Assembly: GCA_009778575.1 (NCBI GenBank)
Contig: WRJJ01000003.1
Location: forward strand, 1 to 64,000
DNA length: 64,000 nt
DNA from: Methanomassiliicoccaceae archaeon
GTDB taxonomy: Archaea > Thermoplasmatota > Thermoplasmata > Methanomassiliicoccales > Methanomethylophilaceae
Direction: 5' to 3'
This document shows positions 1-64,000 of this stretch, piece by piece. Under the pieces are notes generated by a model. It was given only the letters and a program-made list of their open reading frames with translations, had not been told where the DNA came from and did not search any database. The translations under genes and the position numbers were made by a program. The number at the start of each line of letters is the position of its first letter. Position 1 is the first letter of the stretch.

Positions 1-1950
1 TCCGGAATTACCGTCAGGTTGGCGTCGTCTCCGTCAGCGTAGGTCACGGTCACCGTTGTTCCAACAGGCACGAGTATGCCTTCGACGAATGTTGATCCGT
101 CGGCTCCTGCCGTCACGGTCAGGTTCCAGTGGTCTCCCGGCGTTGTCGTTGTGAAGAACGACTCCACAGCGTGGTCTGTATCCATGGTTATGATATAGGG
201 CGTGATGGCCAGTTTGTCAGCCGCGTCCAGGGTCCACTTCTGCAAGATGTGTCCCGAGGCGGGCGTCGCAGTCATGTTGGCATCGTCTCCGTCCGCGTAG
301 GTCACGTACGCAGTTGTTCCGGCAGGTACGAGAACTCCGTCGACGAAGGTCGAGCCGTTCATTCCCGCCGTAACGGTAAGGGTCCAATGACCTCCCGCTG
401 TTGTCGTTGTGAAGAACGAAACTGCCGCGTGGTCCGCGTCCATGGTTATGACGTATGGTGTTATGGCTGGTTTGTCAACCGTGTCCAGGGTCCACTTCTG
501 CAAGACATATCCGGAGGTTGTGGTCGCCGTCAGGTTGGCATTGTCTCCGTCCGCGTAGGTCACGGTCGCCGTTGTTCCAACAGGCACGAGTATGCCTTCA
601 ACGAACGTTGAACCGTTGGCTCCGGCTGTTACCGTCAGGTTCCAGTGGTCTCCGGGGTTGGAGGTCGTGAAGAACGATGCAACCGCATAGTCTGTATCCA
701 TGGTTATGACGTACGGAGTGATCGCTGCCTTGTCGGCACCGTCGAGTGTCCACTTATCGAATGCGAATCCCGAGTCCGGAGTTGCCGTCAGGTTGGCGGA
801 TGCTCCGTCAGCGTAGGTCACGTACGCAGTGGTTGTTGCGGGCACGAGTATGCCTTCAACGAATGTTGATCCGTCGGCTCCCGCCGTAACGGTGAGGGTC
901 CTGTGGTCTCCAGACGAGGATAACGTGAAGAACGACTCCACATCGTGGTCGGCGCCCATGGTTATGACGTATGGTGTGATCGCTGCCTTGTCGGCGGAGT
1001 CAAGTGTCCACTTCTGCAGGGCATATCCCGTTGCGGGGGTTGCCGTCATGGTGGCATCGTCTCCGTCCGCGTAGGTTACCGTTGCCGTTGATCCGGCAGG
1101 TACGAGAACTCCGTCGACGAAGGTCGAGCCATTCATTCCCGCCGTAACGGTGAGAATCCAGTGGTCTCCGGGGTTGGAGGTCGTGAAGAACGACACCGCC
1201 GTGTGGTCCGCATCCATGGTTATGACATAGGGCGTTATGGCCGGTTTGTCAACCGTGTCCAAGGTCCACTTATCGAACGCGAATCCCGAGTCCGGAATTA
1301 CCGTCAGGTTGGCGTCGTCTCCGTCAGCGTAGGTCACGGTCACCGTTGTTCCAACAGGCACGAGTATGCCTTCAACGAATGTTGATCCGTCGGCTCCCGC
1401 CGTAACGGTGAGGGTCCTGTGGTCTCCGGACGAGGATAACACGAAGAACGACTCCACATCGTGGTCGGCGCCCATGGTTATGACATATGGTGTGATCGCG
1501 GCTTTGTCAGCCGTGTCCATTACCCACTTCTGCAGTGCATATCCCGTTGCGGGGGTTGCCGTCATGGTGGCATCGTCTCCGTCCGCGTAGGTTACCGTTG
1601 CCGTTGATCCGGCGGGCACGAGAACTCCGTCGACGAAGGTCGAGCCGTTCGCTCCGGCCGTAACGGTGAGGATCCAGTGGTCTCCCGGCGTTGTCGTTGT
1701 GAAGAACGACACCGCCGTGTGGTCCGCGTCCATGGTTATGACATACGGCGTTATTGCCGGTTTGTCAACCGTGTCCAGGGTCCACTTCTGGAGCGCGTAT
1801 CCGCCGCTCGGGGTCACCGTCAGCGTTGCCGACGCTCCGTCCGCGTATGTGAACGATGCCGTCGTTCCCGCAGGCACTAGCACTCCGTCCGCATATGTGG
1901 AACCGTTGGCTCCCGCCGTAACGGTAAGTGTGTAGTAACTGCCGGTGACA
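1..1950 (-). repeat. Tandem 258-bp (86-residue) repeats inside the adhesin gene
   Basis: The anchor CCATGG occurs at 182, 440, 698, 956, 1214, 1472 and 1730, exactly 258 bp apart each time, so seven units carry no indel. Each encodes a divergent InlB B-repeat-like module with the signatures GSTFVxGxLVPxGTT, VTYADG, KWTLD and ITPYVITMxxDH. The array is a mosaic: 1-83 is identical to 1291-1373 (five units away), and 1021-1097 is identical to 1537-1613 (two units away), while adjacent units differ more. The array runs off the left edge. Confidence 0.95.
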
Positions 1951-4900
1951 AACGTCACGGTAACTTCCATGTTGGCGGAGATGGCGGTCGATGTGGGGTT
2001 GATGATGCTCGGGGCCCCGCCGTCTATCTCAAACTGCTCGAAATAGTACTGCGTGGGCGTCGAATCGGGTATCGCTTTGAGCAGGATGGATCCTACGCTC
2101 TTGCGCACGACGACCGCTTCTGTGTCCCCGGTTGTTCCGGATACGGACCCAAGGACCGTCGTTCCGTCGCTTCCGCTTATTACCTGCACCGTTCCGTCCC
2201 CGACGAAGGTGACCTCCACGATGTAGCCGGTTGTCGCGACCAGTTGGTTGCCGCCCTTTGTCTCGATGAAGTAACCGTATCCGCTCGTGATGTACGTGGG
2301 GTTCTTCGACGCTCCTCCCACCGCTCCTCCGCCGCTTCCGTCAATGAGGACGAGGTCTTCGCCCGCATATCCCGTGGGCAGACCGCTTCCATCAAAGCTC
2401 ACGTAGACATTTATGCCTATCGTTGAAGTGCCGGTCACCTTTGCGTAGGTGAAGGGAGTGGTAGCTAAGTCCAGATCGCCGGCGAATTTCAGACGCGTTC
2501 CATCATACCCTCCGGGCGTGAAATTACCGACAATCAAACTGTTAACGACAAACGTGATATCATTTTCTGCGTTGCCGAGAGTCACATTCCCATAGATGCT
2601 GCCGTTGTTCACGAGAGTGGTTGGAACCGTGTCGCTTTCGCCGTATATCCCGAACGCTTCATTGCTACCGGCTGCACCGCCGATGGTGTTGTTGTTGGTA
2701 ACGCTGCCGCCTGCCAGAAGATATATGCCAAAGCTGCTAACAATCATGCCGCTTATGTCACCGTTGTTCACTATCGTGCCGGGTACGCCGAGGTAGACGC
2801 CGCAGCTGCCGCCTTTGACCGATCCGCCGGAATAGTTGGTTATGGTCACAACCGGGGAGACTCTGTCAAAGACATATATTCCAGATGATGTCGGGAATAC
2901 CCCGCTGGTGCCTTCTATCTCACCGTAGTTGTTGACGGTGGTGCTTCTCGTGCCCTCCGTAAGGATACTAAGTCCTCTTTCCGTACCTTTTATGACACCG
3001 CCGGCGGAGTTGTTTATCGTCGCGTTGCCGCTACCTACCGCGTTGGTGGCGTGGATGCTCATGGCCCATGAGCCGGAGGCAACGGCGGTGATCGTACCGG
3101 AGTTGTTAACGACCGAACCGGCGACGGGGACGGAGATTCTCACCGCCTCCTGTTGACCGGTAATGGTGCCGGTGTTGTCCAACGAGCAGGAGATATCTAT
3201 TCCGCGGCTCCCGGTGCCGGTGATCGTGCCGGAGTTGTCTATATAACTGTGGGAATTGAAATTCCCATATACGCCGATCCCTCCAGTGATCGTGCCGGAG
3301 TTGATGAGATCCCCACCATAAACGAAATACACTCCGCAAGCGTTGCTGATCGTGCCGCCTGTGATCGTTCCGGCGTTGTTGAGGGTGGAGCGGAGAGTGG
3401 ACTCGTTGCTTCCACGGAACGCTCTCACACCTTCTAACACACCGCCGGCGTGGTTGTAGATGGTGTTGCCACCTCCGTCCGAAACTGCGGCGTAGAGTCC
3501 TATAGAAGCTATGGTCATTTCTATATCGCCGTAGTTATGGACCACGCTGCCTGTGCTGTCTGAAGAAAGGATTATGCCTGCTGAGACCCCCTTTATTGAT
3601 CCCCTGTATGGTGCAGAGAATACGCTACCGTCGCTTGGATCGAAGTACGGGAAGGCATAGTTGTTGACGGTAATGACCCCTCCGAAGGAGATGGGTACGG
3701 TGTTCACAGCTTCGATAGATCCATAGTTGTTGATAGTTCCTGTACTTCCCGGCGAAAGATATAAGGTGGTATTGCTAGCGGCATTTTTGAGTATACCCGT
3801 TATGCCGTTGACGATCTTTACGCCTGTTCCGACGCCATTGATCACAGCTCTGCTGCTTTCAATACTGGCTGTGTTGATAACCGTACAGTTGTTGCCGGTG
3901 ATGTTGATCCCATTGTTGGCAGCAGCGCCCGTCATAGAGAGCTTACCCATACCGGATCCGCCCGCCGGAGGCTGAGAGTACACCGACAGGTTGCTGCCGG
4001 TAGGCACGGTTATGCCGTTCGTCACGGTCAGCGTCACTCCGTTGGCAATGATTATCTGCACATTGCCGGAGATGGTCAGGCTTGAGATCGTGACGTTTTG
4101 CGTCACGTAGTACCAGCCTGCCGCCAGCGAGGTGATGCCGGAAGATGTGGAATCGATCACTGTGGTCGATCCGCTGTGGGTACTCGTGCTGCCGTTCACT
4201 TCAACGTAGTCTATCCCCAGCGTTGCGATCAACTGGTCGCCGGTCGACCCCACCAATATGGAGAAGGTATAGCCTCCCACGGTGTATGTCGGGTTCTTCG
4301 GCGTGCCTGTAACGGTTTTGCCGACGACCGTGCTCCCGTCGATCAGTATGATGTCCGCTCCGGTGTAAGGTGGAGATGTCGGGGGGGCGCTGAAACTAAC
4401 GTAGACATTTGCGGTGCCTATGTTGGAGTTGCCAGTTATCGTCGCAAAAGTAAGATCCACCGGATCCAGAGTGCCGCTGAAGTCAAGCGTCGTTCCCGGG
4501 TTCGTTCCCGTGCTGAAGTTGCCGTTAATGAGACTGTCAACCGTGAGCGTTATTTCATTCGGAGCGTTGGCGAGGGTCACGTTGCCGTGGATCGCGCCGC
4601 TGTTCGTAAGAATGACCGCGTCTGCGGTGCTGACTGCGGTGCTGCTAGCAAATATGCCTTGGGTAACGCCGCTGATGGTGCTGCTGTTGGACACTTCGCC
4701 TCCTGCGTCCAGATATATTCCGTAACTGGTCGTGTGCTTGCCGCTTATGTCACCGAAGTTGACGACCATGCCTCCATTACCGAGATGAATGGCTTTGTTG
4801 CCCCCTTCCACGGTTCCGCTGGCGTAGTTCAAAATGGTACAATCTGCGCTGGAATATATGGCTCCGGTATTGGATGACGTCCCGCTGCCGGTTATGGCAC

Positions 4901-7900
4901 CATAGTTATTTACGGTACCTCCCGCGCTGAGATAGAGACCATTGAGACCCTGGATCACTCCCCCGGGTTGGTTGTTGACGGTAATGGCAACAACGGAGGA
5001 ATTTATGCCTGACGCATTAGGTGAGGTACTGGTGCTGGATATTGTGCCTGAGTTGCCGATAGTACCGCCGTTTCCGAGACGGATACCGCTGCCGACGTCG
5101 CCTTGGATCACTCCTCCGGCGTGGTTGTTGATGATCACGCCGGTGCTGTTGGAGTATATGCCAAAGCCATTGCCGACCGGTCCGGTACCGACGATCGTGC
5201 CGTGGTTGGAAACAGTACCGTTAGCTATAAGCTGGATACCGTCATTGACCCCTGAGATCGTGCCTCTGTATGGTGCAGAGAATGCGCTGCCGTCGCTTGG
5301 ATCGAATTGCGGGAAGGCATAGTTGTTAATCACCGCTCCGCTGCCGCTGCCTTGAACGTTTATTCCGTTAGCAGTGCCGATGATCAACCCATAGTTATGG
5401 ATAGTTCCACTGTTGGATATGATTATACCGTCTCTGGGTGCGATAAGGGCACTGTGTATCGTACCCGTGACACCGTTGACGGCTTTGGAGTCTATGGTAT
5501 TACCCATGCCCACCATGCCGTCGATGAAAGCAGTGTTGATAAAGGTACGGTTGGAGGGGGTACCTGCGAAGTGTATGCCGTTTTGCTGGATCTCCACCTT
5601 ACCTATGTCAGCCGCAACTGTGTGCGGCTCCGAATAGATAGCGAGGTTGTTTCCAGTCTGAACTTGGAGCCCGCTCCCGCCTGAACCGGCCACCGTAAGC
5701 GTGGCATTGTTGGCGATCACGATGTTGGCATCACCGTTTATGAACAGTACGCCTGACACCGTGACGTCCTCCACGACATAGTACCAGCCTGCCGGAATGG
5801 TCTGGTTACCGCTGCCGAAGTATGCCGAATCGATAACAGTGAACGTTCCGCCATAATTCTGCGTGCTGCCGTCCACTGCAACGTAGTCGATCGAGGTCAT
5901 CGGCCCGAAGGTTGCCTCGGCGGCCATATTGGCGCTTATCGGAAGATTCAGTACCTTGTTGCTGTATCCGGAGTATGTGACCGTGTCCACGACGAACTTC
6001 TCGAAGTAGTTCGTCCCGTTATTGGCGGTGAACGTCACATCGCTGACACTGTTGCTGATATTGATGGTCGTGCCCGAGGTGTAAACGGTCCCGTGGGGTC
6101 CGAAGAGATTATCCTCCACCGACACCGTTCCGTTTCCGACGATATTGACCGTCAGCACATAGAAAGATGCGATGCTCGGTTCGAAGTACGCATCCAAGAG
6201 CAGATCGGTGCTTATGGGCACCGTAGTGGGGTTCATATAGCTGTCGAAGCGGTTCGTGGTCGACGGAGGGTCAACTGTGATGTCGAATCTCTCGAATTTC
6301 TCCGTAATATCAACTGCGGTGATGGTTATGCTCGTGACCGTCTTGAGTACATATACCGTACTTGTGTACGACACGTTCGGACCGCTGACGTCCGGGTTCT
6401 TCACAACGCGGCTGTATGTCACATCGTCTATCGTGAGGGAACCGTCGCCGTATATGGTGACCTCGATCACGTTGTATTTGGAGAGGTCGTCGAAATACGC
6501 AGTCACATACGTGACGTCCATAATATCTTTCACAAACGGGTTGCTGGCATTTGTCCCCGCGGAGGTATCGAAATGGTCAAAGGCCATGCCTGTGGCGGGT
6601 ACCGCGGTCATGAAGAGATTATCCTCCGGCGTCCAGGGGAAATAGGCCTTTGAGGGCGATACATTCACCACACATGTTCTGCCGTAGTTCTCAAGTATCA
6701 CAATACCGTCGCCGACTATGGTCACATCTATGATATATGGAGCTGCCGCAATGCCGAAATGCGCTATTATCGTCAGATCGCTGTTGACGGCCACCTTCGT
6801 GGGGTTCACATACATATAATCCGACGTTTCGGCAACATAGAACGATTCGAAATAGTCAGTGCCTTCGTTTGCGGTGAGGGTTATGCTGGTAATGGTCTTC
6901 GGCACATACACAGTGCCGCCGGGCGCCGTGATGTTATATGTGGTCGATCCGACCAGAACGTCGACGTCGCTGTCGTCGATGCTGTAACAGGCGACGGTAA
7001 TGTTGATAACATAGCCTTCCACCATAGTGTAGTCCACCGAGGACATGTCGGACGATACGGTGCCGAGCGCGTCAGGGAACTGGCTGACCGGGTACGGTAT
7101 GTATCCGCTCTTTGACAGCCCCGTGATCGTTACGTTGGAGCCCGAAGGCACCGTTATCTCGTATTCGCCCGTGGTAGCGTTGGATAAGACGGAATATGTC
7201 GTACTGCCTATCATGTAATAGACGGTAACTCCGCCCAGAGCGACCGGTGTGCCTGTGGTGTTGTCGTATATCGTACCGGATATGTCCACGTTCACGGCCA
7301 GTTTCACCGGCAGCCTCGCGTCGGAAACTCCGCCGTTGTATGCGTTGTAACCATTCATTGCAGTGATCGATCCGATCACCGGGCTGTCGTCGTGAACGCG
7401 CACTATTGTTCCAAGCAAAGTGGAACTGCTGTCGTAGGCCTTGATGTTGTCTAACCTGGCAGGCGCCGCGCCCGTGCTGTACGCGAAGGACATGAAGTCC
7501 GCCGGCAGAGTAAAGGTGTCTATCACGGTTGACGTGCCGTTAGCGTAAACATCCATTGTTGTGTCTGACGATGCGATAGGTGTGTTGAGGGTCGCATTGA
7601 CAAAGTAACCGGTGCCTGTGACGGTTGAAATGTGGATCGCCGGCATATCGACCGCATATGCCCTCACGTCCGCCTCTGCGTTCAACGTCAGCGCTATGCT
7701 GCCGCTTAAAAGACCGTTGGTGCCGCCGCCGAATCCGATTCCCGCGCCGTTTGCGCCATAGCCGCTCATCCCCGAGGATGCGGTGATCGTGCCGTCGTAA
7801 ATATAGATCGTACCGTTTCCGCCGCCCGCGCCGCCGCTGGCGGAACCGCCGCCGATGCCCGCGCCGCCTTTGCTGGTCGCGGTGATCGTGCCGTCGTAAA

Positions 7901-10784
7901 TATAGATCACACCGCTTCCGCCGCCCGCGTTCACGCCTGTGTGGCTGAAGCCGCCGCCGATTCCCGCGCCGTTATTGCTGGTCGCGGTGATCGTGCCGCT
8001 GTTGATGGATATCACTCCGCCGTCTCCGCCGCCGATCGAGCCGCTGGAACTGGCTCCGCCGCCGATACCCGCGCCGTCTTGAGCGGTTGCGGTGATCGTG
8101 CCGCCTTCTATTGTGATGAAACCGCCGTGCTGAGTCGATGCGCCGCCGATGGCCGCACATTCGAGGTCGCTGGTCGTCACCGTCAGCGAATCGTCGCTGC
8201 TGCCGGGGTTGGTGTAGCTGTCTATTGTGATGGTTGCGACACCTGACAGACCGCTGTCGCCGGCGAGTATGCTGCCGTGGACATAGCTGTCGCCCTCAAT
8301 GAGCAATGTAATTTCCGCATCATTTTCGAGGATTATGCTGCCTATTAGGTCTATATCAGATATAATTAAGGTCAGAGATACGCCGCCCTCGATGAAGATC
8401 TCATTGAATATCGATGTCCCGTGCTTAGGTTCGCTGCCGGGACTGGCCAGCAGACCTGTCTGCTTTATGAGATAGGTATTGCCGTCCGCCGCCGATGAGA
8501 ACGTCAGAGTACGGTCGCCGATCACCGAGCCGCCCGGCGATCCGCCGAACTGAACACTGTACGGGCTCATTCCCGCTGATATTGTGTAGTCTGCCGTACT
8601 TGTGATGGTCTCGGACAGATCTATCACGTCTGTATAAGGTGAATCTGTCGTGAATGGCACCACGGGGCTGTAGAATGTGAAAGCTATCGATGATATCGTT
8701 ACTTCCAGGTACGTCTGCACGTAGTACGTTGTGCTCATTGAGAGCCCCGTCAGGTTCTCCGTTATCTGAGACGTGGTCCATGATGACCACGGAAGGTCTG
8801 TCACGGAAGAGTTCAGAGCGCCGTTGCCGTCCACCGAAGATGATGCGGAATAAAGGAATCCGCCGGCGACATAGTTGACCCCCGTCACTACATTCTGCCC
8901 GTTGCTGTTTATGTCAGCGGTGGTGTACAATATGTTGGACGCGCTCGGAGTACCGGGTACCGCGGTCATGAACCTGACCGGGAGGACCCCGTTGCCTGCG
9001 CTGCTGTTGTGAATATTATAATCTGTTAGTATGGACATAGAGTACGGATCGCCGTTATCGGAGTCGCGCACGACTATGCCCGTGTATGTTGTGCCGTTCG
9101 TAGCGTAGATACGGTCTATTGTGGAAGAACCGCCCGTGCTGTATGCGAAGCCTCTGAAGCCGCCGGGAAGATTAAGAATCGTTGGAGGGTTTGACATATT
9201 CTTGCCAATGAACGCTTCGAGCGTCACCGGTCCTCCCGATATCGCTGCGATCAAATTGGCGTTCGTAACGTATCCACCGCCGGAGATGTTGCCGGCAGCG
9301 TGGATAGCAGGAAGGGTTGTCCCCTGCGAATATGCTTTGACATCTGCTGTGCTGGAGATACTCAAAGATGTACCGACAACGAGACCGATCTGTGTTGGAG
9401 AGGAAGAACCAGCGCCTATACCGGCGCCTCCGCCGTTGCTGGTTGCAGTGACCTTTGCGTTTCCGGTCACGGTTAGACTGCCGCCTGCGCCACCCCTAAA
9501 AATTGATCCTCCAGAGACGCCTGCGCCGCCGCCGATACCAGCGCCTCCGCTGTTGCCTGTTGCAATAACAGTTGCGTTGTCTGTTATGATGACAGTGCCG
9601 CCGCTACCACCAAACGCTATGGCTGAAGGTTGACTGCCTGCGCCGCCGCCTATGCCTGCGGATCCACCGCCTGTTGCGGTCACGACTGCGTTACCGCTTA
9701 TAGTGATGTTGCCGCCGTCACCGCCGCCGGTGACCGTGCCATTTGCTGCGCTGCCGCCGCCGATGGCTGCGGCGCTTGTATTGCTGAGAGCATATCCTGA
9801 GCTCATAGTGGTCGCATTTACCACTGCATCGCCGCTGATATTGATCGTGCCGCCGGCACCGCCGGCACCGCTCAAGAGATATGTAAAGCCACCGCCGATA
9901 CCTGCGCCTCCGCGACCGGTCGCATTTACCACCGCATTGCCGCTGATATTGATCGTGCCGCCGTCACCGCCGCGGCCCCCGCTGCTGTATTGACTACCGC
10001 CGCCGCCGATGCCTGTGCCGTTGGAATTGCCGAGCGCATTCACAGTGCCGCCAGTAATAGTAATGTTGCCGCCGCTGCCTGCGGTTGCCGAGCTTGTACT
10101 ATTACCACCGCCGCCGATACCTGCGGCACCATAAAAGTGGGCGTTTGCATTCACGGTGCCGCCTTTGATAGTTATGTTACCTGCATCCATAATCCCAATG
10201 GCATTAGTAGCACCGCCGATGGCTGCGCCTTTGTTTGTAGCTCCTGACATAGAAAGCGTGCCATCGCTGCTGCCGGTGTTGGGGCTGGATGCACTGTCGA
10301 TGATGAGTGATGCGTTGGTCGGCACATAGATTTTTGTAAGTTCGTTGGTGCCGCTCAGAAGAAGAGTGACCGTTGCCCATGGTTCAATATGTATAGGGAA
10401 CTCAATGCCGGGCGATTCTCGGATACTGATGTTGTTCAGTGTCACCGTGGTGTTCACGCTGGCTTGGAATTGAATACTATAATAAAGGTTGTTGCCACCA
10501 GTTAGTTCATAACTATAGGAGTTTGCGTTTGTGTTGAAGACCAATATGTATGGGCTCACACCGGTGCCTGCACCGCTGAGCGTCCACCCGAGACCAGGGT
10601 TACTGGCAGGAGGTGAGGTCAGGTTGATCGTGTGGTCGGCCGCCGACGAGTCGTCGGAACCTCCCGGGACAAGCTGTACGACGGCGACAGACGCCATCAT
10701 TACTACTAGCGCAAGCACCGCATACATGAACAGGGCTTGCTTGCCGGATTTGTTCTTGACTATTCTTTTTATTTGTGTTTTCAT
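1..10784 (-). CDS. Giant adhesin-like surface protein (C-terminus beyond window)
   Basis: An ATG at 10784-10782 opens a frame with no stop down to position 1, giving at least 3,594 residues; the C-terminus is missing. Residues 1-40 are a basic start followed by a hydrophobic stretch (LFMYAVLALVVMMASVAVV), a secretion signal or anchor. Then: glycine-rich beta-helix block (about 179-466, repeated AGIGGG and GGxGGTINISGNA); a fibronectin-like stretch near 676-699; a second AGIGGG block (about 876-1019); a carboxypeptidase-regulatory-like domain (about 1166-1236); divergent InlB-type repeats (about 1242-1619); two large beta-solenoid blocks rich in NNxGTI (about 1632-2190 and 2191-2850); and at least seven 86-residue InlB-like repeats (about 2945 to the edge). 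The architecture matches adhesin-like proteins of gut methanogens. Role in attachment is inferred from family. Confidence 0.85.
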   Translation of the reverse strand, partial: MKTQIKRIVKNKSGKQALFMYAVLALVVMMASVAVVQLVPGGSDDSSAADHTINLTSPPASNPGLGWTLSGAGTGVSPYILVFNTNANSYSYELTGGNNLYYSIQFQASVNTTVTLNNISIRESPGIEFPIHIEPWATVTLLLSGTNELTKIYVPTNASLIIDSASSPNTGSSDGTLSMSGATNKGAAIGGATNAIGIMDAGNITIKGGTVNANAHFYGAAGIGGGGNSTSSATAGSGGNITITGGTVNALGNSNGTGIGGGGSQYSSGGRGGDGGTINISGNAVVNATGRGGAGIGGGFTYLLSGAGGAGGTINISGDAVVNATTMSSGYALSNTSAAAIGGGSAANGTVTGGGDGGNITISGNAVVTATGGGSAGIGGGAGSQPSAIAFGGSGGTVIITDNATVIATGNSGGAGIGGGAGVSGGSIFRGGAGGSLTVTGNAKVTATSNGGGAGIGAGSSSPTQIGLVVGTSLSISSTADVKAYSQGTTLPAIHAAGNISGGGYVTNANLIAAISGGPVTLEAFIGKNMSNPPTILNLPGGFRGFAYSTGGSSTIDRIYATNGTTYTGIVVRDSDNGDPYSMSILTDYNIHNSSAGNGVLPVRFMTAVPGTPSASNILYTTADINSNGQNVVTGVNYVAGGFLYSASSSVDGNGALNSSVTDLPWSSWTTSQITENLTGLSMSTTYYVQTYLEVTISSIAFTFYSPVVPFTTDSPYTDVIDLSETITSTADYTISAGMSPYSVQFGGSPGGSVIGDRTLTFSSAADGNTYLIKQTGLLASPGSEPKHGTSIFNEIFIEGGVSLTLIISDIDLIGSIILENDAEITLLIEGDSYVHGSILAGDSGLSGVATITIDSYTNPGSSDDSLTVTTSDLECAAIGGASTQHGGFITIEGGTITATAQDGAGIGGGASSSGSIGGGDGGVISINSGTITATSNNGAGIGGGFSHTGVNAGGGSGVIYIYDGTITATSKGGAGIGGGSASGGAGGGNGTIYIYDGTITASSGMSGYGANGAGIGFGGGTNGLLSGSIALTLNAEADVRAYAVDMPAIHISTVTGTGYFVNATLNTPIASSDTTMDVYANGTSTVIDTFTLPADFMSFAYSTGAAPARLDNIKAYDSSSTLLGTIVRVHDDSPVIGSITAMNGYNAYNGGVSDARLPVKLAVNVDISGTIYDNTTGTPVALGGVTVYYMIGSTTYSVLSNATTGEYEITVPSGSNVTITGLSKSGYIPYPVSQFPDALGTVSSDMSSVDYTMVEGYVINITVACYSIDDSDVDVLVGSTTYNITAPGGTVYVPKTITSITLTANEGTDYFESFYVAETSDYMYVNPTKVAVNSDLTIIAHFGIAAAPYIIDVTIVGDGIVILENYGRTCVVNVSPSKAYFPWTPEDNLFMTAVPATGMAFDHFDTSAGTNASNPFVKDIMDVTYVTAYFDDLSKYNVIEVTIYGDGSLTIDDVTYSRVVKNPDVSGPNVSYTSTVYVLKTVTSITITAVDITEKFERFDITVDPPSTTNRFDSYMNPTTVPISTDLLLDAYFEPSIASFYVLTVNIVGNGTVSVEDNLFGPHGTVYTSGTTINISNSVSDVTFTANNGTNYFEKFVVDTVTYSGYSNKVLNLPISANMAAEATFGPMTSIDYVAVDGSTQNYGGTFTVIDSAYFGSGNQTIPAGWYYVVEDVTVSGVLFINGDANIVIANNATLTVAGSGGSGLQVQTGNNLAIYSEPHTVAADIGKVEIQQNGIHFAGTPSNRTFINTAFIDGMVGMGNTIDSKAVNGVTGTIHSALIAPRDGIIISNSGTIHNYGLIIGTANGINVQGSGSGAVINNYAFPQFDPSDGSAFSAPYRGTISGVNDGIQLIANGTVSNHGTIVGTGPVGNGFGIYSNSTGVIINNHAGGVIQGDVGSGIRLGNGGTIGNSGTISSTSTSPNASGINSSVVAITVNNQPGGVIQGLNGLYLSAGGTVNNYGAITGSGTSSNTGAIYSSADCTILNYASGTVEGGNKAIHLGNGGMVVNFGDISGKHTTSYGIYLDAGGEVSNSSTISGVTQGIFASSTAVSTADAVILTNSGAIHGNVTLANAPNEITLTVDSLINGNFSTGTNPGTTLDFSGTLDPVDLTFATITGNSNIGTANVYVSFSAPPTSPPYTGADIILIDGSTVVGKTVTGTPKNPTYTVGGYTFSILVGSTGDQLIATLGIDYVEVNGSTSTHSGSTTVIDSTSSGITSLAAGWYYVTQNVTISSLTISGNVQIIIANGVTLTVTNGITVPTGSNLSVYSQPPAGGSGMGKLSMTGAAANNGINITGNNCTVINTASIESSRAVINGVGTGVKIVNGITGILKNAASNTTLYLSPGSTGTINNYGSIEAVNTVPISFGGVITVNNYAFPYFDPSDGSVFSAPYRGSIKGVSAGIILSSDSTGSVVHNYGDIEMTIASIGLYAAVSDGGGNTIYNHAGGVLEGVRAFRGSNESTLRSTLNNAGTITGGTISNACGVYFVYGGDLINSGTITGGIGVYGNFNSHSYIDNSGTITGTGSRGIDISCSLDNTGTITGQQEAVRISVPVAGSVVNNSGTITAVASGSWAMSIHATNAVGSGNATINNSAGGVIKGTERGLSILTEGTRSTTVNNYGEIEGTSGVFPTSSGIYVFDRVSPVVTITNYSGGSVKGGSCGVYLGVPGTIVNNGDISGMIVSSFGIYLLAGGSVTNNNTIGGAAGSNEAFGIYGESDTVPTTLVNNGSIYGNVTLGNAENDITFVVNSLIVGNFTPGGYDGTRLKFAGDLDLATTPFTYAKVTGTSTIGINVYVSFDGSGLPTGYAGEDLVLIDGSGGGAVGGASKNPTYITSGYGYFIETKGGNQLVATTGYIVEVTFVGDGTVQVISGSDGTTVLGSVSGTTGDTEAVVVRKSVGSILLKAIPDSTPTQYYFEQFEIDGGAPSIINPTSTAISANMEVTVTFVTGSYYTLTVTAGANGSTYADGVLVPAGTTASFTYADGASATLTVTPSGGYALQKWTLDTVDKPAITPYVITMDADHTAVSFFTTTTPGDHWILTVTAGANGSTFVDGVLVPAGSTATVTYADGDDATMTATPATGYALQKWVMDTADKAAITPYVITMGADHDVESFFVLSSSGDHRTLTVTAGADGSTFVEGILVPVGTTVTVTYADGDDANLTVIPDSGFAFDKWTLDTVDKPAITPYVITMDADHTAVSFFTTSNPGDHWILTVTAGMNGSTFVDGVLVPAGSTATVTYADGDDATMTATPATGYALQKWTLDSADKAAITPYVITMGADHDVESFFTLSSSGDHRTLTVTAGADGSTFVEGILVPATTTAYVTYADGASANLTATPDSGFAFDKWTLDGADKAAITPYVITMDTDYAVASFFTTSNPGDHWNLTVTAGANGSTFVEGILVPVGTTATVTYADGDNANLTATTTSGYVLQKWTLDTVDKPAITPYVITMDADHAAVSFFTTTTAGGHWTLTVTAGMNGSTFVDGVLVPAGTTAYVTYADGDDANMTATPASGHILQKWTLDAADKLAITPYIITMDTDHAVESFFTTTTPGDHWNLTVTAGADGSTFVEGILVPVGTTVTVTYADGDDANLTVIP
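2225..5890 (-). repeat. Large internal duplication of the adhesin beta-solenoid block
   Basis: Two long blocks share the same order of motifs. Each begins with IDYVxVxGST (around 5889 and 4212, 1,677 bp apart), continues with AAGWYYV or PAGWYYV, a run of NNxGTI turns, the conserved segment YAFPxFDPSDGSxFSAPYRG, and ends with a NPTY/LIDGS segment and the word QLVAT or QLIAT. The match is at protein level; nucleotide identity is high only locally, for example around 3580-3650 and 5255-5325. Confidence 0.75.
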
Positions 10785-11724
10785 TTAATTACACACTCTT
10801 TTTGTTTTTGTTTTGATAAAATCCTGTTTTGAGAAAAACCGCCCCCATACCGCCGGAGGCTCTGCGTAAGCGCGTTTCGTAAACGGTTTGGAAGAGGTTT
10901 TTTTTCAAATACTGCTGGTTAGATCCGCAGCGTTTTCTTTTTACGACGGATGGTCCGCCGTCCTTTACAATAATGTAATTCTCTATACCGGCGGACGTGT
11001 GGTCCGCTCCGTATATGTTCATAAGGAAATGTTCATTCTCTCTGAGGTCTCCGCCCTGAGAGACGTGGTTCGATGCGTACCACCGCTCGGAAACATGATC
11101 GGACGCGCCGATGCATTCTTCCGCATTGGAATGGAGCGCTCTTCTCTGCGAGGATACGGTTCCCGTGACCGATGATGCCGCAACAGAACTGAAAGTAAAA
11201 AGCTCGCTAGTATCGGGCGGCAACCCCCCTTTATCCGTCCTCTCCCCGTCACTCGCTGTTACGCTCTCCATAGGGAAACCTCTTTCTTAGCCCCCCTTCG
11301 AACGTCGCATTGACGGCTCGACACCCTTACAGGCACCGTTCTCCCCCGGCCTGTATTGAGTATAAACTACAACTCGGTAGACCTATATATAGATAACATT
11401 GCCAGATAATTTTTTGTCAGGATATTTGACATGATAAAACTCATCAAAACAGGCAATGTCAGGATATATAAGGCAAACGGGTCATAAGCGAATAGTTGTA
11501 GCACGGCAACCGACGCTTGCGTTTCCGGGCGGCCGCGCCGGCAATTCCCGCATTCTGCGAATGATCAAAGGCTGCTTGCAGATCTAGCTCTCGGATACTC
11601 GGAAAGCTCTTTGCGGACAGGAATAAATGAATAGAGATCGCTCTGAAAAGGAGCATCCCCATTCAACCAATTGTTTACAACAACGATATATACCAAAGTA
11701 ACAATCAAAAAGACAGAGAGTAAC
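10785..11724. other. Long upstream region between adhesin and small-protein cluster
   Basis: No convincing gene. A 160-codon minus-strand frame (10789-11271) ends four bases before the adhesin ATG, but its product looks random, with no domain, and overlaps similarly open plus-strand frames. Visible signals: a palindromic TATA-like box at 11384-11391 usable in either direction, a second at 11464-11472, an 8-bp inverted repeat (11397-11404 with 11452-11459), the word GTCAGGATAT twice about 41 bp apart, and a GCGGAC/GTCCGC hairpin near 10991-11007. If transcription starts near the first TATA box, the adhesin mRNA has a leader of more than 500 nt. Confidence 0.4.
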
Positions 11725-11958
11725 ATGCCCATCGAATCTTTCTACGAGATGTTGGTGATAGACACCCCCGAAAAGGCGGAAGCGTTGGTGAGAGCCTTCG
11801 AGGCCGCAGAGAAGAGGGGACCCTATGTACCTTCGTGCGACATAATGAAAAAACTTGAGGAAGATAAGAGGATCATGGAAGAGTATTTCAAAGAGCGCAA
11901 CGCCGAAAAAGAAAAAGATAATCCGGGCGATCCTTTACCAAACGGTCGCGTCATCTGA
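11725..11958 (+). CDS. Small acidic protein, copy 1 of 3 (antitoxin-like)
   Basis: 77 residues starting MPIESFYEMLVIDTPEKAEA. The N-terminal half is conserved in all three copies (IDTPEKAEALVRAFEAAEKRGP); the C-terminal half is charged, helical and lysine/glutamate-rich. I place the start at the ATG at 11725 and not at the upstream TTG (11671), because the intervening sequence carries a TATA box (11685-11694) exactly 40 bp before the ATG, an arrangement repeated in the other two copies. Family not recognised. Because copy 2 is coupled to a GNAT protein, an antitoxin role is plausible (inference). This copy has no toxin directly after it. Confidence 0.65.
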   Translation: MPIESFYEMLVIDTPEKAEALVRAFEAAEKRGPYVPSCDIMKKLEEDKRIMEEYFKERNAEKEKDNPGDPLPNGRVI

Positions 11959-12055
11959 ACTTTTTGGCAGGTGCAAATCTCCCCATTATGCTAACTGCTA
12001 ATTGTACACAACAACGATTTATACTAATGTAACAATCAAAAACGCAGAGAACAAC

Positions 12056-12262
12056 ATGCCCATCGAATCATTCCATGAGATGCTGGTGATAGACACCCCC
12101 GAAAAGGCGGAAGCGCTGGTGAGAGCCTTCGAGGCCGCAGAGAAGAGAGGACCCATCGAGCGCAAATACAACGTGATGAAAAAACTGGAAGATGACAAGA
12201 AGGCTTTGGAAGAAATATGGGCAAAAAGGAAAGCGGAAAAAGAAAGAGGTAATTCAGAGTGA
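12056..12262 (+). CDS. Small acidic protein, copy 2 (antitoxin-like, coupled to GNAT)
   Basis: 68 residues. The N-terminal 33 residues match copies 1 and 3 (MPIESFHEMLVIDTPEKAEA), then the C-terminal half diverges (KYNVMKKLEDDKKALEEIW) and is shorter. Its TATA box lies at 12016-12025, again 40 bp before the ATG. The stop codon overlaps the GTG start of the acetyltransferase (GTGA at 12259-12262), so the two are translationally coupled. A small protein upstream of, and overlapping, a GNAT gene is the usual order of GNAT-type toxin-antitoxin operons. No ribbon-helix-helix motif is evident, so the antitoxin assignment rests on context only. Confidence 0.65.
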   Translation: MPIESFHEMLVIDTPEKAEALVRAFEAAEKRGPIERKYNVMKKLEDDKKALEEIWAKRKAEKERGNSE

Positions 12263-12798
12263 CCCTCTTTCTTTGTCGGCTTTACGAGCTGCTGTCCACA
12301 ACAGATGAGAACGATCTGCAGTCTTTGTTATCGTCCTTTCATTGTTCAGCGGAACCCGCCGCTGAGAACTTCTTAAAGAACACCGCCATCCGACATGAGA
12401 AGAATGGTATCTCCAGAACATACCTCTTTTTGGAGCAGGATCGCGAGGACAAGGACATTGTCGTGGGGTTCTTCACACTAGCCGTCAAATGCCTCTCCGT
12501 AAACAAACAGCACAGTATCCCTGAAGAGATATTCGAGCAAATGAATGTTGACAAAGGGGTCGCGCAGGCATACCTGCTTGGCCAGCTGGCAAAAGCGGAC
12601 GGCACGGAGAAGGGATTCGGGAGGGCGATGATAGAGGTTGCTTTTGAGATCTTCTCAAACGGCAACGATATGTTCGGGTGCAGAGTTGTCCGCCTCGACT
12701 GCCGGGACAAGCTTCTGGGGTATTACGAATCCTGCGGATTCACTTCTGCAGGCAAGAACAGCGGCGGGACCCTCAACCAAATGGTAGCCATTATCTGA
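12259..12798 (+). CDS. GNAT-family N-acetyltransferase (candidate toxin)
   Basis: 179 residues from a GTG that overlaps the preceding stop. The C-terminal half has the GNAT acetyl-CoA loop (GTEKGFGRAMIEVA, about 113-126) followed by RLDCRDKLLGYYESCGF, the beta-5/alpha-4 signature in which a Tyr precedes the GF turn. The central strand VVGFFTLAVKCLSV is also typical. Size and arrangement resemble GNAT toxins such as TacT/AtaT, which acetylate aminoacyl-tRNA; substrate here is unknown. Context: directly downstream of the small acidic protein and flanked by its two other copies. It could be an ordinary acetyltransferase of a small molecule or peptide. Confidence 0.75.
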   Translation: MTLFLCRLYELLSTTDENDLQSLLSSFHCSAEPAAENFLKNTAIRHEKNGISRTYLFLEQDREDKDIVVGFFTLAVKCLSVNKQHSIPEEIFEQMNVDKGVAQAYLLGQLAKADGTEKGFGRAMIEVAFEIFSNGNDMFGCRVVRLDCRDKLLGYYESCGFTSAGKNSGGTLNQMVAII

Positions 12799-12895
12799 AC
12801 TCCTGACAGGGTGCGAGTCTTTTCAGAATGCTAACTGCTAATTGTATACAACAACGATATATACCAAAGTAACAATCAAAAACATAGAGAACAAC

Positions 12896-13129
12896 ATGCC
12901 CATCGAATCTTTCTACGAAATGTTGGTGATAGACACCCCTGAAAAGGCGGAAGCGTTGGTGAGAGCCTTCGAGGCCGCAGAGAAGAGGGGACCTTATGTG
13001 CCTTCGTGCGACATAATGAAAAAACTCGAGGAAGATAAGAAGATCATGGAAGAGTATTTCAAAGAGCGCAACGCCGAAAAAGAAAAAGATAATCCGGGCG
13101 ATCCTCTACCAAACGGTCGCGTCATCTGA
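12896..13129 (+). CDS. Small acidic protein, copy 3 (antitoxin-like)
   Basis: 77 residues, differing from copy 1 only at a few positions over the ATG-started protein (for example K for R at about residue 52). The TATA box (12856-12865) and the 40-bp spacing to the ATG are preserved. Nothing recognisable follows for 220 bp: that gap (13130-13351) holds a 7-bp-arm hairpin (13251-13257 with 13273-13279) and the TATA-like GATATTAAAT (13321-13330) of the next gene. The retained promoter and reading frame suggest selection or a very recent duplication. Confidence 0.65.
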   Translation: MPIESFYEMLVIDTPEKAEALVRAFEAAEKRGPYVPSCDIMKKLEEDKKIMEEYFKERNAEKEKDNPGDPLPNGRVI

Positions 13130-13351
13130 GGTCCGGTGCCCCGCTGCACTTCATATCTGAATAAAGGGTCGACACTTATTGAACACATTTCAGACGGGAA
13201 CATACCTGCATTCCGAGACCGCACATACAAAATGGTGCATGATATGCAATGAACGGCATGAGCGACCAGAGGGCCGTTCACAGGCACCCCGATGCCCAAC
13301 GGCCGTTCCGGACCGCAAAAGATATTAAATGCGGTCACCCATTGAAAGGCG

Positions 13352-14209
13352 ATGAGGAACAAGCTCCTGCTGGTGTCATTCGTGGTCTCTCTGTTGGTAC
13401 TGACAGTATCATTTACGTCAGCAGATGCGGAAGACCCCGTCAGCCTTTCCAACTATTACGTCGAAGGTTTTGTGGCCGATACCGGCAGGGTGCCCATGGA
13501 AGGAGTGACCGTTTCCGTCATGGACAGGAACGGTACCGTCTTCCACGGCGAAACGAACGGCAGCGGATTCTTCAGCGTGGGGATCGCTACCAACTCCGGC
13601 CTCATGATCTCTTTCACGACTTTCGGATACTCCATGGTGACGTGCCCCAACACGACCTTCCCTCCGGGTTCCGAATATATGTCCATTAATCTTTCCGGGG
13701 TCAAGTACAACAGCGCGACCCGCACGTACACATTGACGGGAACGATCGAGGATATGCAGTGCGCGATAATGAAAACTTCCGACGGGACCGTAAGGGGGCA
13801 GGTGACCTTCGGAACGACCCCCGTCAAGAATGCCACCGTTACCCTTGTACCGGTCAACGGCGAGGGGACGTATTCGTCGCATACCGGCGACAGCGGACAC
13901 TATGAGATCGTATGCCCCACCGGAACGTATACTTTAACGGCGGGCAGCCAGGGCTTCAACCAAAGCGATGCCTTCCAGGTAAACGTGACCGGAAGCCCGT
14001 CAACGGTCAACGTCACATTGGTGAAGAGCGAGCTGAAGAAACATCTGGGTCTGGATATGGCGCACGTACTGATGCTGGTGGGCGCGATAGTCGGCATATT
14101 GCTTGCGGTCGCCGCATGGTTCATCGGCAGACGCATGAACGGATCCAACAGCCTCGAGATAATCGACGACAGCGTTCCCGAAGAGGACGACGATGTCAGA
14201 CGTCCCTGA
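13352..14209 (+). CDS. Membrane-anchored surface protein with carboxypeptidase-regulatory-like domains
   Basis: 285 residues. Signal peptide at 1-26 (KLLLVSFVVSLLVLTVSF), an extracellular part with two CarboxypepD_reg-like beta-sandwich units (about 33-110, with VEGFVADTGRVPMEGVTVSV; about 144-225, with VRGQVTFGTTPVKNATVTLV), one transmembrane helix (about 239-262) and a short acidic cytoplasmic tail. Such Ig-like folds decorate archaeal surface proteins; no enzymatic motif is present. A TATA-like GATATTAAAT lies about 25 bp before the ATG, suggesting a nearly leaderless message. Its end overlaps the 3' end of the convergent fumarase beta gene by 14 bp. Confidence 0.75.
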   Translation: MRNKLLLVSFVVSLLVLTVSFTSADAEDPVSLSNYYVEGFVADTGRVPMEGVTVSVMDRNGTVFHGETNGSGFFSVGIATNSGLMISFTTFGYSMVTCPNTTFPPGSEYMSINLSGVKYNSATRTYTLTGTIEDMQCAIMKTSDGTVRGQVTFGTTPVKNATVTLVPVNGEGTYSSHTGDSGHYEIVCPTGTYTLTAGSQGFNQSDAFQVNVTGSPSTVNVTLVKSELKKHLGLDMAHVLMLVGAIVGILLAVAAWFIGRRMNGSNSLEIIDDSVPEEDDDVRRP

Positions 14210-14762
14210 TGAGCCTTTTTCTTACGTTATCGTAAAGGCTGCCGCCCTCCGAGTCCATTGCCACCGTGAGGGGTCCCATCCTTTCCACCTTTAATATCCA
14301 CATCGCCTCGGCCATGCCCAGGTCCTCCCATTCTGCGCCTTGGACCTCGACCACCGATTCCGCTATGGAGACCGCGGTCCCTCCCACCGCCGCAAGATAA
14401 ACGCAGCCTGCCTCCCGCATGGCATCCCCCACTTTCTCCGACATCCCGCCTTTTCCGATTACCGCCCGTATCCCGAACCTCTTTATCATCTCCGGTCCCA
14501 AGAGATCCATCCTTGAGCTGGTGGTGGGGCCGGCGGCCACCGTTCTCCACCTGCCGCCTTCTTTGACCATGATCGGGCCGCAGTGGAAGAGGATCGAATT
14601 CTCAAGTCCTTCCGGTATCGGCTTTCCCCCGCGGGCGTATTCGACCGCCCTCATGTGCATCTCGTCCCTCCCCGTTACCACTTCGCCCGTAAGGTATACC
14701 GTGTCCCCTGCCCTGAGTTCCCTTACGGCCTTCTCGCTGAGAGGCGTCCTCAATTCCCTCAC
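14196..14762 (-). CDS. Fumarate hydratase class I, beta subunit (or tartrate dehydratase-type)
   Basis: 188 residues from a GTG at 14762 that overlaps the alpha-subunit stop (GTGA), giving VRELRTPLSEKAVRELRAGD, the canonical beta-subunit start. Further family marks: GRDEMHMRA, FHCGPIMV, AAGPTTSSRMD and GKGGM. In two-subunit archaeal class I fumarases this chain forms the C-terminal domain that completes the active site over the [4Fe-4S] cluster of the alpha subunit. Longer frames upstream exist but run through the alpha gene. It interconverts fumarate and malate, probably in an incomplete citric acid cycle supplying biosynthesis. Confidence 0.9.
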   Translation of the reverse strand: MRELRTPLSEKAVRELRAGDTVYLTGEVVTGRDEMHMRAVEYARGGKPIPEGLENSILFHCGPIMVKEGGRWRTVAAGPTTSSRMDLLGPEMIKRFGIRAVIGKGGMSEKVGDAMREAGCVYLAAVGGTAVSIAESVVEVQGAEWEDLGMAEAMWILKVERMGPLTVAMDSEGGSLYDNVRKRLIRDV

Positions 14763-15628
14763 AGGTCCGCCCCCTGTTCGTATTCTATACCTGTTTCGGT
14801 TATGCGCGCCACCGCCCTTCTGGTGGCCCAGCATCCTATGCTCACCGCGACCGGAAGGCTTGCCGTGTGGCAGCATGCGGCCTTTATCTTCACTCCGAGG
14901 ACCGTGGTCGATCCCCCCAGCCCCATGGGCCCGAGGCCGCTCCCGTTCAGTTTGACGAACAAGTCTTCTTCCATCTCTTTCAGAACGGGGTCGCCGTTCT
15001 CTCTGTCAAGGGGGGACATCAGCGCCCGCTTCGACATCGCCACGCACTCATCCGCGGTGCCGCCGATGCCGACCCCGATCACGCCCGGCGGACAGGGCCT
15101 TCCTCCGGCATCCAGGACCGAGTCGACAATGAATCTTTTTATCCCCTCTATTCCGTCCGAAGGGTTCAGCATGGCCGATCGCGTCATATTCTCCGAACCC
15201 GCCCCTTTGATAAGAACGGCGATCTCAAGGAAGTTGTCATCGGTCGGGATGTAATGTATTGAGGGCATGCCTTCTCCGAGGTTGTCTCCCAAGTTCTTTC
15301 TTGTAAGCGGGTCGACCGTATTGGGTCTCAGAGGGACCGTTTCGGTGGCGGCCCTTATCCCTTTGATAATATCATTTCTGATGGACGCGTCGAACCTCCC
15401 CTTCACATAGAAAGTGGGTATCCCCGTATCCTGGCACATCGGACGTCCCAAGACCTCCGCTTTCTTCACGTTATCCATTATCGCCCCGAGCTGAGTCCTC
15501 GCCAGGGGATCCGATTCCCAGCCGGCGGCGGCCTCCAGAGCCCAGCCGATGTCCGGCGGGAGCTTTGTGTTGGCCGCTTTCAGAAGATTCGCCACCACGC
15601 GGTCGATGGGCTCAGGCAGTTTTATCAT
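14759..15628 (-). CDS. Fumarate hydratase class I, alpha subunit
   Basis: 289 residues from the ATG at 15628 (MIKLPEPIDRVVANLLKAAN), the usual length; a further upstream ATG (15805) would add a non-conserved extension. The iron-sulfur cysteines are visible in MCQDTGIP, in GGTADECV and in the AACCHTASLPVAVSIGCWA segment. Substrate-binding motifs KGAGSENMTRSAML and GIGGTAD are intact. It is the first gene of a two-gene operon with the beta subunit. The family also contains L(+)-tartrate dehydratase; fumarase is the likelier activity in an archaeon. Confidence 0.9.
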   Translation of the reverse strand: MIKLPEPIDRVVANLLKAANTKLPPDIGWALEAAAGWESDPLARTQLGAIMDNVKKAEVLGRPMCQDTGIPTFYVKGRFDASIRNDIIKGIRAATETVPLRPNTVDPLTRKNLGDNLGEGMPSIHYIPTDDNFLEIAVLIKGAGSENMTRSAMLNPSDGIEGIKRFIVDSVLDAGGRPCPPGVIGVGIGGTADECVAMSKRALMSPLDRENGDPVLKEMEEDLFVKLNGSGLGPMGLGGSTTVLGVKIKAACCHTASLPVAVSIGCWATRRAVARITETGIEYEQGADL

Positions 15629-15804
15629 AACGCCTCTACGACATTTTGCAAATAAAGGTTCTTCGCAGTTTTGCGCCGTGAGTTGAGAGGGATACGCCTC
15701 GGACGATCGTGCGCCGTTTTGCATCGTTCTCTCATGTTCTCGGATCCAACGGAGCAGTATATGCATCCAGAAAACGCACTGGAAAAATAGTGTAGCCCTC
15801 GTCA

Positions 15805-15873
15805 AAAACTTACCAAATAGGGAAATGAAAACTTACCAAATAGGGAAATGAAAACTTACCAAATAGGGAAATG
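15805..15873 (+). repeat. Three perfect 23-bp tandem repeats upstream of a DUF4143 ATPase gene
   Basis: Unit boundaries are 15805-15827, 15828-15850 and 15851-15873; each begins AAAACTTACCAAATAGGG and ends AAATG, with no mismatch. The array ends about 42 bp before the GTG of the downstream ATPase gene. The position fits an operator. The other DUF4143 gene in the window has a 23-bp-period direct repeat in the equivalent place with a different sequence. Confidence 0.95.
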
Positions 15874-15914
15874 ATATGCCACTTTTCAATAAGTTAAAAT
15901 AACCATATGATGTT

Positions 15915-17186
15915 GTGAATGTAGTGAAAAGAAAATATCTGGACAGAATTGTAGATAGAGAGTTGGACCGAGCTCTTGAGTCTTCCGGCGCGGTATTAAT
16001 CAAGGGCCCCAAATGGTGCGGAAAAACACGTACCGCAGAAGAGCGGGCCGCCAGCAAAATATTGATGCAGGATCCGAATAACACAGAACATTACAAGATG
16101 ATCGCGGACAGCGCGCCCAGCCTTCTTCTGGAGGGTGACGTACCGAGGCTGATCGACGAGTGGCAGATAGCCCCCGTTCTATGGAATGGTGTGCGTTTCG
16201 AAGTGGATCAGCGCGGAGAGAACGGACAATTCATACTCACCGGTTCCGTCACGCCGAAGAATGACCCCACGCTACACACCGGAACAGGGCGCATAACGCG
16301 CCTGTTCATGCGCACAATGACACTGTTCGAATCTCTCGAATCCAGCGGAGAGGTCTCACTGAGAACATTGTTCAACGGAGAGGCCGACATCAAAGGCAGA
16401 TCGCCGCTTACGATCGACGGTCTTGCCTTTGCGTTGGCCAGAGGCGGGTGGCCCCGCTCTGTGGGCGAAAAAGAATCCATAGCTCTGCGTCGTGCGTACG
16501 ATTACGTGGATTCTTTGGCGGAGACCGAGATCTCCAGTTCCGACGGCGTGGAGCGGAACCCCGCCCGCATCCGTAATCTCATGCGGTCTCTGGCAAGGAA
16601 TGTATCTACGGCGGCAAAACTGACAACGATCAGGGAAGATATGGAGGGGGACGACATCATATCTGACAAGACCGTAACATCTTACATAAATGCGCTCAGA
16701 CGCATGTCCGTGGTCGAAGACCTGCCTGCCTGGTGTCCGGCTGTGCGTTCCAAGACCGCTATAAGAACATCCCCCAAACGTCATTTCGTTGACCCATCCA
16801 TTGCAGTCGCGGTCCTCCGTATGTCGCCGGAAGGGTTGCTGAAAGATTTCAAAACGTTCGGTCTGCTGTTTGAATCGCTGTGCGTGCGGGACCTTAGGGT
16901 ATACGCACAGGCAATGGACGGAGAAGTGTTCCACTACCGCGACAGGAGCGGTCTGGAAGCGGATGCGATCGTACACCTTAAGGACGGCCGGTGGGGTGCC
17001 GTTGAAATAAAGACCGGCGCCAAAGAAACGGAAAAGGCCGCCGAGAACCTGATAAAATTAAAGGACAGGATCGACACGGAAAGGATGACCCCGCCGTCTT
17101 TCCTCATGGTGCTGACGGCATCGGAATATGCATACCGCCGCAGGGACGGCGTATATGTAGTGCCTATCGGGTGTTTGAGGGACTGA
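15915..17186 (+). CDS. DUF4143/AAA_14-type ATPase with C-terminal nuclease-like domain
   Basis: 423 residues from GTG 15915; GTG 15924 is an equally possible start. Walker A is GPKWCGKT (residues 31-38), a Walker B-like strand is VPRLIDEWQ (about 76-84), and FILTGS (about 105-110) is the sensor-like segment typical of this family. The C-terminal DUF4143 part has a PD-(D/E)xK-like signature: GLEADAIV, then GAVEIKTG (about 361-363 onward). Function of the family is poorly known; such proteins are common in host-associated microbes and have been discussed as regulators or defence/selfish elements. It is paralogous to the gene at 36385-37650 and stands alone, convergent with nmd3. Confidence 0.8.
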   Translation: MNVVKRKYLDRIVDRELDRALESSGAVLIKGPKWCGKTRTAEERAASKILMQDPNNTEHYKMIADSAPSLLLEGDVPRLIDEWQIAPVLWNGVRFEVDQRGENGQFILTGSVTPKNDPTLHTGTGRITRLFMRTMTLFESLESSGEVSLRTLFNGEADIKGRSPLTIDGLAFALARGGWPRSVGEKESIALRRAYDYVDSLAETEISSSDGVERNPARIRNLMRSLARNVSTAAKLTTIREDMEGDDIISDKTVTSYINALRRMSVVEDLPAWCPAVRSKTAIRTSPKRHFVDPSIAVAVLRMSPEGLLKDFKTFGLLFESLCVRDLRVYAQAMDGEVFHYRDRSGLEADAIVHLKDGRWGAVEIKTGAKETEKAAENLIKLKDRIDTERMTPPSFLMVLTASEYAYRRRDGVYVVPIGCLRD

Positions 17187-17218
17187 AACCAACGCACCGG
17201 GATGATGCCGAACTGCGC

Positions 17219-18247
17219 TCACGGCACGTAGTAGAGGATGTTGTCTATCTCCGCCACTTTCACGGTGTCGCCTATCTCCGCGCCGTCGGGGACATTCAGG
17301 TCCGCGGTGGAATAGTTCGACGGATCAAGTATTTGGATCTCCCCCTTCCCTTTGCTCACCACCACCGCCTCCCGCAGGTCCTCCGCACGCTCGTGCACCT
17401 TGAAGGAAGGCATATCCGACCTTTTGACCGCTCTTTCTCTGAAGTTCATAAGGTCGATCACTTTAGCTCCGCTGCCTGACACCCTGGTCAGTTTGAAGTA
17501 TCGGCCCTCGAACAGTATCACGTCCCCGGCGTGGAAGTCCGGGAGCCTTACAAGATAGGTTATCCTGTACATCCCCTGGCCGTCGTCCGTCTGCCCCACA
17601 AGTTTGAATGCTTCCTTCGTCTCGGCGCAGTATGCGTCGGCCAGGTCCTTCGCGGCCGCTTTCCCCAGGGAAATGGAGGACAAGTAGACATCTATCCCTC
17701 CCTGCACCTCCTCCGACTTCGTTATGAAGAGCTGCCTGTTGTGAACGGAGTTCGCATCGACCAGATTCTCGACCCTGTTCAGCGCCTCCCGCACCGTCCC
17801 GTGGGGAACGTTCTTGGGATCCGCCCTTATCTGCAGGATCGCTTCGTAATAGTTGCCAAGCTGTCTGGAACATCTTTTGCATACTGTGTTCTTTATCCTT
17901 ACTATCGTGGATGCCGAATCCTCGGCGGCATGACCGCCGATATCAAGCAGAGCGTCCACCGTCACCGCGTACGTATACGGTTCCTGTTCGACCGACGATG
18001 CTTCGGTGCGGACGACCTTTGCCTCTTTGATCGGAACGACGGATCTCTTCGCCGCTTCCTCTATCGCTTCCGGGAGATCCTTCGTCACCCATGACTCTCC
18101 GCGCCCGATATCCCCGCAGTTCGCGCAGACGTTCAGATCGACGTGGTGCGGAAGGGACATCAGCTTCCTTCCGTCAAGGAAACAGGCGGCGCACAGGCCG
18201 CCCATGGTCTGCTCGGCCTCTTCCCCGCACTTTACACAGAAGTTCAC
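17219..18247 (-). CDS. nmd3: Nmd3-family ribosome biogenesis protein
   Basis: 342 residues. The N-terminus carries the paired zinc-binding CxxC motifs of Nmd3: CVKCGEE, CAACF, CANCGD, and CKRCS at about 137-140. The rest matches archaeal Nmd3 (IQIRADPKNVP-like region, GIDVYLSSISLGKAAAKDLA and a C-terminal small-beta segment). In eukaryotes Nmd3 adapts the 60S subunit for export; in archaea it is presumed to act in large-subunit maturation. Its ATG overlaps the stop of the DUF424 gene (18244-18247), so it is the last gene of an operon with DUF424, MCM and a wHTH protein. Confidence 0.88.
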   Translation of the reverse strand: MNFCVKCGEEAEQTMGGLCAACFLDGRKLMSLPHHVDLNVCANCGDIGRGESWVTKDLPEAIEEAAKRSVVPIKEAKVVRTEASSVEQEPYTYAVTVDALLDIGGHAAEDSASTIVRIKNTVCKRCSRQLGNYYEAILQIRADPKNVPHGTVREALNRVENLVDANSVHNRQLFITKSEEVQGGIDVYLSSISLGKAAAKDLADAYCAETKEAFKLVGQTDDGQGMYRITYLVRLPDFHAGDVILFEGRYFKLTRVSGSGAKVIDLMNFRERAVKRSDMPSFKVHERAEDLREAVVVSKGKGEIQILDPSNYSTADLNVPDGAEIGDTVKVAEIDNILYYVP

Positions 18248-18537
18248 ATTATCACCACTTGGGCGTGCTTCACCTCTCCGATGACCATCACGCTGTTCTC
18301 GGAGACAAGCCCCTCCTTCACCGCCCTGTCCACCACGCGGTTTCCCACCAGGTTCATTATCGTTACCGATCTGGTCCTTTCCACGAATACGTCCTCGGAC
18401 ACCAGTTCCCCTCCGTAAAAGGTCTCCGACACCTTTATCTTTGCACCGTTCCCTCTGAACGTCATCCCCAGGATCTCTTGGTCGCAGGCGGCCAATATCC
18501 TCTCCTTCTCATGAACGTGGATCTTGCAGTGTATCAT
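18244..18537 (-). CDS. DUF424 family protein
   Basis: 97 residues, MIHCKIHVHEKERILAACDQ onward, with the conserved FRGNGAKIKVSETFYGGE segment and a hydrophobic end (SVMVIGEVKHAQVVIM). DUF424 is an archaeal family of unknown function, often found next to nmd3 or translation genes. Here it overlaps the nmd3 start by four bases and follows the MCM stop by one base, so all three are cotranscribed. No catalytic motif is visible. Confidence 0.8.
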   Translation of the reverse strand: MIHCKIHVHEKERILAACDQEILGMTFRGNGAKIKVSETFYGGELVSEDVFVERTRSVTIMNLVGNRVVDRAVKEGLVSENSVMVIGEVKHAQVVIM

Positions 18538-18538
18538 T

Positions 18539-20647
18539 TTATGCCTTCCTGTAAACGCCGTTGCGGGGGCAGAACAATTCGCCGGTCTCGTCCAGACTCT
18601 TAAGCAGTTTCTTGGTCTTGCTTTCCGAGAGCCCGTCGCTCAGAGCATACCCCACTATCTCTTCCTCCGACAATCCTTCTGCGGTTCCGTATCTTTTGAA
18701 AATATCCAATACGATCGTCATTTCGTTGCGGTCCTTCTTTGTGAAATTCGATGACAGGTTGTCTATGTCCCACTGCCCCCCTTCGGGGGCCAGTATCCTG
18801 CTCAGATAATATTCCACAAGCTTCACCGCCCGCTTCGCATCCTCTTCTTCGACGACGCGGCTGAGCCTCATCCTCGCCGATGCTTCCGACAGCCTCACAT
18901 ACGCTTCGAGCTGCCTTGCGGTGATCGGCACGGAATCGTTCTCCCCCGCACCCATGGCCCTTATTGATAGATAGTTATCTTCGATCATCTTCGTGGCCGC
19001 ATCCGTCATCACCGGCACGATGCGCTTCGAGTACGCCACATATTTCCTGAGTATCTCCTGCTCATACACGGGTTTTACGTTCCGCGTATCGTCCCTGATC
19101 TTCTTGATGTCCACACCCACGACCAACGGCGCATCTTCCGCTATTTGTCTGGCCTGACCCCTTCTGTGAACGCTGAGGATATGTTCCGTCAGTTCCCTGT
19201 CCGCCTTCGGGTCCGGCTTGTCCGTCATAACGAATATGAGGTCAAAACGGGACATTAGCGCCGGAGGAAGGTCTATCTGATTGGTTATGGACATGCCTGC
19301 CGTCTCGAACCTCCCGAACTTTGGATTGGCTGCCGCAAGCATGGAACACCTGCACTGAAGGGTTGCGGTTATCCCGGCCTTTGCGACGGATATCCTCTGG
19401 GATTCCATCGCCTCATGCAGCGACGATCGGTCCTGAGGCGTCATTTTGTCCAACTCGTCAATGCACGCAAGACCCTTGTCCGCAAGGACGAGGGCCCCGG
19501 CCTCCAGGGTCCATCTCCCGTCGCCGAACTCGTCCTTCACCGCGGCGGCCGTCAGGCCCGCCGCCGATGCGGATTTGCCGGATGCATATATGCCTCTCGG
19601 GGCAAGCGCGCTCATGTATCTCAGTATCTGGGACTTCGCGACACCGGGATCTCCCACGAGGAGCACGTGCATGTCTCCCCTTATCACGGTGCCGTCGTCC
19701 ATCTCCTTGTTGCACCCGCCGAACAGCTGCAGGGCAATGGCGCTCTTGACCTCCGCCATGCCGTGGATCGTTGGAGAGATGGATGCGGATATGTTATCGT
19801 AGAGCTTCGGGTCCTTTGCCATCTCCAGTATGCGGAACTCGTCCTCCTCCGTTATCTGTATCTCGTCGTACTCGTGCTCCTCGAACTCCACCGACAGAAC
19901 GTCCATGAATATCTCGAAGACGGTTGTTTTATCTCTTTCCTGTTTCTCGGAGGACCTTATTATTCCGTTGATCGTTATTCTGTTGCCGGCGGTTATTATC
20001 CCGGCTATGTCGTCCTCGACGAAACCCGTTATCCTTTCCGGCTGCGCCCCGCCTCTCAGTCCTTCCGGGCTTTCCTGGATCTCGATCTTCTGCGTATCCA
20101 CGAAAACGGATGCCTTTGCGTCAAGATCGAAACGCGTCGCCTGCTTGTTGCAGCTGCCGTCGGGGTTCGAGCACATCTGAGGCTCCCTCATGACCACGCC
20201 CCTCTGGTTCTCCCACATCTCCGCTCCGCATCTGCTGCACCTGAAGAGCGCCCTGGTCATCCTCGGCCTCACGGTGGTCGCCTTCCTTGCGAGACCTTCC
20301 ACCGCAACGAGCTTTCCGAGATGCTTGGCCCTGAGCTGCCTTACCTCCACTTTGGCATCGCGCGGAAGGTTGGTTATCCTCAGATTAACTGCATCGTTCG
20401 CATCCCAAGTCGGCGGGAGCGAGGCCTTTACCACCTCTTTTCCTTTGCTCAGGCATCTGTCGGGGTTGTCCAAGAAGAACATAGCCAGATCGGTATTGTA
20501 TGCGTCTATGTCCTCGTACGGGACATAGACGCTCCGTTTCTCGGGATAGCTTGCCGCTATGTCGGCGAACAGCAGGCGGTATTTGTCCTTGCCGAAGATC
20601 TCCTCCCACCCCGCAATTATCTCGCTGTCCTGAAAACTTACCGCCAT
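18539..20647 (-). CDS. mcm: Replicative helicase MCM
   Basis: 702 residues. Domain A and the OB-fold fill about 1-270, with a zinc site C137-C140-C159-C166. The AAA+ core has Walker A GDPGVAKS (332-339), Walker B LACIDELDKM, sensor 1 AAANP and the arginine finger in LMSRFDL. The C-terminal winged helix ends with RNGVYRKA. It unwinds DNA 3' to 5' as a hexamer at the fork. No intein. Operon order is wHTH, mcm, DUF424, nmd3. It lies about 22 kb from the putative origin near orc1. Confidence 0.97.
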   Translation of the reverse strand: MAVSFQDSEIIAGWEEIFGKDKYRLLFADIAASYPEKRSVYVPYEDIDAYNTDLAMFFLDNPDRCLSKGKEVVKASLPPTWDANDAVNLRITNLPRDAKVEVRQLRAKHLGKLVAVEGLARKATTVRPRMTRALFRCSRCGAEMWENQRGVVMREPQMCSNPDGSCNKQATRFDLDAKASVFVDTQKIEIQESPEGLRGGAQPERITGFVEDDIAGIITAGNRITINGIIRSSEKQERDKTTVFEIFMDVLSVEFEEHEYDEIQITEEDEFRILEMAKDPKLYDNISASISPTIHGMAEVKSAIALQLFGGCNKEMDDGTVIRGDMHVLLVGDPGVAKSQILRYMSALAPRGIYASGKSASAAGLTAAAVKDEFGDGRWTLEAGALVLADKGLACIDELDKMTPQDRSSLHEAMESQRISVAKAGITATLQCRCSMLAAANPKFGRFETAGMSITNQIDLPPALMSRFDLIFVMTDKPDPKADRELTEHILSVHRRGQARQIAEDAPLVVGVDIKKIRDDTRNVKPVYEQEILRKYVAYSKRIVPVMTDAATKMIEDNYLSIRAMGAGENDSVPITARQLEAYVRLSEASARMRLSRVVEEEDAKRAVKLVEYYLSRILAPEGGQWDIDNLSSNFTKKDRNEMTIVLDIFKRYGTAEGLSEEEIVGYALSDGLSESKTKKLLKSLDETGELFCPRNGVYRKA

Positions 20648-20651
20648 TTCC

Positions 20652-20894
20652 TCACTCCTCTTCCTGCGACCTGTTGTTCCGGCATTCTTCGTCCGCCCAC
20701 CAGATCCACCCTCCGACCTCCATGTCTATCTCTCCCTTGACCAACCCCGCCTTCCTCAGTTTGGAAAGCGTCTTGGCCAGGTCGTCCGGGCATCTGTAGT
20801 TGAGCATGTGCTCCAGTCTGCGGCTTGCCTCTCCCGTGGTGACCCTGTCGTTCCCGAGGGCCTCCCAAATAAGCTCCGCAACATCATCGGGCAT
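20652..20894 (-). CDS. Small winged-helix protein upstream of MCM
   Basis: 80 residues: MPDDVAELIWEALGNDRVTT, a predicted recognition helix (DLAKTLSKLRKAGLVKGEI) and a wing (VGGWIWW), ending in an acidic tail. The stop is four bases before the MCM ATG, so translation is likely coupled. A TATA-like TTTTTATCC (minus strand, about 20920-20928) lies some 28 bp before the ATG, suggesting a leaderless operon message. It could be a DNA-binding regulator of the operon or an accessory factor; I do not recognise the family. Confidence 0.7.
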   Translation of the reverse strand: MPDDVAELIWEALGNDRVTTGEASRRLEHMLNYRCPDDLAKTLSKLRKAGLVKGEIDMEVGGWIWWADEECRNNRSQEEE

Positions 20895-21215
20895 TGCATC
20901 GTTCTATATTATCGGGCAGGATAAAAAGCCTGCACAGTAAACAGGGGGGTATGCCGCCGGCGCAGGGATCCGTGAGGGAGGTCCGACGGCCCTTCCGTCT
21001 CTTGCTCCCCGCCTCGGTCTCTTCAATATTTGTTTCAATTTTTACCAACAAACTTAGTTTGTTTCAAAATTCAACAACAAATCATGTTTGTTGTAAATAT
21101 TTGAAACAAATTGCGCAGATCGCATCAGATACCCAGCATGGAAATTGTGACCAGTATGCTCCTTCGAAAATAGCTTAATTTACGGAAATAATATCTGCTT
21201 TCTGCCGCTCAGCGG
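20895..21215. other. Intergenic region with nested inverted repeats upstream of the MCM operon
   Basis: Between tsr3 and the MCM operon, 320 bp with no gene. The AT-rich part holds TTGTTTCAA at 21030-21038 and 21059-21067 and its inverse TTGAAACAA at 21101-21109; inside the last pair sits a perfect 8-bp inverted repeat (21074-21081 with 21087-21094, ACAACAAA/TTTGTTGT). The whole forms a two-layer dyad centred near 21084, 190 bp upstream of the operon start. Confidence 0.6.
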
Positions 21216-21734
21216 TTACTTTCCGCCACGTATACTTTCCAGATATTCATTCTGTATCCGCACAACGCCGGCGCTGTCCTCGGCGTTCGAATAGTCTTCC
21301 AGCATAGCCCCGTTCAGGCGTATGAATTCCGGGGCCCAGTTGAACCTTCCCGTGAATTCCTCCGCCTGTCCTTTCTCGCCCAAGATGATCAGGGATGCCA
21401 TGACGGCTTCGGCGCTGTTCAGCTCCATCGGCCTCCCCCAGTTAACGGGGTTCGATGCCAGCAGATAGGGGAGGGACCTCTCATGAACTCCTTTTAATTT
21501 TGGGAAATCGTCTATGTTGGTCCAGGTGAGGTCCATTACCACCAGCCCCTTTTTCGCATGAACGATATCTGCGGGAGAAAGAGCGATCTCAGAGAAAGGC
21601 GAAAGGACGATCGATCCGCGCGGTATGGCGGACAGGGTCTTCGCCTCTTTGCCCAGCCCGAACTTCAGCATCCTTTTTGCGGTGCATTTCTTCGGGTCGC
21701 ATTGACACTTGTCATGAATTATTACGGGGATCAT
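21216..21734 (-). CDS. tsr3: Tsr3-type rRNA aminocarboxypropyltransferase (DUF367)
   Basis: 172 residues. Family marks: HDKCQCDPKKCTAKRMLKFG at the N-terminus, LSPFSEIALSPAD, VMDLTWTN, and RSLPYLLASNPVNWGRPMEL with LNSAEAVMASLIILG. Tsr3 transfers the acp group of S-adenosylmethionine to a small-subunit rRNA uridine (acp3 modification) late in 30S/40S maturation. Length is normal for archaeal members. Its ATG overlaps the stop of the upstream phosphatase-like gene (21731-21734), so the two are coupled. Confidence 0.9.
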   Translation of the reverse strand: MIPVIIHDKCQCDPKKCTAKRMLKFGLGKEAKTLSAIPRGSIVLSPFSEIALSPADIVHAKKGLVVMDLTWTNIDDFPKLKGVHERSLPYLLASNPVNWGRPMELNSAEAVMASLIILGEKGQAEEFTGRFNWAPEFIRLNGAMLEDYSNAEDSAGVVRIQNEYLESIRGGK

Positions 21735-22207
21735 GCGCTTATCATCGATCTAAGTTTATCCGTTTCTTTCAGATTCTCACTGACCCAGGCGCTCACTTTA
21801 TCGATAAGGTCTGAATAGCATTCCGCCAGCTCCTTATCGTCTGTGGCGGAGAAATCCTCCGCAGACCCCATCTCGAACAGTATCTGCTTTCCCTGCCAGG
21901 GCGTCCTCTTGGCCCACTCCTCGAACACCTTCTCCCTCAGGAATATCACAAAATCATAATCCTCATCATCACGGAGGTGGTCCCTGTCCCTGAAGTCCTT
22001 GGAGACCTGCCGCCTCATGTCCTCTCCCCTCTGATACATGACGGATATCATCTCGCAATCCACCAGGTCGTGCTTCGGGCCCGCGCTGTATGCCTCGTAT
22101 CTGCTGCCGTAGTATTCTCTTGTGAAGTATTCCGCCAGCTGCGAGGTCAGATCGTTCTTCTCGTCGATGAACAGCACGCGCGCCTTCCTTTCCTTCTTTC
22201 CCAACAT
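21731..22207 (-). CDS. Low-molecular-weight phosphatase-fold protein lacking catalytic residues
   Basis: 158 residues with the overall pattern of the LMW-PTPase/arsenate reductase fold: N-terminal strand VLFIDEKNDLTSQLAEYF, SAGPKH turn, then DYDFVIFLREKV near the position of the usual D-P loop. The active-site loop Cys-x5-Arg-Ser is absent: Asp stands at the Cys position and Thr at the Arg position. Either a non-catalytic derivative (scaffold, ligand sensor) or a convergent look-alike. Translationally coupled to tsr3, which suggests a link to ribosome maturation (inference). Confidence 0.6.
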   Translation of the reverse strand: MLGKKERKARVLFIDEKNDLTSQLAEYFTREYYGSRYEAYSAGPKHDLVDCEMISVMYQRGEDMRRQVSKDFRDRDHLRDDEDYDFVIFLREKVFEEWAKRTPWQGKQILFEMGSAEDFSATDDKELAECYSDLIDKVSAWVSENLKETDKLRSMISA

Positions 22208-22341
22208 GCGACCCCTCTTTGAACATTATCCGTTATCAACTGAAAAGATTTAGCACTTGCCCAGATACTGTGTCAGATAATCACAGGCTGCCGCATTTTT
22301 CATTTGTTAGGCCAACTGATTTCTCGTGACAGCGTTTTCAG

Positions 22342-22461
22342 GATGGAATAAATGATGGAGTAAGTGATACAACCCCAATAACATTCATGAAGTTCGTATC
22401 ATTTACCGTGCCATTTACCACAATTTCCGAAGTTAGTGTTTATTCCATCATTTATTCCATC
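22342..22461. repeat. 22-bp inverted repeat, 76-bp spacer
   Basis: The left arm 22342-22363 (GATGGAATAAATGATGGAGT plus AA) is complementary to the right arm 22440-22461 with one mismatch. The spacer contains the related words GTATCATTTACC and ATTTACCAC. The arms stop at the end of the wHTH remnant. They could be ends of a lost element or paired operators. Confidence 0.8.
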
Positions 22462-22462
22462 A

Positions 22463-22636
22463 TTATGGTGGATTAAAAGAATGATTTAGTACCCAGCTTC
22501 CCATTTTTTTGCTCCCCACCCTTCGAATGAGGCCCTTTTCTTTAAGGTTGGCTATTGATCTTTCGACTGAAGCGGAAGATGTTCCCAAGGAGATTTCCAT
22601 GTCTTTGGCGGTGGTGTATCTGCCATCTGCTATCAT
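22463..22636 (-). pseudogene. Winged-helix C-terminal remnant
   Basis: 57 codons from ATG 22636 to TAA at 22463. The product (YTTAKDMEISLGTSSASVER, then SIANLKEKGLIRRVGSKKMG, then SWVLN) reads like the C-terminal winged helix found at the end of Fic proteins or AlbA_2-type ATP-binding regulators, where it recognises a self-operator. The rest of such a protein is absent: an in-frame stop lies just upstream and the MNT gene promoter begins there. It may be a remnant, or a free-standing small HTH protein. Confidence 0.5.
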
Positions 22637-22691
22637 TTTGTATATCTCTAATACAGATAAGATTTAAACCACACGAGACGGATATGACACC

Positions 22692-23003
22692 ATGGGCCCG
22701 GCAACTCGCAAGCGATATGACGTTGAAGAACTGAGAGCGATAGTAAGACCGGTGGCAGAGAAGTACGGCGTAGATAAGATATACCTTTTCGGTTCGGCGG
22801 CCAGAGGAGATTACGACGAGAACAGCGATTACGATTTCTGCATCGAATCCGGAAAGATAAGAACGCTGTTTGTCCTGTCTGGATTCTTCAGGGAATTGCG
22901 CGATGCGATCGGATGCGAAATAGACATAGTTGACAAAGAAGCGCTTGATGGTGAATTTCTGGAAACAGTGATGAAGGAAGGGGTTGAGTTGTATGCGCAA
23001 TGA
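22692..23003 (+). CDS. MNT-type minimal nucleotidyltransferase (MntA-like antitoxin)
   Basis: 103 residues. The nucleotidyltransferase signature is complete: YLFGSAARGDYDENSDYDF (about 31-49) with a third acidic residue in CEIDIVDKE. MntA-type proteins AMPylate and neutralise a partner HEPN RNase toxin encoded directly downstream with a short overlap. Here the downstream partner begins (ATG at 22993, overlapping this stop by 11 bp) but is destroyed after a few codons, so this is an orphan antitoxin or one acting on a partner elsewhere. Confidence 0.85.
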   Translation: MGPATRKRYDVEELRAIVRPVAEKYGVDKIYLFGSAARGDYDENSDYDFCIESGKIRTLFVLSGFFRELRDAIGCEIDIVDKEALDGEFLETVMKEGVELYAQ

Positions 23004-23040
23004 CGCCGTCCTGCTGAAAGGGAAGAGTTCCAGTAACTGA
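22993..23040 (+). pseudogene. Stub of a HEPN-domain toxin partner
   Basis: The frame starting at 22993 gives MRNDAVLLKGKSSSN then a stop. MRNDxxLLxxI is the standard beginning of HEPN (DUF86) partners of MNT nucleotidyltransferases, and the 11-bp overlap with the MNT gene is the normal arrangement. After about eight matching residues similarity ends; no intact HEPN frame (with an RxxxxH motif) follows. Best read as an internal deletion or decay of the toxin. Confidence 0.6.
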
Positions 23041-23752
23041 AAGACGCTTGCGAGAATTATTGGAAGAGTTCGAACAATGAAAGGACTCGTCAGGCAATGA
23101 GATGAACAACCAAGACGACTGTGTTGATTGCCTGATTTTCTTAAAAACTTTTGAGCCCATATGTTTTCACACTCTTCTTCGGAGTGATATCCTGAATCTG
23201 ACTAAGTGCCACATCAAGGTTCATTTTTGGTATCATTTTTGGTATCATTGAATGGTGGATCGTTGATACAGACTACTCCAACTGTTTGTTTCTGCTTGGT
23301 TTTCTCGTCTTCTGGTGTGTCGATGCGTATTATAAAATATGGCTTTCAGACAAACATGACAAGAACATAATGAATTGATCGACACGGTCAACCGAGACAG
23401 ACAATGATTTATTCTCCCCGTACGATTGGGTCATGCCACGATGATGAACATTTTCGAGCTGATATCTGATGATAGACGGGCGAGCTGAGTGGCTTCTTAT
23501 TCCTTTGTGAGTAGCACATATGTGTCAAACATGGTTTTTTTCTAAAGCATATTTGAGATAAAATCTAAAATTTATTTTGGTTTTTATCTTAAATTAATTT
23601 TAGATTTTATCCATATTCGCGTTGTTGAAACGGCGTCCTACAGCCGCTTTATCTCCGCATGCGCCAATGCTCTAAGCGGATGCCGCCTTGGCTGCCGCAC
23701 GTTTGCAAGAGCACTCAATAACTGTAAATAACGCTCTGCAGATAACGACGGT
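23041..23752. other. Eroded intergenic stretch without an intact gene
   Basis: About 700 bp with no convincing coding region. A 35-codon minus-strand frame (23141-23248) reads NLDVALSQIQDITPKKSVKT with a doubled MIPK start caused by a 12-bp tandem duplication (TTTTTGGTATCA, 23224-23247); it may be a fragment. A large inverted repeat lies at 23557-23611. A TATA-like TGTAAATAAC near 23724 sits about 28 bp before the ATG of the next gene. Confidence 0.5.
23557..23611. repeat. Perfect 16-bp inverted repeat
   Basis: GATAAAATCTAAAATT at 23557-23572 and its exact complement at 23596-23611, separated by 23 bp that contain GGTTTTTATCTTAAA. It lies 140 bp upstream of the HPS-RraA gene and 550 bp from the MNT gene, so ownership is unclear. 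The high A+T content and perfect arms fit a binding site, a terminator-like hairpin or a remnant of a mobile element end. Confidence 0.85.
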
Positions 23753-25045
23753 ATGAAACCGATCCTGCAGGTAGCTCTGGACCTGATGCAGTTGAACCGT
23801 GCGGTTGCAATAGCCCATGAGGCGGTGGAAGGCGGCGCGGACTGGGTGGAGGTCGGCACTCCTCTGATAAAGAGCGACGGCGCCGAAGCGGTAAGGACCA
23901 TCCGCAGGGAGTTCCCCGGCAGGAAGATAATAGCCGATACGAAGACCATGGACGTCGGCGGGCTGGAGGTGGAGATGATGGCCAAGGCCGGAGCGGACAT
24001 AGTCACGGTACTGGGTCTTGCGGACGATTCCACCATTGCAGAAGCCGTTTCCTCCGGAAGGAAATACGGTGCGGAAGTGATGATCGATATGATCAACGTC
24101 CCGGACCGCATTGCAAGAGCGAAGGCGGTTGAAAAGTTGGGAGTATCCTACATCTGCCTCCACATGGGGATCGATTCGCAGATGAGGGGGGAAGGGCAGC
24201 CACTAGACATTCTCAGAACGATCGTTGAGGATACCTCCATCCCGATAGCGGTGGCCGGCGGTATAACGGTCGAGACCGCCCCTCAGTATGTAGATGCGGG
24301 GGCATCCATCATCATCGTCGGCGGCGGCATAATCAAAGCCGCCGACATCAAAGGTTCCGCGGCGGATATCGTCTCTTCCATGTCCGGAAAGAAGATTGAT
24401 TCCGTGTTGTCCAAGAAATATAATGAGGAAGGGTTGTTCGAAGCGTTCTCCAAGGCATCCACCTGCAACATATCCGATGCGTTCCATAAAAGAGGGGTGA
24501 TCATGGGGCTCAGGCCGTTCATTGCCGACGGAGTGAGGATGGTCGGCAGGGCGCTCACCGTGCAGACGGCCAACGGAGATTGGGCCAAGCCGGTCGAGGC
24601 GATAGACCACGCAAAGCCCGGCGATGTGATCGTGATCGATGTCGGGAACGCTCCCGTAGCTGTCTGGGGGGAGCTTGCTTCCCACTCGGCGATGATGATG
24701 GGCGCGGTCGGGGTCGTTATCGACGGCGCGATAAGGGACATCGACGACATAAAGAAGATGGGTTTCCCGGCGTTCGCAAGAACTGTCGTGCCCTGCGCGG
24801 GAGAGCCCAAAGGCTACGGCGGGATCGGCATGGAGGTCACCATCGGAGGGCAGATCGTCCGCACCGGGGACTGGATAGTGGGCGACGAGTGCGGACTCAT
24901 GGTCATACCCAAAGAGGTCGCGGTCGAAGTGGCCAACAGGACGGTGGACGTCAACGAAAGGGAGAACCGCACCAGAGAGGAAATAAAAAGAGGGTCCACG
25001 CTTTCCAAGGTCAACGAGCTTGCAAAGTGGGAACCGGTGAAGTAA
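23753..25045 (+). CDS. 3-hexulose-6-phosphate synthase fused to an RraA-like domain
   Basis: 430 residues. Residues 1-210 are an orotidine-decarboxylase-superfamily barrel of the HPS type: LQVALDLMQLNRA, GADWVEVGTPLIKSDG, IIADTKTMD and AVAGGIT. Residues about 225-430 form an RraA/HMG-aldolase-like domain: NISDAFHK, VEAIDHAKPGDVIVID, WGELAS and GAIRDIDDIKKMGFPAFAR. HPS condenses formaldehyde and ribulose 5-phosphate; in archaea lacking the oxidative pentose pathway it runs in reverse to supply ribulose 5-phosphate. The role of the fused RraA domain is not established. No isomerase (PHI) gene adjoins it. The gene stands alone, facing htpX. Confidence 0.9.
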   Translation: MKPILQVALDLMQLNRAVAIAHEAVEGGADWVEVGTPLIKSDGAEAVRTIRREFPGRKIIADTKTMDVGGLEVEMMAKAGADIVTVLGLADDSTIAEAVSSGRKYGAEVMIDMINVPDRIARAKAVEKLGVSYICLHMGIDSQMRGEGQPLDILRTIVEDTSIPIAVAGGITVETAPQYVDAGASIIIVGGGIIKAADIKGSAADIVSSMSGKKIDSVLSKKYNEEGLFEAFSKASTCNISDAFHKRGVIMGLRPFIADGVRMVGRALTVQTANGDWAKPVEAIDHAKPGDVIVIDVGNAPVAVWGELASHSAMMMGAVGVVIDGAIRDIDDIKKMGFPAFARTVVPCAGEPKGYGGIGMEVTIGGQIVRTGDWIVGDECGLMVIPKEVAVEVANRTVDVNERENRTREEIKRGSTLSKVNELAKWEPVK

Positions 25046-25047
25046 CG

Positions 25048-25965
25048 TTACAGATGCCCTTTCTTCTTTGCGGCCTTGATATACCTCGGCTTCTGGCCGG
25101 TGTCCATCTTTATTGCCAGCTCGTTGAGCCTCGCTATCCTGTCCTCCGTCGGCGGGTGGGTGCTGAACATCCTTTTGAACAGGCTCCTCTTCCTGACGGG
25201 ATCGGATATCCACATATCCGAGTAGCTTGTGTTGGAATATTCGTTGACGGGAGAGCTCACTCCCGTCTCAATGCTTCTCAGGGCCCGCGCGAGAGCGCGG
25301 GGGTTGCCCGTTATCATCGCGCCCGTCTCATCCGCGAGGTATTCGCGGCTTCTCGATACACCCAGCTGCACCAGGATCGCGGCGATGGGCACCGTTATGC
25401 TTAAAACGAGAGCAATGAGGAAAGCGTAGCCGTTCCTGTTGTTGCCGCCCATCAGGATCCCCCATCTCGCGAACATTGCTCCGTAAGAGAGTACCGCGGC
25501 CATCGTCGATGCCACCGACATTACCAGGATGTCCCTGTTCTTGACGTGCGCCATCTCGTGGGCCATCACCCCTTCGAGCTCATCGTCCGGGAGCAGGTTC
25601 AGAAGGCCTCTCGTCGCCACCACCGCCGCATTCTTGGGGTTCCTTCCCGTCGCGAAGGCGTTCGGCATCGGATATTCGGAAATGCCCACCTCCGGCATCG
25701 GCACGCCCGCCTTGTTGGCAACGCTCCTTACAATGCCGTACAGCCTGGGCTCCTCCGCCTCGGTCACGATGCGGGCCTTGTTCGCCCTCAGCGCGCTGCG
25801 TTTTGAGAAGAAGTATGCGTAAAGGATGAATATCACGGCAAGTGCCAGCATGACGATGAGACCTATCATGATGTTGTCGAAGAGCAATCCTATGACCAAC
25901 CCTACCGCCAGCAGTATAAAGGTCATTACAATGAACATCGATGCTGTCCTGATGCGCCATCTCAT
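25048..25965 (-). CDS. htpX: HtpX-like membrane M48 metalloprotease
   Basis: 305 residues. Two N-terminal membrane helices (about 8-50), the zinc site HEMAH (136-140) within GVMAHEMAHVKNRD, two further membrane segments (about 150-200) and the third zinc ligand region SREYLADETGA (about 211-221). HtpX degrades misfolded membrane proteins with its active site in the cytoplasm. Start at 25965 is supported by the conserved length. Confidence 0.92.
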   Translation of the reverse strand: MRWRIRTASMFIVMTFILLAVGLVIGLLFDNIMIGLIVMLALAVIFILYAYFFSKRSALRANKARIVTEAEEPRLYGIVRSVANKAGVPMPEVGISEYPMPNAFATGRNPKNAAVVATRGLLNLLPDDELEGVMAHEMAHVKNRDILVMSVASTMAAVLSYGAMFARWGILMGGNNRNGYAFLIALVLSITVPIAAILVQLGVSRSREYLADETGAMITGNPRALARALRSIETGVSSPVNEYSNTSYSDMWISDPVRKRSLFKRMFSTHPPTEDRIARLNELAIKMDTGQKPRYIKAAKKKGHL

Positions 25966-26035
25966 GGTATCACTGCGTTAAGATAAAATGCGGTCGTATT
26001 TAGGTATATCCTTCAAACACCGTTTTCCGCGTCCT

Positions 26036-26803
26036 TCAGACATCCATTTGCAGGACGGTACCCACGTAAAAATCGTTGACGCCTCTGAGACCCAGATTCA
26101 CTCGGAGGTACGTCATGCCGCTTACTCCCGTGCAATGATTCAGGTACAGGTTGTCGCAGCCTTTCTCGGAGAATAAAGCGGCGATGCCGTTCGCTTTCTC
26201 CTTTTCCTTTTTTCCTATGTGCACCCCGCCGATGTATGTGCGGGGGTATGATCCGAACTTCTTCTTCACCGCCTCCATGATCTCGCCCACTCCCGCATGA
26301 GAGCATGCGGCGATGACTGCCGGCCCCTTCTTCGTCAAAAGTACGATGAACACTTCGGTCTGATCTTTGCCTATGTCCATCGGATAAGAGATGAACGCCT
26401 CCGCGGAGATCTGCATCCAATCCCTCACCTCATACACATCGGCCTTCTCTTTGAGCTCTTCCGGTATGCGGACGCCCTTGGGGCCGAATGGTTTCCCGAT
26501 GCCGATCGCCGATTCGGGAGCGTATATGTTCAGAGGCCTGTCACGGTTCTTCAGAATATCCTCTATCCCACCGGTATGGCTGGCATGCCCGTGGGATATC
26601 ACGACCTTATCGATATCTTCCGGCTTTATGTCAAGGAACATCATGTTATGCAGAAGATACCTGCCCCTCCTGCCGGTATCGAAGAGTATCGCCCCGTCCC
26701 CCGTTTCGATCAGGACGGCGAACCCCTTCGCTCCGATCAGCTGAGTGCCTACCTGTGAGCCTTCGTCATAAACGCTGGTTATCTTTGCCTGCATATCTTT
26801 CAC
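26036..26803 (-). CDS. Metallo-beta-lactamase fold hydrolase, dihydropterin (methanopterin) synthase-like
   Basis: 255 residues. VYDEGSQVGTQLIGAKGFAV and LFDTGRRGRYLLHNM are typical of the group that includes the putative 7,8-dihydropterin-6-methyl-4-(beta-D-ribofuranosyl)aminobenzene 5'-phosphate synthase. Metal motifs: ISHGHASHTGG (about 69-79), HAG near 169, and LNHCTGVSG near the end. The usual Asp of HxHxDH is Ser here (HGHASH), which may alter metal binding. Start is the ATG at 26803 or MQAKI three codons later. Confidence 0.75.
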   Translation of the reverse strand: MKDMQAKITSVYDEGSQVGTQLIGAKGFAVLIETGDGAILFDTGRRGRYLLHNMMFLDIKPEDIDKVVISHGHASHTGGIEDILKNRDRPLNIYAPESAIGIGKPFGPKGVRIPEELKEKADVYEVRDWMQISAEAFISYPMDIGKDQTEVFIVLLTKKGPAVIAACSHAGVGEIMEAVKKKFGSYPRTYIGGVHIGKKEKEKANGIAALFSEKGCDNLYLNHCTGVSGMTYLRVNLGLRGVNDFYVGTVLQMDV

Positions 26804-26833
26804 ATAGGTATCTCTTTTTGATAGAATAATTTT

Positions 26834-27673
26834 TCAGCGATGATAGAGGCTGTCGGGAATGTCCCTGCATATCCTGTTTATGTCCTCCGGCCCGAGTCTC
26901 CCGGTAGAAAGCAGCATCTTTACCTTGGTTGGCACTGTGGTAACGGGCATCATCATCCCGGGCCGTTCCGGATCGTCGATGTAATCCGTCTCCAGCATCA
27001 GCCTTGTCGACCCTTTGCCGAGTGCCTCGGAGATGTTCTTCTTCGATGCGGGTATCGACGGCATGACCCCGAATGTCTCGCTGTCGGTCACAAAGGGCGG
27101 CGAAGAGTGTTTGACCACCATTCCCGGGTCCAGGCCGGCGCTCCTCGCCATATCTGACAAGGAACGATTGGTCTCCGTGGTCCCGGACTCGCAGTGGATT
27201 ATGACCGGGCAGCCGAGTTCCTTTGCGTGCTCCATCCCCCTGAGCAGTATCCTGTTGGACGCGTCCCATATCTCCTCCGGAACGTCGAAATGCGGCCTGC
27301 CGATCTCTCCTATCGCGCACGCCTTGCCTTCCTCCACCATCCTCGCGGCCGACGCCATGCCTTCGATCATCATCTCTTCGGCCCTCTCCAGCCCATACTT
27401 TTCGGAGAGCGGCAGTATCAGCACCGGATACGGGCCCACTGCAACATTGATCTCCAGGTCCGTCGCTTCTCTGGCCTTATCCGCAAGGGACAGCGTGATC
27501 TCGAAAGACCGCTCAAAATCCTCTCCACGGGTTATCGGGACCTGCCTGTAAGGCAGCGTGACCAGGGTCAGACCCGTCCCTCCGGTCGCCTCGAACTCTC
27601 TGGCGGCGTCCACATTCCTGCCTGAAGGGTCCATGTGAACATGATTGTCATAAACGGGGACTTTTTCTGCCAT
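26834..27673 (-). CDS. TatD-like metal-dependent hydrolase (archaeal)
   Basis: 279 residues from the ATG at 27673 (MAEKVPVYDNHVHMDPSG), which places the metal motif HVHMD near the N-terminus as in the family; the longer frame from 27736 would overlap the priS promoter. Further metal ligands: GEIGRPHF (Glu), VIIHCES (His), VKHSSP (His), LETDYIDD (Asp). TatD proteins are Mg-dependent deoxyribonucleases or hydrolases; archaeal members are poorly characterised. It diverges from priS, with 52 bp between starts. Confidence 0.8.
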   Translation of the reverse strand: MAEKVPVYDNHVHMDPSGRNVDAAREFEATGGTGLTLVTLPYRQVPITRGEDFERSFEITLSLADKAREATDLEINVAVGPYPVLILPLSEKYGLERAEEMMIEGMASAARMVEEGKACAIGEIGRPHFDVPEEIWDASNRILLRGMEHAKELGCPVIIHCESGTTETNRSLSDMARSAGLDPGMVVKHSSPPFVTDSETFGVMPSIPASKKNISEALGKGSTRLMLETDYIDDPERPGMMMPVTTVPTKVKMLLSTGRLGPEDINRICRDIPDSLYHR

Positions 27674-27725
27674 ATTGGTGAAGTGTCGGACAATATAATT
27701 ATACGTTACCCGATTCGAGTACGCC

Positions 27726-28949
27726 ATGGACAGCAATTCCCGTTTCCTGCTGAAGTCCTTCAGGAAATATTACAGAGAGAACCATCCGATAATGCCGGAC
27801 CGTTTCACTAAAAGGGAATTCGGTTTCATGTTCTTTGACCGGCAGATGGTGCAGAGGCACATGAGCTTCCCGACCCCGGAGGAGCTGAACCGTTTCATGA
27901 TAGCCCAGGTGCCCAGCCACAGCTATTACTCGACCGCATATTACCGAAAACCCAGCGCCCCCACGATGGACGAGAAGGAGTGGCTTGGAGCGGATCTGAT
28001 CTTCGACCTGGATGCCGACCACTTAGAGGGGGCGGAAAAGATGTCGTACCCAGAGATGCTGAGCAAGATCAAAGAAGAGATGATCGATCTGACCGACTCA
28101 TTCCTCTTCTCGGACCTGGGATTCGGTGAGGAGAACGTCCATATCACATTCTCCGGCGGAAGGGGGTACCATGCGCACATACCGTCCAAGGATGTGCTTA
28201 CCCTCGGCACCCACGAGAGAAGGGAGCTCGTCGACTACATCACCTGCTCCGGCCTTAACATCGATTGGGTGTTCCCTTTCCAGAGGGTCGCCACGTCTCA
28301 AGTGAGAACGGCGGCCGGCAAGAGGACGAACGTTGCGAAGGACCGCCTCATACCTCCTCCGGAGGCCGGAGGGTGGAGGAGGAGGATGAGGAACGGACTG
28401 ATGGACCTTGTGAACGATGTGTGCGACCTTGATCCGAAGATCCTGAAAAAAGAATATCCTTCCGTCTCGGCCTCCGCCAACAGCACCCTGATCAAGATGC
28501 GGGACGACGTCAGGTCCTCAAGGAAGGTGCTCTTCGAGAAGAATACGATGGCGACCCTCAACCGAAATACCCAGGAGATGCTGGTGAAGATCATGGGAGA
28601 GGATGTGGCGCCCTCTCTCGCGGCGGAGGTGGATAAGCCGGTCACCCCCGACATAAAGAGAATAATACGTCTTCCCGGTTCAGTGCACGGGAAGACAGGG
28701 CTCAGAGTGACGCCTATCACCAGAGATGAATTGACGGGTTTCGACCCGCTTCAGAATGCCGTCCCGTCGTCGTATTCCGACGAGCCGATAAGGATCACCA
28801 TGAAAAAGGACTACGAACTTGATATGATGGGAGAGCATTTTTCATTGTCCGGGGAAACGGAAGCCCCCGAATACGCGGCCGTATTCCTCATCGGCAGGAG
28901 AGTTGCCGACCACGGCCACCTCTCCGAGAAAAAGGAATCGTTATTCTGA
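27726..28949 (+). CDS. priS: DNA primase small (catalytic) subunit PriS
   Basis: 407 residues. Catalytic acidic triad DLDAD (94-98), the SGGRGYH motif (143-149) and the later RLPGSVHGKTG segment typical of the nucleotide-binding pocket. Together with PriL, which is not in this window, it lays primers for replication. Expected archaeal length; the N-terminus MDSNSRFLLKSFRKYYREN is canonical. A TATA-like TATAATTATA lies between the divergent starts. Confidence 0.95.
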   Translation: MDSNSRFLLKSFRKYYRENHPIMPDRFTKREFGFMFFDRQMVQRHMSFPTPEELNRFMIAQVPSHSYYSTAYYRKPSAPTMDEKEWLGADLIFDLDADHLEGAEKMSYPEMLSKIKEEMIDLTDSFLFSDLGFGEENVHITFSGGRGYHAHIPSKDVLTLGTHERRELVDYITCSGLNIDWVFPFQRVATSQVRTAAGKRTNVAKDRLIPPPEAGGWRRRMRNGLMDLVNDVCDLDPKILKKEYPSVSASANSTLIKMRDDVRSSRKVLFEKNTMATLNRNTQEMLVKIMGEDVAPSLAAEVDKPVTPDIKRIIRLPGSVHGKTGLRVTPITRDELTGFDPLQNAVPSSYSDEPIRITMKKDYELDMMGEHFSLSGETEAPEYAAVFLIGRRVADHGHLSEKKESLF

Positions 28950-28955
28950 TCCGGG

Positions 28956-30347
28956 TCAGAATATTCTCCATTCAATGCCGCCGTCGTACATCTGTTCCAG
29001 CGTGATAAGGGTTGTTCTCTCCGCTTCGGCACGCTCCTGAAGATCTTTGTCGAACCCTGATCTCGAAAAAAGAACATACCGGCAGTTCATAGTGCCTTTT
29101 GCGTACTGAGAACGATATTTGAGCTTCTCCAGGACGCTTCTCTCGACCGCCCATTTAGAATACTTGCATTCGGCGAATACCGTACAATCCATCTTGCCGT
29201 CGGTGGCTATGGCAACTATGTCAATGTCGGTGTCCTCATCCCCGATGCGGCCCCACCACCTTCCTATCTCCACACACGGTATCTTGGATGCCAAGTACTC
29301 CCTGCATACTTTCTCAAACTCATGGCCGAGATGCGAATCGATCATTTGTTCCAGCCTTTCAAATGCGACCTTCGGGTCCGCTCCCCCCGCGAACGCGGGT
29401 CTTTTTCTGATCAGAGAAAAGTAAAAAGAGAGCAGGCTGTCGTGTATGCGGTACACCGGCCTTTTCGGGGAGTTTGCCATGGGGGTGTCCTTCCCGATTA
29501 TGCCGAGAAATTCCATGGAACTCAGATGAATGCTGCACAGCGATTGCGCTATCCCCGTCTTTTCAACGATCTCCTTCTGTACGACCGCTCCCCCCGCGAT
29601 CGCGTCCAGTATCTTCAGGATATCATCTGATCGAGGGAGTTCCCTATAGATGATGCTGAGCGCCTCTTCCGACAGAAACGGAAAACCACTCAGGAACCCG
29701 TCCGTGACCGCCTCCTCGAAGGTCCTGCCCTCAGTCATTCTGTGATACATCGGAACCCCTCCCAACACCATATAGAAAGCCATATTCTCGGTGTCTGAAA
29801 GGCCCGTATGGAATTTTCTGCATTCGGAGAACGGCAGCGGCTTCAGTTCCGTGCGGTTCATGAACCTGCCCATAAGAGGTTTTTCTTTATCGTCGATCTC
29901 CGACCTCATCGCGGATATTGAAGACCCGCATACGATCAGGAAGAGGTTCGTGCTTTTCATCCCGCGGTCGATGAACGCCTGGAGGTCGGATGCCGAACCC
30001 GGAAGGGATCTCGTTAGGTATGGGAACTCGTCTATTACCATCACCGTCTTCCTCTCTCCGATCAGATCCCCGAACTTCCTCAAAGCGCCGGAGAACGTTT
30101 TCGCCCCGCCTACGTCATGGCCGGCGAACAATCCCATCGCCTCAGTAAAGTTCCTTAACGTATCCTCTTCGGTAGATCCCTGAGAAGCCGTGAAGAAAAA
30201 TGCCTCTTTATCTGCACAGAACTGCGTCAGAAGGGCCGTCTTGCCAACCCTTCTTCTGCCATATACCGCACAGGTCTCCGGCCCTCGTTTTGAAAACAGA
30301 CCGTTGAGCCAGTCTAGTTCCTTTTCCCTCCCTATCAACGGTTCCAT
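28956..30347 (-). CDS. Archaeal ATPase (ATPase_2) with DUF234 nuclease-like domain
   Basis: 463 residues from the ATG at 30347 (MEPLIGREKELDWLNGLF), the canonical family start; an upstream ATG at 30371 would add eight residues. Walker A is GRRRVGKTALL, Walker B VMVIDEFPYL, and CGSSIS follows. A winged-helix linker (about 260-310) precedes the DUF234 domain with DTDIDIVAIATDGKMDCTVF followed by AECK, a PD-(D/E)xK-like catalytic core. Function of the family is unresolved. Long AT-rich sequence precedes the gene. Homologous to the gene at 55307-56701. Confidence 0.88.
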   Translation of the reverse strand: MEPLIGREKELDWLNGLFSKRGPETCAVYGRRRVGKTALLTQFCADKEAFFFTASQGSTEEDTLRNFTEAMGLFAGHDVGGAKTFSGALRKFGDLIGERKTVMVIDEFPYLTRSLPGSASDLQAFIDRGMKSTNLFLIVCGSSISAMRSEIDDKEKPLMGRFMNRTELKPLPFSECRKFHTGLSDTENMAFYMVLGGVPMYHRMTEGRTFEEAVTDGFLSGFPFLSEEALSIIYRELPRSDDILKILDAIAGGAVVQKEIVEKTGIAQSLCSIHLSSMEFLGIIGKDTPMANSPKRPVYRIHDSLLSFYFSLIRKRPAFAGGADPKVAFERLEQMIDSHLGHEFEKVCREYLASKIPCVEIGRWWGRIGDEDTDIDIVAIATDGKMDCTVFAECKYSKWAVERSVLEKLKYRSQYAKGTMNCRYVLFSRSGFDKDLQERAEAERTTLITLEQMYDGGIEWRIF

Positions 30348-30371
30348 GAGTATACATATATTATGAAACAT

Positions 30372-30624
30372 TAATACTTAATCGAAATATAATTTTAATT
30401 AATATTTATTCAAAATATTAATTTTAAAAATATTTGACCCAGTTTTTGCATTAGGTCTTTTTGGAACATCCCTTTACATCACGTGTCTGACACTTACGCC
30501 GGGTTACTAGATAGCGTCCACTGGGATAATGTCCCGAAGAAGCCAGAGGAATTGGACAAGAAGTCAGGCTTCAACGTATTCCCTATTTTGCGGAGTTGAA
30601 GCTCTAACTATAAAATCACGATTT
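30372..30624. other. AT-rich intergenic stretch between ATPase and Fic genes
   Basis: The first 70 bp are almost pure A/T (repeated ATTAATATTT/AAATATTAAT words) and belong to the promoter side of the DUF234 ATPase. The middle, 30440-30600, has no plausible frame or RNA signature. It contains a TCCACTGGGATAAT segment that resembles half of an origin element but lacks its G tract. Confidence 0.5.
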
Positions 30625-30713
30625 GTATGCAGAGAAATATTAAAATTAAAAATTCTCTGCATATAAAAACCATAATATATATGCAGAGAGTTTTATTATT
30701 AGGCAGAGAAAAT
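30625..30713 (+). promoter_or_regulatory. Four ATGCAGAGAA-type motifs upstream of fic
   Basis: TATGCAGAGAA occurs at 30626-30636, its inverse TTCTCTGCATA at 30653-30663, a third near-copy at 30680-30690 (ATATGCAGAGA) and a fourth, AGGCAGAGAAA, at 30701-30711, directly against the ATG of fic at 30712. Spacing is 21-27 bp between centres. The first two form an inverted pair around an AT-rich core, and TATAAAAACC lies between sites 2 and 3. This has the look of cooperative operator sites, probably read by the winged helix of the Fic protein itself. Confidence 0.75.
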
Positions 30714-31758
30714 GCGGCGTTTTGATTATTCTTTCATAAAAAAAATGGGGATCAGCACCGGCACAGTGACCCTGTTGAATAAGATGGAGATCCTAAGGTC
30801 TAAGGAAAACGAGAGAAAAAAAGACAGCGAAGAAGTGTTCTCCGCATTGAGGTCGCTGGCAAGAGTACAATCGGTCAAAGGATCCAATGCGATTGAAGGA
30901 ATAATAACGACCGACGAGCGCATAAAAAAGATCGTTAACGAAAACAGCGCGCCTCTGAATCATGAAGAGGAAGAAATAACAGGATACCGCGATGTTCTTG
31001 ACACGATCCTTAACAATCCGGACAGATACGATGTCAGCGAGAAAGACATCCTGGACATGCACAGGATAATGCTGTCGCACACACGAAACGGAGGAGGGAC
31101 GTATAAGAACAGAGATAACTGTATCATAAGCGAGAATGCGGAAGGAGAAAGAGAGATAATATTCGCGCCGACACCTTGGAAAGAAACGCCCGAGTCGATG
31201 GAGCAGCTTATTCTCGCATTCATGGACGCAAGCGGCGACAGCGATATCGACCAGGTCTTGCTGATCCCATGTTTCATATTGGATTTTCTCTGCGTTCATC
31301 CCTTTATCGATGGCAACGGACGGGTGTCCCGTCTTCTTTCCTTGCTGATGATGCATAAGTGCGGCATCGATGTCGGAAAGTACATATCATTCGAAGGCCA
31401 GATAAACAAATACAAAGGAAACTACTACATGGCGCTTCGCAGATCGTCTGAGAACTGGCACACCTGCGGCAACGATTACGTTCCCTTCATAGAGAATTTT
31501 ATTTTCATCCTGCATTCGTGCTATAGTGAATTAGATAGGCGTTTTGATGTTCTCGAAGGCAAGAAGATCAACAAGAACAACCGCATCGAGGCAGCGGTCA
31601 TGAATTGTTTCGGATCGATCTCAAAGAGAGAGATAAGCGAGCTTTTGCCCGACATCAGTATAACAACGATAGAGAAAAAGCTTTCAGACATGCTGAAAAA
31701 GGGAGAGATAAAGAAGATCGGTAGCTACACGGATGCCAGATATGCCAGGAACAAGTAA
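30712..31758 (+). CDS. Fic-domain AMP-transferase with N-terminal inhibitory helix and C-terminal HTH
   Basis: 348 residues. The Fic core motif is complete: HPFIDGNGRVSR (196-207). An N-terminal inhibitory motif SNAIEG (58-63, S/TxxxE) marks a class II Fic that is autoinhibited until the glutamate is displaced. The C-terminus (about 285-345: KREISELLPDISITTIEKKL) is a winged helix. Fic proteins transfer AMP or other phosphates to target side chains; the target here is unknown. It is a single-gene accessory unit downstream of repeated operator motifs. Confidence 0.9.
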   Translation: MRRFDYSFIKKMGISTGTVTLLNKMEILRSKENERKKDSEEVFSALRSLARVQSVKGSNAIEGIITTDERIKKIVNENSAPLNHEEEEITGYRDVLDTILNNPDRYDVSEKDILDMHRIMLSHTRNGGGTYKNRDNCIISENAEGEREIIFAPTPWKETPESMEQLILAFMDASGDSDIDQVLLIPCFILDFLCVHPFIDGNGRVSRLLSLLMMHKCGIDVGKYISFEGQINKYKGNYYMALRRSSENWHTCGNDYVPFIENFIFILHSCYSELDRRFDVLEGKKINKNNRIEAAVMNCFGSISKREISELLPDISITTIEKKLSDMLKKGEIKKIGSYTDARYARNK

Positions 31759-31984
31759 TGTTGATGAGGCGGAGGGGTCGCTCGGAGATATACGGGTCGT
31801 TCAAGCCGAATCATTATCTTGCTCAGAGAGCGGCCGAAGTTCAACCAAAAACTCCTCTGTGTCTAAAGAAATCAAATATAGTCACTAACAAGTGTGTTCG
31901 ACAAGGGGGAAACCATATTATATCCTGCAACACAGATACATTAAATATTGGATGATGAATCCACCCCACTTAGGTACGTGAGTG

Positions 31985-32203
31985 ATGAAGATGAACAGAT
32001 TCGATGGAGAACGGATGAACGCGGTTTTTTTCAAATATTACTATACGCGACAAATAGACGATCCAGAGGATAAGATCATATTGGACAGGCTCGTCCGGGC
32101 AGGCCATACAGCGTATACGCTCAAAGATGGCAAAGCTTTTGCACAGGCTACCTCAGTAGGCAAAGGATTACATTATCCTCCAGCACCAGCCACCACGGTT
32201 TAA
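31985..32203 (+). CDS. Hypothetical small protein
   Basis: 72 residues from ATG 31985 (GTG 31982 also possible): MKMNRFDGERMNAVFFKYYY, then charged residues, ending PPAPATTV. No recognised domain. A TATA-like ATTAAATATT lies about 38 bp upstream (31939-31948). It is followed after 14 bp by the frameshifted membrane protein gene and may belong to the same cassette. The preceding 226 bp (31759-31984) show nothing else. Confidence 0.4.
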   Translation: MKMNRFDGERMNAVFFKYYYTRQIDDPEDKIILDRLVRAGHTAYTLKDGKAFAQATSVGKGLHYPPAPATTV

Positions 32204-32217
32204 GCCGAGTTGATGTC

Positions 32218-33026
32218 ATGCCACTGGAAGGCTTATGGGGCTGGATCCCTAATATTTCTGGAGACCCGCTTAAAGATGATGAGCATTATATCCAGACCCA
32301 AATCGATGAATACAACAGTGAGACTGACGAAATAAATGAAGTTTCGTTTTTTTATGACATCTCTAAAAAAACATACTGGCTTCGACACCAGAGGGGAAGG
32401 TTGAGATCAGCATTCACGACAAAGGGTGGATATGTTCCATTAAAGTTGAAACAGAGATCGAGGATGAAGTGTATAGGGATGTTTGGTTAAACAACATTTG
32501 GGAAAAGTTCAGAGGGATGTTAGATTCATGTTCAAAAGAAATCTGCAATTGCACCGCGATGAATGTGTTGGTTGAGGCTGATGCGCGAAACGTTGAAAAA
32601 AAGATAGCCCAAGCATTCATAGACGCTCTCGAAAATATAACGGATGCCGTCGTCTATATTGATGGCACTTCACAAGGGCGGCAGGATAAACCTGAACTAT
32701 GGGAGAATCGAATGAAAAATGCCATTATAATGTGCAACGAGGCGAAGACCAACCACATATACGGTACAAGATTCTTGGAAATATATGAACATAAATTCAG
32801 ATTGGAAGAAAGAACCTCTCTGAAGAGGATAATGGATGTCCGGTGCCAAAAGGCAGAGATGGTCTACGAAAGCAAGATACGACTGGCAGAAGTCGATTTT
32901 AAAAGGTGCTCAGAGAGAATCGCACGCAAATCGCTGAGTACTGCCCGCCGTTCGGTGATATATTTTGTAATTGCGGCTATTGCGGCCAGCATCTCAGCGA
33001 TCTTTGCCGCGGCCACCTTATTTTAA
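32218..33026 (+). pseudogene. Membrane-anchored protein of unknown function, interrupted by a frameshift at an A7 tract
   Basis: Two frames join naturally. From ATG 32218 the product runs MPLEGLWGWIPNISGDPLKD to SFFYDISKK; then at the seven-A tract 32365-32371 one base appears missing, and the -1 frame continues NILASTPEGKVEISIHDKGW into EIEDEVYRDVWLNNIWEKF and on to 33026. Both halves look protein-like; the original frame beyond the tract does not. The reconstructed protein (about 269 residues) ends in one transmembrane helix (SVIYFVIAAIAASISAIFAA). Either a pseudogene or expression by slippage on the A tract. Family not recognised. Confidence 0.6.
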
Positions 33027-33259
33027 AGGCGCATTGCGAAATACAGATACGGTGCATAAGGCGAGCATGTGATTCACCATCACGGATCACAAAAGAATGT
33101 CCGACGAATGCGTCTCTTTGAAATGCCTGAAGGCGGGCAAAATGAACGGAACGAAATTAAAGAGTGCCCTGATCTGCTGGAGAGATGATAACGACAAAAT
33201 TGTCAAACACAATTTTTTGTTACCAAAGCTTTATTAATTGAGTATAATTCACGAACATC

Positions 33260-33484
33260 ATGAAAGCATTCCAAGTGGTAGGTTCATTCGCTGACACGAG
33301 GAAGAGGCAGCCCTTCTCCATCGAGGTCTCAGCAGAGAACGAGGAAGCGGTCAGAGAGAAGGTGTTGTCCATTCTCGGCAGCAAGCACAGGCTCAAAAGA
33401 TGGGAGATCGATATCACGCAGGTGACCGAACTCTCCCCCGAGCAGATCACGAATCCTGTTGTGAAATACGAAGTCGGGGCATGA
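33260..33484 (+). CDS. rpl18a: Large-subunit ribosomal protein LX (L18Ae/L20a)
   Basis: 74 residues, MKAFQVVGSFADTRKRQPFS onward, with the ending VTELSPEQITNPVVKYEVGA typical of archaeal LX. It belongs to the 50S subunit. It opens the common archaeal cluster LX, prefoldin alpha, FtsY. A TATA-like TTTATTAATT (33230-33239) lies about 25 bp before the ATG, so the message is nearly leaderless. Confidence 0.93.
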   Translation: MKAFQVVGSFADTRKRQPFSIEVSAENEEAVREKVLSILGSKHRLKRWEIDITQVTELSPEQITNPVVKYEVGA

Positions 33485-33912
33485 AAATGGAAGACGACGA
33501 GCTCCGTCAGGCATTGGCGGTCCTTGACGCTTACAACGCCCAGTTGGAGGCTCTGAACAGGCAGGTCAGATTGCTTCAGGTCTCGCTTGAGGATACTACA
33601 AGGGCGCGCGAGGCATTCAAAGCGCTTGCCGCAGCTGAAGAGGGTGACGAGGTATTGATCCCGGTCGGCGCATCGTCTTACGTGCCGGCAAAGATAACCG
33701 GCAAAAAGAAAGCCATCGTCGGCATCGGGAACAGGCTTGCGGCCGAAAAGGACCTTGATGAGGCCGTAGCATTCATGGAAGGGACCGTGAGCGAGATATC
33801 CCTTGCCCTCAGAGAGGCCGTGGGAGCTCTCGACGAGATAGAGAAGATGGCCTCGGAACTCACGATGGCTGTCCAAAACGAATACAAATACAGGCAGCTG
33901 ACGGCCCAGTGA
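33481..33912 (+). CDS. pfdA: Prefoldin alpha subunit
   Basis: 143 residues from the ATG at 33481, which overlaps the LX stop by four bases (ATGA). Two long coiled-coil helices (about 3-45 and 98-143) flank a central beta segment, VLIPVGASSYVPAKI, the family signature. Prefoldin captures unfolded proteins and hands them to the thermosome. Middle gene of the LX, pfdA, ftsY operon. Confidence 0.93.
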   Translation: MKMEDDELRQALAVLDAYNAQLEALNRQVRLLQVSLEDTTRAREAFKALAAAEEGDEVLIPVGASSYVPAKITGKKKAIVGIGNRLAAEKDLDEAVAFMEGTVSEISLALREAVGALDEIEKMASELTMAVQNEYKYRQLTAQ

Positions 33913-33919
33913 TGCGCGT

Positions 33920-35053
33920 ATGTTCGATTCTCTGAAATCCAAGCTCAAGAACGTTCTGAATAAATCGTCCTCCAAGCTGGATTCCGAGAAGATCTACGAC
34001 AGTATTCCCGAAGAGAAAGAGACCGAGAAAGACATACCTGTACCTTTGGACGAGGAGATCCCCGCAACAGCGGAACCTGAAAGCGACCCTGTGCCGGTGG
34101 AGAAAGAAAAGCCTGTCTCCAGAAAAGAGCAGCTGAAACAGAGCAAACAGAAAAAACCGAGCTCCTCCGGAAACGCACAACCTGCGGAAAAAATGGTCGG
34201 GGATTCCGGGAAGAAGATCAAAGAAGACCCCCTGGATGACCTCCTGGATGAGCTGGAGGTCATTCTTTTGGAATCCGACGTTGCCTATCCCGTGGTGCAG
34301 GACATAATACTGGGCGTAAGGGACAACCTTCTGAACAAGAAATACGGCAGACAGTATACGTTGGAAGAGGTGGTCGAGAACGCCGTCAGGGAGTCCGTAA
34401 GGAGTGTCCTGAAGGTCAACGAGTTCGATTTCGACGCATGGATAGACGGGCAGGAGAGGCCCACCGTGATGATGTTCGTCGGCATAAACGGGACGGGGAA
34501 GACCACGGCCATCGCAAAGATAGCGAAAAGACTGAGCGATGAGGGGAAAAGCGTGGTGATCGCCGCCTGCGACACCTTCAGGGCCGGAGCGATAGAGCAG
34601 CTGAGCATTCACGCAGAAAGGCTTGGGGTGAAGATAGTCAAACAGGAACAGGATGCTGACCCGTCCGCGGTGGCGTTCGACGCTATCGAGCACGCCAGGT
34701 CGAAAAAGAAAGATGTGGTACTCTTGGACACGGCTGGCCGTATGCAGACCAACAGCAACCTCATCGACGAAATGAAGAAGATATCCAGGATATCGAAGCC
34801 TGCATTGAAGATATTCGTCGGGGACGCACTGGCCGGCAACGATGCGGTCGAGCAGGCAAAGGTGTTCGATGCGGCGATCGGGATAGATGCCATCATCCTT
34901 ACGAAGATAGACACGGATGCGAAAGGCGGTGCCGCGCTTTCGATCGCGCACACGATCGGCAAACCCATCGCTTTCGTATCGGACGGCCAGGGATACGAGG
35001 ACCTTCAGGTCTTTGACTCAGACTGGATGCTTGAGCGCCTTTTTGAAGAATGA
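33920..35053 (+). CDS. ftsY: Signal recognition particle receptor FtsY
   Basis: 377 residues. An acidic, lysine-rich N-terminal region (1-100) and a four-helix N domain precede the GTPase: G1 GINGTGKTT (188-196), CDTFRAGA (insertion box), G3 DTAGR, G4 TKID, and the closing GQGYEDLQVFD segment. It receives SRP-bound ribosomes at the membrane. Starts eight bases after the prefoldin stop. Convergent with the M20 peptidase gene. Confidence 0.95.
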   Translation: MFDSLKSKLKNVLNKSSSKLDSEKIYDSIPEEKETEKDIPVPLDEEIPATAEPESDPVPVEKEKPVSRKEQLKQSKQKKPSSSGNAQPAEKMVGDSGKKIKEDPLDDLLDELEVILLESDVAYPVVQDIILGVRDNLLNKKYGRQYTLEEVVENAVRESVRSVLKVNEFDFDAWIDGQERPTVMMFVGINGTGKTTAIAKIAKRLSDEGKSVVIAACDTFRAGAIEQLSIHAERLGVKIVKQEQDADPSAVAFDAIEHARSKKKDVVLLDTAGRMQTNSNLIDEMKKISRISKPALKIFVGDALAGNDAVEQAKVFDAAIGIDAIILTKIDTDAKGGAALSIAHTIGKPIAFVSDGQGYEDLQVFDSDWMLERLFEE

Positions 35054-35062
35054 TGCTCTGTT

Positions 35063-36283
35063 TCAGACGCACAATTTATAGAACAATGACGCAAAGACCT
35101 TTGCGTCGGTCACGATGTTGTCTATGACCACATACTCGTTCGGGCCGTGGAGGGTCCCGCCGCCGTATTCCCACACATATGCATCGTATCCTTCTTTCCT
35201 GAAGAAGTTCGCGCATGTCGCACCGCCCACCCCGACCGGTCTCGGCTTTTTTCCTGTGACCGACTCTATGGACTCCATCAGTGAGTTGAAGACCGCCCCC
35301 TCCGTGGACGACACTTTGCCGGAGACGTGCCTTTGTATCTCCCGTATCTCTATCTTCGCTCCGGTCAGGGCCTCATGCTTTTCCGCAATGCGCTTGGCAA
35401 CTGCCAATGCCTCATCCTGATGATATTCCGGCACCATCCTTATGTCCATGGAGAATTCGAAGTTCCCCGGGATCGTGTTCACATTCATCACTGTGCCAGT
35501 GCACTTTGTGGGCTCGAACGTGGACACTTTTGGAACAAACATCTTATTCTCGTTGGGGAACTCCTTCTTGAACTCGGACATCAGGTCCGCAAGGAACTCC
35601 GTGCCTGCCTTGAATGCGTTCACACCTTTCTCCGGCGTCGACGCGTGCGTGGACTTTCCGGTCACGTTGAACTGGAGCCATATCAGATTCTTCTCCGCCA
35701 CGTCGACCAGGTCCCCCTCCGGGGTTCCCCAGTCAGGCACGATGAACACATCGTCTTCGGAGAAGTACCCATTCTTGATCACATGCTCGATGCCCATTTT
35801 GCTCGATGTCTCTTCGTCGGCGACGTAAGCTATGCCTATGGACATCTTCGACAGCATCTCTTTCGGAATGAACTTGGAGGCGAACATGGAGGATATCACC
35901 GCTTGACCGTTGTCTTCCGTGCCGCGCCCGTATATCTTTCCATCCCTGACCACCGGCTCAAAGGGATCGGTGTCCCAATCCTGAAGGTCATCCGCTGGAA
36001 CAGTGTCAATGTGCGCCACGATCCATACTGTTCCTTTCCCTTTGCCGTTCTTCCTGGCGAGTATGTTGGGCCTTATGACGCCCGGGTCATGGTCGTCCTG
36101 CGCATCTACCCTTATGATGCTGTCATAGCCTTCCAGGTAACCTGTGAGCATGTCTGCCCTCCTGCCTTCGCCGACCCCTCCGTTCACCGGAGCAAGGGCG
36201 GGAATGCGTATCATCTCCGACATCACCCTGACCATGTCATCTCTGGACCCTTCTATCTTCTCGAGGATCTGCTCCAGTTCCAT
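35063..36283 (-). CDS. M20-family metallopeptidase (DapE/ArgE-like)
   Basis: 406 residues from ATG 36283 (MELEQILEKIEGS); a longer start at 36307 adds eight residues. Metal motifs: VAHIDTVPADD (His and catalytic Asp), GRGTEDNGQA (bridging Asp), ADEETSSKMG (general base Glu and ligand), and HGPNEYV near the end (His). Dimerisation-domain segment NTIPGNFEFSMDIR is present. The family includes succinyl-diaminopimelate desuccinylase, acetylornithine deacetylase and dipeptidases; the substrate cannot be fixed from sequence. Confidence 0.88.
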   Translation of the reverse strand: MELEQILEKIEGSRDDMVRVMSEMIRIPALAPVNGGVGEGRRADMLTGYLEGYDSIIRVDAQDDHDPGVIRPNILARKNGKGKGTVWIVAHIDTVPADDLQDWDTDPFEPVVRDGKIYGRGTEDNGQAVISSMFASKFIPKEMLSKMSIGIAYVADEETSSKMGIEHVIKNGYFSEDDVFIVPDWGTPEGDLVDVAEKNLIWLQFNVTGKSTHASTPEKGVNAFKAGTEFLADLMSEFKKEFPNENKMFVPKVSTFEPTKCTGTVMNVNTIPGNFEFSMDIRMVPEYHQDEALAVAKRIAEKHEALTGAKIEIREIQRHVSGKVSSTEGAVFNSLMESIESVTGKKPRPVGVGGATCANFFRKEGYDAYVWEYGGGTLHGPNEYVVIDNIVTDAKVFASLFYKLCV

Positions 36284-36384
36284 GTTCATGAATAGGCGGG
36301 AAGCCATAATATTCTTACTGTTGTTGGATGGGGACGGCCCCTAGCAGGCTGTCCCCGCTCTCATCAAAGTAAATGATGTGTGCA

Positions 36385-37650
36385 TCAATCCTTCAAACAG
36401 CCTATCGGCACAACGTATACGCCGTCACTGCGTCTGTATCCGAACTCCGTTGCCGTAAGCACCATAAGGAATGACGGTTCGCCCATCTTTTCCGTGTTCA
36501 CCTTATTTCTGAATTTCTTAAGGCTCTCGGCCGCTTTGTCTATTTCTCCGGCCCCCATCTTTATCTCCGCGGCACCCCACCTTCCATCATATAGATTCAC
36601 GACGGCATCCACTTCAAGGCCGCTTCCGTCATGGTAATGATAAACTTCGCCATCCAGCGCCTGAGCGTATACCCTGAGGTCCCTGACACATAATGATTCG
36701 AATAACAGGCCGAATGTGGTGAAGTCCTTGAACAGACCTTCCGGCGATATATTCAGTACGGCGGCCGCGATCGAAGGATCTACAAAGTGAAGTTTCGGAG
36801 ATGTCCGCTGAGCGGTCTTGGGACGAATGGAGGGGCCCCACGCCGGCTGCTCCTCTATCACAAATATCCGCCGTAGCGCATTCATGTATGCCGCTATCGT
36901 TCTGTCGGATACCGCGCCGTCCGCATCGTCCCCCGCTATATCGTCCACGATCGTCTTCATTTTTGCCATTGATGATGTGTTCCTAGCCAACGAACGCATC
37001 AGCCTTCGTACTCGCTTCGGATTCTTTTCCACACCGTCAACGCGCGATATGTCAGCGTTTATCACCATTTCCACATAGTCGCGCACGTGCCGTAAAGAGG
37101 ATGGGCCGCCGTCTATGACCGATGCCGGCCACCCTCCCCTTACCAATGCGTATGCGAGTTTTTCGACCGATAGCGGTGATATCCCTCTTATGTCGCCGCC
37201 GTTGAAAAGTGATGCCAACGAAATGTCGCCGTTGGACTCCAACGATTCGAACAGCGTCATTGGGCGCAGCAGCATCCTTGAGAATCTTCCTGTGCCGGTG
37301 TGCATTGTCGCATTATCGAGCGATACCGCTGAACCCGTCAGTATGAACTGTCCGGGTATTCCGCGCTGATCTACCTCAAAACGTACGCCGTCCCACAGAA
37401 GAGGTATTGTCTGCCATTCGTCAATGAGGCGCGGTGTGTCCCCCTTGAGCAGAATATCGGGTGCGATCTCCGCGGCTTGGAGGTAATCCTTCCTCTTTCT
37501 GACATCCTGAAGATATATCGTGCTTGCCGCCCGTTCTGCGGCTGTTCTCGTTTTGCCGCACCATTTGGGCCCTTCGATAAGCACCGCACCGGTTGTTCTG
37601 AGAGCGGTCTCCAGTTCCTTGTCCGCTATCCTACTGAGATAATGGCCCAT
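36385..37650 (-). CDS. DUF4143/AAA_14-type ATPase, second copy
   Basis: 421 residues, clearly paralogous to the gene at 15915-17186: Walker A GPKWCGKT, LIDEWQTIPLLWDGVRFEVD, FILTGS, and the C-terminal GLEVDAVVNLYDGRWGAAEI with KMGAGE. Both end VYVVPIGCLxD. The start MGHYLSRIADKELETAL at 37650 is supported by alignment to the paralogue. It stands alone, with a 23-bp-period direct repeat upstream. Role unknown; the nuclease-like C-terminus suggests nucleic acid transactions. Confidence 0.82.
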   Translation of the reverse strand: MGHYLSRIADKELETALRTTGAVLIEGPKWCGKTRTAAERAASTIYLQDVRKRKDYLQAAEIAPDILLKGDTPRLIDEWQTIPLLWDGVRFEVDQRGIPGQFILTGSAVSLDNATMHTGTGRFSRMLLRPMTLFESLESNGDISLASLFNGGDIRGISPLSVEKLAYALVRGGWPASVIDGGPSSLRHVRDYVEMVINADISRVDGVEKNPKRVRRLMRSLARNTSSMAKMKTIVDDIAGDDADGAVSDRTIAAYMNALRRIFVIEEQPAWGPSIRPKTAQRTSPKLHFVDPSIAAAVLNISPEGLFKDFTTFGLLFESLCVRDLRVYAQALDGEVYHYHDGSGLEVDAVVNLYDGRWGAAEIKMGAGEIDKAAESLKKFRNKVNTEKMGEPSFLMVLTATEFGYRRSDGVYVVPIGCLKD

Positions 37651-37707
37651 ATTTCTCAGATGACCTTGAGATATATTAATCTATTCTGGATTATTGTAAA
37701 ATTTCGT

Positions 37708-37745
37708 GTTTTGATTCATTTTCACTTCGGGTTTTGATTCATTTT
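37708..37745 (-). repeat. 23-bp-period direct repeat upstream of the second DUF4143 gene
   Basis: GTTTTGATTCATTTT occurs at 37708-37722 and again at 37731-37745, 23 bp apart; the intervening eight bases differ from what follows copy 2. It lies 58 bp upstream of the ATPase start. In gene orientation the unit reads AAAATGAATCAAAAC, sharing only an AAATGAA core with the repeat upstream of the other DUF4143 gene. Confidence 0.85.
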
Positions 37746-37849
37746 TCCCGGCTCTGAAAATGTGTGTTGAGATCATAAACAACGCACTTTGAGGCAAGAT
37801 GAACAAAAAAATAGGATTAGTTAAAGGGTTTAGATAACAGAGAATACGC

Positions 37850-39031
37850 TTATTCTCTGCGGACTATCATCGTTACGGCGTTCCCTCCGCCCAGGCAGAG
37901 CGTGCAGAGGCCCGTTTCCTTCTGGCGGTCCTGCATCGCATAGACCAGCGTTGTCAGGACGCGTGCGCCGGAGCAGCCGATGGGGTGTCCCAGAGCTATC
38001 GCCCCGCCGTTCACGTTGAATTTGTCGTCGGGTATGTTGAACGCTTTCTTTACGGCGCAGGAAGCGGTCGCAAAGGCCTCATTGTGCTCGAACAGATCGA
38101 TGTCGTCTATCTTCATGCCCGCTTTCTTGAGAACGTGCTCGGTGGTCGGTATAGGTGCTTCCATGATAAGTTCTGGCGCCACTCCCCTCTCTCCGTATGC
38201 CACAATGCTTGCCATCGGCTTAAGACCGCGCTCTTCCGCCCATGACCTTGATGCCACGATCACCGCTGCGGCTCCGTCGCTCAGCTGGGAAGAGTTGCCC
38301 GCGGTCACGACGCCGCCTTCTTTCTTGAACACCGGCCTGAGGCCGGACAGCGATTCCAATGTGGTGTCTGCCCTTACTCCCTCGTCGACCTCAAAGACAG
38401 TGTCCCCTTTCTTCGATTTTATCACAAACGGCACGATCTCATTCTTGAGTTTGCCTGCCGCCTGTGCCGCTGCCGCCTTGACATTGCTGTCCACTGCCAT
38501 CTGGTCGGCGTCCTGCCTTGTGACGCCGAACCTCTCCGCAACTATCTCGCCGGTGGTTCCCATGTGCTGGTTATTGAAGATGTCCCACAGACCGTCATGC
38601 ACCATGGTGTCCGTAAGGACCTTGTCGTTCATGGTGAATCCCCATCTGGCACCGTCAAGGTAGTAGGGGATGTTGCTCATGCTCTCCATCCCGCCCGCGG
38701 CGATCACATTGTATTCGCCTGCCTTGATGGCATCTGCCGCGTTCATCACCGACTTCAGGCCGGATCCGCAGACATCATTCACCGTATACGAGCCTACCTC
38801 GTACGGGATCCCCGCTCCGACCGCAGACTGCCTTGCGGGGTTCTGCCCGAGGCCCGTCGAAATGACGTTGCCCATGATGCACTCCTCGATGTCAGTGGGT
38901 GCAAGGCCTGCCCTTTTGACCGCCCCGCTAATAGCCGTTGCACCGAGTTCGGTCACTTTTATGCCGCTTAACGCTTTTCCGTATTTCCCTATCGCGGTCC
39001 TTGCCGCGCTGAGTATAACAATTTCTTCCAT
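37850..39031 (-). CDS. Acetyl-CoA C-acetyltransferase (thiolase)
   Basis: 393 residues. The nucleophilic Cys88 lies in NDVCGSGLKSV, the general base region in NEAFA and GHPIGCSGARV, and the second Cys in LCTLCLGGGNAV. Length and motifs match bacterial-type AtoB/PhaA enzymes that condense two acetyl-CoA. In archaea the reaction feeds the mevalonate pathway to isoprenoid lipids; the HMG-CoA synthase usually coupled to archaeal thiolase is not adjacent. A strong Shine-Dalgarno (GGGAGGT) precedes the start. The gap 37651-37849 to the ATPase gene holds only the promoter repeats. Confidence 0.92.
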   Translation of the reverse strand: MEEIVILSAARTAIGKYGKALSGIKVTELGATAISGAVKRAGLAPTDIEECIMGNVISTGLGQNPARQSAVGAGIPYEVGSYTVNDVCGSGLKSVMNAADAIKAGEYNVIAAGGMESMSNIPYYLDGARWGFTMNDKVLTDTMVHDGLWDIFNNQHMGTTGEIVAERFGVTRQDADQMAVDSNVKAAAAQAAGKLKNEIVPFVIKSKKGDTVFEVDEGVRADTTLESLSGLRPVFKKEGGVVTAGNSSQLSDGAAAVIVASRSWAEERGLKPMASIVAYGERGVAPELIMEAPIPTTEHVLKKAGMKIDDIDLFEHNEAFATASCAVKKAFNIPDDKFNVNGGAIALGHPIGCSGARVLTTLVYAMQDRQKETGLCTLCLGGGNAVTMIVRRE

Positions 39032-39092
39032 AGATGTACCTCCCTGAAATATGGGCGTAAGTGTGAACTTGAGTATATATTGGTGTCGGTGT

Positions 39093-40415
39093 TCAAATAC
39101 GTCTATTGACGAACTCTACGGGTTGTTCCGCCCCCATCCTTTTCAGAGGTTTCGACAAATGCCTCCTGGCCGCGGTCGGCGGTTCATACCACCCCTCCCT
39201 TACCCACTGCACCGCTTTCTTTAATTCGGGGCCGTCCGCGGACGTGCGGCATCTCCTGCACCGGTACCCTTTGCCTTTCCCGACGGACTCCATGGTCCTT
39301 CCGCATCCTTGACACAACGGATTCGAGATCTTCTCGTATCTTTCGGCCGCTTTTATCACATGTACCTTCTCCGCGTTGAGGGTCCTCGGTTCCTCTCGAA
39401 GCTCGCCTATCACGCCGATGTCGTCCCCCTCCGACAGGTTGTCAAAAAGAAGACGGAATTCCTTTGACGGTTCATAGGCCCCGACGGTCACTCTTCCGAA
39501 CCTCGTGTCGATGTCTGTAAGAACATGCCCGCCCGTGATGCGGGAGCTTTTGACCACCTTCCCCCGTACGTAATAGGAACGGCCCGGGACCAATTCTTTC
39601 GGATGGCGGATGACGTGGTCATCCGTCCCCTGATTCGTGAGGAACAGCATCCACCTCTCAAGCTGCTCGCACCTGATGATATCCTTCCCCCTCATAAGAT
39701 CCAGACGGTCCTCTCCGCGGAGGCCGTACATGACGGGGCAGGGCGTTGCCGGGACCATCGCCACCTTTTGGGCCCTTTCCTCCCAGCTGTTGAATGTGGA
39801 CGGCAGCGAGACATCCGCTTCCCTTATTGATAGAGGTTCATAAACACGCTCGGTCCCCCATCTTTCCTTCGGCCTGTATGTGATGATCTCCAGCGTGCTG
39901 TCCCTCGGTCTCCAGGCCATGCCGCATGTGGCCCCGATTATGCCGCGGCCGCACCCTTTCTCATATTTGACGGCACCGATCCGTTGTATCTCGTCCTCGG
40001 CGGCACTCTTTTCCAATATGTTCCTGACCCCTCCCCAATACATCGATTGAGAAGGTTTTTTTCTGCTCACCACCAGCCCCGGATCCGAACCGGGCTCACT
40101 GTATCTTTCAATGAGCGGGGCCACCTTTTGTATGATATAATTTTCATCTGGCTCATATTCGGTTGCGTTACTGAAACAGAAGATGTCTCTGCCGGAGATG
40201 TTGCCGATGTGCACCCTCTCTCCCGAGCCTTTCCCGAACCTCATTACCAAAGAACCGTTGCCCCTGGTCTTCCAAGGGACCGCTGGATTCAGCCTTACAA
40301 GACGCGGATATCCTATCATATCCATTTCTTTGCACAGCTCGGATATCATCTCCGTGGCGAGGAATGTTGTGCAATTGCCGCTGACGGAGTCTGTGTCGTC
40401 GACCGCAACATACAT
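39093..40415 (-). CDS. tiaS: tRNA(Ile2) 2-agmatinylcytidine synthetase TiaS
   Basis: 440 residues starting MYVAVDDTDSVSGNCTTFLA, the hallmark DDTD motif. Other TiaS features: VRLNPAVPWKTRGNG, GCGRGIIGATCGMAW, an OB-fold (about 270-345) and a C-terminal zinc ribbon, CQGCGRTMESVGKGKGYRCR, followed by RC. It attaches agmatine to C34 of the AUA-reading tRNA(Ile), essential in archaea. Its neighbour (40429) follows upstream on the same strand with 13 bp between, so cotranscription is likely. Confidence 0.95.
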   Translation of the reverse strand: MYVAVDDTDSVSGNCTTFLATEMISELCKEMDMIGYPRLVRLNPAVPWKTRGNGSLVMRFGKGSGERVHIGNISGRDIFCFSNATEYEPDENYIIQKVAPLIERYSEPGSDPGLVVSRKKPSQSMYWGGVRNILEKSAAEDEIQRIGAVKYEKGCGRGIIGATCGMAWRPRDSTLEIITYRPKERWGTERVYEPLSIREADVSLPSTFNSWEERAQKVAMVPATPCPVMYGLRGEDRLDLMRGKDIIRCEQLERWMLFLTNQGTDDHVIRHPKELVPGRSYYVRGKVVKSSRITGGHVLTDIDTRFGRVTVGAYEPSKEFRLLFDNLSEGDDIGVIGELREEPRTLNAEKVHVIKAAERYEKISNPLCQGCGRTMESVGKGKGYRCRRCRTSADGPELKKAVQWVREGWYEPPTAARRHLSKPLKRMGAEQPVEFVNRRI

Positions 40416-40428
40416 GCTTGGTCATCCA

Positions 40429-40746
40429 TTAATTGTGATATAATTCATTCTGATGCATCAAACGTATCGAATTGATGAAGAACATGCCGCCGTCATCGGA
40501 GAACCCGCCGTTTATGGAGTATATCCCATACTCCACGGGCTCGGTCCGAGTGAAACATCTTATCTTTCCGCCGCCGGTATCCTCAAAGGAGAAACTGTAG
40601 CCGCTCTGTGTGGACCTTATGTCATAAGCTATGCCGATGATGTCCTCATCTTCCGTTCCCGGCTCATCCCCATTGACAAAGACCATCATCAGAATGATGA
40701 CCGACACAGATATGCATAGTAGGGAATAACGATCCGATATCTTCAT
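40429..40746 (-). CDS. Small secreted or membrane-anchored OB-fold-like protein
   Basis: 105 residues. A hydrophobic N-terminal segment (about 7-25, YSLLCISVSVIILMMVFV) acts as signal or anchor. The rest resembles a small OB-fold: IIGIAYDIRSTQSGYSFSFE followed by DTGGGKIRCFT. Similar short OB proteins occur in secreted nucleic-acid-binding contexts, but the assignment is tentative. It sits just upstream of tiaS, on the left side of the putative origin. Confidence 0.55.
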   Translation of the reverse strand: MKISDRYSLLCISVSVIILMMVFVNGDEPGTEDEDIIGIAYDIRSTQSGYSFSFEDTGGGKIRCFTRTEPVEYGIYSINGGFSDDGGMFFINSIRLMHQNELYHN

Positions 40747-40811
40747 ACCCCGTCGATCTTCTCGTTTGAATTAATAATGCGAAAGCTACAATTATACTAT
40801 CTCTCCGGATA

Positions 40812-40839
40812 CTCCCCCGCCCCCCTATTTCCAGTGGAA
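40812..40839 (-). promoter_or_regulatory. ORB-like origin recognition box 1
   Basis: On the minus strand: a TTCCACTGGAAA dyad followed by TAGGGGGGCGGGGGAG. The dyad plus downstream G-string is the layout of archaeal origin recognition boxes bound by Orc1/Cdc6. It matches the second element (42396-42423) at 24 of 28 positions, in the opposite orientation. The G-string points away from orc1. Confidence 0.65.
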
Positions 40840-40894
40840 CCCATCTAAGGTCCATCAAAGAGAAAGACCATTGAAAAATAGGCGTTCGTTTCTT

Positions 40895-40981
40895 TCAGAA
40901 GAATGTTCCTATTGCCCAAATTAGTGCTATGAATGCCACGATACCGAGTATGCAACCGGCGATAACCAACCATCCTTTCAT
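40895..40981 (-). CDS. Possible 28-residue one-helix membrane peptide
   Basis: ATG at 40981 to TGA at 40895. The product is one hydrophobic helix: KGWLVIAGCILGIVAFIALI, then WAIGTFF. A Shine-Dalgarno-like GGGAGAG precedes the ATG by five bases (minus strand). The composition is far from random for this short length, but such frames can occur by chance and the location inside the putative origin is unusual for a gene. Confidence 0.45.
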   Translation of the reverse strand: MKGWLVIAGCILGIVAFIALIWAIGTFF

Positions 40982-41137
40982 TGAATCTCTCCCTTGAATT
41001 AAGTGATATTATTCTCCATAATATAATCTATCTTATAAAACAGATGTACATCATTCTGCATCGCTGCGGACGGCGAAAAGAAAACCTTATAACACTCCCT
41101 TGGCTATGTATAGGGATGTCGACGGAGTGTTCTGGAA

Positions 41138-42376
41138 ATGAAAGAATCTATATTTGAGAATTCAAAGAAAAAGCGGAGTTTTCTCATAAAGAACAGAGAT
41201 ATCCTTCAGAGCACATACATACCGGATCAGCTTCCTCACAGAGAGAATGAGATAGATAATATCGTTGACATATTGACGCCTTCTCTTTTCAAGAACAAAC
41301 CCTCAAACATACTTATCACAGGTAAGACGGGAACAGGCAAGACCGCAGTTTTGAGCTACATTGGAAAAGAACTGAAGAAAGCGGATCCCGAGGAAGAGAA
41401 CTGCAGCTTCCTTTATGTGAACTGTGAGATCGTCGATAATCCATACGGGATACTCTTCAACATAGCGACTCAGGTTGTTGGAGAAAACAATAATGACATT
41501 CCTTTCACGGGATGGAGTTTAGACAGAGTTCATGATACAATAATCAATTATATTGATAAGAAGAACAAGGTGTTCATTGTTGTATTGGATGAGATAGACA
41601 GGATACTCCAAAAGAACGGTGATGATACGCTGTATTTCCTCACAACGATGAATGAGATACTCAAACAATCCAAAGTATCGATCATCGGCGTTACCAATAA
41701 CGCTAACTTCACGGATTTCCTTAATCCTAAAACTAAAAGCAGGTTAGGTGAGGAGAAGATAGTATTCCCTCCGTATAACGCAAAGCAGCTTCAAGATATC
41801 TTAAAGAAAAGAGCAACGCTTGCATTTGAAGAAGGTGTGTTGGAAGAAGGGGTCATTCCTTATTGTGCGGCATTATCCGCTCAGGACTCGGGGGACGCAA
41901 GAAGAGCATTGGATCTTTTGAGGGTATCCGCGGAGACAGCCGAAAGATATGAAAGCACATCTATAACCGAAGCTCATGTTAATTCCGCAAGGAATAAAAT
42001 AAATAAGAATGCGGTTGAAGAAGTGATAAAGACCCTTACTCCTCAATCAAAAGTTATTCTTAGGTGTATAATCAAGATACATGAGGAAAAAGAGAAAGAC
42101 GTGATCGTAAAGACAGGGGATGTATATTCTTCTTATAAAGAAGTATCAAACATATTGGGAATAACCCCTATCAAAGAGAAGAGGGTAGCGGATCTCATCT
42201 CTGAAATGGATATGTATGGAATAATACATGCAAGGGTCAAATCCTTTGGAAGGAACGGAAGGACGAGAGAGATCGAACTCAATATCGACAAAGATATAAT
42301 TGAATTCGTCAAAAAAGATGAATTGTTCGAACCTCTTCTCAAACATCGGTCGACAAAACAGACGACGCTGTTATGA
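41138..42376 (+). CDS. orc1: Origin-binding initiator Orc1/Cdc6
   Basis: 412 residues. Walker A is GKTGTGKTA (about 62-70), Walker B VFIVVLDEIDR (about 147-157), sensor 1 IGVTNN, sensor 2 in SGDARRALDLL. The C-terminal winged helix (about 300-400) includes the segment GRNGRTREIELNI. It binds ORB elements and loads MCM. Its initiator-specific motif region after Walker A is present. The inverted repeat and TATA-like sequence just before the ATG suggest autoregulation. It ends four bases from the convergent signal peptidase gene. Confidence 0.95.
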   Translation: MKESIFENSKKKRSFLIKNRDILQSTYIPDQLPHRENEIDNIVDILTPSLFKNKPSNILITGKTGTGKTAVLSYIGKELKKADPEEENCSFLYVNCEIVDNPYGILFNIATQVVGENNNDIPFTGWSLDRVHDTIINYIDKKNKVFIVVLDEIDRILQKNGDDTLYFLTTMNEILKQSKVSIIGVTNNANFTDFLNPKTKSRLGEEKIVFPPYNAKQLQDILKKRATLAFEEGVLEEGVIPYCAALSAQDSGDARRALDLLRVSAETAERYESTSITEAHVNSARNKINKNAVEEVIKTLTPQSKVILRCIIKIHEEKEKDVIVKTGDVYSSYKEVSNILGITPIKEKRVADLISEMDMYGIIHARVKSFGRNGRTREIELNIDKDIIEFVKKDELFEPLLKHRSTKQTTLL

Positions 42377-42380
42377 GGCC

Positions 42381-43247
42381 TTATTCCTCTTCTTCTTCCA
42401 GTGGAAATGAGGGGGCGGGGGCGTTCATCTCATTGATCAACTCTTTTCTGTATTTCTTGTAGTATCTTTGATCAAAGAGGAAACTTATCCCCACTAGCAG
42501 GAAAACGATCCCTATTATCGCGGCGGCGAGACTCGGTATGGTGTTCGGGACGGCGTCATCCAGAACGCTTCTCTTCCCATTCAAAAGCATCTTGAATGCT
42601 CCCACCCACGGTACCTCTTTCCATGCAACAGAGTTTATCTGCTCATATGCCACCAGCCCGTTCACCCCGGGTGTGTTGGACGGCTGGTCGAACCCGCTGT
42701 TATTATCCCCCATCGTAATAAATCCGCTATGGGGGAATCTGTCCGCAAGCGTGTTAAGATTCAGAGTGGGGTCATATGATCCATCATATCCCATCTCTTT
42801 CATTGTGAGGGTGCCCGAGAGATTATTGTGATCGTCGCCGCCGGTACACGACCACATATCGGACGGATAATTCGCAAGGCTGGGGGCGCTCCATGTATGG
42901 TCGCCGTTATACTCCAGCCACAATATGGCGCGATGTATGACGGGGTTGAGGGTCTCTCCTCTGCTGTAAATGATCACGTCGCCATAGTCTCCGAATTTTT
43001 GGTATCCCGTCGTGTATCCGTCGACATAAGAACAGATGTCGACCTTGTCCTTGTTTTTAAGAAGGATCACGTCGCCGGTGTCGATGATGCCGATCTGTGA
43101 CTCCTTTCCATGCTGCATGCTCCACGACTCCACTACGGTCTGAGGAGGGTTGACGCCGGAAGAGACGTAGACGCCGATGAACCCTACCGCTATCACTGCA
43201 AAGGCCGCGACGATAACGATGATCGCGTGTTTGGTCTCCTTCTTCAC
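42381..43247 (-). CDS. Signal peptidase I, archaeal/ER type (S26B)
   Basis: 288 residues. Membrane helix 8-29, catalytic Ser43 in ESWSMQ, His105 in NPVIHRAI, and Asp181 in FITMGDNNSGFDQ, i.e. the Ser-His-Asp set of Sec11-type enzymes. A second membrane helix near 236-258 and a poly-glutamate tail close the protein. It removes signal peptides on the outer face of the membrane, for example from the adhesin-like proteins here. The DNA coding for the tail doubles as the second ORB-like element. Confidence 0.9.
   Translation of the reverse strand: MKKETKHAIIVIVAAFAVIAVGFIGVYVSSGVNPPQTVVESWSMQHGKESQIGIIDTGDVILLKNKDKVDICSYVDGYTTGYQKFGDYGDVIIYSRGETLNPVIHRAILWLEYNGDHTWSAPSLANYPSDMWSCTGGDDHNNLSGTLTMKEMGYDGSYDPTLNLNTLADRFPHSGFITMGDNNSGFDQPSNTPGVNGLVAYEQINSVAWKEVPWVGAFKMLLNGKRSVLDDAVPNTIPSLAAAIIGIVFLLVGISFLFDQRYYKKYRKELINEMNAPAPSFPLEEEEE
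42396..42423 (+). promoter_or_regulatory. ORB-like origin recognition box 2 (inside the signal peptidase 3' end)
   Basis: A TTCCAGTGGAAA dyad followed by TGAGGGGGCGGGGGCG, on the plus strand, opposite in direction to box 1 and 1.57 kb away. It lies within the codons for the end of signal peptidase (NAPAPSFPLEEEEE). Similarity to box 1 over the dyad and the unusual G-string makes chance unlikely, although the coding constraint is shared by only one of the two. Confidence 0.6.
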
Positions 43248-43320
43248 GACCAGGGTTATGCATACTGATTATTTTATTTAATGCCCTAAAACAATTATAT
43301 GGACAATATTATTCAGATGC

Positions 43321-43776
43321 ATGGACAGACCCTCGAATGATGAGTATTTCATGAGCATGGCCGAGCTGGTATCTCAAAGGTCGACGTGTGTCAGGAGGAG
43401 AGTGGGGGCGGTCATCGTGAAGGATAAGCATATACTCTCCACGGGATACAACGGATCGCCGAAAGGCACGCGGCACTGCGAGGAGCTCGGATGTCTCAGG
43501 GAGCAGCTGAATATACCGTCTGGGACAAGGCATGAACTGTGCAGAGGGGTCCATGCGGAACAGAACGCGGTGGCTCAGGCGGCGTATTTCGGAGTAAGCG
43601 TGAAGGATGCCACCATCTACACGACCACATTCCCATGCTCAATGTGCACAAAGATACTGATCAACTCCGGTATAGTCGAAGTGGTCTACACCACTGGGTA
43701 TGCGGATGATCTGTCAAAGGACCTGCTTGCGGAGACAAAGATAAAGGTCCGCTGTTTTCCCGAAGAGACCAAATGA
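43321..43776 (+). CDS. Deoxycytidylate (dCMP) deaminase, ComE-type
   Basis: 151 residues. Zinc/catalytic motifs: HAE at 78-80 (GVHAEQNAV) and PCSMC at 105-109, with an extra Cys/His set in RHCEELGC (about 51-58) typical of dCMP deaminases. It converts dCMP to dUMP for thymidylate synthesis. [16 protein letters not shown] and [14 protein letters not shown] are canonical. It diverges from signal peptidase. Confidence 0.93.
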
Positions 43777-43866
43777 TCCCCTATTCAGGGGACCTTTGGC
43801 CCGACAATTACACTTAAGTATGCCCATTCAATACCACTGCTTGACAAAAAGGTCGGGGAGTGTAAA

Positions 43867-44199
43867 TTGAGCCGAACTGACATGCTTTCGGAAATAAAGA
43901 AGGCTGAAGCGGAGGCGGATGCCAAGGTCGAGAAGGCCGAGGCGGACAAAAAAACAGCCATCGCAGATGCCCGCAGAGATTCTGTGAAGAGAATTCAGGA
44001 TGCTGAGGCGGAAACGCGCAGCAACTACGAATCCTCCATTGCAGCAGAGCAGAAGACCCTTGATGAGAAAAGAGAGGAGTTCCTCGCCGAAGGCGAAGAA
44101 GAAGCCAGATCCATCGAGAAATCTTCCGCGAAAAAGATGAAAGAAGTGAATGATTTTCTTATCGAAAAATTCGAGAGGACGATAGATGCCACTTCCTGA
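43867..44199 (+). CDS. atpH: A-type ATP synthase subunit H (peripheral stalk)
   Basis: 110 residues from a TTG at 43867, preceded by GGGGAG at 43855-43860. Almost entirely one alanine/glutamate/lysine-rich coiled coil (LSEIKKAEAEADAKVEKAEA), as in AhaH. With subunit E it forms the peripheral stalk joining A1 to A0. First gene of the nine-subunit operon; a TATA-like CTTAAGTATG lies about 50 bp upstream. Its end overlaps atpI by 14 bp. Confidence 0.9.
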   Translation: MSRTDMLSEIKKAEAEADAKVEKAEADKKTAIADARRDSVKRIQDAEAETRSNYESSIAAEQKTLDEKREEFLAEGEEEARSIEKSSAKKMKEVNDFLIEKFERTIDATS

Positions 44200-46246
44200 G
44201 TCAATGAGTAGGATCGTGGTCGTGGGCACCAAGACCAGCCTGGAGGAGGCCGTTGAGGCGTTCTACAGCGTCAAGGTGCTGCACGTGATAGATCATACCG
44301 CTGGCGCAGATGATATGTCCCTCGGGACCCCTTTCCACGCGAACTTGAAAGCATCCGAGAGGCTGCTCAAAGTAAGGGCGATGGAAAAAGAGCTTGGGAT
44401 CGGGAAGAACACCGAAACAGCAAGGGTCCCAGTGACGGAGATAAAGAGCCAGATATCATCCGGCAGTGTAGAGGACGTCGAGGCCGAAATTCTAGAGGTG
44501 CTTGATGTCAAGAATGATCTTAATCGGAGAATCACTGAGTTAAACGCTAAAATGAAGAGTTTAGAACTTCTCGCGGCGATCCCTGTGGACCTTGAACTCT
44601 ATTCTGGGTACAAGAGTCTGGCAGTGATCGCGGGTTCGGTAGAGAGCGACCCCTCCGAAGCACTTAAGACGCTTGCGGACTCCGAGTCCTTTGTTTCTTT
44701 CAAAAAGAAAAAAGGCGGAGTCGCTGCGGTGTTCGTAAGGGCGGAGGACAGGGACAAAGCGGCATCGATACTTTCGGAGCACGGGTTCGTAGAGACCATG
44801 GTGCCGGAAGGGAAAGGGCCGGTGTCCGAGGCGCTCGTACTGGCCGGAGAAAGCTTGGCAGACCTCAACGCCAAGCTTGGTTCCGTCGAGAAAGAGGTCG
44901 AAGCACTTCAGTTGAAACATAAAACTTTCCTTTGTGCATCGGACGAGGAACTTTCGATCGAGATCGAGAAGGGAGAGGTCCCTCTCAGGATCGCGGTGGG
45001 AAAACACTCGTACATATTGGATGCCTGGATACCCACCGCCAAGGTGCAGGCCGTCACGGCCGAGCTCGAGTCGAGACTGGGTAACGACGTTCACGTCGAG
45101 TGCGAGGAAACGCGCGGCAGGAACCTGCACGAAGAGGAAGAGGCAGAGGAAAGATTCAAAAAAGTACCTACAAAGCACAACAACGGACTGATAGCAAAGG
45201 AGTTCGAGCACGCCACCAACTTGGTCGCGGTGCCGAAGTACCAGGAGATCGACCCTTCGATCCTGATCATGTTCTTCCTTCCGTTGTTCTTTGGTTTCAT
45301 GATAGGGGACTGCGGCTACGCCATACCGTTCATAATAATCGGGGCGTACGGCCTGAAGGTCACCCGCCATAAGGATTGGCGCGCGATCGCCACCGTGCTG
45401 TTCTTCGGAGGCATATGGTCGTTCATTTTCGGGTTCTTCTTCTTCGGAGAAGCGCTCGGAATGCACTTTATCGGCCATTGGGATGCACCGATGGCCATGA
45501 CATGGGAGGGATTGCTGGGCATACAACTTCCGGATTGGTTCGGCGGAATGATGATAGACGGGCACGGAGTTTCGAAACTCGAGGGCCACGTCGTCATGCT
45601 GCTGAAGCTGACGGTGTACATCGGTATAATCCACATCATGATAGGATACGTGTGCGGCTACCTTAACGTAAGGAGGCAGCACAACAACAAACACGCTTTC
45701 TTAGAAAAGGGCGGATGGATCATCCAGTTCATCGGGATGGTGGTATTCTGCTACGCCATGACACAAGTGCTGTTCAGCAGGGTCGACATGGAGGGTATGG
45801 TCCTATATCTGTTGATAATAGGAATCGTGCTGCTTCTTGCGGGGCTCTCGGTGAATATAAAGTCAGAGGGAGGCAAGGCGGCACTCGAGCTTCCGGGCGT
45901 AATAGGGATGATCTTATCCTACACTCGTTTGGCGGCCATTGGAATGTCCAAGGCCGGCATGGCGATGGCCTTCAATTACATAGTGTTCGGTATGTTCATG
46001 GGAATGATGGACGCAGTAGTATGGCCGGAATGGTACATCATGATACCATGCCTATTGATGCTGGCGTTCCTACACTTTGTAGTATGGACCCTCGGAATAT
46101 TGTCCGCGGGACTGCACGCTCTAAGGCTGCAGTTCGTGGAGCTGATGACGAAGTTCTTCGTCGGCGGCGGGACAAGATACGAGCCACTAAAAATCAAACG
46201 CTTTAAAACGTTCTTAACAAAAACAGAAACAGATAGAGAGGTATAA
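44186..46246 (+). CDS. atpI: A-type ATP synthase subunit I (a subunit)
   Basis: 686 residues. The N-terminal half (1-335) is cytoplasmic and coiled-coil rich; the C-terminal half has seven to eight membrane helices starting ILIMFFLPLFFGFMIGDCGY. The essential arginine of the ion half-channel is in the segment ILSYTRLAAIGMSKAGMAMA. It forms the stator side of the ion path against the c-ring. Overlaps atpH at the start; atpK follows after two bases. Confidence 0.95.
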   Translation: MPLPESMSRIVVVGTKTSLEEAVEAFYSVKVLHVIDHTAGADDMSLGTPFHANLKASERLLKVRAMEKELGIGKNTETARVPVTEIKSQISSGSVEDVEAEILEVLDVKNDLNRRITELNAKMKSLELLAAIPVDLELYSGYKSLAVIAGSVESDPSEALKTLADSESFVSFKKKKGGVAAVFVRAEDRDKAASILSEHGFVETMVPEGKGPVSEALVLAGESLADLNAKLGSVEKEVEALQLKHKTFLCASDEELSIEIEKGEVPLRIAVGKHSYILDAWIPTAKVQAVTAELESRLGNDVHVECEETRGRNLHEEEEAEERFKKVPTKHNNGLIAKEFEHATNLVAVPKYQEIDPSILIMFFLPLFFGFMIGDCGYAIPFIIIGAYGLKVTRHKDWRAIATVLFFGGIWSFIFGFFFFGEALGMHFIGHWDAPMAMTWEGLLGIQLPDWFGGMMIDGHGVSKLEGHVVMLLKLTVYIGIIHIMIGYVCGYLNVRRQHNNKHAFLEKGGWIIQFIGMVVFCYAMTQVLFSRVDMEGMVLYLLIIGIVLLLAGLSVNIKSEGGKAALELPGVIGMILSYTRLAAIGMSKAGMAMAFNYIVFGMFMGMMDAVVWPEWYIMIPCLLMLAFLHFVVWTLGILSAGLHALRLQFVELMTKFFVGGGTRYEPLKIKRFKTFLTKTETDREV

Positions 46247-46248
46247 AA

Positions 46249-46482
46249 ATGGCATTGGAAGGAGAAGCAGCAGGACTCGCCGCTATCGGCGCTGGACTCG
46301 CCGTCGGACTGACCGGCATTGGAGCAGGAATGGGAGAGAAAGACGTAGGCGCGGCCGCGGTCGGAGCGATGACAGAGGACAGGAGCATATTCGGTACGGC
46401 AATGATCTTCATGGTCATTCCCGAGACCATCGTCATCTTCGGTCTTGTTGTGGCTATCATAGCACTATTTGCACTAGGTTAA
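46249..46482 (+). CDS. atpK: A-type ATP synthase subunit K (c-ring proteolipid)
   Basis: 77 residues forming one two-helix hairpin (about 8-30 and 50-76) with a polar loop GEKDVGAAAVGAMTEDRS. The ion-binding carboxylate is Glu59 in VIPETIVIFG. Helix 1 lacks the glutamine usually seen in sodium-binding rings, which leans towards proton coupling, but this is a weak inference. The single-hairpin form gives a full complement of carboxylates per ring. Shine-Dalgarno GAGAGGT precedes the start. Confidence 0.95.
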   Translation: MALEGEAAGLAAIGAGLAVGLTGIGAGMGEKDVGAAAVGAMTEDRSIFGTAMIFMVIPETIVIFGLVVAIIALFALG

Positions 46483-46499
46483 GCGTCTGAGGCCTTCAT

Positions 46500-47057
46500 A
46501 TGGCACTAGATAACGTCATGAAGGAGATCACGGCATCCGCCGACAGGCAGGCAGGCGAGATCGACTCGCAGGCCGAGGCCGAGGTCAGGGCGATCCTGGC
46601 CGAGGCGGATGCATTGATATCTGACATGAAAGAAAAAGAGGACAAGAAGCTCAAAGAAGCAATTGAGCGTCTCAATCGCCAGGAGCTTTCAAGCGCGGAG
46701 CTGGAAAGCAAGAAGATAGTCCTGTCCAAAAAGAAGGAGATCTTAGCCAAGGCTTTCGAGAAAGTGCTTGCCGACCTTGAGTCTGCTCCGAGAGATGTAA
46801 AATTGGAGCAGTACAAGAAAATGGTAAAGTCGGCAAAGACAGTGATCGATAAGCCCAAGGCGGTGATCTCCCCGAAGGATGACTTCACGGCTAAAGAGCT
46901 TGGCGCAAAATCGGTAGAGACAGATCCGCGGATACGCGCGGGGCTGATCCTTCAAAGCGAGGACGGCACCGTAGAGGTCGATATGCAGTATGAGACCATA
47001 CTCCAAACGATCTGGAACCGCGAGATAAAGGCCTTGTCCGATATCCTGTTCGAGTGA
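46500..47057 (+). CDS. atpE: A-type ATP synthase subunit E (peripheral stalk)
   Basis: 185 residues. Coiled-coil N-terminal half rich in Glu/Ala/Lys, then a mixed alpha/beta head ending VDMQYETILQTIWNREIKAL. It anchors the stalk to the top of the A3B3 head. Its stop overlaps the GTG that may start atpC. Confidence 0.92.
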   Translation: MALDNVMKEITASADRQAGEIDSQAEAEVRAILAEADALISDMKEKEDKKLKEAIERLNRQELSSAELESKKIVLSKKKEILAKAFEKVLADLESAPRDVKLEQYKKMVKSAKTVIDKPKAVISPKDDFTAKELGAKSVETDPRIRAGLILQSEDGTVEVDMQYETILQTIWNREIKALSDILFE

Positions 47058-48112
47058 GAGACATGTTCAGGCGCAACAGAAGCAAAGGCAACTACGCGTA
47101 CACGGTCGCCAGGGTAAAGGCCAAAAAGTCCCTCCTGTTGAAAGAAGAAGACTACGACAAGATGCTGATGATGACCGTGCCGGAGATATCCCGCTACATA
47201 AGCGAGGCCGGATACAACAAAGAGATGACGGACCTGGCAGGAAGAATGTCGGGCATCAATCTCTTGGAGCACGCGACACATCTGAACATGGCAAAAGTGT
47301 TCAGCAGCATCCTCCTGTCGTCGACCGGGGAACTTTACGAAATGGTCTCCGCATATCTCGATAAGTGGGACGTGTGGAACCTGAAGGTCATACTCCGCGG
47401 AAAGTCATACGGCCTGGACGCAGAGGACATCAGGGAAGACCTTGTCCCCGCAGGCAGACTCAGCGCCGAATCTTTGGACAAGCTGATCGCTCTTGACACG
47501 GATGACGACATCCTTGCGAGCTTTGGGAAGACCACTCACGTGAGTTTCCCCCCGGAGGTCCTGGCCACTTACAAAGCCGGCGGGAACCTGGGAGTGATCG
47601 AGGATTTCCTGGAGAAAGTGCACTACGAAAGACTGATAGGCAGCATCGACCGCTCGTCGAGGCCCTCTCACCTCTTCTATGATTATATCAGAGAAGAAGT
47701 GGACATGAAGAACTTCGAGACCATCCTGAAGCTGAAAGCGGAAGGGGTATACGGAGAGCAGGTGATGAAATATATCATCAGCGGAGGGAGAAAGATCGAC
47801 GACAGGATGCTGGCGACCATGGCGAACGCCGAGGACATCGGTTCCATGATGTCCGAGGTCGCCCAGCTGGAATTCGGTGAGGCGGTAAAGGAAGCGCTCG
47901 AGTCCAACAATCTCAGGGAGGCTGTGCTGTCCATCAGGAAATACGGTAGACAGAAAGCGAGGAAGTTCTCGCGTCTGTATCCGCTGTCCGTGATCCCGGT
48001 GATCGATTACATGATCAACAAGGAATACGAGGTCAGGAACATCAGGGCCGTGGCAAGGGGAACGGAAAGCGGGCTGGATAGGGAGACTATCAAAGGACTG
48101 TTGGTGATCTGA
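47054..48112 (+). CDS. atpC: A-type ATP synthase subunit C (central stalk, d-like)
   Basis: 352 residues from GTG 47054, or 349 from ATG 47063 (MFRRNRSKGNYAYTVARVKA), which I consider equally likely. All-helical three-fold repeated structure; conserved YTVARVKAKK near the start and RNIRAVARGTESGLD near the end. It sits as a socket between the rotor shaft (D, F) and the K ring. The stop overlaps the ATG of atpF. Confidence 0.93.
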   Translation: MRDMFRRNRSKGNYAYTVARVKAKKSLLLKEEDYDKMLMMTVPEISRYISEAGYNKEMTDLAGRMSGINLLEHATHLNMAKVFSSILLSSTGELYEMVSAYLDKWDVWNLKVILRGKSYGLDAEDIREDLVPAGRLSAESLDKLIALDTDDDILASFGKTTHVSFPPEVLATYKAGGNLGVIEDFLEKVHYERLIGSIDRSSRPSHLFYDYIREEVDMKNFETILKLKAEGVYGEQVMKYIISGGRKIDDRMLATMANAEDIGSMMSEVAQLEFGEAVKEALESNNLREAVLSIRKYGRQKARKFSRLYPLSVIPVIDYMINKEYEVRNIRAVARGTESGLDRETIKGLLVI

Positions 48113-48417
48113 TGGAAATCGCAGTTGTGGGAAGCGAGGAGTTCGTGCTCGGGTTCAGATTGGCTGGACTGAAGCGCGTATTCGTAGCCGACGAAAGTAA
48201 CTACCAGAGCATGATCGTAAAGGCCATGTCCGATGCCAATATCGGTATCTTGGCCGTTGATGCGGGAGACCTGAATTACCTTCCGCACAATTTCAGATCG
48301 AAGATATTGGACTCCATCCAGCCTGTGGTCGTACCGGTGGGCGGAGACGAAAGCGACCTTCGCGAGAAGGTCAAAAGAGCAATTGGCGTTGATTTATACA
48401 AAACAGAGGATGAATAA
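48112..48417 (+). CDS. atpF: A-type ATP synthase subunit F (central stalk)
   Basis: 101 residues: MEIAVVGSEEFVLGFRLAGL is the standard beginning of subunit F, a small CheY-like fold, followed by a flexible C-terminal helix. It binds subunit D in the rotor. Overlaps atpC by one base and is followed without gap by atpA. Confidence 0.93.
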   Translation: MEIAVVGSEEFVLGFRLAGLKRVFVADESNYQSMIVKAMSDANIGILAVDAGDLNYLPHNFRSKILDSIQPVVVPVGGDESDLREKVKRAIGVDLYKTEDE

Positions 48418-50148
48418 ATGAGCACTAAAGGTGTAATCTACAGGGTCGCAGGTCCTGTGGTGACAGCTATCGGGATCGCCCCCAGGATGTACGATGTCGT
48501 ACAGGTGGGGAACGAAGGTCTCATGGGCGAGGTCATCAAGATCGTAGGCGACTACTCTATCATCCAGGTTTATGAGGATACTTCGGGTGTCAAGCCCGGA
48601 GAGCCGGTCTCAAATACCGGGCTCCCTCTTGTCGCGGAACTCGGTCCGGGACTTCTGACCTCCGTTTACGACGGAATCCAGAGGCCTCTTCCCGTGCTCA
48701 GGGACAAAATGGGAGATTACATCTTCCGCGGTGTTTCCGCACCTGGACTTGACAGAGACAAGAAGTGGGAATTCAAGCCCACGGTCAAGAACGGCGAAGA
48801 GGTCGAGGCGGGACAGATCATAGGTACCGTCATGGAAGGTCCGATGATCCATAAGATCATGGTCCCTCCGTCATTCAAGAAAGGAAAGATAAGCGAAGTA
48901 TCCGCAGGCCTGCATACGGTCGATGACGTCATCGCGAAAGTGGACGGACAGGAAGTATGCATGATGCAGAAATGGCCCGTCCGTGTGTCGAGGCCCGTCA
49001 TGGAGAAGTACCAGCCCGATATCCCCCTGGTCACAGGGCAGAGGGTCCTGGATACGATGTTCCCCCTTGCGAAAGGAGGAGCGGCGGCCATCCCCGGTGC
49101 CTTCGGTACCGGAAAGACGGTCACGCAGCAGTCCCTGGCCAAATACTCCAACGCGGAGATCGTGGTCTACATAGGGTGCGGCGAACGCGGCAACGAGATG
49201 ACAGAGGTCCTGACCGAATTCCCGGAGCTGGTGGACCCGACGACGGGCGAGTCGCTGATGAACAGGACCGTCCTGATCGCGAACACGTCCAACATGCCGG
49301 TGGCGGCAAGGGAAGCATCCGTTTACACGGGTATCACCATAGCCGAATACTTCAGGGACATGGGATACGACGTTTCGCTGATGGCGGACTCAACGTCAAG
49401 ATGGGCGGAAGCGATGCGTGAGATATCGTCAAGATTGGAAGAGATGCCCGGAGAGGAAGGATACCCCGCGTACCTTGCGGGCCGTCTCTCGGAGTTCTAC
49501 GAGCGTGCGTGCCGCGCAAAGGCGCTCAGCGGCGAGACGGGTTCGATCTCCGTCATCGGTGCGGTCTCTCCTCCCGGAGGAGACCTGTCCGAGCCGGTCA
49601 CGCAGAACACGCTGCGTATCGTACGTGTGTTCTGGGCGCTCGACACCAAGCTCAGGGAGAGGAGGCACTTCCCGGCGATCAACTGGCTCACATCGTACTC
49701 AATGTACGACAAACAGCTCAGCAACTGGTACAAGCAGAACGTGTCCGAGAACTTCCCCGAGCTCAAGGCTTGGGCGATGCAGATCCTTCAGAAGGAATCG
49801 GAGCTGCAGGAGATCGTGCAGATGGTCGGATCGGACTCCCTGCCGGACGAGCAGAAGATGACGCTCGAAGTGGCCAGGATGATCCGTGAGATATACCTGC
49901 AGCAGAACGCCTACCACCCGATCGACGCATACTGCCCCATAGGCAGACAGTACGTGATGCTGACCCTGATTAAGAAGTATTCCGACCTGGCGGCCAACGC
50001 CCTTGCGGCAGGCATACAGGTCGAGAAGATGTCGCACCTTCCGGTGAGGCAGAGGTTCAACCAGGCCAAATACGAAGAGACCATCGACGCTGAACTCGAG
50101 GCCGTGTCCAAGGACATGGAGGATCAGTTCGCAGAACTGAGGGCGTGA
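48418..50148 (+). CDS. atpA: A-type ATP synthase catalytic subunit A
   Basis: 576 residues, no intein. The P-loop is GAFGTGKT (about 227-234), with the non-homologous bulge domain before it (about 110-190) that distinguishes A/V-type from F-type beta subunits. [11 protein letters not shown] and [13 protein letters not shown]-like [13 protein letters not shown] segments carry catalytic residues. Three copies alternate with subunit B and make ATP. The stop overlaps the GTG upstream of atpB. Confidence 0.97.
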
Positions 50149-51536
50149 GAACAATGACAAAAGCAAAAGTATCCAAGGAGTACAAGACGGTCTCCCAGAT
50201 AGCGGGCCCCCTCGTCTTCGTCAAGAAGACCGAGCCGGTAGGCTATCAGGAGATGGTCAGCGTAAGGCTTTCCGACGGATCGATGAAAAGAGGACAGGTC
50301 CTTGACACATCCGATGAGATCGTGGTGGTCCAGATATTCGAAGGCACCTCCGGTATAGACAGACAGGCGTCCGTGCGCTTCCTCGGCGACACGATGAAGA
50401 TGCCCGTTTCAAGAGATATGCTCGGAAGGGTCCTCTCGGGTGCTGGAGAGCCTCTCGACGGGGGAGCGAGGATCGTTCCGGACAAAGAATTGGACATTGT
50501 CGGAGCGGCCATCAACCCCTGGGCAAGGGACAGTCCGGCGGATTTCATACAGACCGGGATATCCACCATAGATGGGATGAACACCCTCGTCAGAGGGCAG
50601 AAACTTCCTATCTTCTCCGGAGCGGGTCTCCCTCACAACGAGATAGCTCTGCAGATCGCGAGACAGGCAAAGGTCCGCGGCGAGAACGAGGAGTTCGCAG
50701 TGGTGTTCATTGCGCTGGGTATAACGAACGAAGAGAAGCAGATGTTCATGAAAGAGTTCGAGAGGACAGGCGCACTGAAGAGCGCGGTGGTCTTCCTGAA
50801 CCTTGCGGACGACCCTGCCGTCGAGCGTATCGTCACACCCCGTCTCGGCCTGACCACGGCGGAATACATGGCCTTCGAGCTCGGTATGCAGGTCCTTGTC
50901 ATAATGACCGATATCACCAACTACTGCGAGGCTCTGCGTCAGGTCGGCGCTGCAAGAGAAGAGGTTCCCGGAAGACGCGGATACCCCGGATACATGTACA
51001 CCGACCTTGCACAGCTGTATGAGCGTGCCGGAAGGATAAAGGACAAGAAAGGTTCGATCACCCAGATCCCCATTCTCTCAATGCCGGGCGATGATATCAC
51101 CCACCCGATCCCCGACCTTTCGGGATACATCACCGAAGGTCAGATCGTGCTTTCGAGAGAACTGCACCGTAACGGTATCTACCCGCCGGTGAACGTTTCG
51201 TCCTCTCTCAGCCGTCTGATGAACTCAGGTGTCGGAAAGGGCAAGACCCGTGAGGACCACAAAGCGGTCTCCGACCAGCTGTATGCTTCGTATGCGGAAG
51301 GAAAGGACCTCCGCGGCCTGGTGGCCATCGTGGGTAAGGACTCGCTCTCCGCTAAGGACAGGAAGTTCCTCGACTTTGCGGACCTCTTCGAGGACCGCGT
51401 CGTCCGCCAGGGCATCGACGAGGACCGTTCGATCGAGAGGACACTCGAGATCGCGTGGGATATCATGCAGGAACTCGACATCGACCAGCTGAACAGGATC
51501 GACCGTAAGTACATCGAGCAGTATTTGAAGAAGTGA
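50145..51536 (+). CDS. atpB: A-type ATP synthase regulatory subunit B
   Basis: 463 residues from GTG 50145, or 460 from ATG 50154 ([20 protein letters not shown]), which I favour. It resembles subunit A but has no functional P-loop (the region reads [16 protein letters not shown]), the normal condition for [20 protein letters not shown] and [20 protein letters not shown] are signature segments. Non-catalytic nucleotide-site subunit of the head. Confidence 0.97.
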
Positions 51537-52177
51537 GCCTCATGGGAACCCAAGACATCACCCCGACACGCTCGGTCCTTCTGGACCTCAAGAAGAAGAT
51601 CAAACTGTCCCAAAGCGGATACAAGATCATGAAGATGAAGAGGGACGGCCTCATCATCGAGTTCTTCGAGGTTCTGGAAAAGGCCAAGAAGATGCGTAAG
51701 GGCGTCTCCTCCGACTATGAAGCGGCGATGGAGAAGATAACCATCGCCCGGGCGGTCGAAGGAGAGATAGCCGTTAAGAGCGCGGCATACGCGCTCAAAA
51801 CGGAACCAGAGGTGAAGCTTGGCAGTAAGAACATAATGGGAATGATGGTCCCTAAGGTGGAAGCCACATCCATACACACCAAAATGACCGACAAGGGCTA
51901 CGGTGTGATAGATACGTCGGCATATATCGAGGAGGCCGCAATGGCCTTTGAGAAACTTCTCGACACCTTGGTCCGCGCGGCCGAGGTCGAGACCACCATG
52001 AAGAAGCTGCTGGATGAGATAGAAAAGACAAAGAGGAGGGTCAACGCCCTTGAGTTCAAGATCATACCTGAGCTCAAAGAGGCCGAAAGTTTCGTCAGGT
52101 TCCGTCTTGAAGAGATGGAAAGGGAGAACACGACCCGCCTCAAGCACCTTAAGAAGAAAGGAGAGGCCGCAGAGTGA
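51533..52177 (+). CDS. atpD: A-type ATP synthase subunit D (rotor shaft)
   Basis: 214 residues from GTG 51533 or 211 from ATG 51542 ([20 protein letters not shown]). Two long helices (about 15-75 and 130-205) form the antiparallel coiled coil of the rotor shaft, with a short central beta-hairpin. Its stop overlaps the start of a small membrane protein gene (GTGA at 52174-52177). Confidence 0.94.
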
Positions 52178-52317
52178 GGTCTATCAGAGAACGCGTGGAC
52201 GAAACGATGGATGACCCGAAGAAGCTGAAAAGGCTCTTCACATTCATCTGGGCCACGGCGTACTCTATGCTCATCATCGGCTTCATCCTGATCCTCTGGG
52301 TCTTCCTTTACGCCTAA
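52174..52317 (+). CDS. Small one-helix membrane protein at the end of the ATP synthase operon
   Basis: 47 residues from a GTG overlapping the atpD stop (GTGA), ending at TAA 52317. A charged N-terminal half ([20 protein letters not shown]) precedes one transmembrane helix (YSMLIIGFILILWVFLYA). Translational coupling to atpD and the terminator right after it argue that it is real. Position matches ahaG, the last, small gene of the Methanosarcina aha operon; whether they are homologous I cannot tell. An assembly factor or minor membrane subunit is possible (inference). Confidence 0.75.
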   Translation: MRSIRERVDETMDDPKKLKRLFTFIWATAYSMLIIGFILILWVFLYA

Positions 52318-52330
52318 ACCACTTAAAACA

Positions 52331-52343
52331 AATTTCTTTTTTT
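52331..52343 (+). terminator. T-rich terminator of the ATP synthase operon
   Basis: AATTTCTTTTTTT, a pyrimidine-rich T tract 14 bp after the last operon stop, the usual form of archaeal intrinsic termination. It is followed by a small GGATC-AGC-GATCC hairpin at 52344-52356. Confidence 0.65.
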
Positions 52344-52490
52344 AGGATCAGCGATCCACCTTCATTTTGTGAGTATCGGGATATTTCCGCAGAAGACGCA
52401 GGGGTGAGGGGCTATGGAGCCGCAGTCCCCCTACTAAGCGGCCTCGGGGCCACTTGCAAGTAGACACTATTCTGACGCTTATTTAATGCT
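52344..52490 (-). ncRNA. Candidate structured RNA between convergent genes
   Basis: In the minus direction a TATA-like GCATTAAATAAG (52479-52490) would start transcription near 52458. Downstream are hairpins: ACUU-GC-AAGU, GGCC-CCGA-GGCC, and GCCGC pairing with GCGGC across a 14-nt loop, then GGGG/CCCC pairing possibilities. No coding frame of note. Most other convergent gaps in the window are tiny or negative, so a 190-bp GC-rich gap is unusual. No known RNA family (tRNA, C/D, H/ACA) is recognised; low confidence. Confidence 0.3.
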
Positions 52491-52507
52491 TCTTGACGTA
52501 GGCGATG

Positions 52508-53965
52508 TCATTTGGTAAAATCCATCATCTTCGCGACGCCCGTGCCTAGGTGAACGACAGGCATTATCGCGGGGTTCGGATTGAAATTATGCGCCCGCTG
52601 ATATTCCGTCTGGTCCTGCCACGCGGATGCGTTTATTATCTTGATACCGCGGTGGTCCATCTTTCCGGCGCCGTGGACGTGGCCAGAAACGAAAATGTCC
52701 GGGACCCTGTCGATGACAAGATAGTCCTTTTTCTCAGGCGCCATGGCGGTCCTCCCGCCGTACATAGGGGAGAGGTGGCGTCTGGTCAGCATCTCCCTCA
52801 TCACGCTGATGGGATCGTCATAGTTCAGTTTCTGAACGCTTGCCACCCAATCGTCGATGCTCTTGCCGTGGTATGAAAGTATTGTCCGCCCCTCGATCTC
52901 AAGATTTATGGGGTTCCCCGCCATGATGACGTTCGAATCGAACCCCTTTACGAATACCTCGTTCAATGCCGGCTGCGGCTCGGCAAGCCTCACCGCATCA
53001 TGGTTGCCGGGCTGCATGACTATCTTGATATGGTCTGGGATATCCTTTATGTATTCTCCCAGTTTTTCGTACTGTTCATAGATATCAGCGATCATGAGTT
53101 CCTCTTCCTGCCCAGGGAATATACCTATTCCGTCGACAACATCTCCCGGGAGTATGAGATAATCCAGATCCATATCGTACGAGTTGGTCTTCAGCCAAGC
53201 GATCATCTTTTCCCACTCTTTCTCTAAGAACGTAGAGCTTCCGACATGGATGTCCGAAAGGAACGCGACGGAAGCGACTGAGTCCGACGGCACCCAAGTA
53301 CGTCCCGCGGGGACGTCCGGTCTGAATATCTTGTCCGCGATGAACAGGTTCCCTGTGGAAGACGGCCTGCCGGAGACGCCTATCACTTCGTCATTCACGA
53401 ACATATCTCCGTAACAGGGGGAATCTTTCGATATCAGAACAGTGCAGGTCCCGCACTCGTCCTCTAACGATAGGGTGGTGTGGCCGTTCTTCGTTTCTTT
53501 CTTCTCGTAGATCATCCCTATTATCTGCGTTTCCCTTCCGAGGGTCATCGCCCTGGATATCGGAACGGAGGCCCCGAAGTCCCGTCTTTTCTCTATCATC
53601 TTTTTCAGGGCAAAGAATCTGCTCTTGAAGTATGTGGCAAAGTCGGCGATCTTGCCCTCGCAGGTAGAGTCCCCCGTGACATCCGTACCGGGAACGATCG
53701 AGATATCGGAGTGTTTTTTGTTCTTGGGGGCAATGGGGGTCCTTTCCGGCGCAACCGCGGCATCTCCGGCAATGAAGCTCATGATGTCCTTCTTCTCGAT
53801 GAACATGGAGCTTTCCGAAAGTGTGGTCAAAAGGGTGTTCGCAAAGGCCATCGGATCGGAGTTGGAAAGTATCATCTCAAGTGCATCAGGGGAGAAGAAA
53901 AGGTTCCTTCTCGCTGCCGCATTAAGTACCTCCGACCGCATGCAATCCCTAACACCATACTTCAC
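52508..53965 (-). CDS. polB: DNA polymerase D (PolII) small subunit DP1
   Basis: 485 residues. The calcineurin-like phosphoesterase (3'-5' exonuclease) motifs are intact: FLSDIHVGSS (235-244), LPGDVVDG, QPGNHDA, LSYHGKS and SGHVHGAGK. An OB-fold precedes them (about 140-210, with IIGMIYEKKETKNGHTTLSL). It proofreads for the DP2 polymerase subunit, which is not in the window. Either the ATG at 53965 or that at 53941 (MRSEVLNAAARRN) may be the start. Confidence 0.93.
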   Translation of the reverse strand: MKYGVRDCMRSEVLNAAARRNLFFSPDALEMILSNSDPMAFANTLLTTLSESSMFIEKKDIMSFIAGDAAVAPERTPIAPKNKKHSDISIVPGTDVTGDSTCEGKIADFATYFKSRFFALKKMIEKRRDFGASVPISRAMTLGRETQIIGMIYEKKETKNGHTTLSLEDECGTCTVLISKDSPCYGDMFVNDEVIGVSGRPSSTGNLFIADKIFRPDVPAGRTWVPSDSVASVAFLSDIHVGSSTFLEKEWEKMIAWLKTNSYDMDLDYLILPGDVVDGIGIFPGQEEELMIADIYEQYEKLGEYIKDIPDHIKIVMQPGNHDAVRLAEPQPALNEVFVKGFDSNVIMAGNPINLEIEGRTILSYHGKSIDDWVASVQKLNYDDPISVMREMLTRRHLSPMYGGRTAMAPEKKDYLVIDRVPDIFVSGHVHGAGKMDHRGIKIINASAWQDQTEYQRAHNFNPNPAIMPVVHLGTGVAKMMDFTK

Positions 53966-54024
53966 TAAATAACCTTCCCGCCCCCGTAAAGGGAGTTAAA
54001 TATGCACAACTCCTGCACGGCATC

Positions 54025-54411
54025 ATGTTCACGGCTCTGATATCATGTCCGGTATGTCCCAGCGAGGATCAGGAGAAGGTAAGGGATGCTATCCTCAACA
54101 TTTTCCCAGACGCTTCTCTGGAAAGGACGGACCTTGGGTTCGAGGGCGAGGCGGGCACGGACAGGTTTTACGAACTTATCCGCAAACAGAAGATCCTTGA
54201 CAGCACAAGATCCACGATGTTCAAAGGGATAAGAGGGAACAGGATAGTGCTGCATCTGAACAAGCAGGTTGCTACCGTGGGGAAGGTATCGTTCACGGAA
54301 CCGAAGACCATCTTGGGGACCCTAAGGGTGACCATAGAGAACGATGATACAGAGGGAGTGATCGACAGAATGGCGCCGAAGACGGTGGACGGCGAAGAGG
54401 TGAGGGCATGA
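54025..54411 (+). CDS. UPF0201 (DUF54) family protein
   Basis: 128 residues. Typical segments are KILDSTRSTMFKGIRGNRIV and LHLNKQVATVGKVSF. The archaeal UPF0201 fold resembles half of ribosomal protein L5 and is thought to bind RNA; function unproven. Its stop overlaps the ATG of the next gene by four bases (54408-54411). Confidence 0.88.
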   Translation: MFTALISCPVCPSEDQEKVRDAILNIFPDASLERTDLGFEGEAGTDRFYELIRKQKILDSTRSTMFKGIRGNRIVLHLNKQVATVGKVSFTEPKTILGTLRVTIENDDTEGVIDRMAPKTVDGEEVRA

Positions 54412-55178
54412 TCGGGATGTCCTGCACACAGTTTGGGATACACGACCCGGAAAAGATGATGGACACCGTGTCAAAAGATTTCGAATTGTGGGAGATATTC
54501 TCTGAGGCCGAGAACGACATAGTAAAATTCTCCTCCCGTTTCAATGAGATAAAGGGATCCTACAACATGGCGTACTCCATTCACGCACCGATAGGCGACA
54601 TAAACATCGCCTCATTCAATGAAAGGGTCCGGGAAACATCCGTGAAGGAGATGTTCAGGGCGATGGAGCACGCCAACCGCATGGGGATCGAAACGATCAC
54701 GATCCACCCGGGGCTGTACTCAATGGTCATACGGGAAGCGAAAGATCGTTCTGTCAAATACTCTAAGGAATCGCTGAAAAAGATAGACAGAGGGGCCGCT
54801 GAGTACGGAGTTGTCGTAGCGGTGGAGAATATGCCCTCTTTCGCCGTAATGATGGGGCAGACCCCAGAGGAACTTCTTGAACTGATCGACGGCACGGATC
54901 TGATGATATGCTTTGATATCGGCCACGCGAACACGAGGGGAATGATCGATGAGTGCATCGGCGCCTTCAGCGGAAGGATCGCGAACATCCACATTCATGA
55001 TAACATCGGAGATAAAGACGAACACATGACCATCGGCGACGGGAATATCGATTTCGACCGTGTGCTGTCGAAGCTGAAAGGATACAAGGGCAATTACATA
55101 ATCGAATCCAGGACCATGGAGTCCGCCGTCACGTCAAAAAAGCGTTTGGAAGAGATCATGCGCAGGGGCGGCCTGTAA
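54408..55178 (+). CDS. AP endonuclease 2/xylose isomerase-like TIM-barrel protein
   Basis: 256 residues: YSIHAPIGDINIASFNERVR, TITIHPG, VVAVENMPSF, MICFDIGHANTRG, IANIHIHDNIGDKDEHMTIG and YIIESRT carry the His/Glu/Asp metal ligands of the endonuclease IV-like barrel. Archaeal members of this size are often labelled sugar phosphate isomerase/epimerase; either DNA repair or sugar chemistry is possible. Coupled to the UPF0201 gene. Confidence 0.85.
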   Translation: MIGMSCTQFGIHDPEKMMDTVSKDFELWEIFSEAENDIVKFSSRFNEIKGSYNMAYSIHAPIGDINIASFNERVRETSVKEMFRAMEHANRMGIETITIHPGLYSMVIREAKDRSVKYSKESLKKIDRGAAEYGVVVAVENMPSFAVMMGQTPEELLELIDGTDLMICFDIGHANTRGMIDECIGAFSGRIANIHIHDNIGDKDEHMTIGDGNIDFDRVLSKLKGYKGNYIIESRTMESAVTSKKRLEEIMRRGGL

Positions 55179-55247
55179 GGGGACTCCGGAATCACCGTCA
55201 GCACGAATGCGCTGTTTCTTCAAAGGAAAGTAGCAATGTTAAAATAC

Positions 55248-55277
55248 TAATTCGTAAATTAGTAATTCGTAAATTAG
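55248..55277 (+). repeat. 15-bp tandem repeat upstream of the second DUF234 ATPase
   Basis: TAATTCGTAAATTAG at 55248-55262 and 55263-55277, perfect, followed by a partial third copy (TAAATTTG). Each unit is itself nearly palindromic (CTAATT...AATTAG across copies). It ends 29 bp before the ATG at 55307, overlapping the expected TATA/initiation region, as an operator would. Confidence 0.9.
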
Positions 55278-55306
55278 TAAATTTGAATTCATCAAAGGTG
55301 AGGAAG

Positions 55307-56701
55307 ATGTTCATAGGGCGCGAAAAAGAACTCGGTGAATTGGACAGACTGTATCATTCGGGCACATTCCAGTTCCCAGTGATATACGGCAGGCGCCGTG
55401 TCGGCAAAACAGCGCTGATCAATGAATTCATCAAAGACAAAGAAGCAATATCCTTTACCGGTCTGGAAACAAAGAGCAAGCAGAATCTGGAGAATTTCAG
55501 CAAGGCGGTGTTCGAATACACCAACGGCCCCGGTCCGACCCCGATATTCAAAAATTTCCAGGAGGCGCTGGAACATGTATTCGCTTTGTCAAAAGAAAAA
55601 CGCTTGATCCTGGTCATCGATGAATATCCTTATCTGGCAAAGTCCGAAAAAGGATTTGCATCGGTCCTGCAGATGCTGATCGATAAGCACAAAGGGTCAT
55701 CTAACCTGTTCCTGATCTTGTGCGGCTCATCCATGTCCTTCATGGAAAAGCAGGTGCTCGGATACAAAAGTCCCTTGTATGGAAGACGTACCGCCCAGTT
55801 CAAGATCCTGCCGTTTGATTTCTTTGAGAGCAGGAGATGGTTCGAAAAATTCACCGACACAGAGATGGCCGTGATCTATGGGGTCGTCGGGGGCACGCCT
55901 CAATATCTGCTGCAGATGGACGACGCGCTTTCGGTCGAAGAGAACATCAAGAATGCCTTTCTGAACACATCGTCCTATTTGTTCGAAGAACCCGGCAATA
56001 TGCTGAAGCAGGAGGTTCGCGAACCTGCAGCATACAATGCGATCATTTCTGCGATAGCAGGCGGCCGCACAAAGCTCTCGGAGATATCGGACAGTGCCGG
56101 CGAAGAGACCAGCGCCGCTTCGGTCCATCTTAAGAACCTGATATCTCTGGGTATAGTGGAAAAAGAGAAGCCAGTCGCCGCGAAGACGAAAAAAAAGACC
56201 ATTTATACGATATCGGACAACATGTTCCGATTCTGGTATCACTTCGTCCCGCCAAACTATTCGATCATCCAGAACGGGATGGCGGACGCCGCATACAAAA
56301 ACATATCCGAGCAGCTGCCGTCTTTCATGGGAGCTGTTTTTGAAGACATCTGCAGACAATATCTTTGGCGGCTCAACCGCAGAGGGGATATGCCATTCAT
56401 ATTCACAGAGATAGGCAGATGGTGGGGAGGCGACCCAGAAACTAAAAGCGAAGCGGAAATAGATATTTTGGCCACCGACAATAAGGATTCGGCCGCATTC
56501 TGCGAATGCAAATGGACGAATGAGGATGTTGACGTCCACGCGCTAGACAAACTCGTCAGGCGCAGCGGGCTTTTCCGCTTCAAAAAGAAATACTTTTATC
56601 TTTTCGCAAAGAACGGGTTTACCCCCGAATGCGTAAGACGGGCCGATGAATTGGGAAATGTGAAGCTCATTTCGTATGAGGACATGTTGCGTTCAATGTA
56701 A
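55307..56701 (+). CDS. Archaeal ATPase (ATPase_2) with DUF234 nuclease-like domain, second copy
   Basis: 464 residues from ATG 55307 (MFIGREKELGELDRLYHSG), preceded by GGTGAGG; an upstream TTG (55283) is possible but less likely. Walker A is GRRRVGKTALI, Walker B LILVIDEYPYL, then CGSSMSF. A winged-helix region (about 245-290) leads to DUF234 with SEAEIDILATDNKDSAAFCE followed by CK, a PD-(D/E)xK-like core. Same architecture as 28956-30347. Single gene; role unknown. Confidence 0.88.
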   Translation: MFIGREKELGELDRLYHSGTFQFPVIYGRRRVGKTALINEFIKDKEAISFTGLETKSKQNLENFSKAVFEYTNGPGPTPIFKNFQEALEHVFALSKEKRLILVIDEYPYLAKSEKGFASVLQMLIDKHKGSSNLFLILCGSSMSFMEKQVLGYKSPLYGRRTAQFKILPFDFFESRRWFEKFTDTEMAVIYGVVGGTPQYLLQMDDALSVEENIKNAFLNTSSYLFEEPGNMLKQEVREPAAYNAIISAIAGGRTKLSEISDSAGEETSAASVHLKNLISLGIVEKEKPVAAKTKKKTIYTISDNMFRFWYHFVPPNYSIIQNGMADAAYKNISEQLPSFMGAVFEDICRQYLWRLNRRGDMPFIFTEIGRWWGGDPETKSEAEIDILATDNKDSAAFCECKWTNEDVDVHALDKLVRRSGLFRFKKKYFYLFAKNGFTPECVRRADELGNVKLISYEDMLRSM

Positions 56702-56735
56702 ACGTGCGGGGCGCCCGGCGGCGGAAAGGCAACGA

Positions 56736-57797
56736 TCACTTTTTGATATAATCGTTGTGGAGAATGGGGATCGTATCGTTCCCCCTATATCCCCATAATC
56801 TTTTTAGGATGTAGAATAAAGCTATGAATCCCAGCCCCAGGAGCAGCATGGTCACGAATATCTCGAGGCCGCCGACGCCCATCCAATCAAAGGACGAGAG
56901 GTAATTGGTCATGAAGTGAAGGAGGATCGATGCGTACAGTCCGAAACGGACGAACACGTATCCGAGGAACATGCCCATTATTCCCGCCGTGAGGACCTTC
57001 CAAGCCTGATCGTCCCAGCCGGAATAGTGTGCCAGGCCGAAGATGACCCCGGATATTATTATCAACACGGCCGCGGTCATGCTCATTCCAAAGCCTCCGA
57101 GAAGGCATCTAAGGGCCCCTTTCTTTCCGGCCAAAAGGGAGATGAACATCATCGGTACGCCAATATACAGCGTGCGTGCAACGACCTCCTCCCAGACCGC
57201 GGCATCCGCCACAAGGAACATGGTCTCGATCTTATCTCCGAAATCGGGAACGGTAATATCGCTTCCTGACGCAAGCACTATGAAAGTGACAACGAAATTG
57301 ACGGCCATTATTGCGGCCAATGAGACGGAGACCCAGAAAACCGCCGTGTTCTCGACGGCATCCGGGTCTTCGAAACCATGGGAAGATTTTATTGTCTCAA
57401 TGAACTTCCATATCGCAGCCGCCGCGCACGAAACGATGATAAGGACCACCAGTACCCAATATTCCTGCAATACGGTCTCCTGCAGATGGAACACCACGTA
57501 CGGGGTGGGTATGATTATGAAGAAACCCAGGGTTTTGTTCGACAGGAAGCCGAAGATCTCTCCGCTGTGCACCAAAAGGGTGAGCACTTCGAAAAAAGCG
57601 ATGAAGATGATCAGTATGGAGGCTGCCATGAGGATCTGTCCCGCCAGACCGCTCTGCGTCTTATTGGGCACGGTATTTTGATTCCTTTGCGCAAAGGGAT
57701 GGTCGGATTCAAAACCACTCAGAGAACGTCCGCATGCGCCGCAGAACGGTTTTCCGTCCGCCGCATACCATCTGCACTTGGGGCACTCATCGCTCAT
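56736..57797 (-). CDS. Membrane protein with N-terminal zinc ribbon and CPBP (CAAX-like) protease domain
   Basis: 353 residues. Residues 1-27 form a zinc ribbon (CPKCRWYAADGKPFCGACGR). About eight membrane helices follow. CPBP motifs: EEVVAR (about 208-213), FGLAHYSGW (about 264-272) and HFMTN (about 302-306), i.e. the Glu-Glu/His/His-Asn active site of intramembrane CAAX-type proteases. Last gene of a three-gene operon; its start overlaps the preceding stop by four bases. Confidence 0.85.
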   Translation of the reverse strand: MSDECPKCRWYAADGKPFCGACGRSLSGFESDHPFAQRNQNTVPNKTQSGLAGQILMAASILIIFIAFFEVLTLLVHSGEIFGFLSNKTLGFFIIIPTPYVVFHLQETVLQEYWVLVVLIIVSCAAAAIWKFIETIKSSHGFEDPDAVENTAVFWVSVSLAAIMAVNFVVTFIVLASGSDITVPDFGDKIETMFLVADAAVWEEVVARTLYIGVPMMFISLLAGKKGALRCLLGGFGMSMTAAVLIIISGVIFGLAHYSGWDDQAWKVLTAGIMGMFLGYVFVRFGLYASILLHFMTNYLSSFDWMGVGGLEIFVTMLLLGLGFIALFYILKRLWGYRGNDTIPILHNDYIKK

Positions 57798-58411
57798 TGT
57801 TTATCTCCTTTGATATACCCAATGATGTTATTTATCCTTTCCACTTCCACCACAGCCAGCAAAGAAAGCCTGTATCTGGCTATATCCGCTATCTGAGATG
57901 CGATGTACTCTTCTCTTTTCCGGCTTACCTTCTCATACCCTTTGACCTTGTTAAGATAATCGTCCCAGGATATCGCAAATGATTCGGCGGATGTCATGTC
58001 AAAGCGGCGCTTCATCCCCTTCTTTGCAAGCCTGTGTTCCTTTACGAACTCCAGGGCCTTCACCGTGGTGATGTACATCTCGGTGAACTCCCCGTTATTC
58101 ATATCGAGCGGGATGACGTCCATGGAGTCATTTGAGCATAGGTCTATCAATTCGCAATATGCGGGGGTGGGTGATTCTATCTCTCCGAAGTTGGACAGAT
58201 GGTGGACGTAGACCATGTCGATCTCGCTCAGCTCCTGTATCTCTTCGATCTCTTCCCGGCGTTTCAAAGCGACGATCTCCTCTATGCCCAATGCAACGGC
58301 ATATGCTTCGTATCCTCCGTAGGCTCCCCTGACCTTTTCAGCTTCCGAAACGAGTCCTTTGACTATAGGAAGGATATCCACTCTGCACCTCCCTATGTTG
58401 AGGCCGATCAT
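57794..58411 (-). CDS. Conserved-looking hypothetical protein
   Basis: 205 residues, MIGLNIGRCRVDILPIVKGL, no signal peptide or membrane helix. The middle has VHHLSNFGEIESPTPAYCEL and an acidic stretch; the C-terminal third is helical and basic (KREEYIASQIADIARYRLSL). No family recognised. It overlaps both neighbours by four bases, so regulator, this protein and the CPBP protease are translated as one coupled unit. Confidence 0.7.
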   Translation of the reverse strand: MIGLNIGRCRVDILPIVKGLVSEAEKVRGAYGGYEAYAVALGIEEIVALKRREEIEEIQELSEIDMVYVHHLSNFGEIESPTPAYCELIDLCSNDSMDVIPLDMNNGEFTEMYITTVKALEFVKEHRLAKKGMKRRFDMTSAESFAISWDDYLNKVKGYEKVSRKREEYIASQIADIARYRLSLLAVVEVERINNIIGYIKGDKQ

Positions 58412-59355
58412 TTCTTGGTGCTCCTTGAAAGGACCAGGTCGGTAAGGGCATCCTGGTCGTCTATCTTTTTGAGCTCATCGCTCGTCACCACGGCGGTGGA
58501 ATCGATGTTCTCCGCCGAACGTTCCCTTTCAACGATTATCAGGGAATGCTTGCCGGCGATCTTCGAGATCTCCGAAGCTATCATCGCTTTCTGGATGAGC
58601 TTCTCCTCATCGACGCCCAGCCCGGTAAGGAAGATGGTCTGTCTGCTTCTTGATATGGCCTCAAATGGGCTTTTTGTAACGGGGGTGATAGCAAATCCGA
58701 TATCGAGAAGGCGGTTCAACGCGTTCGATTCGGTCCTCCCTCCCCCTCTTACCTCATATTCCTCGGGTTTCTTCTTACTTTTATAATCAAAAGGGTCGAT
58801 AGGCTCTATTATCGGCGTCTGCAGGAACTCTTCGAGCCTTATTGCGGCATCGATCATGGCCCCCATCCCGGATTCGTACATCTGGATCGTACGTCTGGAG
58901 ACCCCCGTGGTCTCTGCCAGCGTGCCGAGGCTTATTCCACTGTCCTCTCTGATCTTTCTCAGCAGTTCGCCGTCGATCTTGACGTACAGGCCGCCGGGCG
59001 CGGCGAAGATGAAGGGAGGGACCTCCTCCAGAAGATGCTCGCCGAGGGTCTCGTTAGATATTATCGGGATCTTGAACCTGGAATACACAATGCCGGCTTC
59101 GAGGGTCCCGGAACTGGACGTTTCGCCTATGAGCAGCGGTGTCGCTTTGAGAACATCGGCAAGGACCTTCATGTCCTCAGCGTTCTCTCTTGAGAACGCA
59201 TCTACGTTGCTTAGGACCTTGACAATGAGCAGTGTGTCATCCTTCCTTCCGACAATGTCAAAGCATACGCTGCGAAGATTAAGGGATGAGGATATGTCGA
59301 ACCCCGCCTTTGCCAGTATGGCTCTGGTTGTGTTGATAAGGTCCTCTCTGCTCAT
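58408..59355 (-). CDS. Archaeal HTH transcriptional regulator with nuclease-fold N-terminus
   Basis: 315 residues. N-terminal restriction-nuclease-like fold (about 1-110: DIVGRKDDTLLIVKVLSNVD); a Cro/C1-type HTH at about 128-180 (LRKIREDSGISLGTLAETTG then VSRRTIQMYE); and a C-terminal alpha/beta domain (about 220-300). This combination defines a conserved archaeal family of putative HTH regulators. TATA-like ATATAAAAA on the opposite strand (59381-59389) is about 30 bp from the ATG, so the message is probably leaderless. First gene of the three-gene operon. Confidence 0.88.
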   Translation of the reverse strand: MSREDLINTTRAILAKAGFDISSSLNLRSVCFDIVGRKDDTLLIVKVLSNVDAFSRENAEDMKVLADVLKATPLLIGETSSSGTLEAGIVYSRFKIPIISNETLGEHLLEEVPPFIFAAPGGLYVKIDGELLRKIREDSGISLGTLAETTGVSRRTIQMYESGMGAMIDAAIRLEEFLQTPIIEPIDPFDYKSKKKPEEYEVRGGGRTESNALNRLLDIGFAITPVTKSPFEAISRSRQTIFLTGLGVDEEKLIQKAMIASEISKIAGKHSLIIVERERSAENIDSTAVVTSDELKKIDDQDALTDLVLSRSTKK

Positions 59356-59508
59356 TAATCTAGAAAGAGGTTGTTCTTCTATATAAAAAGATACTTTAAC
59401 AATAATATGTGAAAAGCTTTGCGCTCAGGTCTTAGTGAAAGCAGTGTGCGCAGGATCACCCGCAAAGACAAAAAATTTTGGCAAAGCGTTTATGCCGCCC
59501 ATGTGGGC

Positions 59509-59988
59509 TCACTGGACGCCGATCCATTTCTTGGATAGGGGAGTGTCTGCCGGAGTGAGCAGCACTTCCAGGATCCCGTTGTTGTATTCGGCCTTCGCGG
59601 AATCGGGATCCACGTCGCACGGAAGAGCCAGCACCCTGGAGAACTTCCTGCTGCCGCTGTCGGTGCTTATGGAAAGGGTGCTCTTTGTTCCTCCTATCTC
59701 AATATCCTCCATGGAAACGCCCGGGATCTCGACCGTGACCCTTACCGCGCCGTGTTCCAGGCTGACATCGATCAGCGGCTCTTCGGCAACGTCCTCTGGC
59801 CGATCCAAGAGGTTCCCGTACTCCTTCACATACCTGTTGCCGGCGGAGTCCCGATACATGACGTAGCCGTAGGCCTTGATATCCGTTCCCCGGAGGCTCT
59901 CCATATCGGAGAACATCTTCTCCAGCCGCTTTGCCAGTGATTCGAGGTCTTCTCCGAAGAGGCCGCCCCACACGTCATCTGTATCCAT
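59509..59988 (-). CDS. Hsp20/alpha-crystallin small heat shock protein
   Basis: 159 residues from ATG 59988 ([20 protein letters not shown]); a longer frame runs back into the VAT gene. Alpha-crystallin core from about residue 66: [30 protein letters not shown] and [12 protein letters not shown] (the NG-LxVxx signature). It holds unfolding proteins as an oligomer. Overlaps the end of VAT by 14 bp. The gap to the next gene, 59356-59508, shows only that gene's promoter. Confidence 0.9.
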
Positions 59989-62161
59989 CCATGTTCCCTC
60001 CCGTAGCCTGATATCCGTACTCTTTGAGTTTTTGGGCCACCTGCGGCCCGAACTTGTCAACTGCCGAGACGAAATCCTTCATTTCCACTTTGCAGTTCTT
60101 TATCTCTTCGTCTTCGGGGACCTTCCCGGGCTTGACGAGGCGCCTTACGGCCGTCATCACCGCTTCGTTGCAAATGGCAGCTATGTCCGCGCCCGTGCAT
60201 CCTTCGGTCTTGTCCGCCAGTCCGTCAATGCTCACATCGTCCGCGAGAGGTTTTTCTTTGGTGTGTATGCCGAAGATGGAGATCCTTGACTCCCGGTCAG
60301 GCGGCCCGATGAAAATGCTCTTGTCAAATCTTCCCGGCCTGAGCAGCGCCTGATCCATTATATCGGGGCGGTTGGTGGTGGCGATCACCACCACATCGTT
60401 CAGGGACTCCAGCCCGTCGAGTTCTGTCAGCATCTGGGATATGACCCTTTCCGTGACGTTGCTGTCCCCGCCGAATCCTCTTTCCGGCACAATGGAGTCT
60501 ATCTCGTCCATGAAGATGACGCAGGGCGACGCCTGCCTGGCCTTTCTGAATGTCTCCCTCACGGCCTTCTCGGATTCTCCGACCCACTTGCTCAGGAACT
60601 CTGGTCCTTTTACCGCGATGAAGTTCGCTTCGGATTCGGTGGCCACGGCCTTTGCGAGCATGGTCTTTCCGGTGCCGGGAGGGCCGTACAGCAGTATGCC
60701 TTTCGGAGGCTTGGCGTTCATATGCTCGAACACCTTGCCGAATTTCAGCGGCCATTCCACCGCTTCCTTCAACTCCTGCTTTGCAGACTCCAGCGCACCG
60801 ATGTCCTCCCACTTCACGTCGGGTTTCTCGATCAGCACCTCTCTCAGGGCCGAGGGCTGAAGGTCCTTCAGCGCCTCTTTGAAATCGTCCTTCGTCACGG
60901 AGATCTTTTCCAGTATATCGACCGGTATCTCATCCGTTTCAAGGTCCACCTGCGGGAGCACGCGCCTCAAGGCGGCCATGGCCGCTTCTTTGCAAAGGGC
61001 GGAGATATCGGCTCCGGCGTAGCCGTGGGTACGGTCTGCAAGTTTGTTCAGGTTGACATCGTCCGAAAGGGGCATGCCTCTTGTGTGTATCTGTAATATC
61101 TCCAATCTCCCGTCCCTGTCGGGTATCCCGATCTCTATCTCCCTGTCGAACCTTCCGGGCCTCCTGAGGGCCTCATCGATCGAATTGGGCCGGTTGGTGG
61201 CACCTATCACCACCACTTTCCCTCTGGTGTTCATGCCGTCCATCAACGAGAGCAGCTGTGCGACAATGCGCCTCTCCGCCTCGCCCGTGACCTCATTCCT
61301 CTTAGGAGCTATTGAGTCTATCTCATCAATGAAGATGATGCTGGGAGCGTTCTCTTCCGCCTCTTTGAATATCTCTCTGAGCTTGCCCTCTGACTCTCCG
61401 TAGAACTTGCTCATTATCTCCGGGCCGCCGAGGGATATGAAATTGCTGCTGGTCTCTCCGGCGACCGCTTTGGCGAGCATTGTCTTGCCGGTCCCGGGCG
61501 GGCCGTGCAGAAGGACCCCCTTCGGGGCCTCTACGCCCAGCCTTTTGAACAACTCGGGGTGCCTGAGGGGCAGCTCGATCATCTCTCTGATCTTCGCTAC
61601 TTCATTACTCAGCCCGCCAAGGTCGTCGTATGAGACCTTGGGGATCTCCATGTCGGTCATCGAGACGGGTTTCTCCGTGATCTTCACGTTCGTCTCGGCC
61701 GTCATCATGACGGCCTCGCCGGAGGGAGAGAATGAGGTCACGACAAGGTCTATCTTGTTCCCCATGACATTGAGCGTTAGAACGTCCCCCCTCGCGAACA
61801 CCCTTCCCTCCGTTACCTTGGCGAGGTACTCCTCTCCGTTCTGAAGCCTCAGTTCCTCCGTCGGCGAGAAGGTGATCTTCTCTGCGTTCTTTGCTATTAT
61901 CTTCTTTATCCCGACGCGTTCGTCTATCGAAGTGCCAGCGTTACGTCTTGTGGAACCGTCTATCCTTATTATTCCGCGGTTCGCATCTTCCGGGATCCCC
62001 CGCAGGAGCTTTACGACCGTCTTCTTCGTACCGTTAATCTGTATGATGTCGCCTGTTTTGAATCCAAATATGTCCATCAGGGCAGGGTCAAGTCTTGCTA
62101 TGCCTTTCCCCGTTTCTCCGGGCTTCAACTCCGCGACCTTTATCGCTTTATCTTCACTCAT
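59975..62161 (-). CDS. vat: VAT/Cdc48-type AAA+ ATPase
   Basis: 728 residues. An N-terminal double-psi barrel plus four-stranded domain (about 1-185: [20 protein letters not shown]) precedes two AAA modules. Each has Walker A GPPGTGKT, Walker [10 protein letters not shown] or VIFMDEIDS, and an SRH arginine region ([24 protein letters not shown]). It unfolds proteins as a hexamer, feeding the proteasome. Central gene of a regulator, VAT, Hsp20 operon. Confidence 0.96.
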
Positions 62162-62780
62162 CTTCCGTCACCTCCGTTCCTTTGTACTCGTCCTCAATAT
62201 CTTTCAGTATCTTTCTCATGATGTCCTCTCTTACACCCAGATCGCGGGAGACCTCCCCCACATCGTGGCCCGGCGAATTCAGCATCTCATAGAGCATGCA
62301 CCTCTCAAGATAGTCCAACCCGCTGGCGGCAGGGCAGTTCATGAAAGAGCGGATCATCAGGTTGCGCTCTTTGATGAGTTCCTCTCTCATCTTGTCAAAT
62401 TCGCGTATGTGTCTGTCTATCTCGGACAGGCTCTCCCTTACCGCTTCGAACCCTGATCCCATGCTCTCTGCGGCCGCCTCTGCGCTCTCCGGCTCAGAAA
62501 GGGTTGCCATGAACATGCCGTCGCGCAGATCGATGGTCAGCGTGAACTCTGAGGTGAGCCGGTAAACAATTTTGAAAGGCCCCCTGTCGCTGCTTTCCCT
62601 CCAACTCTCCACCAGCCCGCTTTTCTCAAGAATATCCAGATTCTTCATTATCGCCTGCGGGCTCACTCCAAGTTCCTTTGAGAGCTGCAAAGGATAGTGC
62701 GGCTCTCTTACGAGAGCCGTCAGTATCCTTCGCCTTGTGGGGTTCTCGATGACGGACAGGATGGTATCAATGTCACTCAT
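62154..62780 (-). CDS. ArsR-like winged-helix regulator of the VAT-Hsp20 operon
   Basis: 208 residues. N-terminal winged helix (about 5-75: [20 protein letters not shown], then [19 protein letters not shown]), a coiled middle (about 105-145) and a second HTH-like segment at the C-terminus ([20 protein letters not shown]). Overlaps the VAT start by eight bases. By position it resembles the heat-shock repressor Phr of Pyrococcus, which controls Hsp20 and an AAA ATPase; this is an analogy, not shown homology. Confidence 0.85.
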
Positions 62781-62811
62781 ATTATCACATGGTTGTTAAC
62801 TTATAGTTACT

Positions 62812-62844
62812 AACTAATGGTTATTGCATTAGTTGTATTTAAAC
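62812..62844 (-). promoter_or_regulatory. Operon promoter with palindromic operator
   Basis: Minus-strand TATA-like GTTTAAATAC at 62835-62844, about 60 bp before the ATG at 62780, and a perfect 8-bp inverted repeat AACTAATG-(7)-CATTAGTT at 62812-62834 directly downstream, covering the expected transcription start. A bound protein would block initiation, so this is probably the site of the autorepressing regulator encoded first in the operon. Confidence 0.7.
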
Positions 62845-62944
62845 AATCCATCCGGACGCACAAAACAAACCGTTTGCCGGGAGACGGTCGGCACTATTTA
62901 TGAATAACATAACACCTCTACGGACGGTTCGAGAGGAATGAGCA

Positions 62945-64000
62945 ATGCATGGTTATCACGTGAAAGATGCATATGATATGAAGGGCAGGGAAGCGGCGCT
63001 GGAGGTGTACAAAGCTGTTTTGGCGGAAAACCCCGGATTAGGCGAAGAGCTGGCCTTTTTAGCCGCTGACTTTGCACACCCGGAAGCCCTTATCCTGCTC
63101 TTTGAGGCAGGCGTATCGCCGACCGCAACGGGCGATAAAGGTTTCACGCTGCTCCACTATCTTGCGAAGAAGAAGGAAAGTTACAGTAAGATCAAGCCCG
63201 AGGGCGCGATCAAGGCAACGACGGAGCTGTTGCTGGATAATAAGGTCAGCGCCCTTCGCAAGGATGAGTGGTTGAACATCACCTGCTACCTCTATGCCGC
63301 CCAGAACGGCATGTGGGAGATGATAGAGGTGATGGCCGCCCGCGGCACGAAATTGAACATGACCGACAGGAAAGGCAACACCGGCATACACATTGCATGC
63401 GAGCACGTCCGAAACAGGCTGAACAGCCTCGAATACAGAAAAAGGGACTTGGACCGGGCCATGAAAGAATACGAGGAGATCAGAGACAGACTCAAAGATC
63501 AGAACAAGACCGAAGAGCAGATAGTCCAGTATGCAGAGAGAAATATGTTCATTACCGTGAGTTACGCCCAACAGGAGTACGATAAGGCGGTCGCAGAGAT
63601 AGAGGGGTATTTCCTCACCGTAAAGGCCTTTGCAGAAGGAGGGGTGGACATAAACGAAAAGAACACAGAAGGGAAGTCTGCCCTGGATATTGCAATACAT
63701 AGCAACGCAAAGAAGATCGCCGCCTATCTCTCCGGCTCGCTTACCGATGATGCGGACGAATCCGTCCTGACCATAGGCGGGATGACCCTCCATCAGGCGG
63801 CGGAAAAAGGCGATGTGGAGGCCATCAAAGCGATCGTGGCAACAGGCGCAGACCTGAACGGCCTGAAAGACGGCGATAAGAGCAAGTTCGGCGGCTGCAC
63901 CGCCCTCGCAATTGCCTATGCGCACATGAAAGCGGATTCCGCAGAGGCCCTGCTGAGCTGCGGGGCGGACCCGTCGTACAAAGACGGGAACGGCAGGGCG
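62945..64000 (+). CDS. Ankyrin-repeat protein (C-terminus beyond window)
   Basis: At least 352 residues from ATG 62945 (MHGYHVKDAYDMKGREAALE), open to the right edge. Ankyrin units: FTLLHYLAKK, NITCYLYAAQNGMWEMIEVM, GNTGIHIACEH, KSALDIAIHSNAKKIAAYLS, MTLHQAAEKGDVEAIKAIVA and CTALAIAYAHMKADSAEALL. Between repeats 3 and 4 lies a charged helical insertion (about 160-215). No signal peptide, so probably cytoplasmic. Ankyrin proteins bind other proteins; no partner is evident. Confidence 0.85.
   Translation, partial: MHGYHVKDAYDMKGREAALEVYKAVLAENPGLGEELAFLAADFAHPEALILLFEAGVSPTATGDKGFTLLHYLAKKKESYSKIKPEGAIKATTELLLDNKVSALRKDEWLNITCYLYAAQNGMWEMIEVMAARGTKLNMTDRKGNTGIHIACEHVRNRLNSLEYRKRDLDRAMKEYEEIRDRLKDQNKTEEQIVQYAERNMFITVSYAQQEYDKAVAEIEGYFLTVKAFAEGGVDINEKNTEGKSALDIAIHSNAKKIAAYLSGSLTDDADESVLTIGGMTLHQAAEKGDVEAIKAIVATGADLNGLKDGDKSKFGGCTALAIAYAHMKADSAEALLSCGADPSYKDGNGRA

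Follow-up and report, generated by a model that had tools for sequence, protein, structure and literature searches.

Exchange of sequence between the repeat units of a giant archaeal surface protein is real, as judged from the units themselves. The reading that we favour, and consider likely, is that these units arose by tandem duplication and were then subject to frequent in-register gene conversion in short tracts (~50-90 bp) within the expressed array. The DNA analysed here (the window, 64 kb) is the beginning of contig C3 of a 1.29-Mb MAG (G000; 90 contigs, 92.6% complete). Archaeal marker genes were recognised (MCM, PriS, ORC1, DNA polymerase II small subunit, V-type ATP synthase and CDC48), and the DNA polymerase II small subunit shares 81-86% identity with those of Candidatus Methanoplasma and Methanomassiliicoccaceae MAGs, including Methanoplasma glyptotermitis. 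The host is a gut-dwelling, methane-making archaeon resembling Candidatus Methanoplasma. Searches for RNA families and tRNA found none within the window.

Table 1. Features of the window discussed in the text (positions of the whole stretch).
Feature	Positions	Strand	Remarks
Gene for the giant surface protein (3594 aa or more), 3' end lost at contig start	3..10784	-	Open frame, ATG at 10784; Flg_new_2 match
N-terminal hydrophobic segment (residues 1-48), probable signal peptide or signal anchor	10641..10784	-	Read off the translation alone
Repeat unit U1 (258 bp, 86 aa)	1671..1928	-	
Repeat unit U2	1413..1670	-	92% identical to U4
Repeat unit U3	1155..1412	-	Mosaic: parts nearest U8/U6, U5 and U1
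Repeat unit U4	897..1154	-	
Repeat unit U5	639..896	-	83% identical to U3
Repeat unit U6	381..638	-	
Repeat unit U7	123..380	-	Mosaic: first part nearest U4/U2, later part nearest U6 and U1
Partial repeat unit U8	3..122	-	Cut at contig start
83-bp run identical to 1291-1373	1..83		Exact identity; at contig end
77-bp run identical to 1537-1613 (U4/U2)	1021..1097		Exact identity
71-bp run identical to 1357-1427	841..911		Exact identity; over the U4/U5 border
Aligned offset-516 exact runs (with 1157-1727)	641..1211		Probable trace of a two-unit duplication step, from run positions
Flank common to relatives (CarboxypepD_reg gene, fumarase, NMD3, MCM)	13352..20647		Served to locate the syntenic orthologue

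In a profile search the giant protein matched Flg_new_2 (PF18998, divergent InlB B-repeat) over seven stretches, at 40.5 bits against a curated cut-off of 23.6, while its match to Beta_helix_3 stayed below the cut-off. A CCL2-like Pfam match on the repeats was set aside as cross-matching. The structure model of two consecutive units is confident and all-beta (pLDDT 94, pTM 0.85); when it was submitted to Foldseek every match had a low TM, streptococcal PitA chains ranking at the top and InlB reaching E = 0.13 and TM 0.28, and a sequence search of the PDB returned weak matches only (CCL2 lectin, E = 0.04; Lmo1340, E = 0.8). The array is best explained as the C-terminal, stalk-like part of the giant surface protein, composed of Flg_new_2 domains, and its architecture suggests that it may act as a spacer or adhesive stalk. 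The C-terminus of the C3 gene itself falls beyond the contig end. Giant surface proteins of the genus often terminate in a membrane helix followed by a β-rich tail of ~70 aa (L064:6535-6864, G000:C5 and homologues). This combination occurs in 17 of 17 genomes of the genus, in up to 12 copies each, and in no genome among 44 others from the family and order; the tail is modelled by AlphaFold with a pLDDT of 89, has no Pfam match over its length and found no convincing fold match in the PDB.

The syntenic orthologue in the related genome G005, which adjoins the same CarboxypepD_reg/fumarase/NMD3/MCM block, is likewise cut by a contig start, before its repeats, so that the two species cannot be compared here in number of units. 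G007 and G013 gave no match at the corresponding locus, and no relatives emerged from a scan of genome contigs with the repeat protein as query. The idea that the surface-protein fragments on C3 and C5 are halves of a single gene was ruled out by synteny. Contig ends lie inside giant surface-protein genes on C3, C5, C22, C23 and C45 of the source genome, as well as on G005:C2 and G002:C16, and such genes therefore appear to break assemblies. A 23-bp tandem repeat occurs in three perfect copies at 15805-15874, with the fumarase gene on one side and a DUF4143 ATPase gene on the other; the window holds two DUF4143/AAA_14 ATPase genes (15915-17186 and 36385-37650).

The last 642 residues of the protein divide into seven complete units of 86 residues plus a partial one of 40, encoded at positions 3-1928 in strict 258-bp register (Tandem Repeats Finder: 11-1925, period 258, 7.4 copies). 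Eight LTVTAG starts lie exactly 86 residues apart on the minus strand, and a self-comparison of positions 1-1950 yielded 73% identity at offset 258, 73-80% at its multiples (~80% at 516 and 1290) and 20-30% at neighbouring offsets. The indel-free spacing of anchors at 258 bp that the sequence-only reading had described is thus borne out, also by the dot-plot type of check that it had proposed, and the 83-bp and 77-bp runs that it quoted are exact. All 15 exact runs of at least 25 bp fall at multiples of 258; for the 83-bp run, chance would give ~4e-6 per pairing at 80% mean identity with randomly scattered differences. Position 1 of the window is base 1 of the contig, so this run touches the contig edge and the copies counted are a minimum. 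Runs do join non-adjacent units, as had been stated, although much of this signal comes from a single, nearly unbroken stretch at offset 516, that is, a two-unit step: given the pairing of U2 with U4 and of U3 with U5, together with the aligned runs, part of the non-adjacent linkage probably represents two-unit duplication. Such a duplication step is probable, on these run positions, in the history of the array.

Exchange is supported by three tests with controls. A GENECONV-like permutation singled out several pairs whose shared runs are significantly long (for example U1/U7, P = 0.0002, and U3/U5, P = 0.0006), PHI gave a significant result whether all sites or third positions alone were used (P = 0.0005), and the association between third positions was 0.31 at 3-9 bp and had dropped to 0.05 by 36-60 bp, a decay that persists when the units are cut at another phase. 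Painting in sixty-base segments revealed single units (for example U3 and U7) composed of parts nearest different partners, and the patches shared between units are mostly 10-40 bp long.

Could the units instead be the product of an old duplication followed by divergence without exchange, their shared runs reflecting conserved motifs and codon preference? Identity between units is 0.74 for amino acids and 0.60 for third positions, as selection conserving motifs would produce. However, third positions match at 0.595 where codon usage predicts 0.390, and the decay with distance is retained at codons for invariant amino acids (P = 0.007 in the C3 array; 0.002 and 0.016 in two arrays of G005). Distance dependence was absent from 11 orthologues of the DNA polymerase II small subunit with a comparable third-position identity, 0.53 (P = 0.57), and from 15 old, diverged units of a paralogue in the same genome (P = 0.17). 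Divergence without exchange is in the main refuted by these results and is very improbable. The excess of amino-acid over third-position identity also suggests that the protein sequence is conserved rather than diversifying, and leaves the proposal that the repeats serve antigen-type variation without support. Nor is there support for the proposals that exchange is ongoing and that array length varies rapidly, adjacent units being only 73% identical. Since the named relatives include a termite-associated MAG and arthropods are not known to have antibodies, antigenic variation would be a poor guess.

The same decay was significant in all seven testable arrays (at least five in-register units, from the fetched loci of the genus), which come from four genomes of the genus, with P values up to 0.016: G000:C3, G005:C5, G002:C16, two stretches of G005:C1, G003:C12 and G000:C22. 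In G000:C22 the unit measures 336 bp and is of another domain type, so that at least two domain types display it overall; in one array with n = 4 the decay was not significant. Arrays of yeeJ (E. coli), Halorussus and Alistipes were too diverged or had too few units for use as comparators in the tract-length test. Units resemble one another far more closely inside an array than across arrays. This is so also at the syntenic G000:C5/G005:C5 locus, where unit identity is 0.94 and 0.79 within species and 0.47 between them, which indicates that arrays have been amplified or homogenised separately in each lineage.

Because the C3 array lies at a contig end, other surface-protein genes of the genome are cut likewise, and runs of 71-83 bp could confuse small k-mers, its mosaic structure might have been manufactured by short-read misjoining or by mixed strains. 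Assemblers usually finish with k-mers longer than 10-40 bp, however, and most of the shared patches are therefore below the usual final size. The C3 frame is moreover open throughout, from 10784 to 3 on the minus strand, and the same decay is found in the G005:C1 array, which is internal to a 648-kb contig, in a genome assembled into 7 contigs, and has an intact 5434-aa frame. We consider an assembly artefact improbable.

Of the arrays found, that of G005:C1 is the longest and the most suitable for work on tract length; its open frame (L084:8773-15941) contains ~27 units of 270 bp, one of them with a 5-codon deletion. In the simulations third positions were taken as neutral, rates as uniform and the process as stationary. 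For 15 contiguous units of the 27, in-register conversion with tracts of 24-90 bp matched the observed decay (rmse 0.035-0.061), whereas crossing-over with steps of 1-8 units never gave the low association observed at 36-99 bp (244-271 samples per setting). Adding a few per cent of unit steps to conversion was compatible with the data. For the C3 array the best fit was obtained with simulated tracts of 48-90 bp; this array, having no more than seven complete units, speaks only weakly against crossing-over alone (P about 0.02-0.04), and the excess identity at a distance of two units is rare under pure 48-bp conversion (P about 0.03), so that block duplication steps are called for too.

These simulations bear on the view that whole-unit unequal crossing-over is the main force and that the mosaicism consists of its junctions. 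U2/U4 and U3/U5 do pair two units apart, with identity at distance 2 exceeding that at distance 1; steps of up to 2 or 4 units reproduce the two-unit pattern in about 20-24% of simulations, and the few per cent of such steps tolerated by G005:C1 would allow the process a part. Under crossing-over alone, on the other hand, the association stays high over 100 bp, never as low as in G005:C1, and adjacent units of the C3 array are no more than 73% identical in DNA. Within the simulated models, whole-unit unequal crossing-over alone is excluded for G005:C1, and as the dominant force it seems unlikely. The earlier suggestion of unequal exchange or gene conversion accordingly holds for its second half, since conversion in short tracts fits; unequal exchange by itself does not stand for G005:C1. 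Gene conversion would thus be the process behind the mosaicism. In the history that we favour, units would have been born by tandem duplication, one step of which probably spanned two units, and would then have co-evolved through frequent conversion in the same expressed array.

The gene content of these archaea suggests how diverged units might recombine. MutS (PF00488) was found in none of 10 genomes of the genus, family and order (within G000-G036) and in 11 of 14 control genomes; NucS (PF01939) reached the cut-off in none of the same taxonomic set (0/10) and in seven controls, the NucS of S. acidocaldarius being detected as a positive control. RadA is present in 10 of 10. Recombination between sequences that are not identical becomes more frequent when NucS is lost, as it does on loss of canonical mismatch repair (PMC5290159), and Sulfolobus acidocaldarius, which is without MutSL, undergoes short-patch conversion (PMC4471258, citing Mao and Grogan 2012). 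By contrast, conversion extends ~500 nt each way at the tuf genes of Salmonella (PMC5485169), and sites 600 bp apart in Haloferax volcanii are converted together nearly every time (PMC8223754). We infer that RadA may carry out the conversion and that missing mismatch repair, through the absence of both MutS and NucS, may be what permits exchange between units ~25% diverged. The Sulfolobus system resembles the present one in being an archaeon without MutSL with short tracts, discontinuous in S. acidocaldarius; it differs in that conversion was experimental, between transformed DNA and the chromosome rather than among tandem units, and in that NucS is present.

Short unanchored patches, with an inferred tract length in the range of the C3 array, also characterise vlsE of Borrelia burgdorferi (median minimum 5 nt, median maximum 89 nt; PMC2632889), where silent cassettes donate to an expressed gene. 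An analogous dedicated variation system, in which the expressed array receives segments from silent donors elsewhere by gene conversion, would share this tract length, but donor copies or a second locus were not found in the assembled genome (92.6% complete), all units lie within one open frame, and the protein is conserved, with no known immune selection. Such a source of variation is extremely improbable here, exchange inside the expressed array being the reading that we retain. Periscope Proteins, bacterial proteins with stalks of high-identity tandem domains (PMC8201768, PMC9704523), share with the C3 protein a tandem array of folded domains in a stalk-like position. Their repeat number changes by recombination between highly identical repeats, whereas the C3 array is archaeal, its units are 66-94% identical in amino acids and patch exchange is dominant; 'archaea' occurs in neither of the two texts and 'gene conversion' is absent from the review. 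Related repeat families, the Listeria-Bacteroides repeat and adhesin-like proteins, have been proposed as gut adhesion factors of Methanomassiliicoccales (PMC7883539), a paper that in its available part compares gene counts, not repeat evolution.

The usual account of repeat surface proteins is one of whole-unit recombination that alters length; here the dominant fingerprint is much finer, with patches of ~50-90 bp passing between units in which roughly one base in four differs. That the genus as a whole, with no detectable MutS or NucS, continually re-shuffles the expressed arrays of its giant surface proteins by short-patch conversion among their own diverged units, without silent cassettes, is a possibility that we put forward tentatively. 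If true, the arrays would be natural recorders of archaeal conversion-tract length, and the tracts of uncultured archaea could be measured from sequence alone. It would also make it possible to test whether the lack of mismatch-repair proteins and exchange among diverged repeats are connected.
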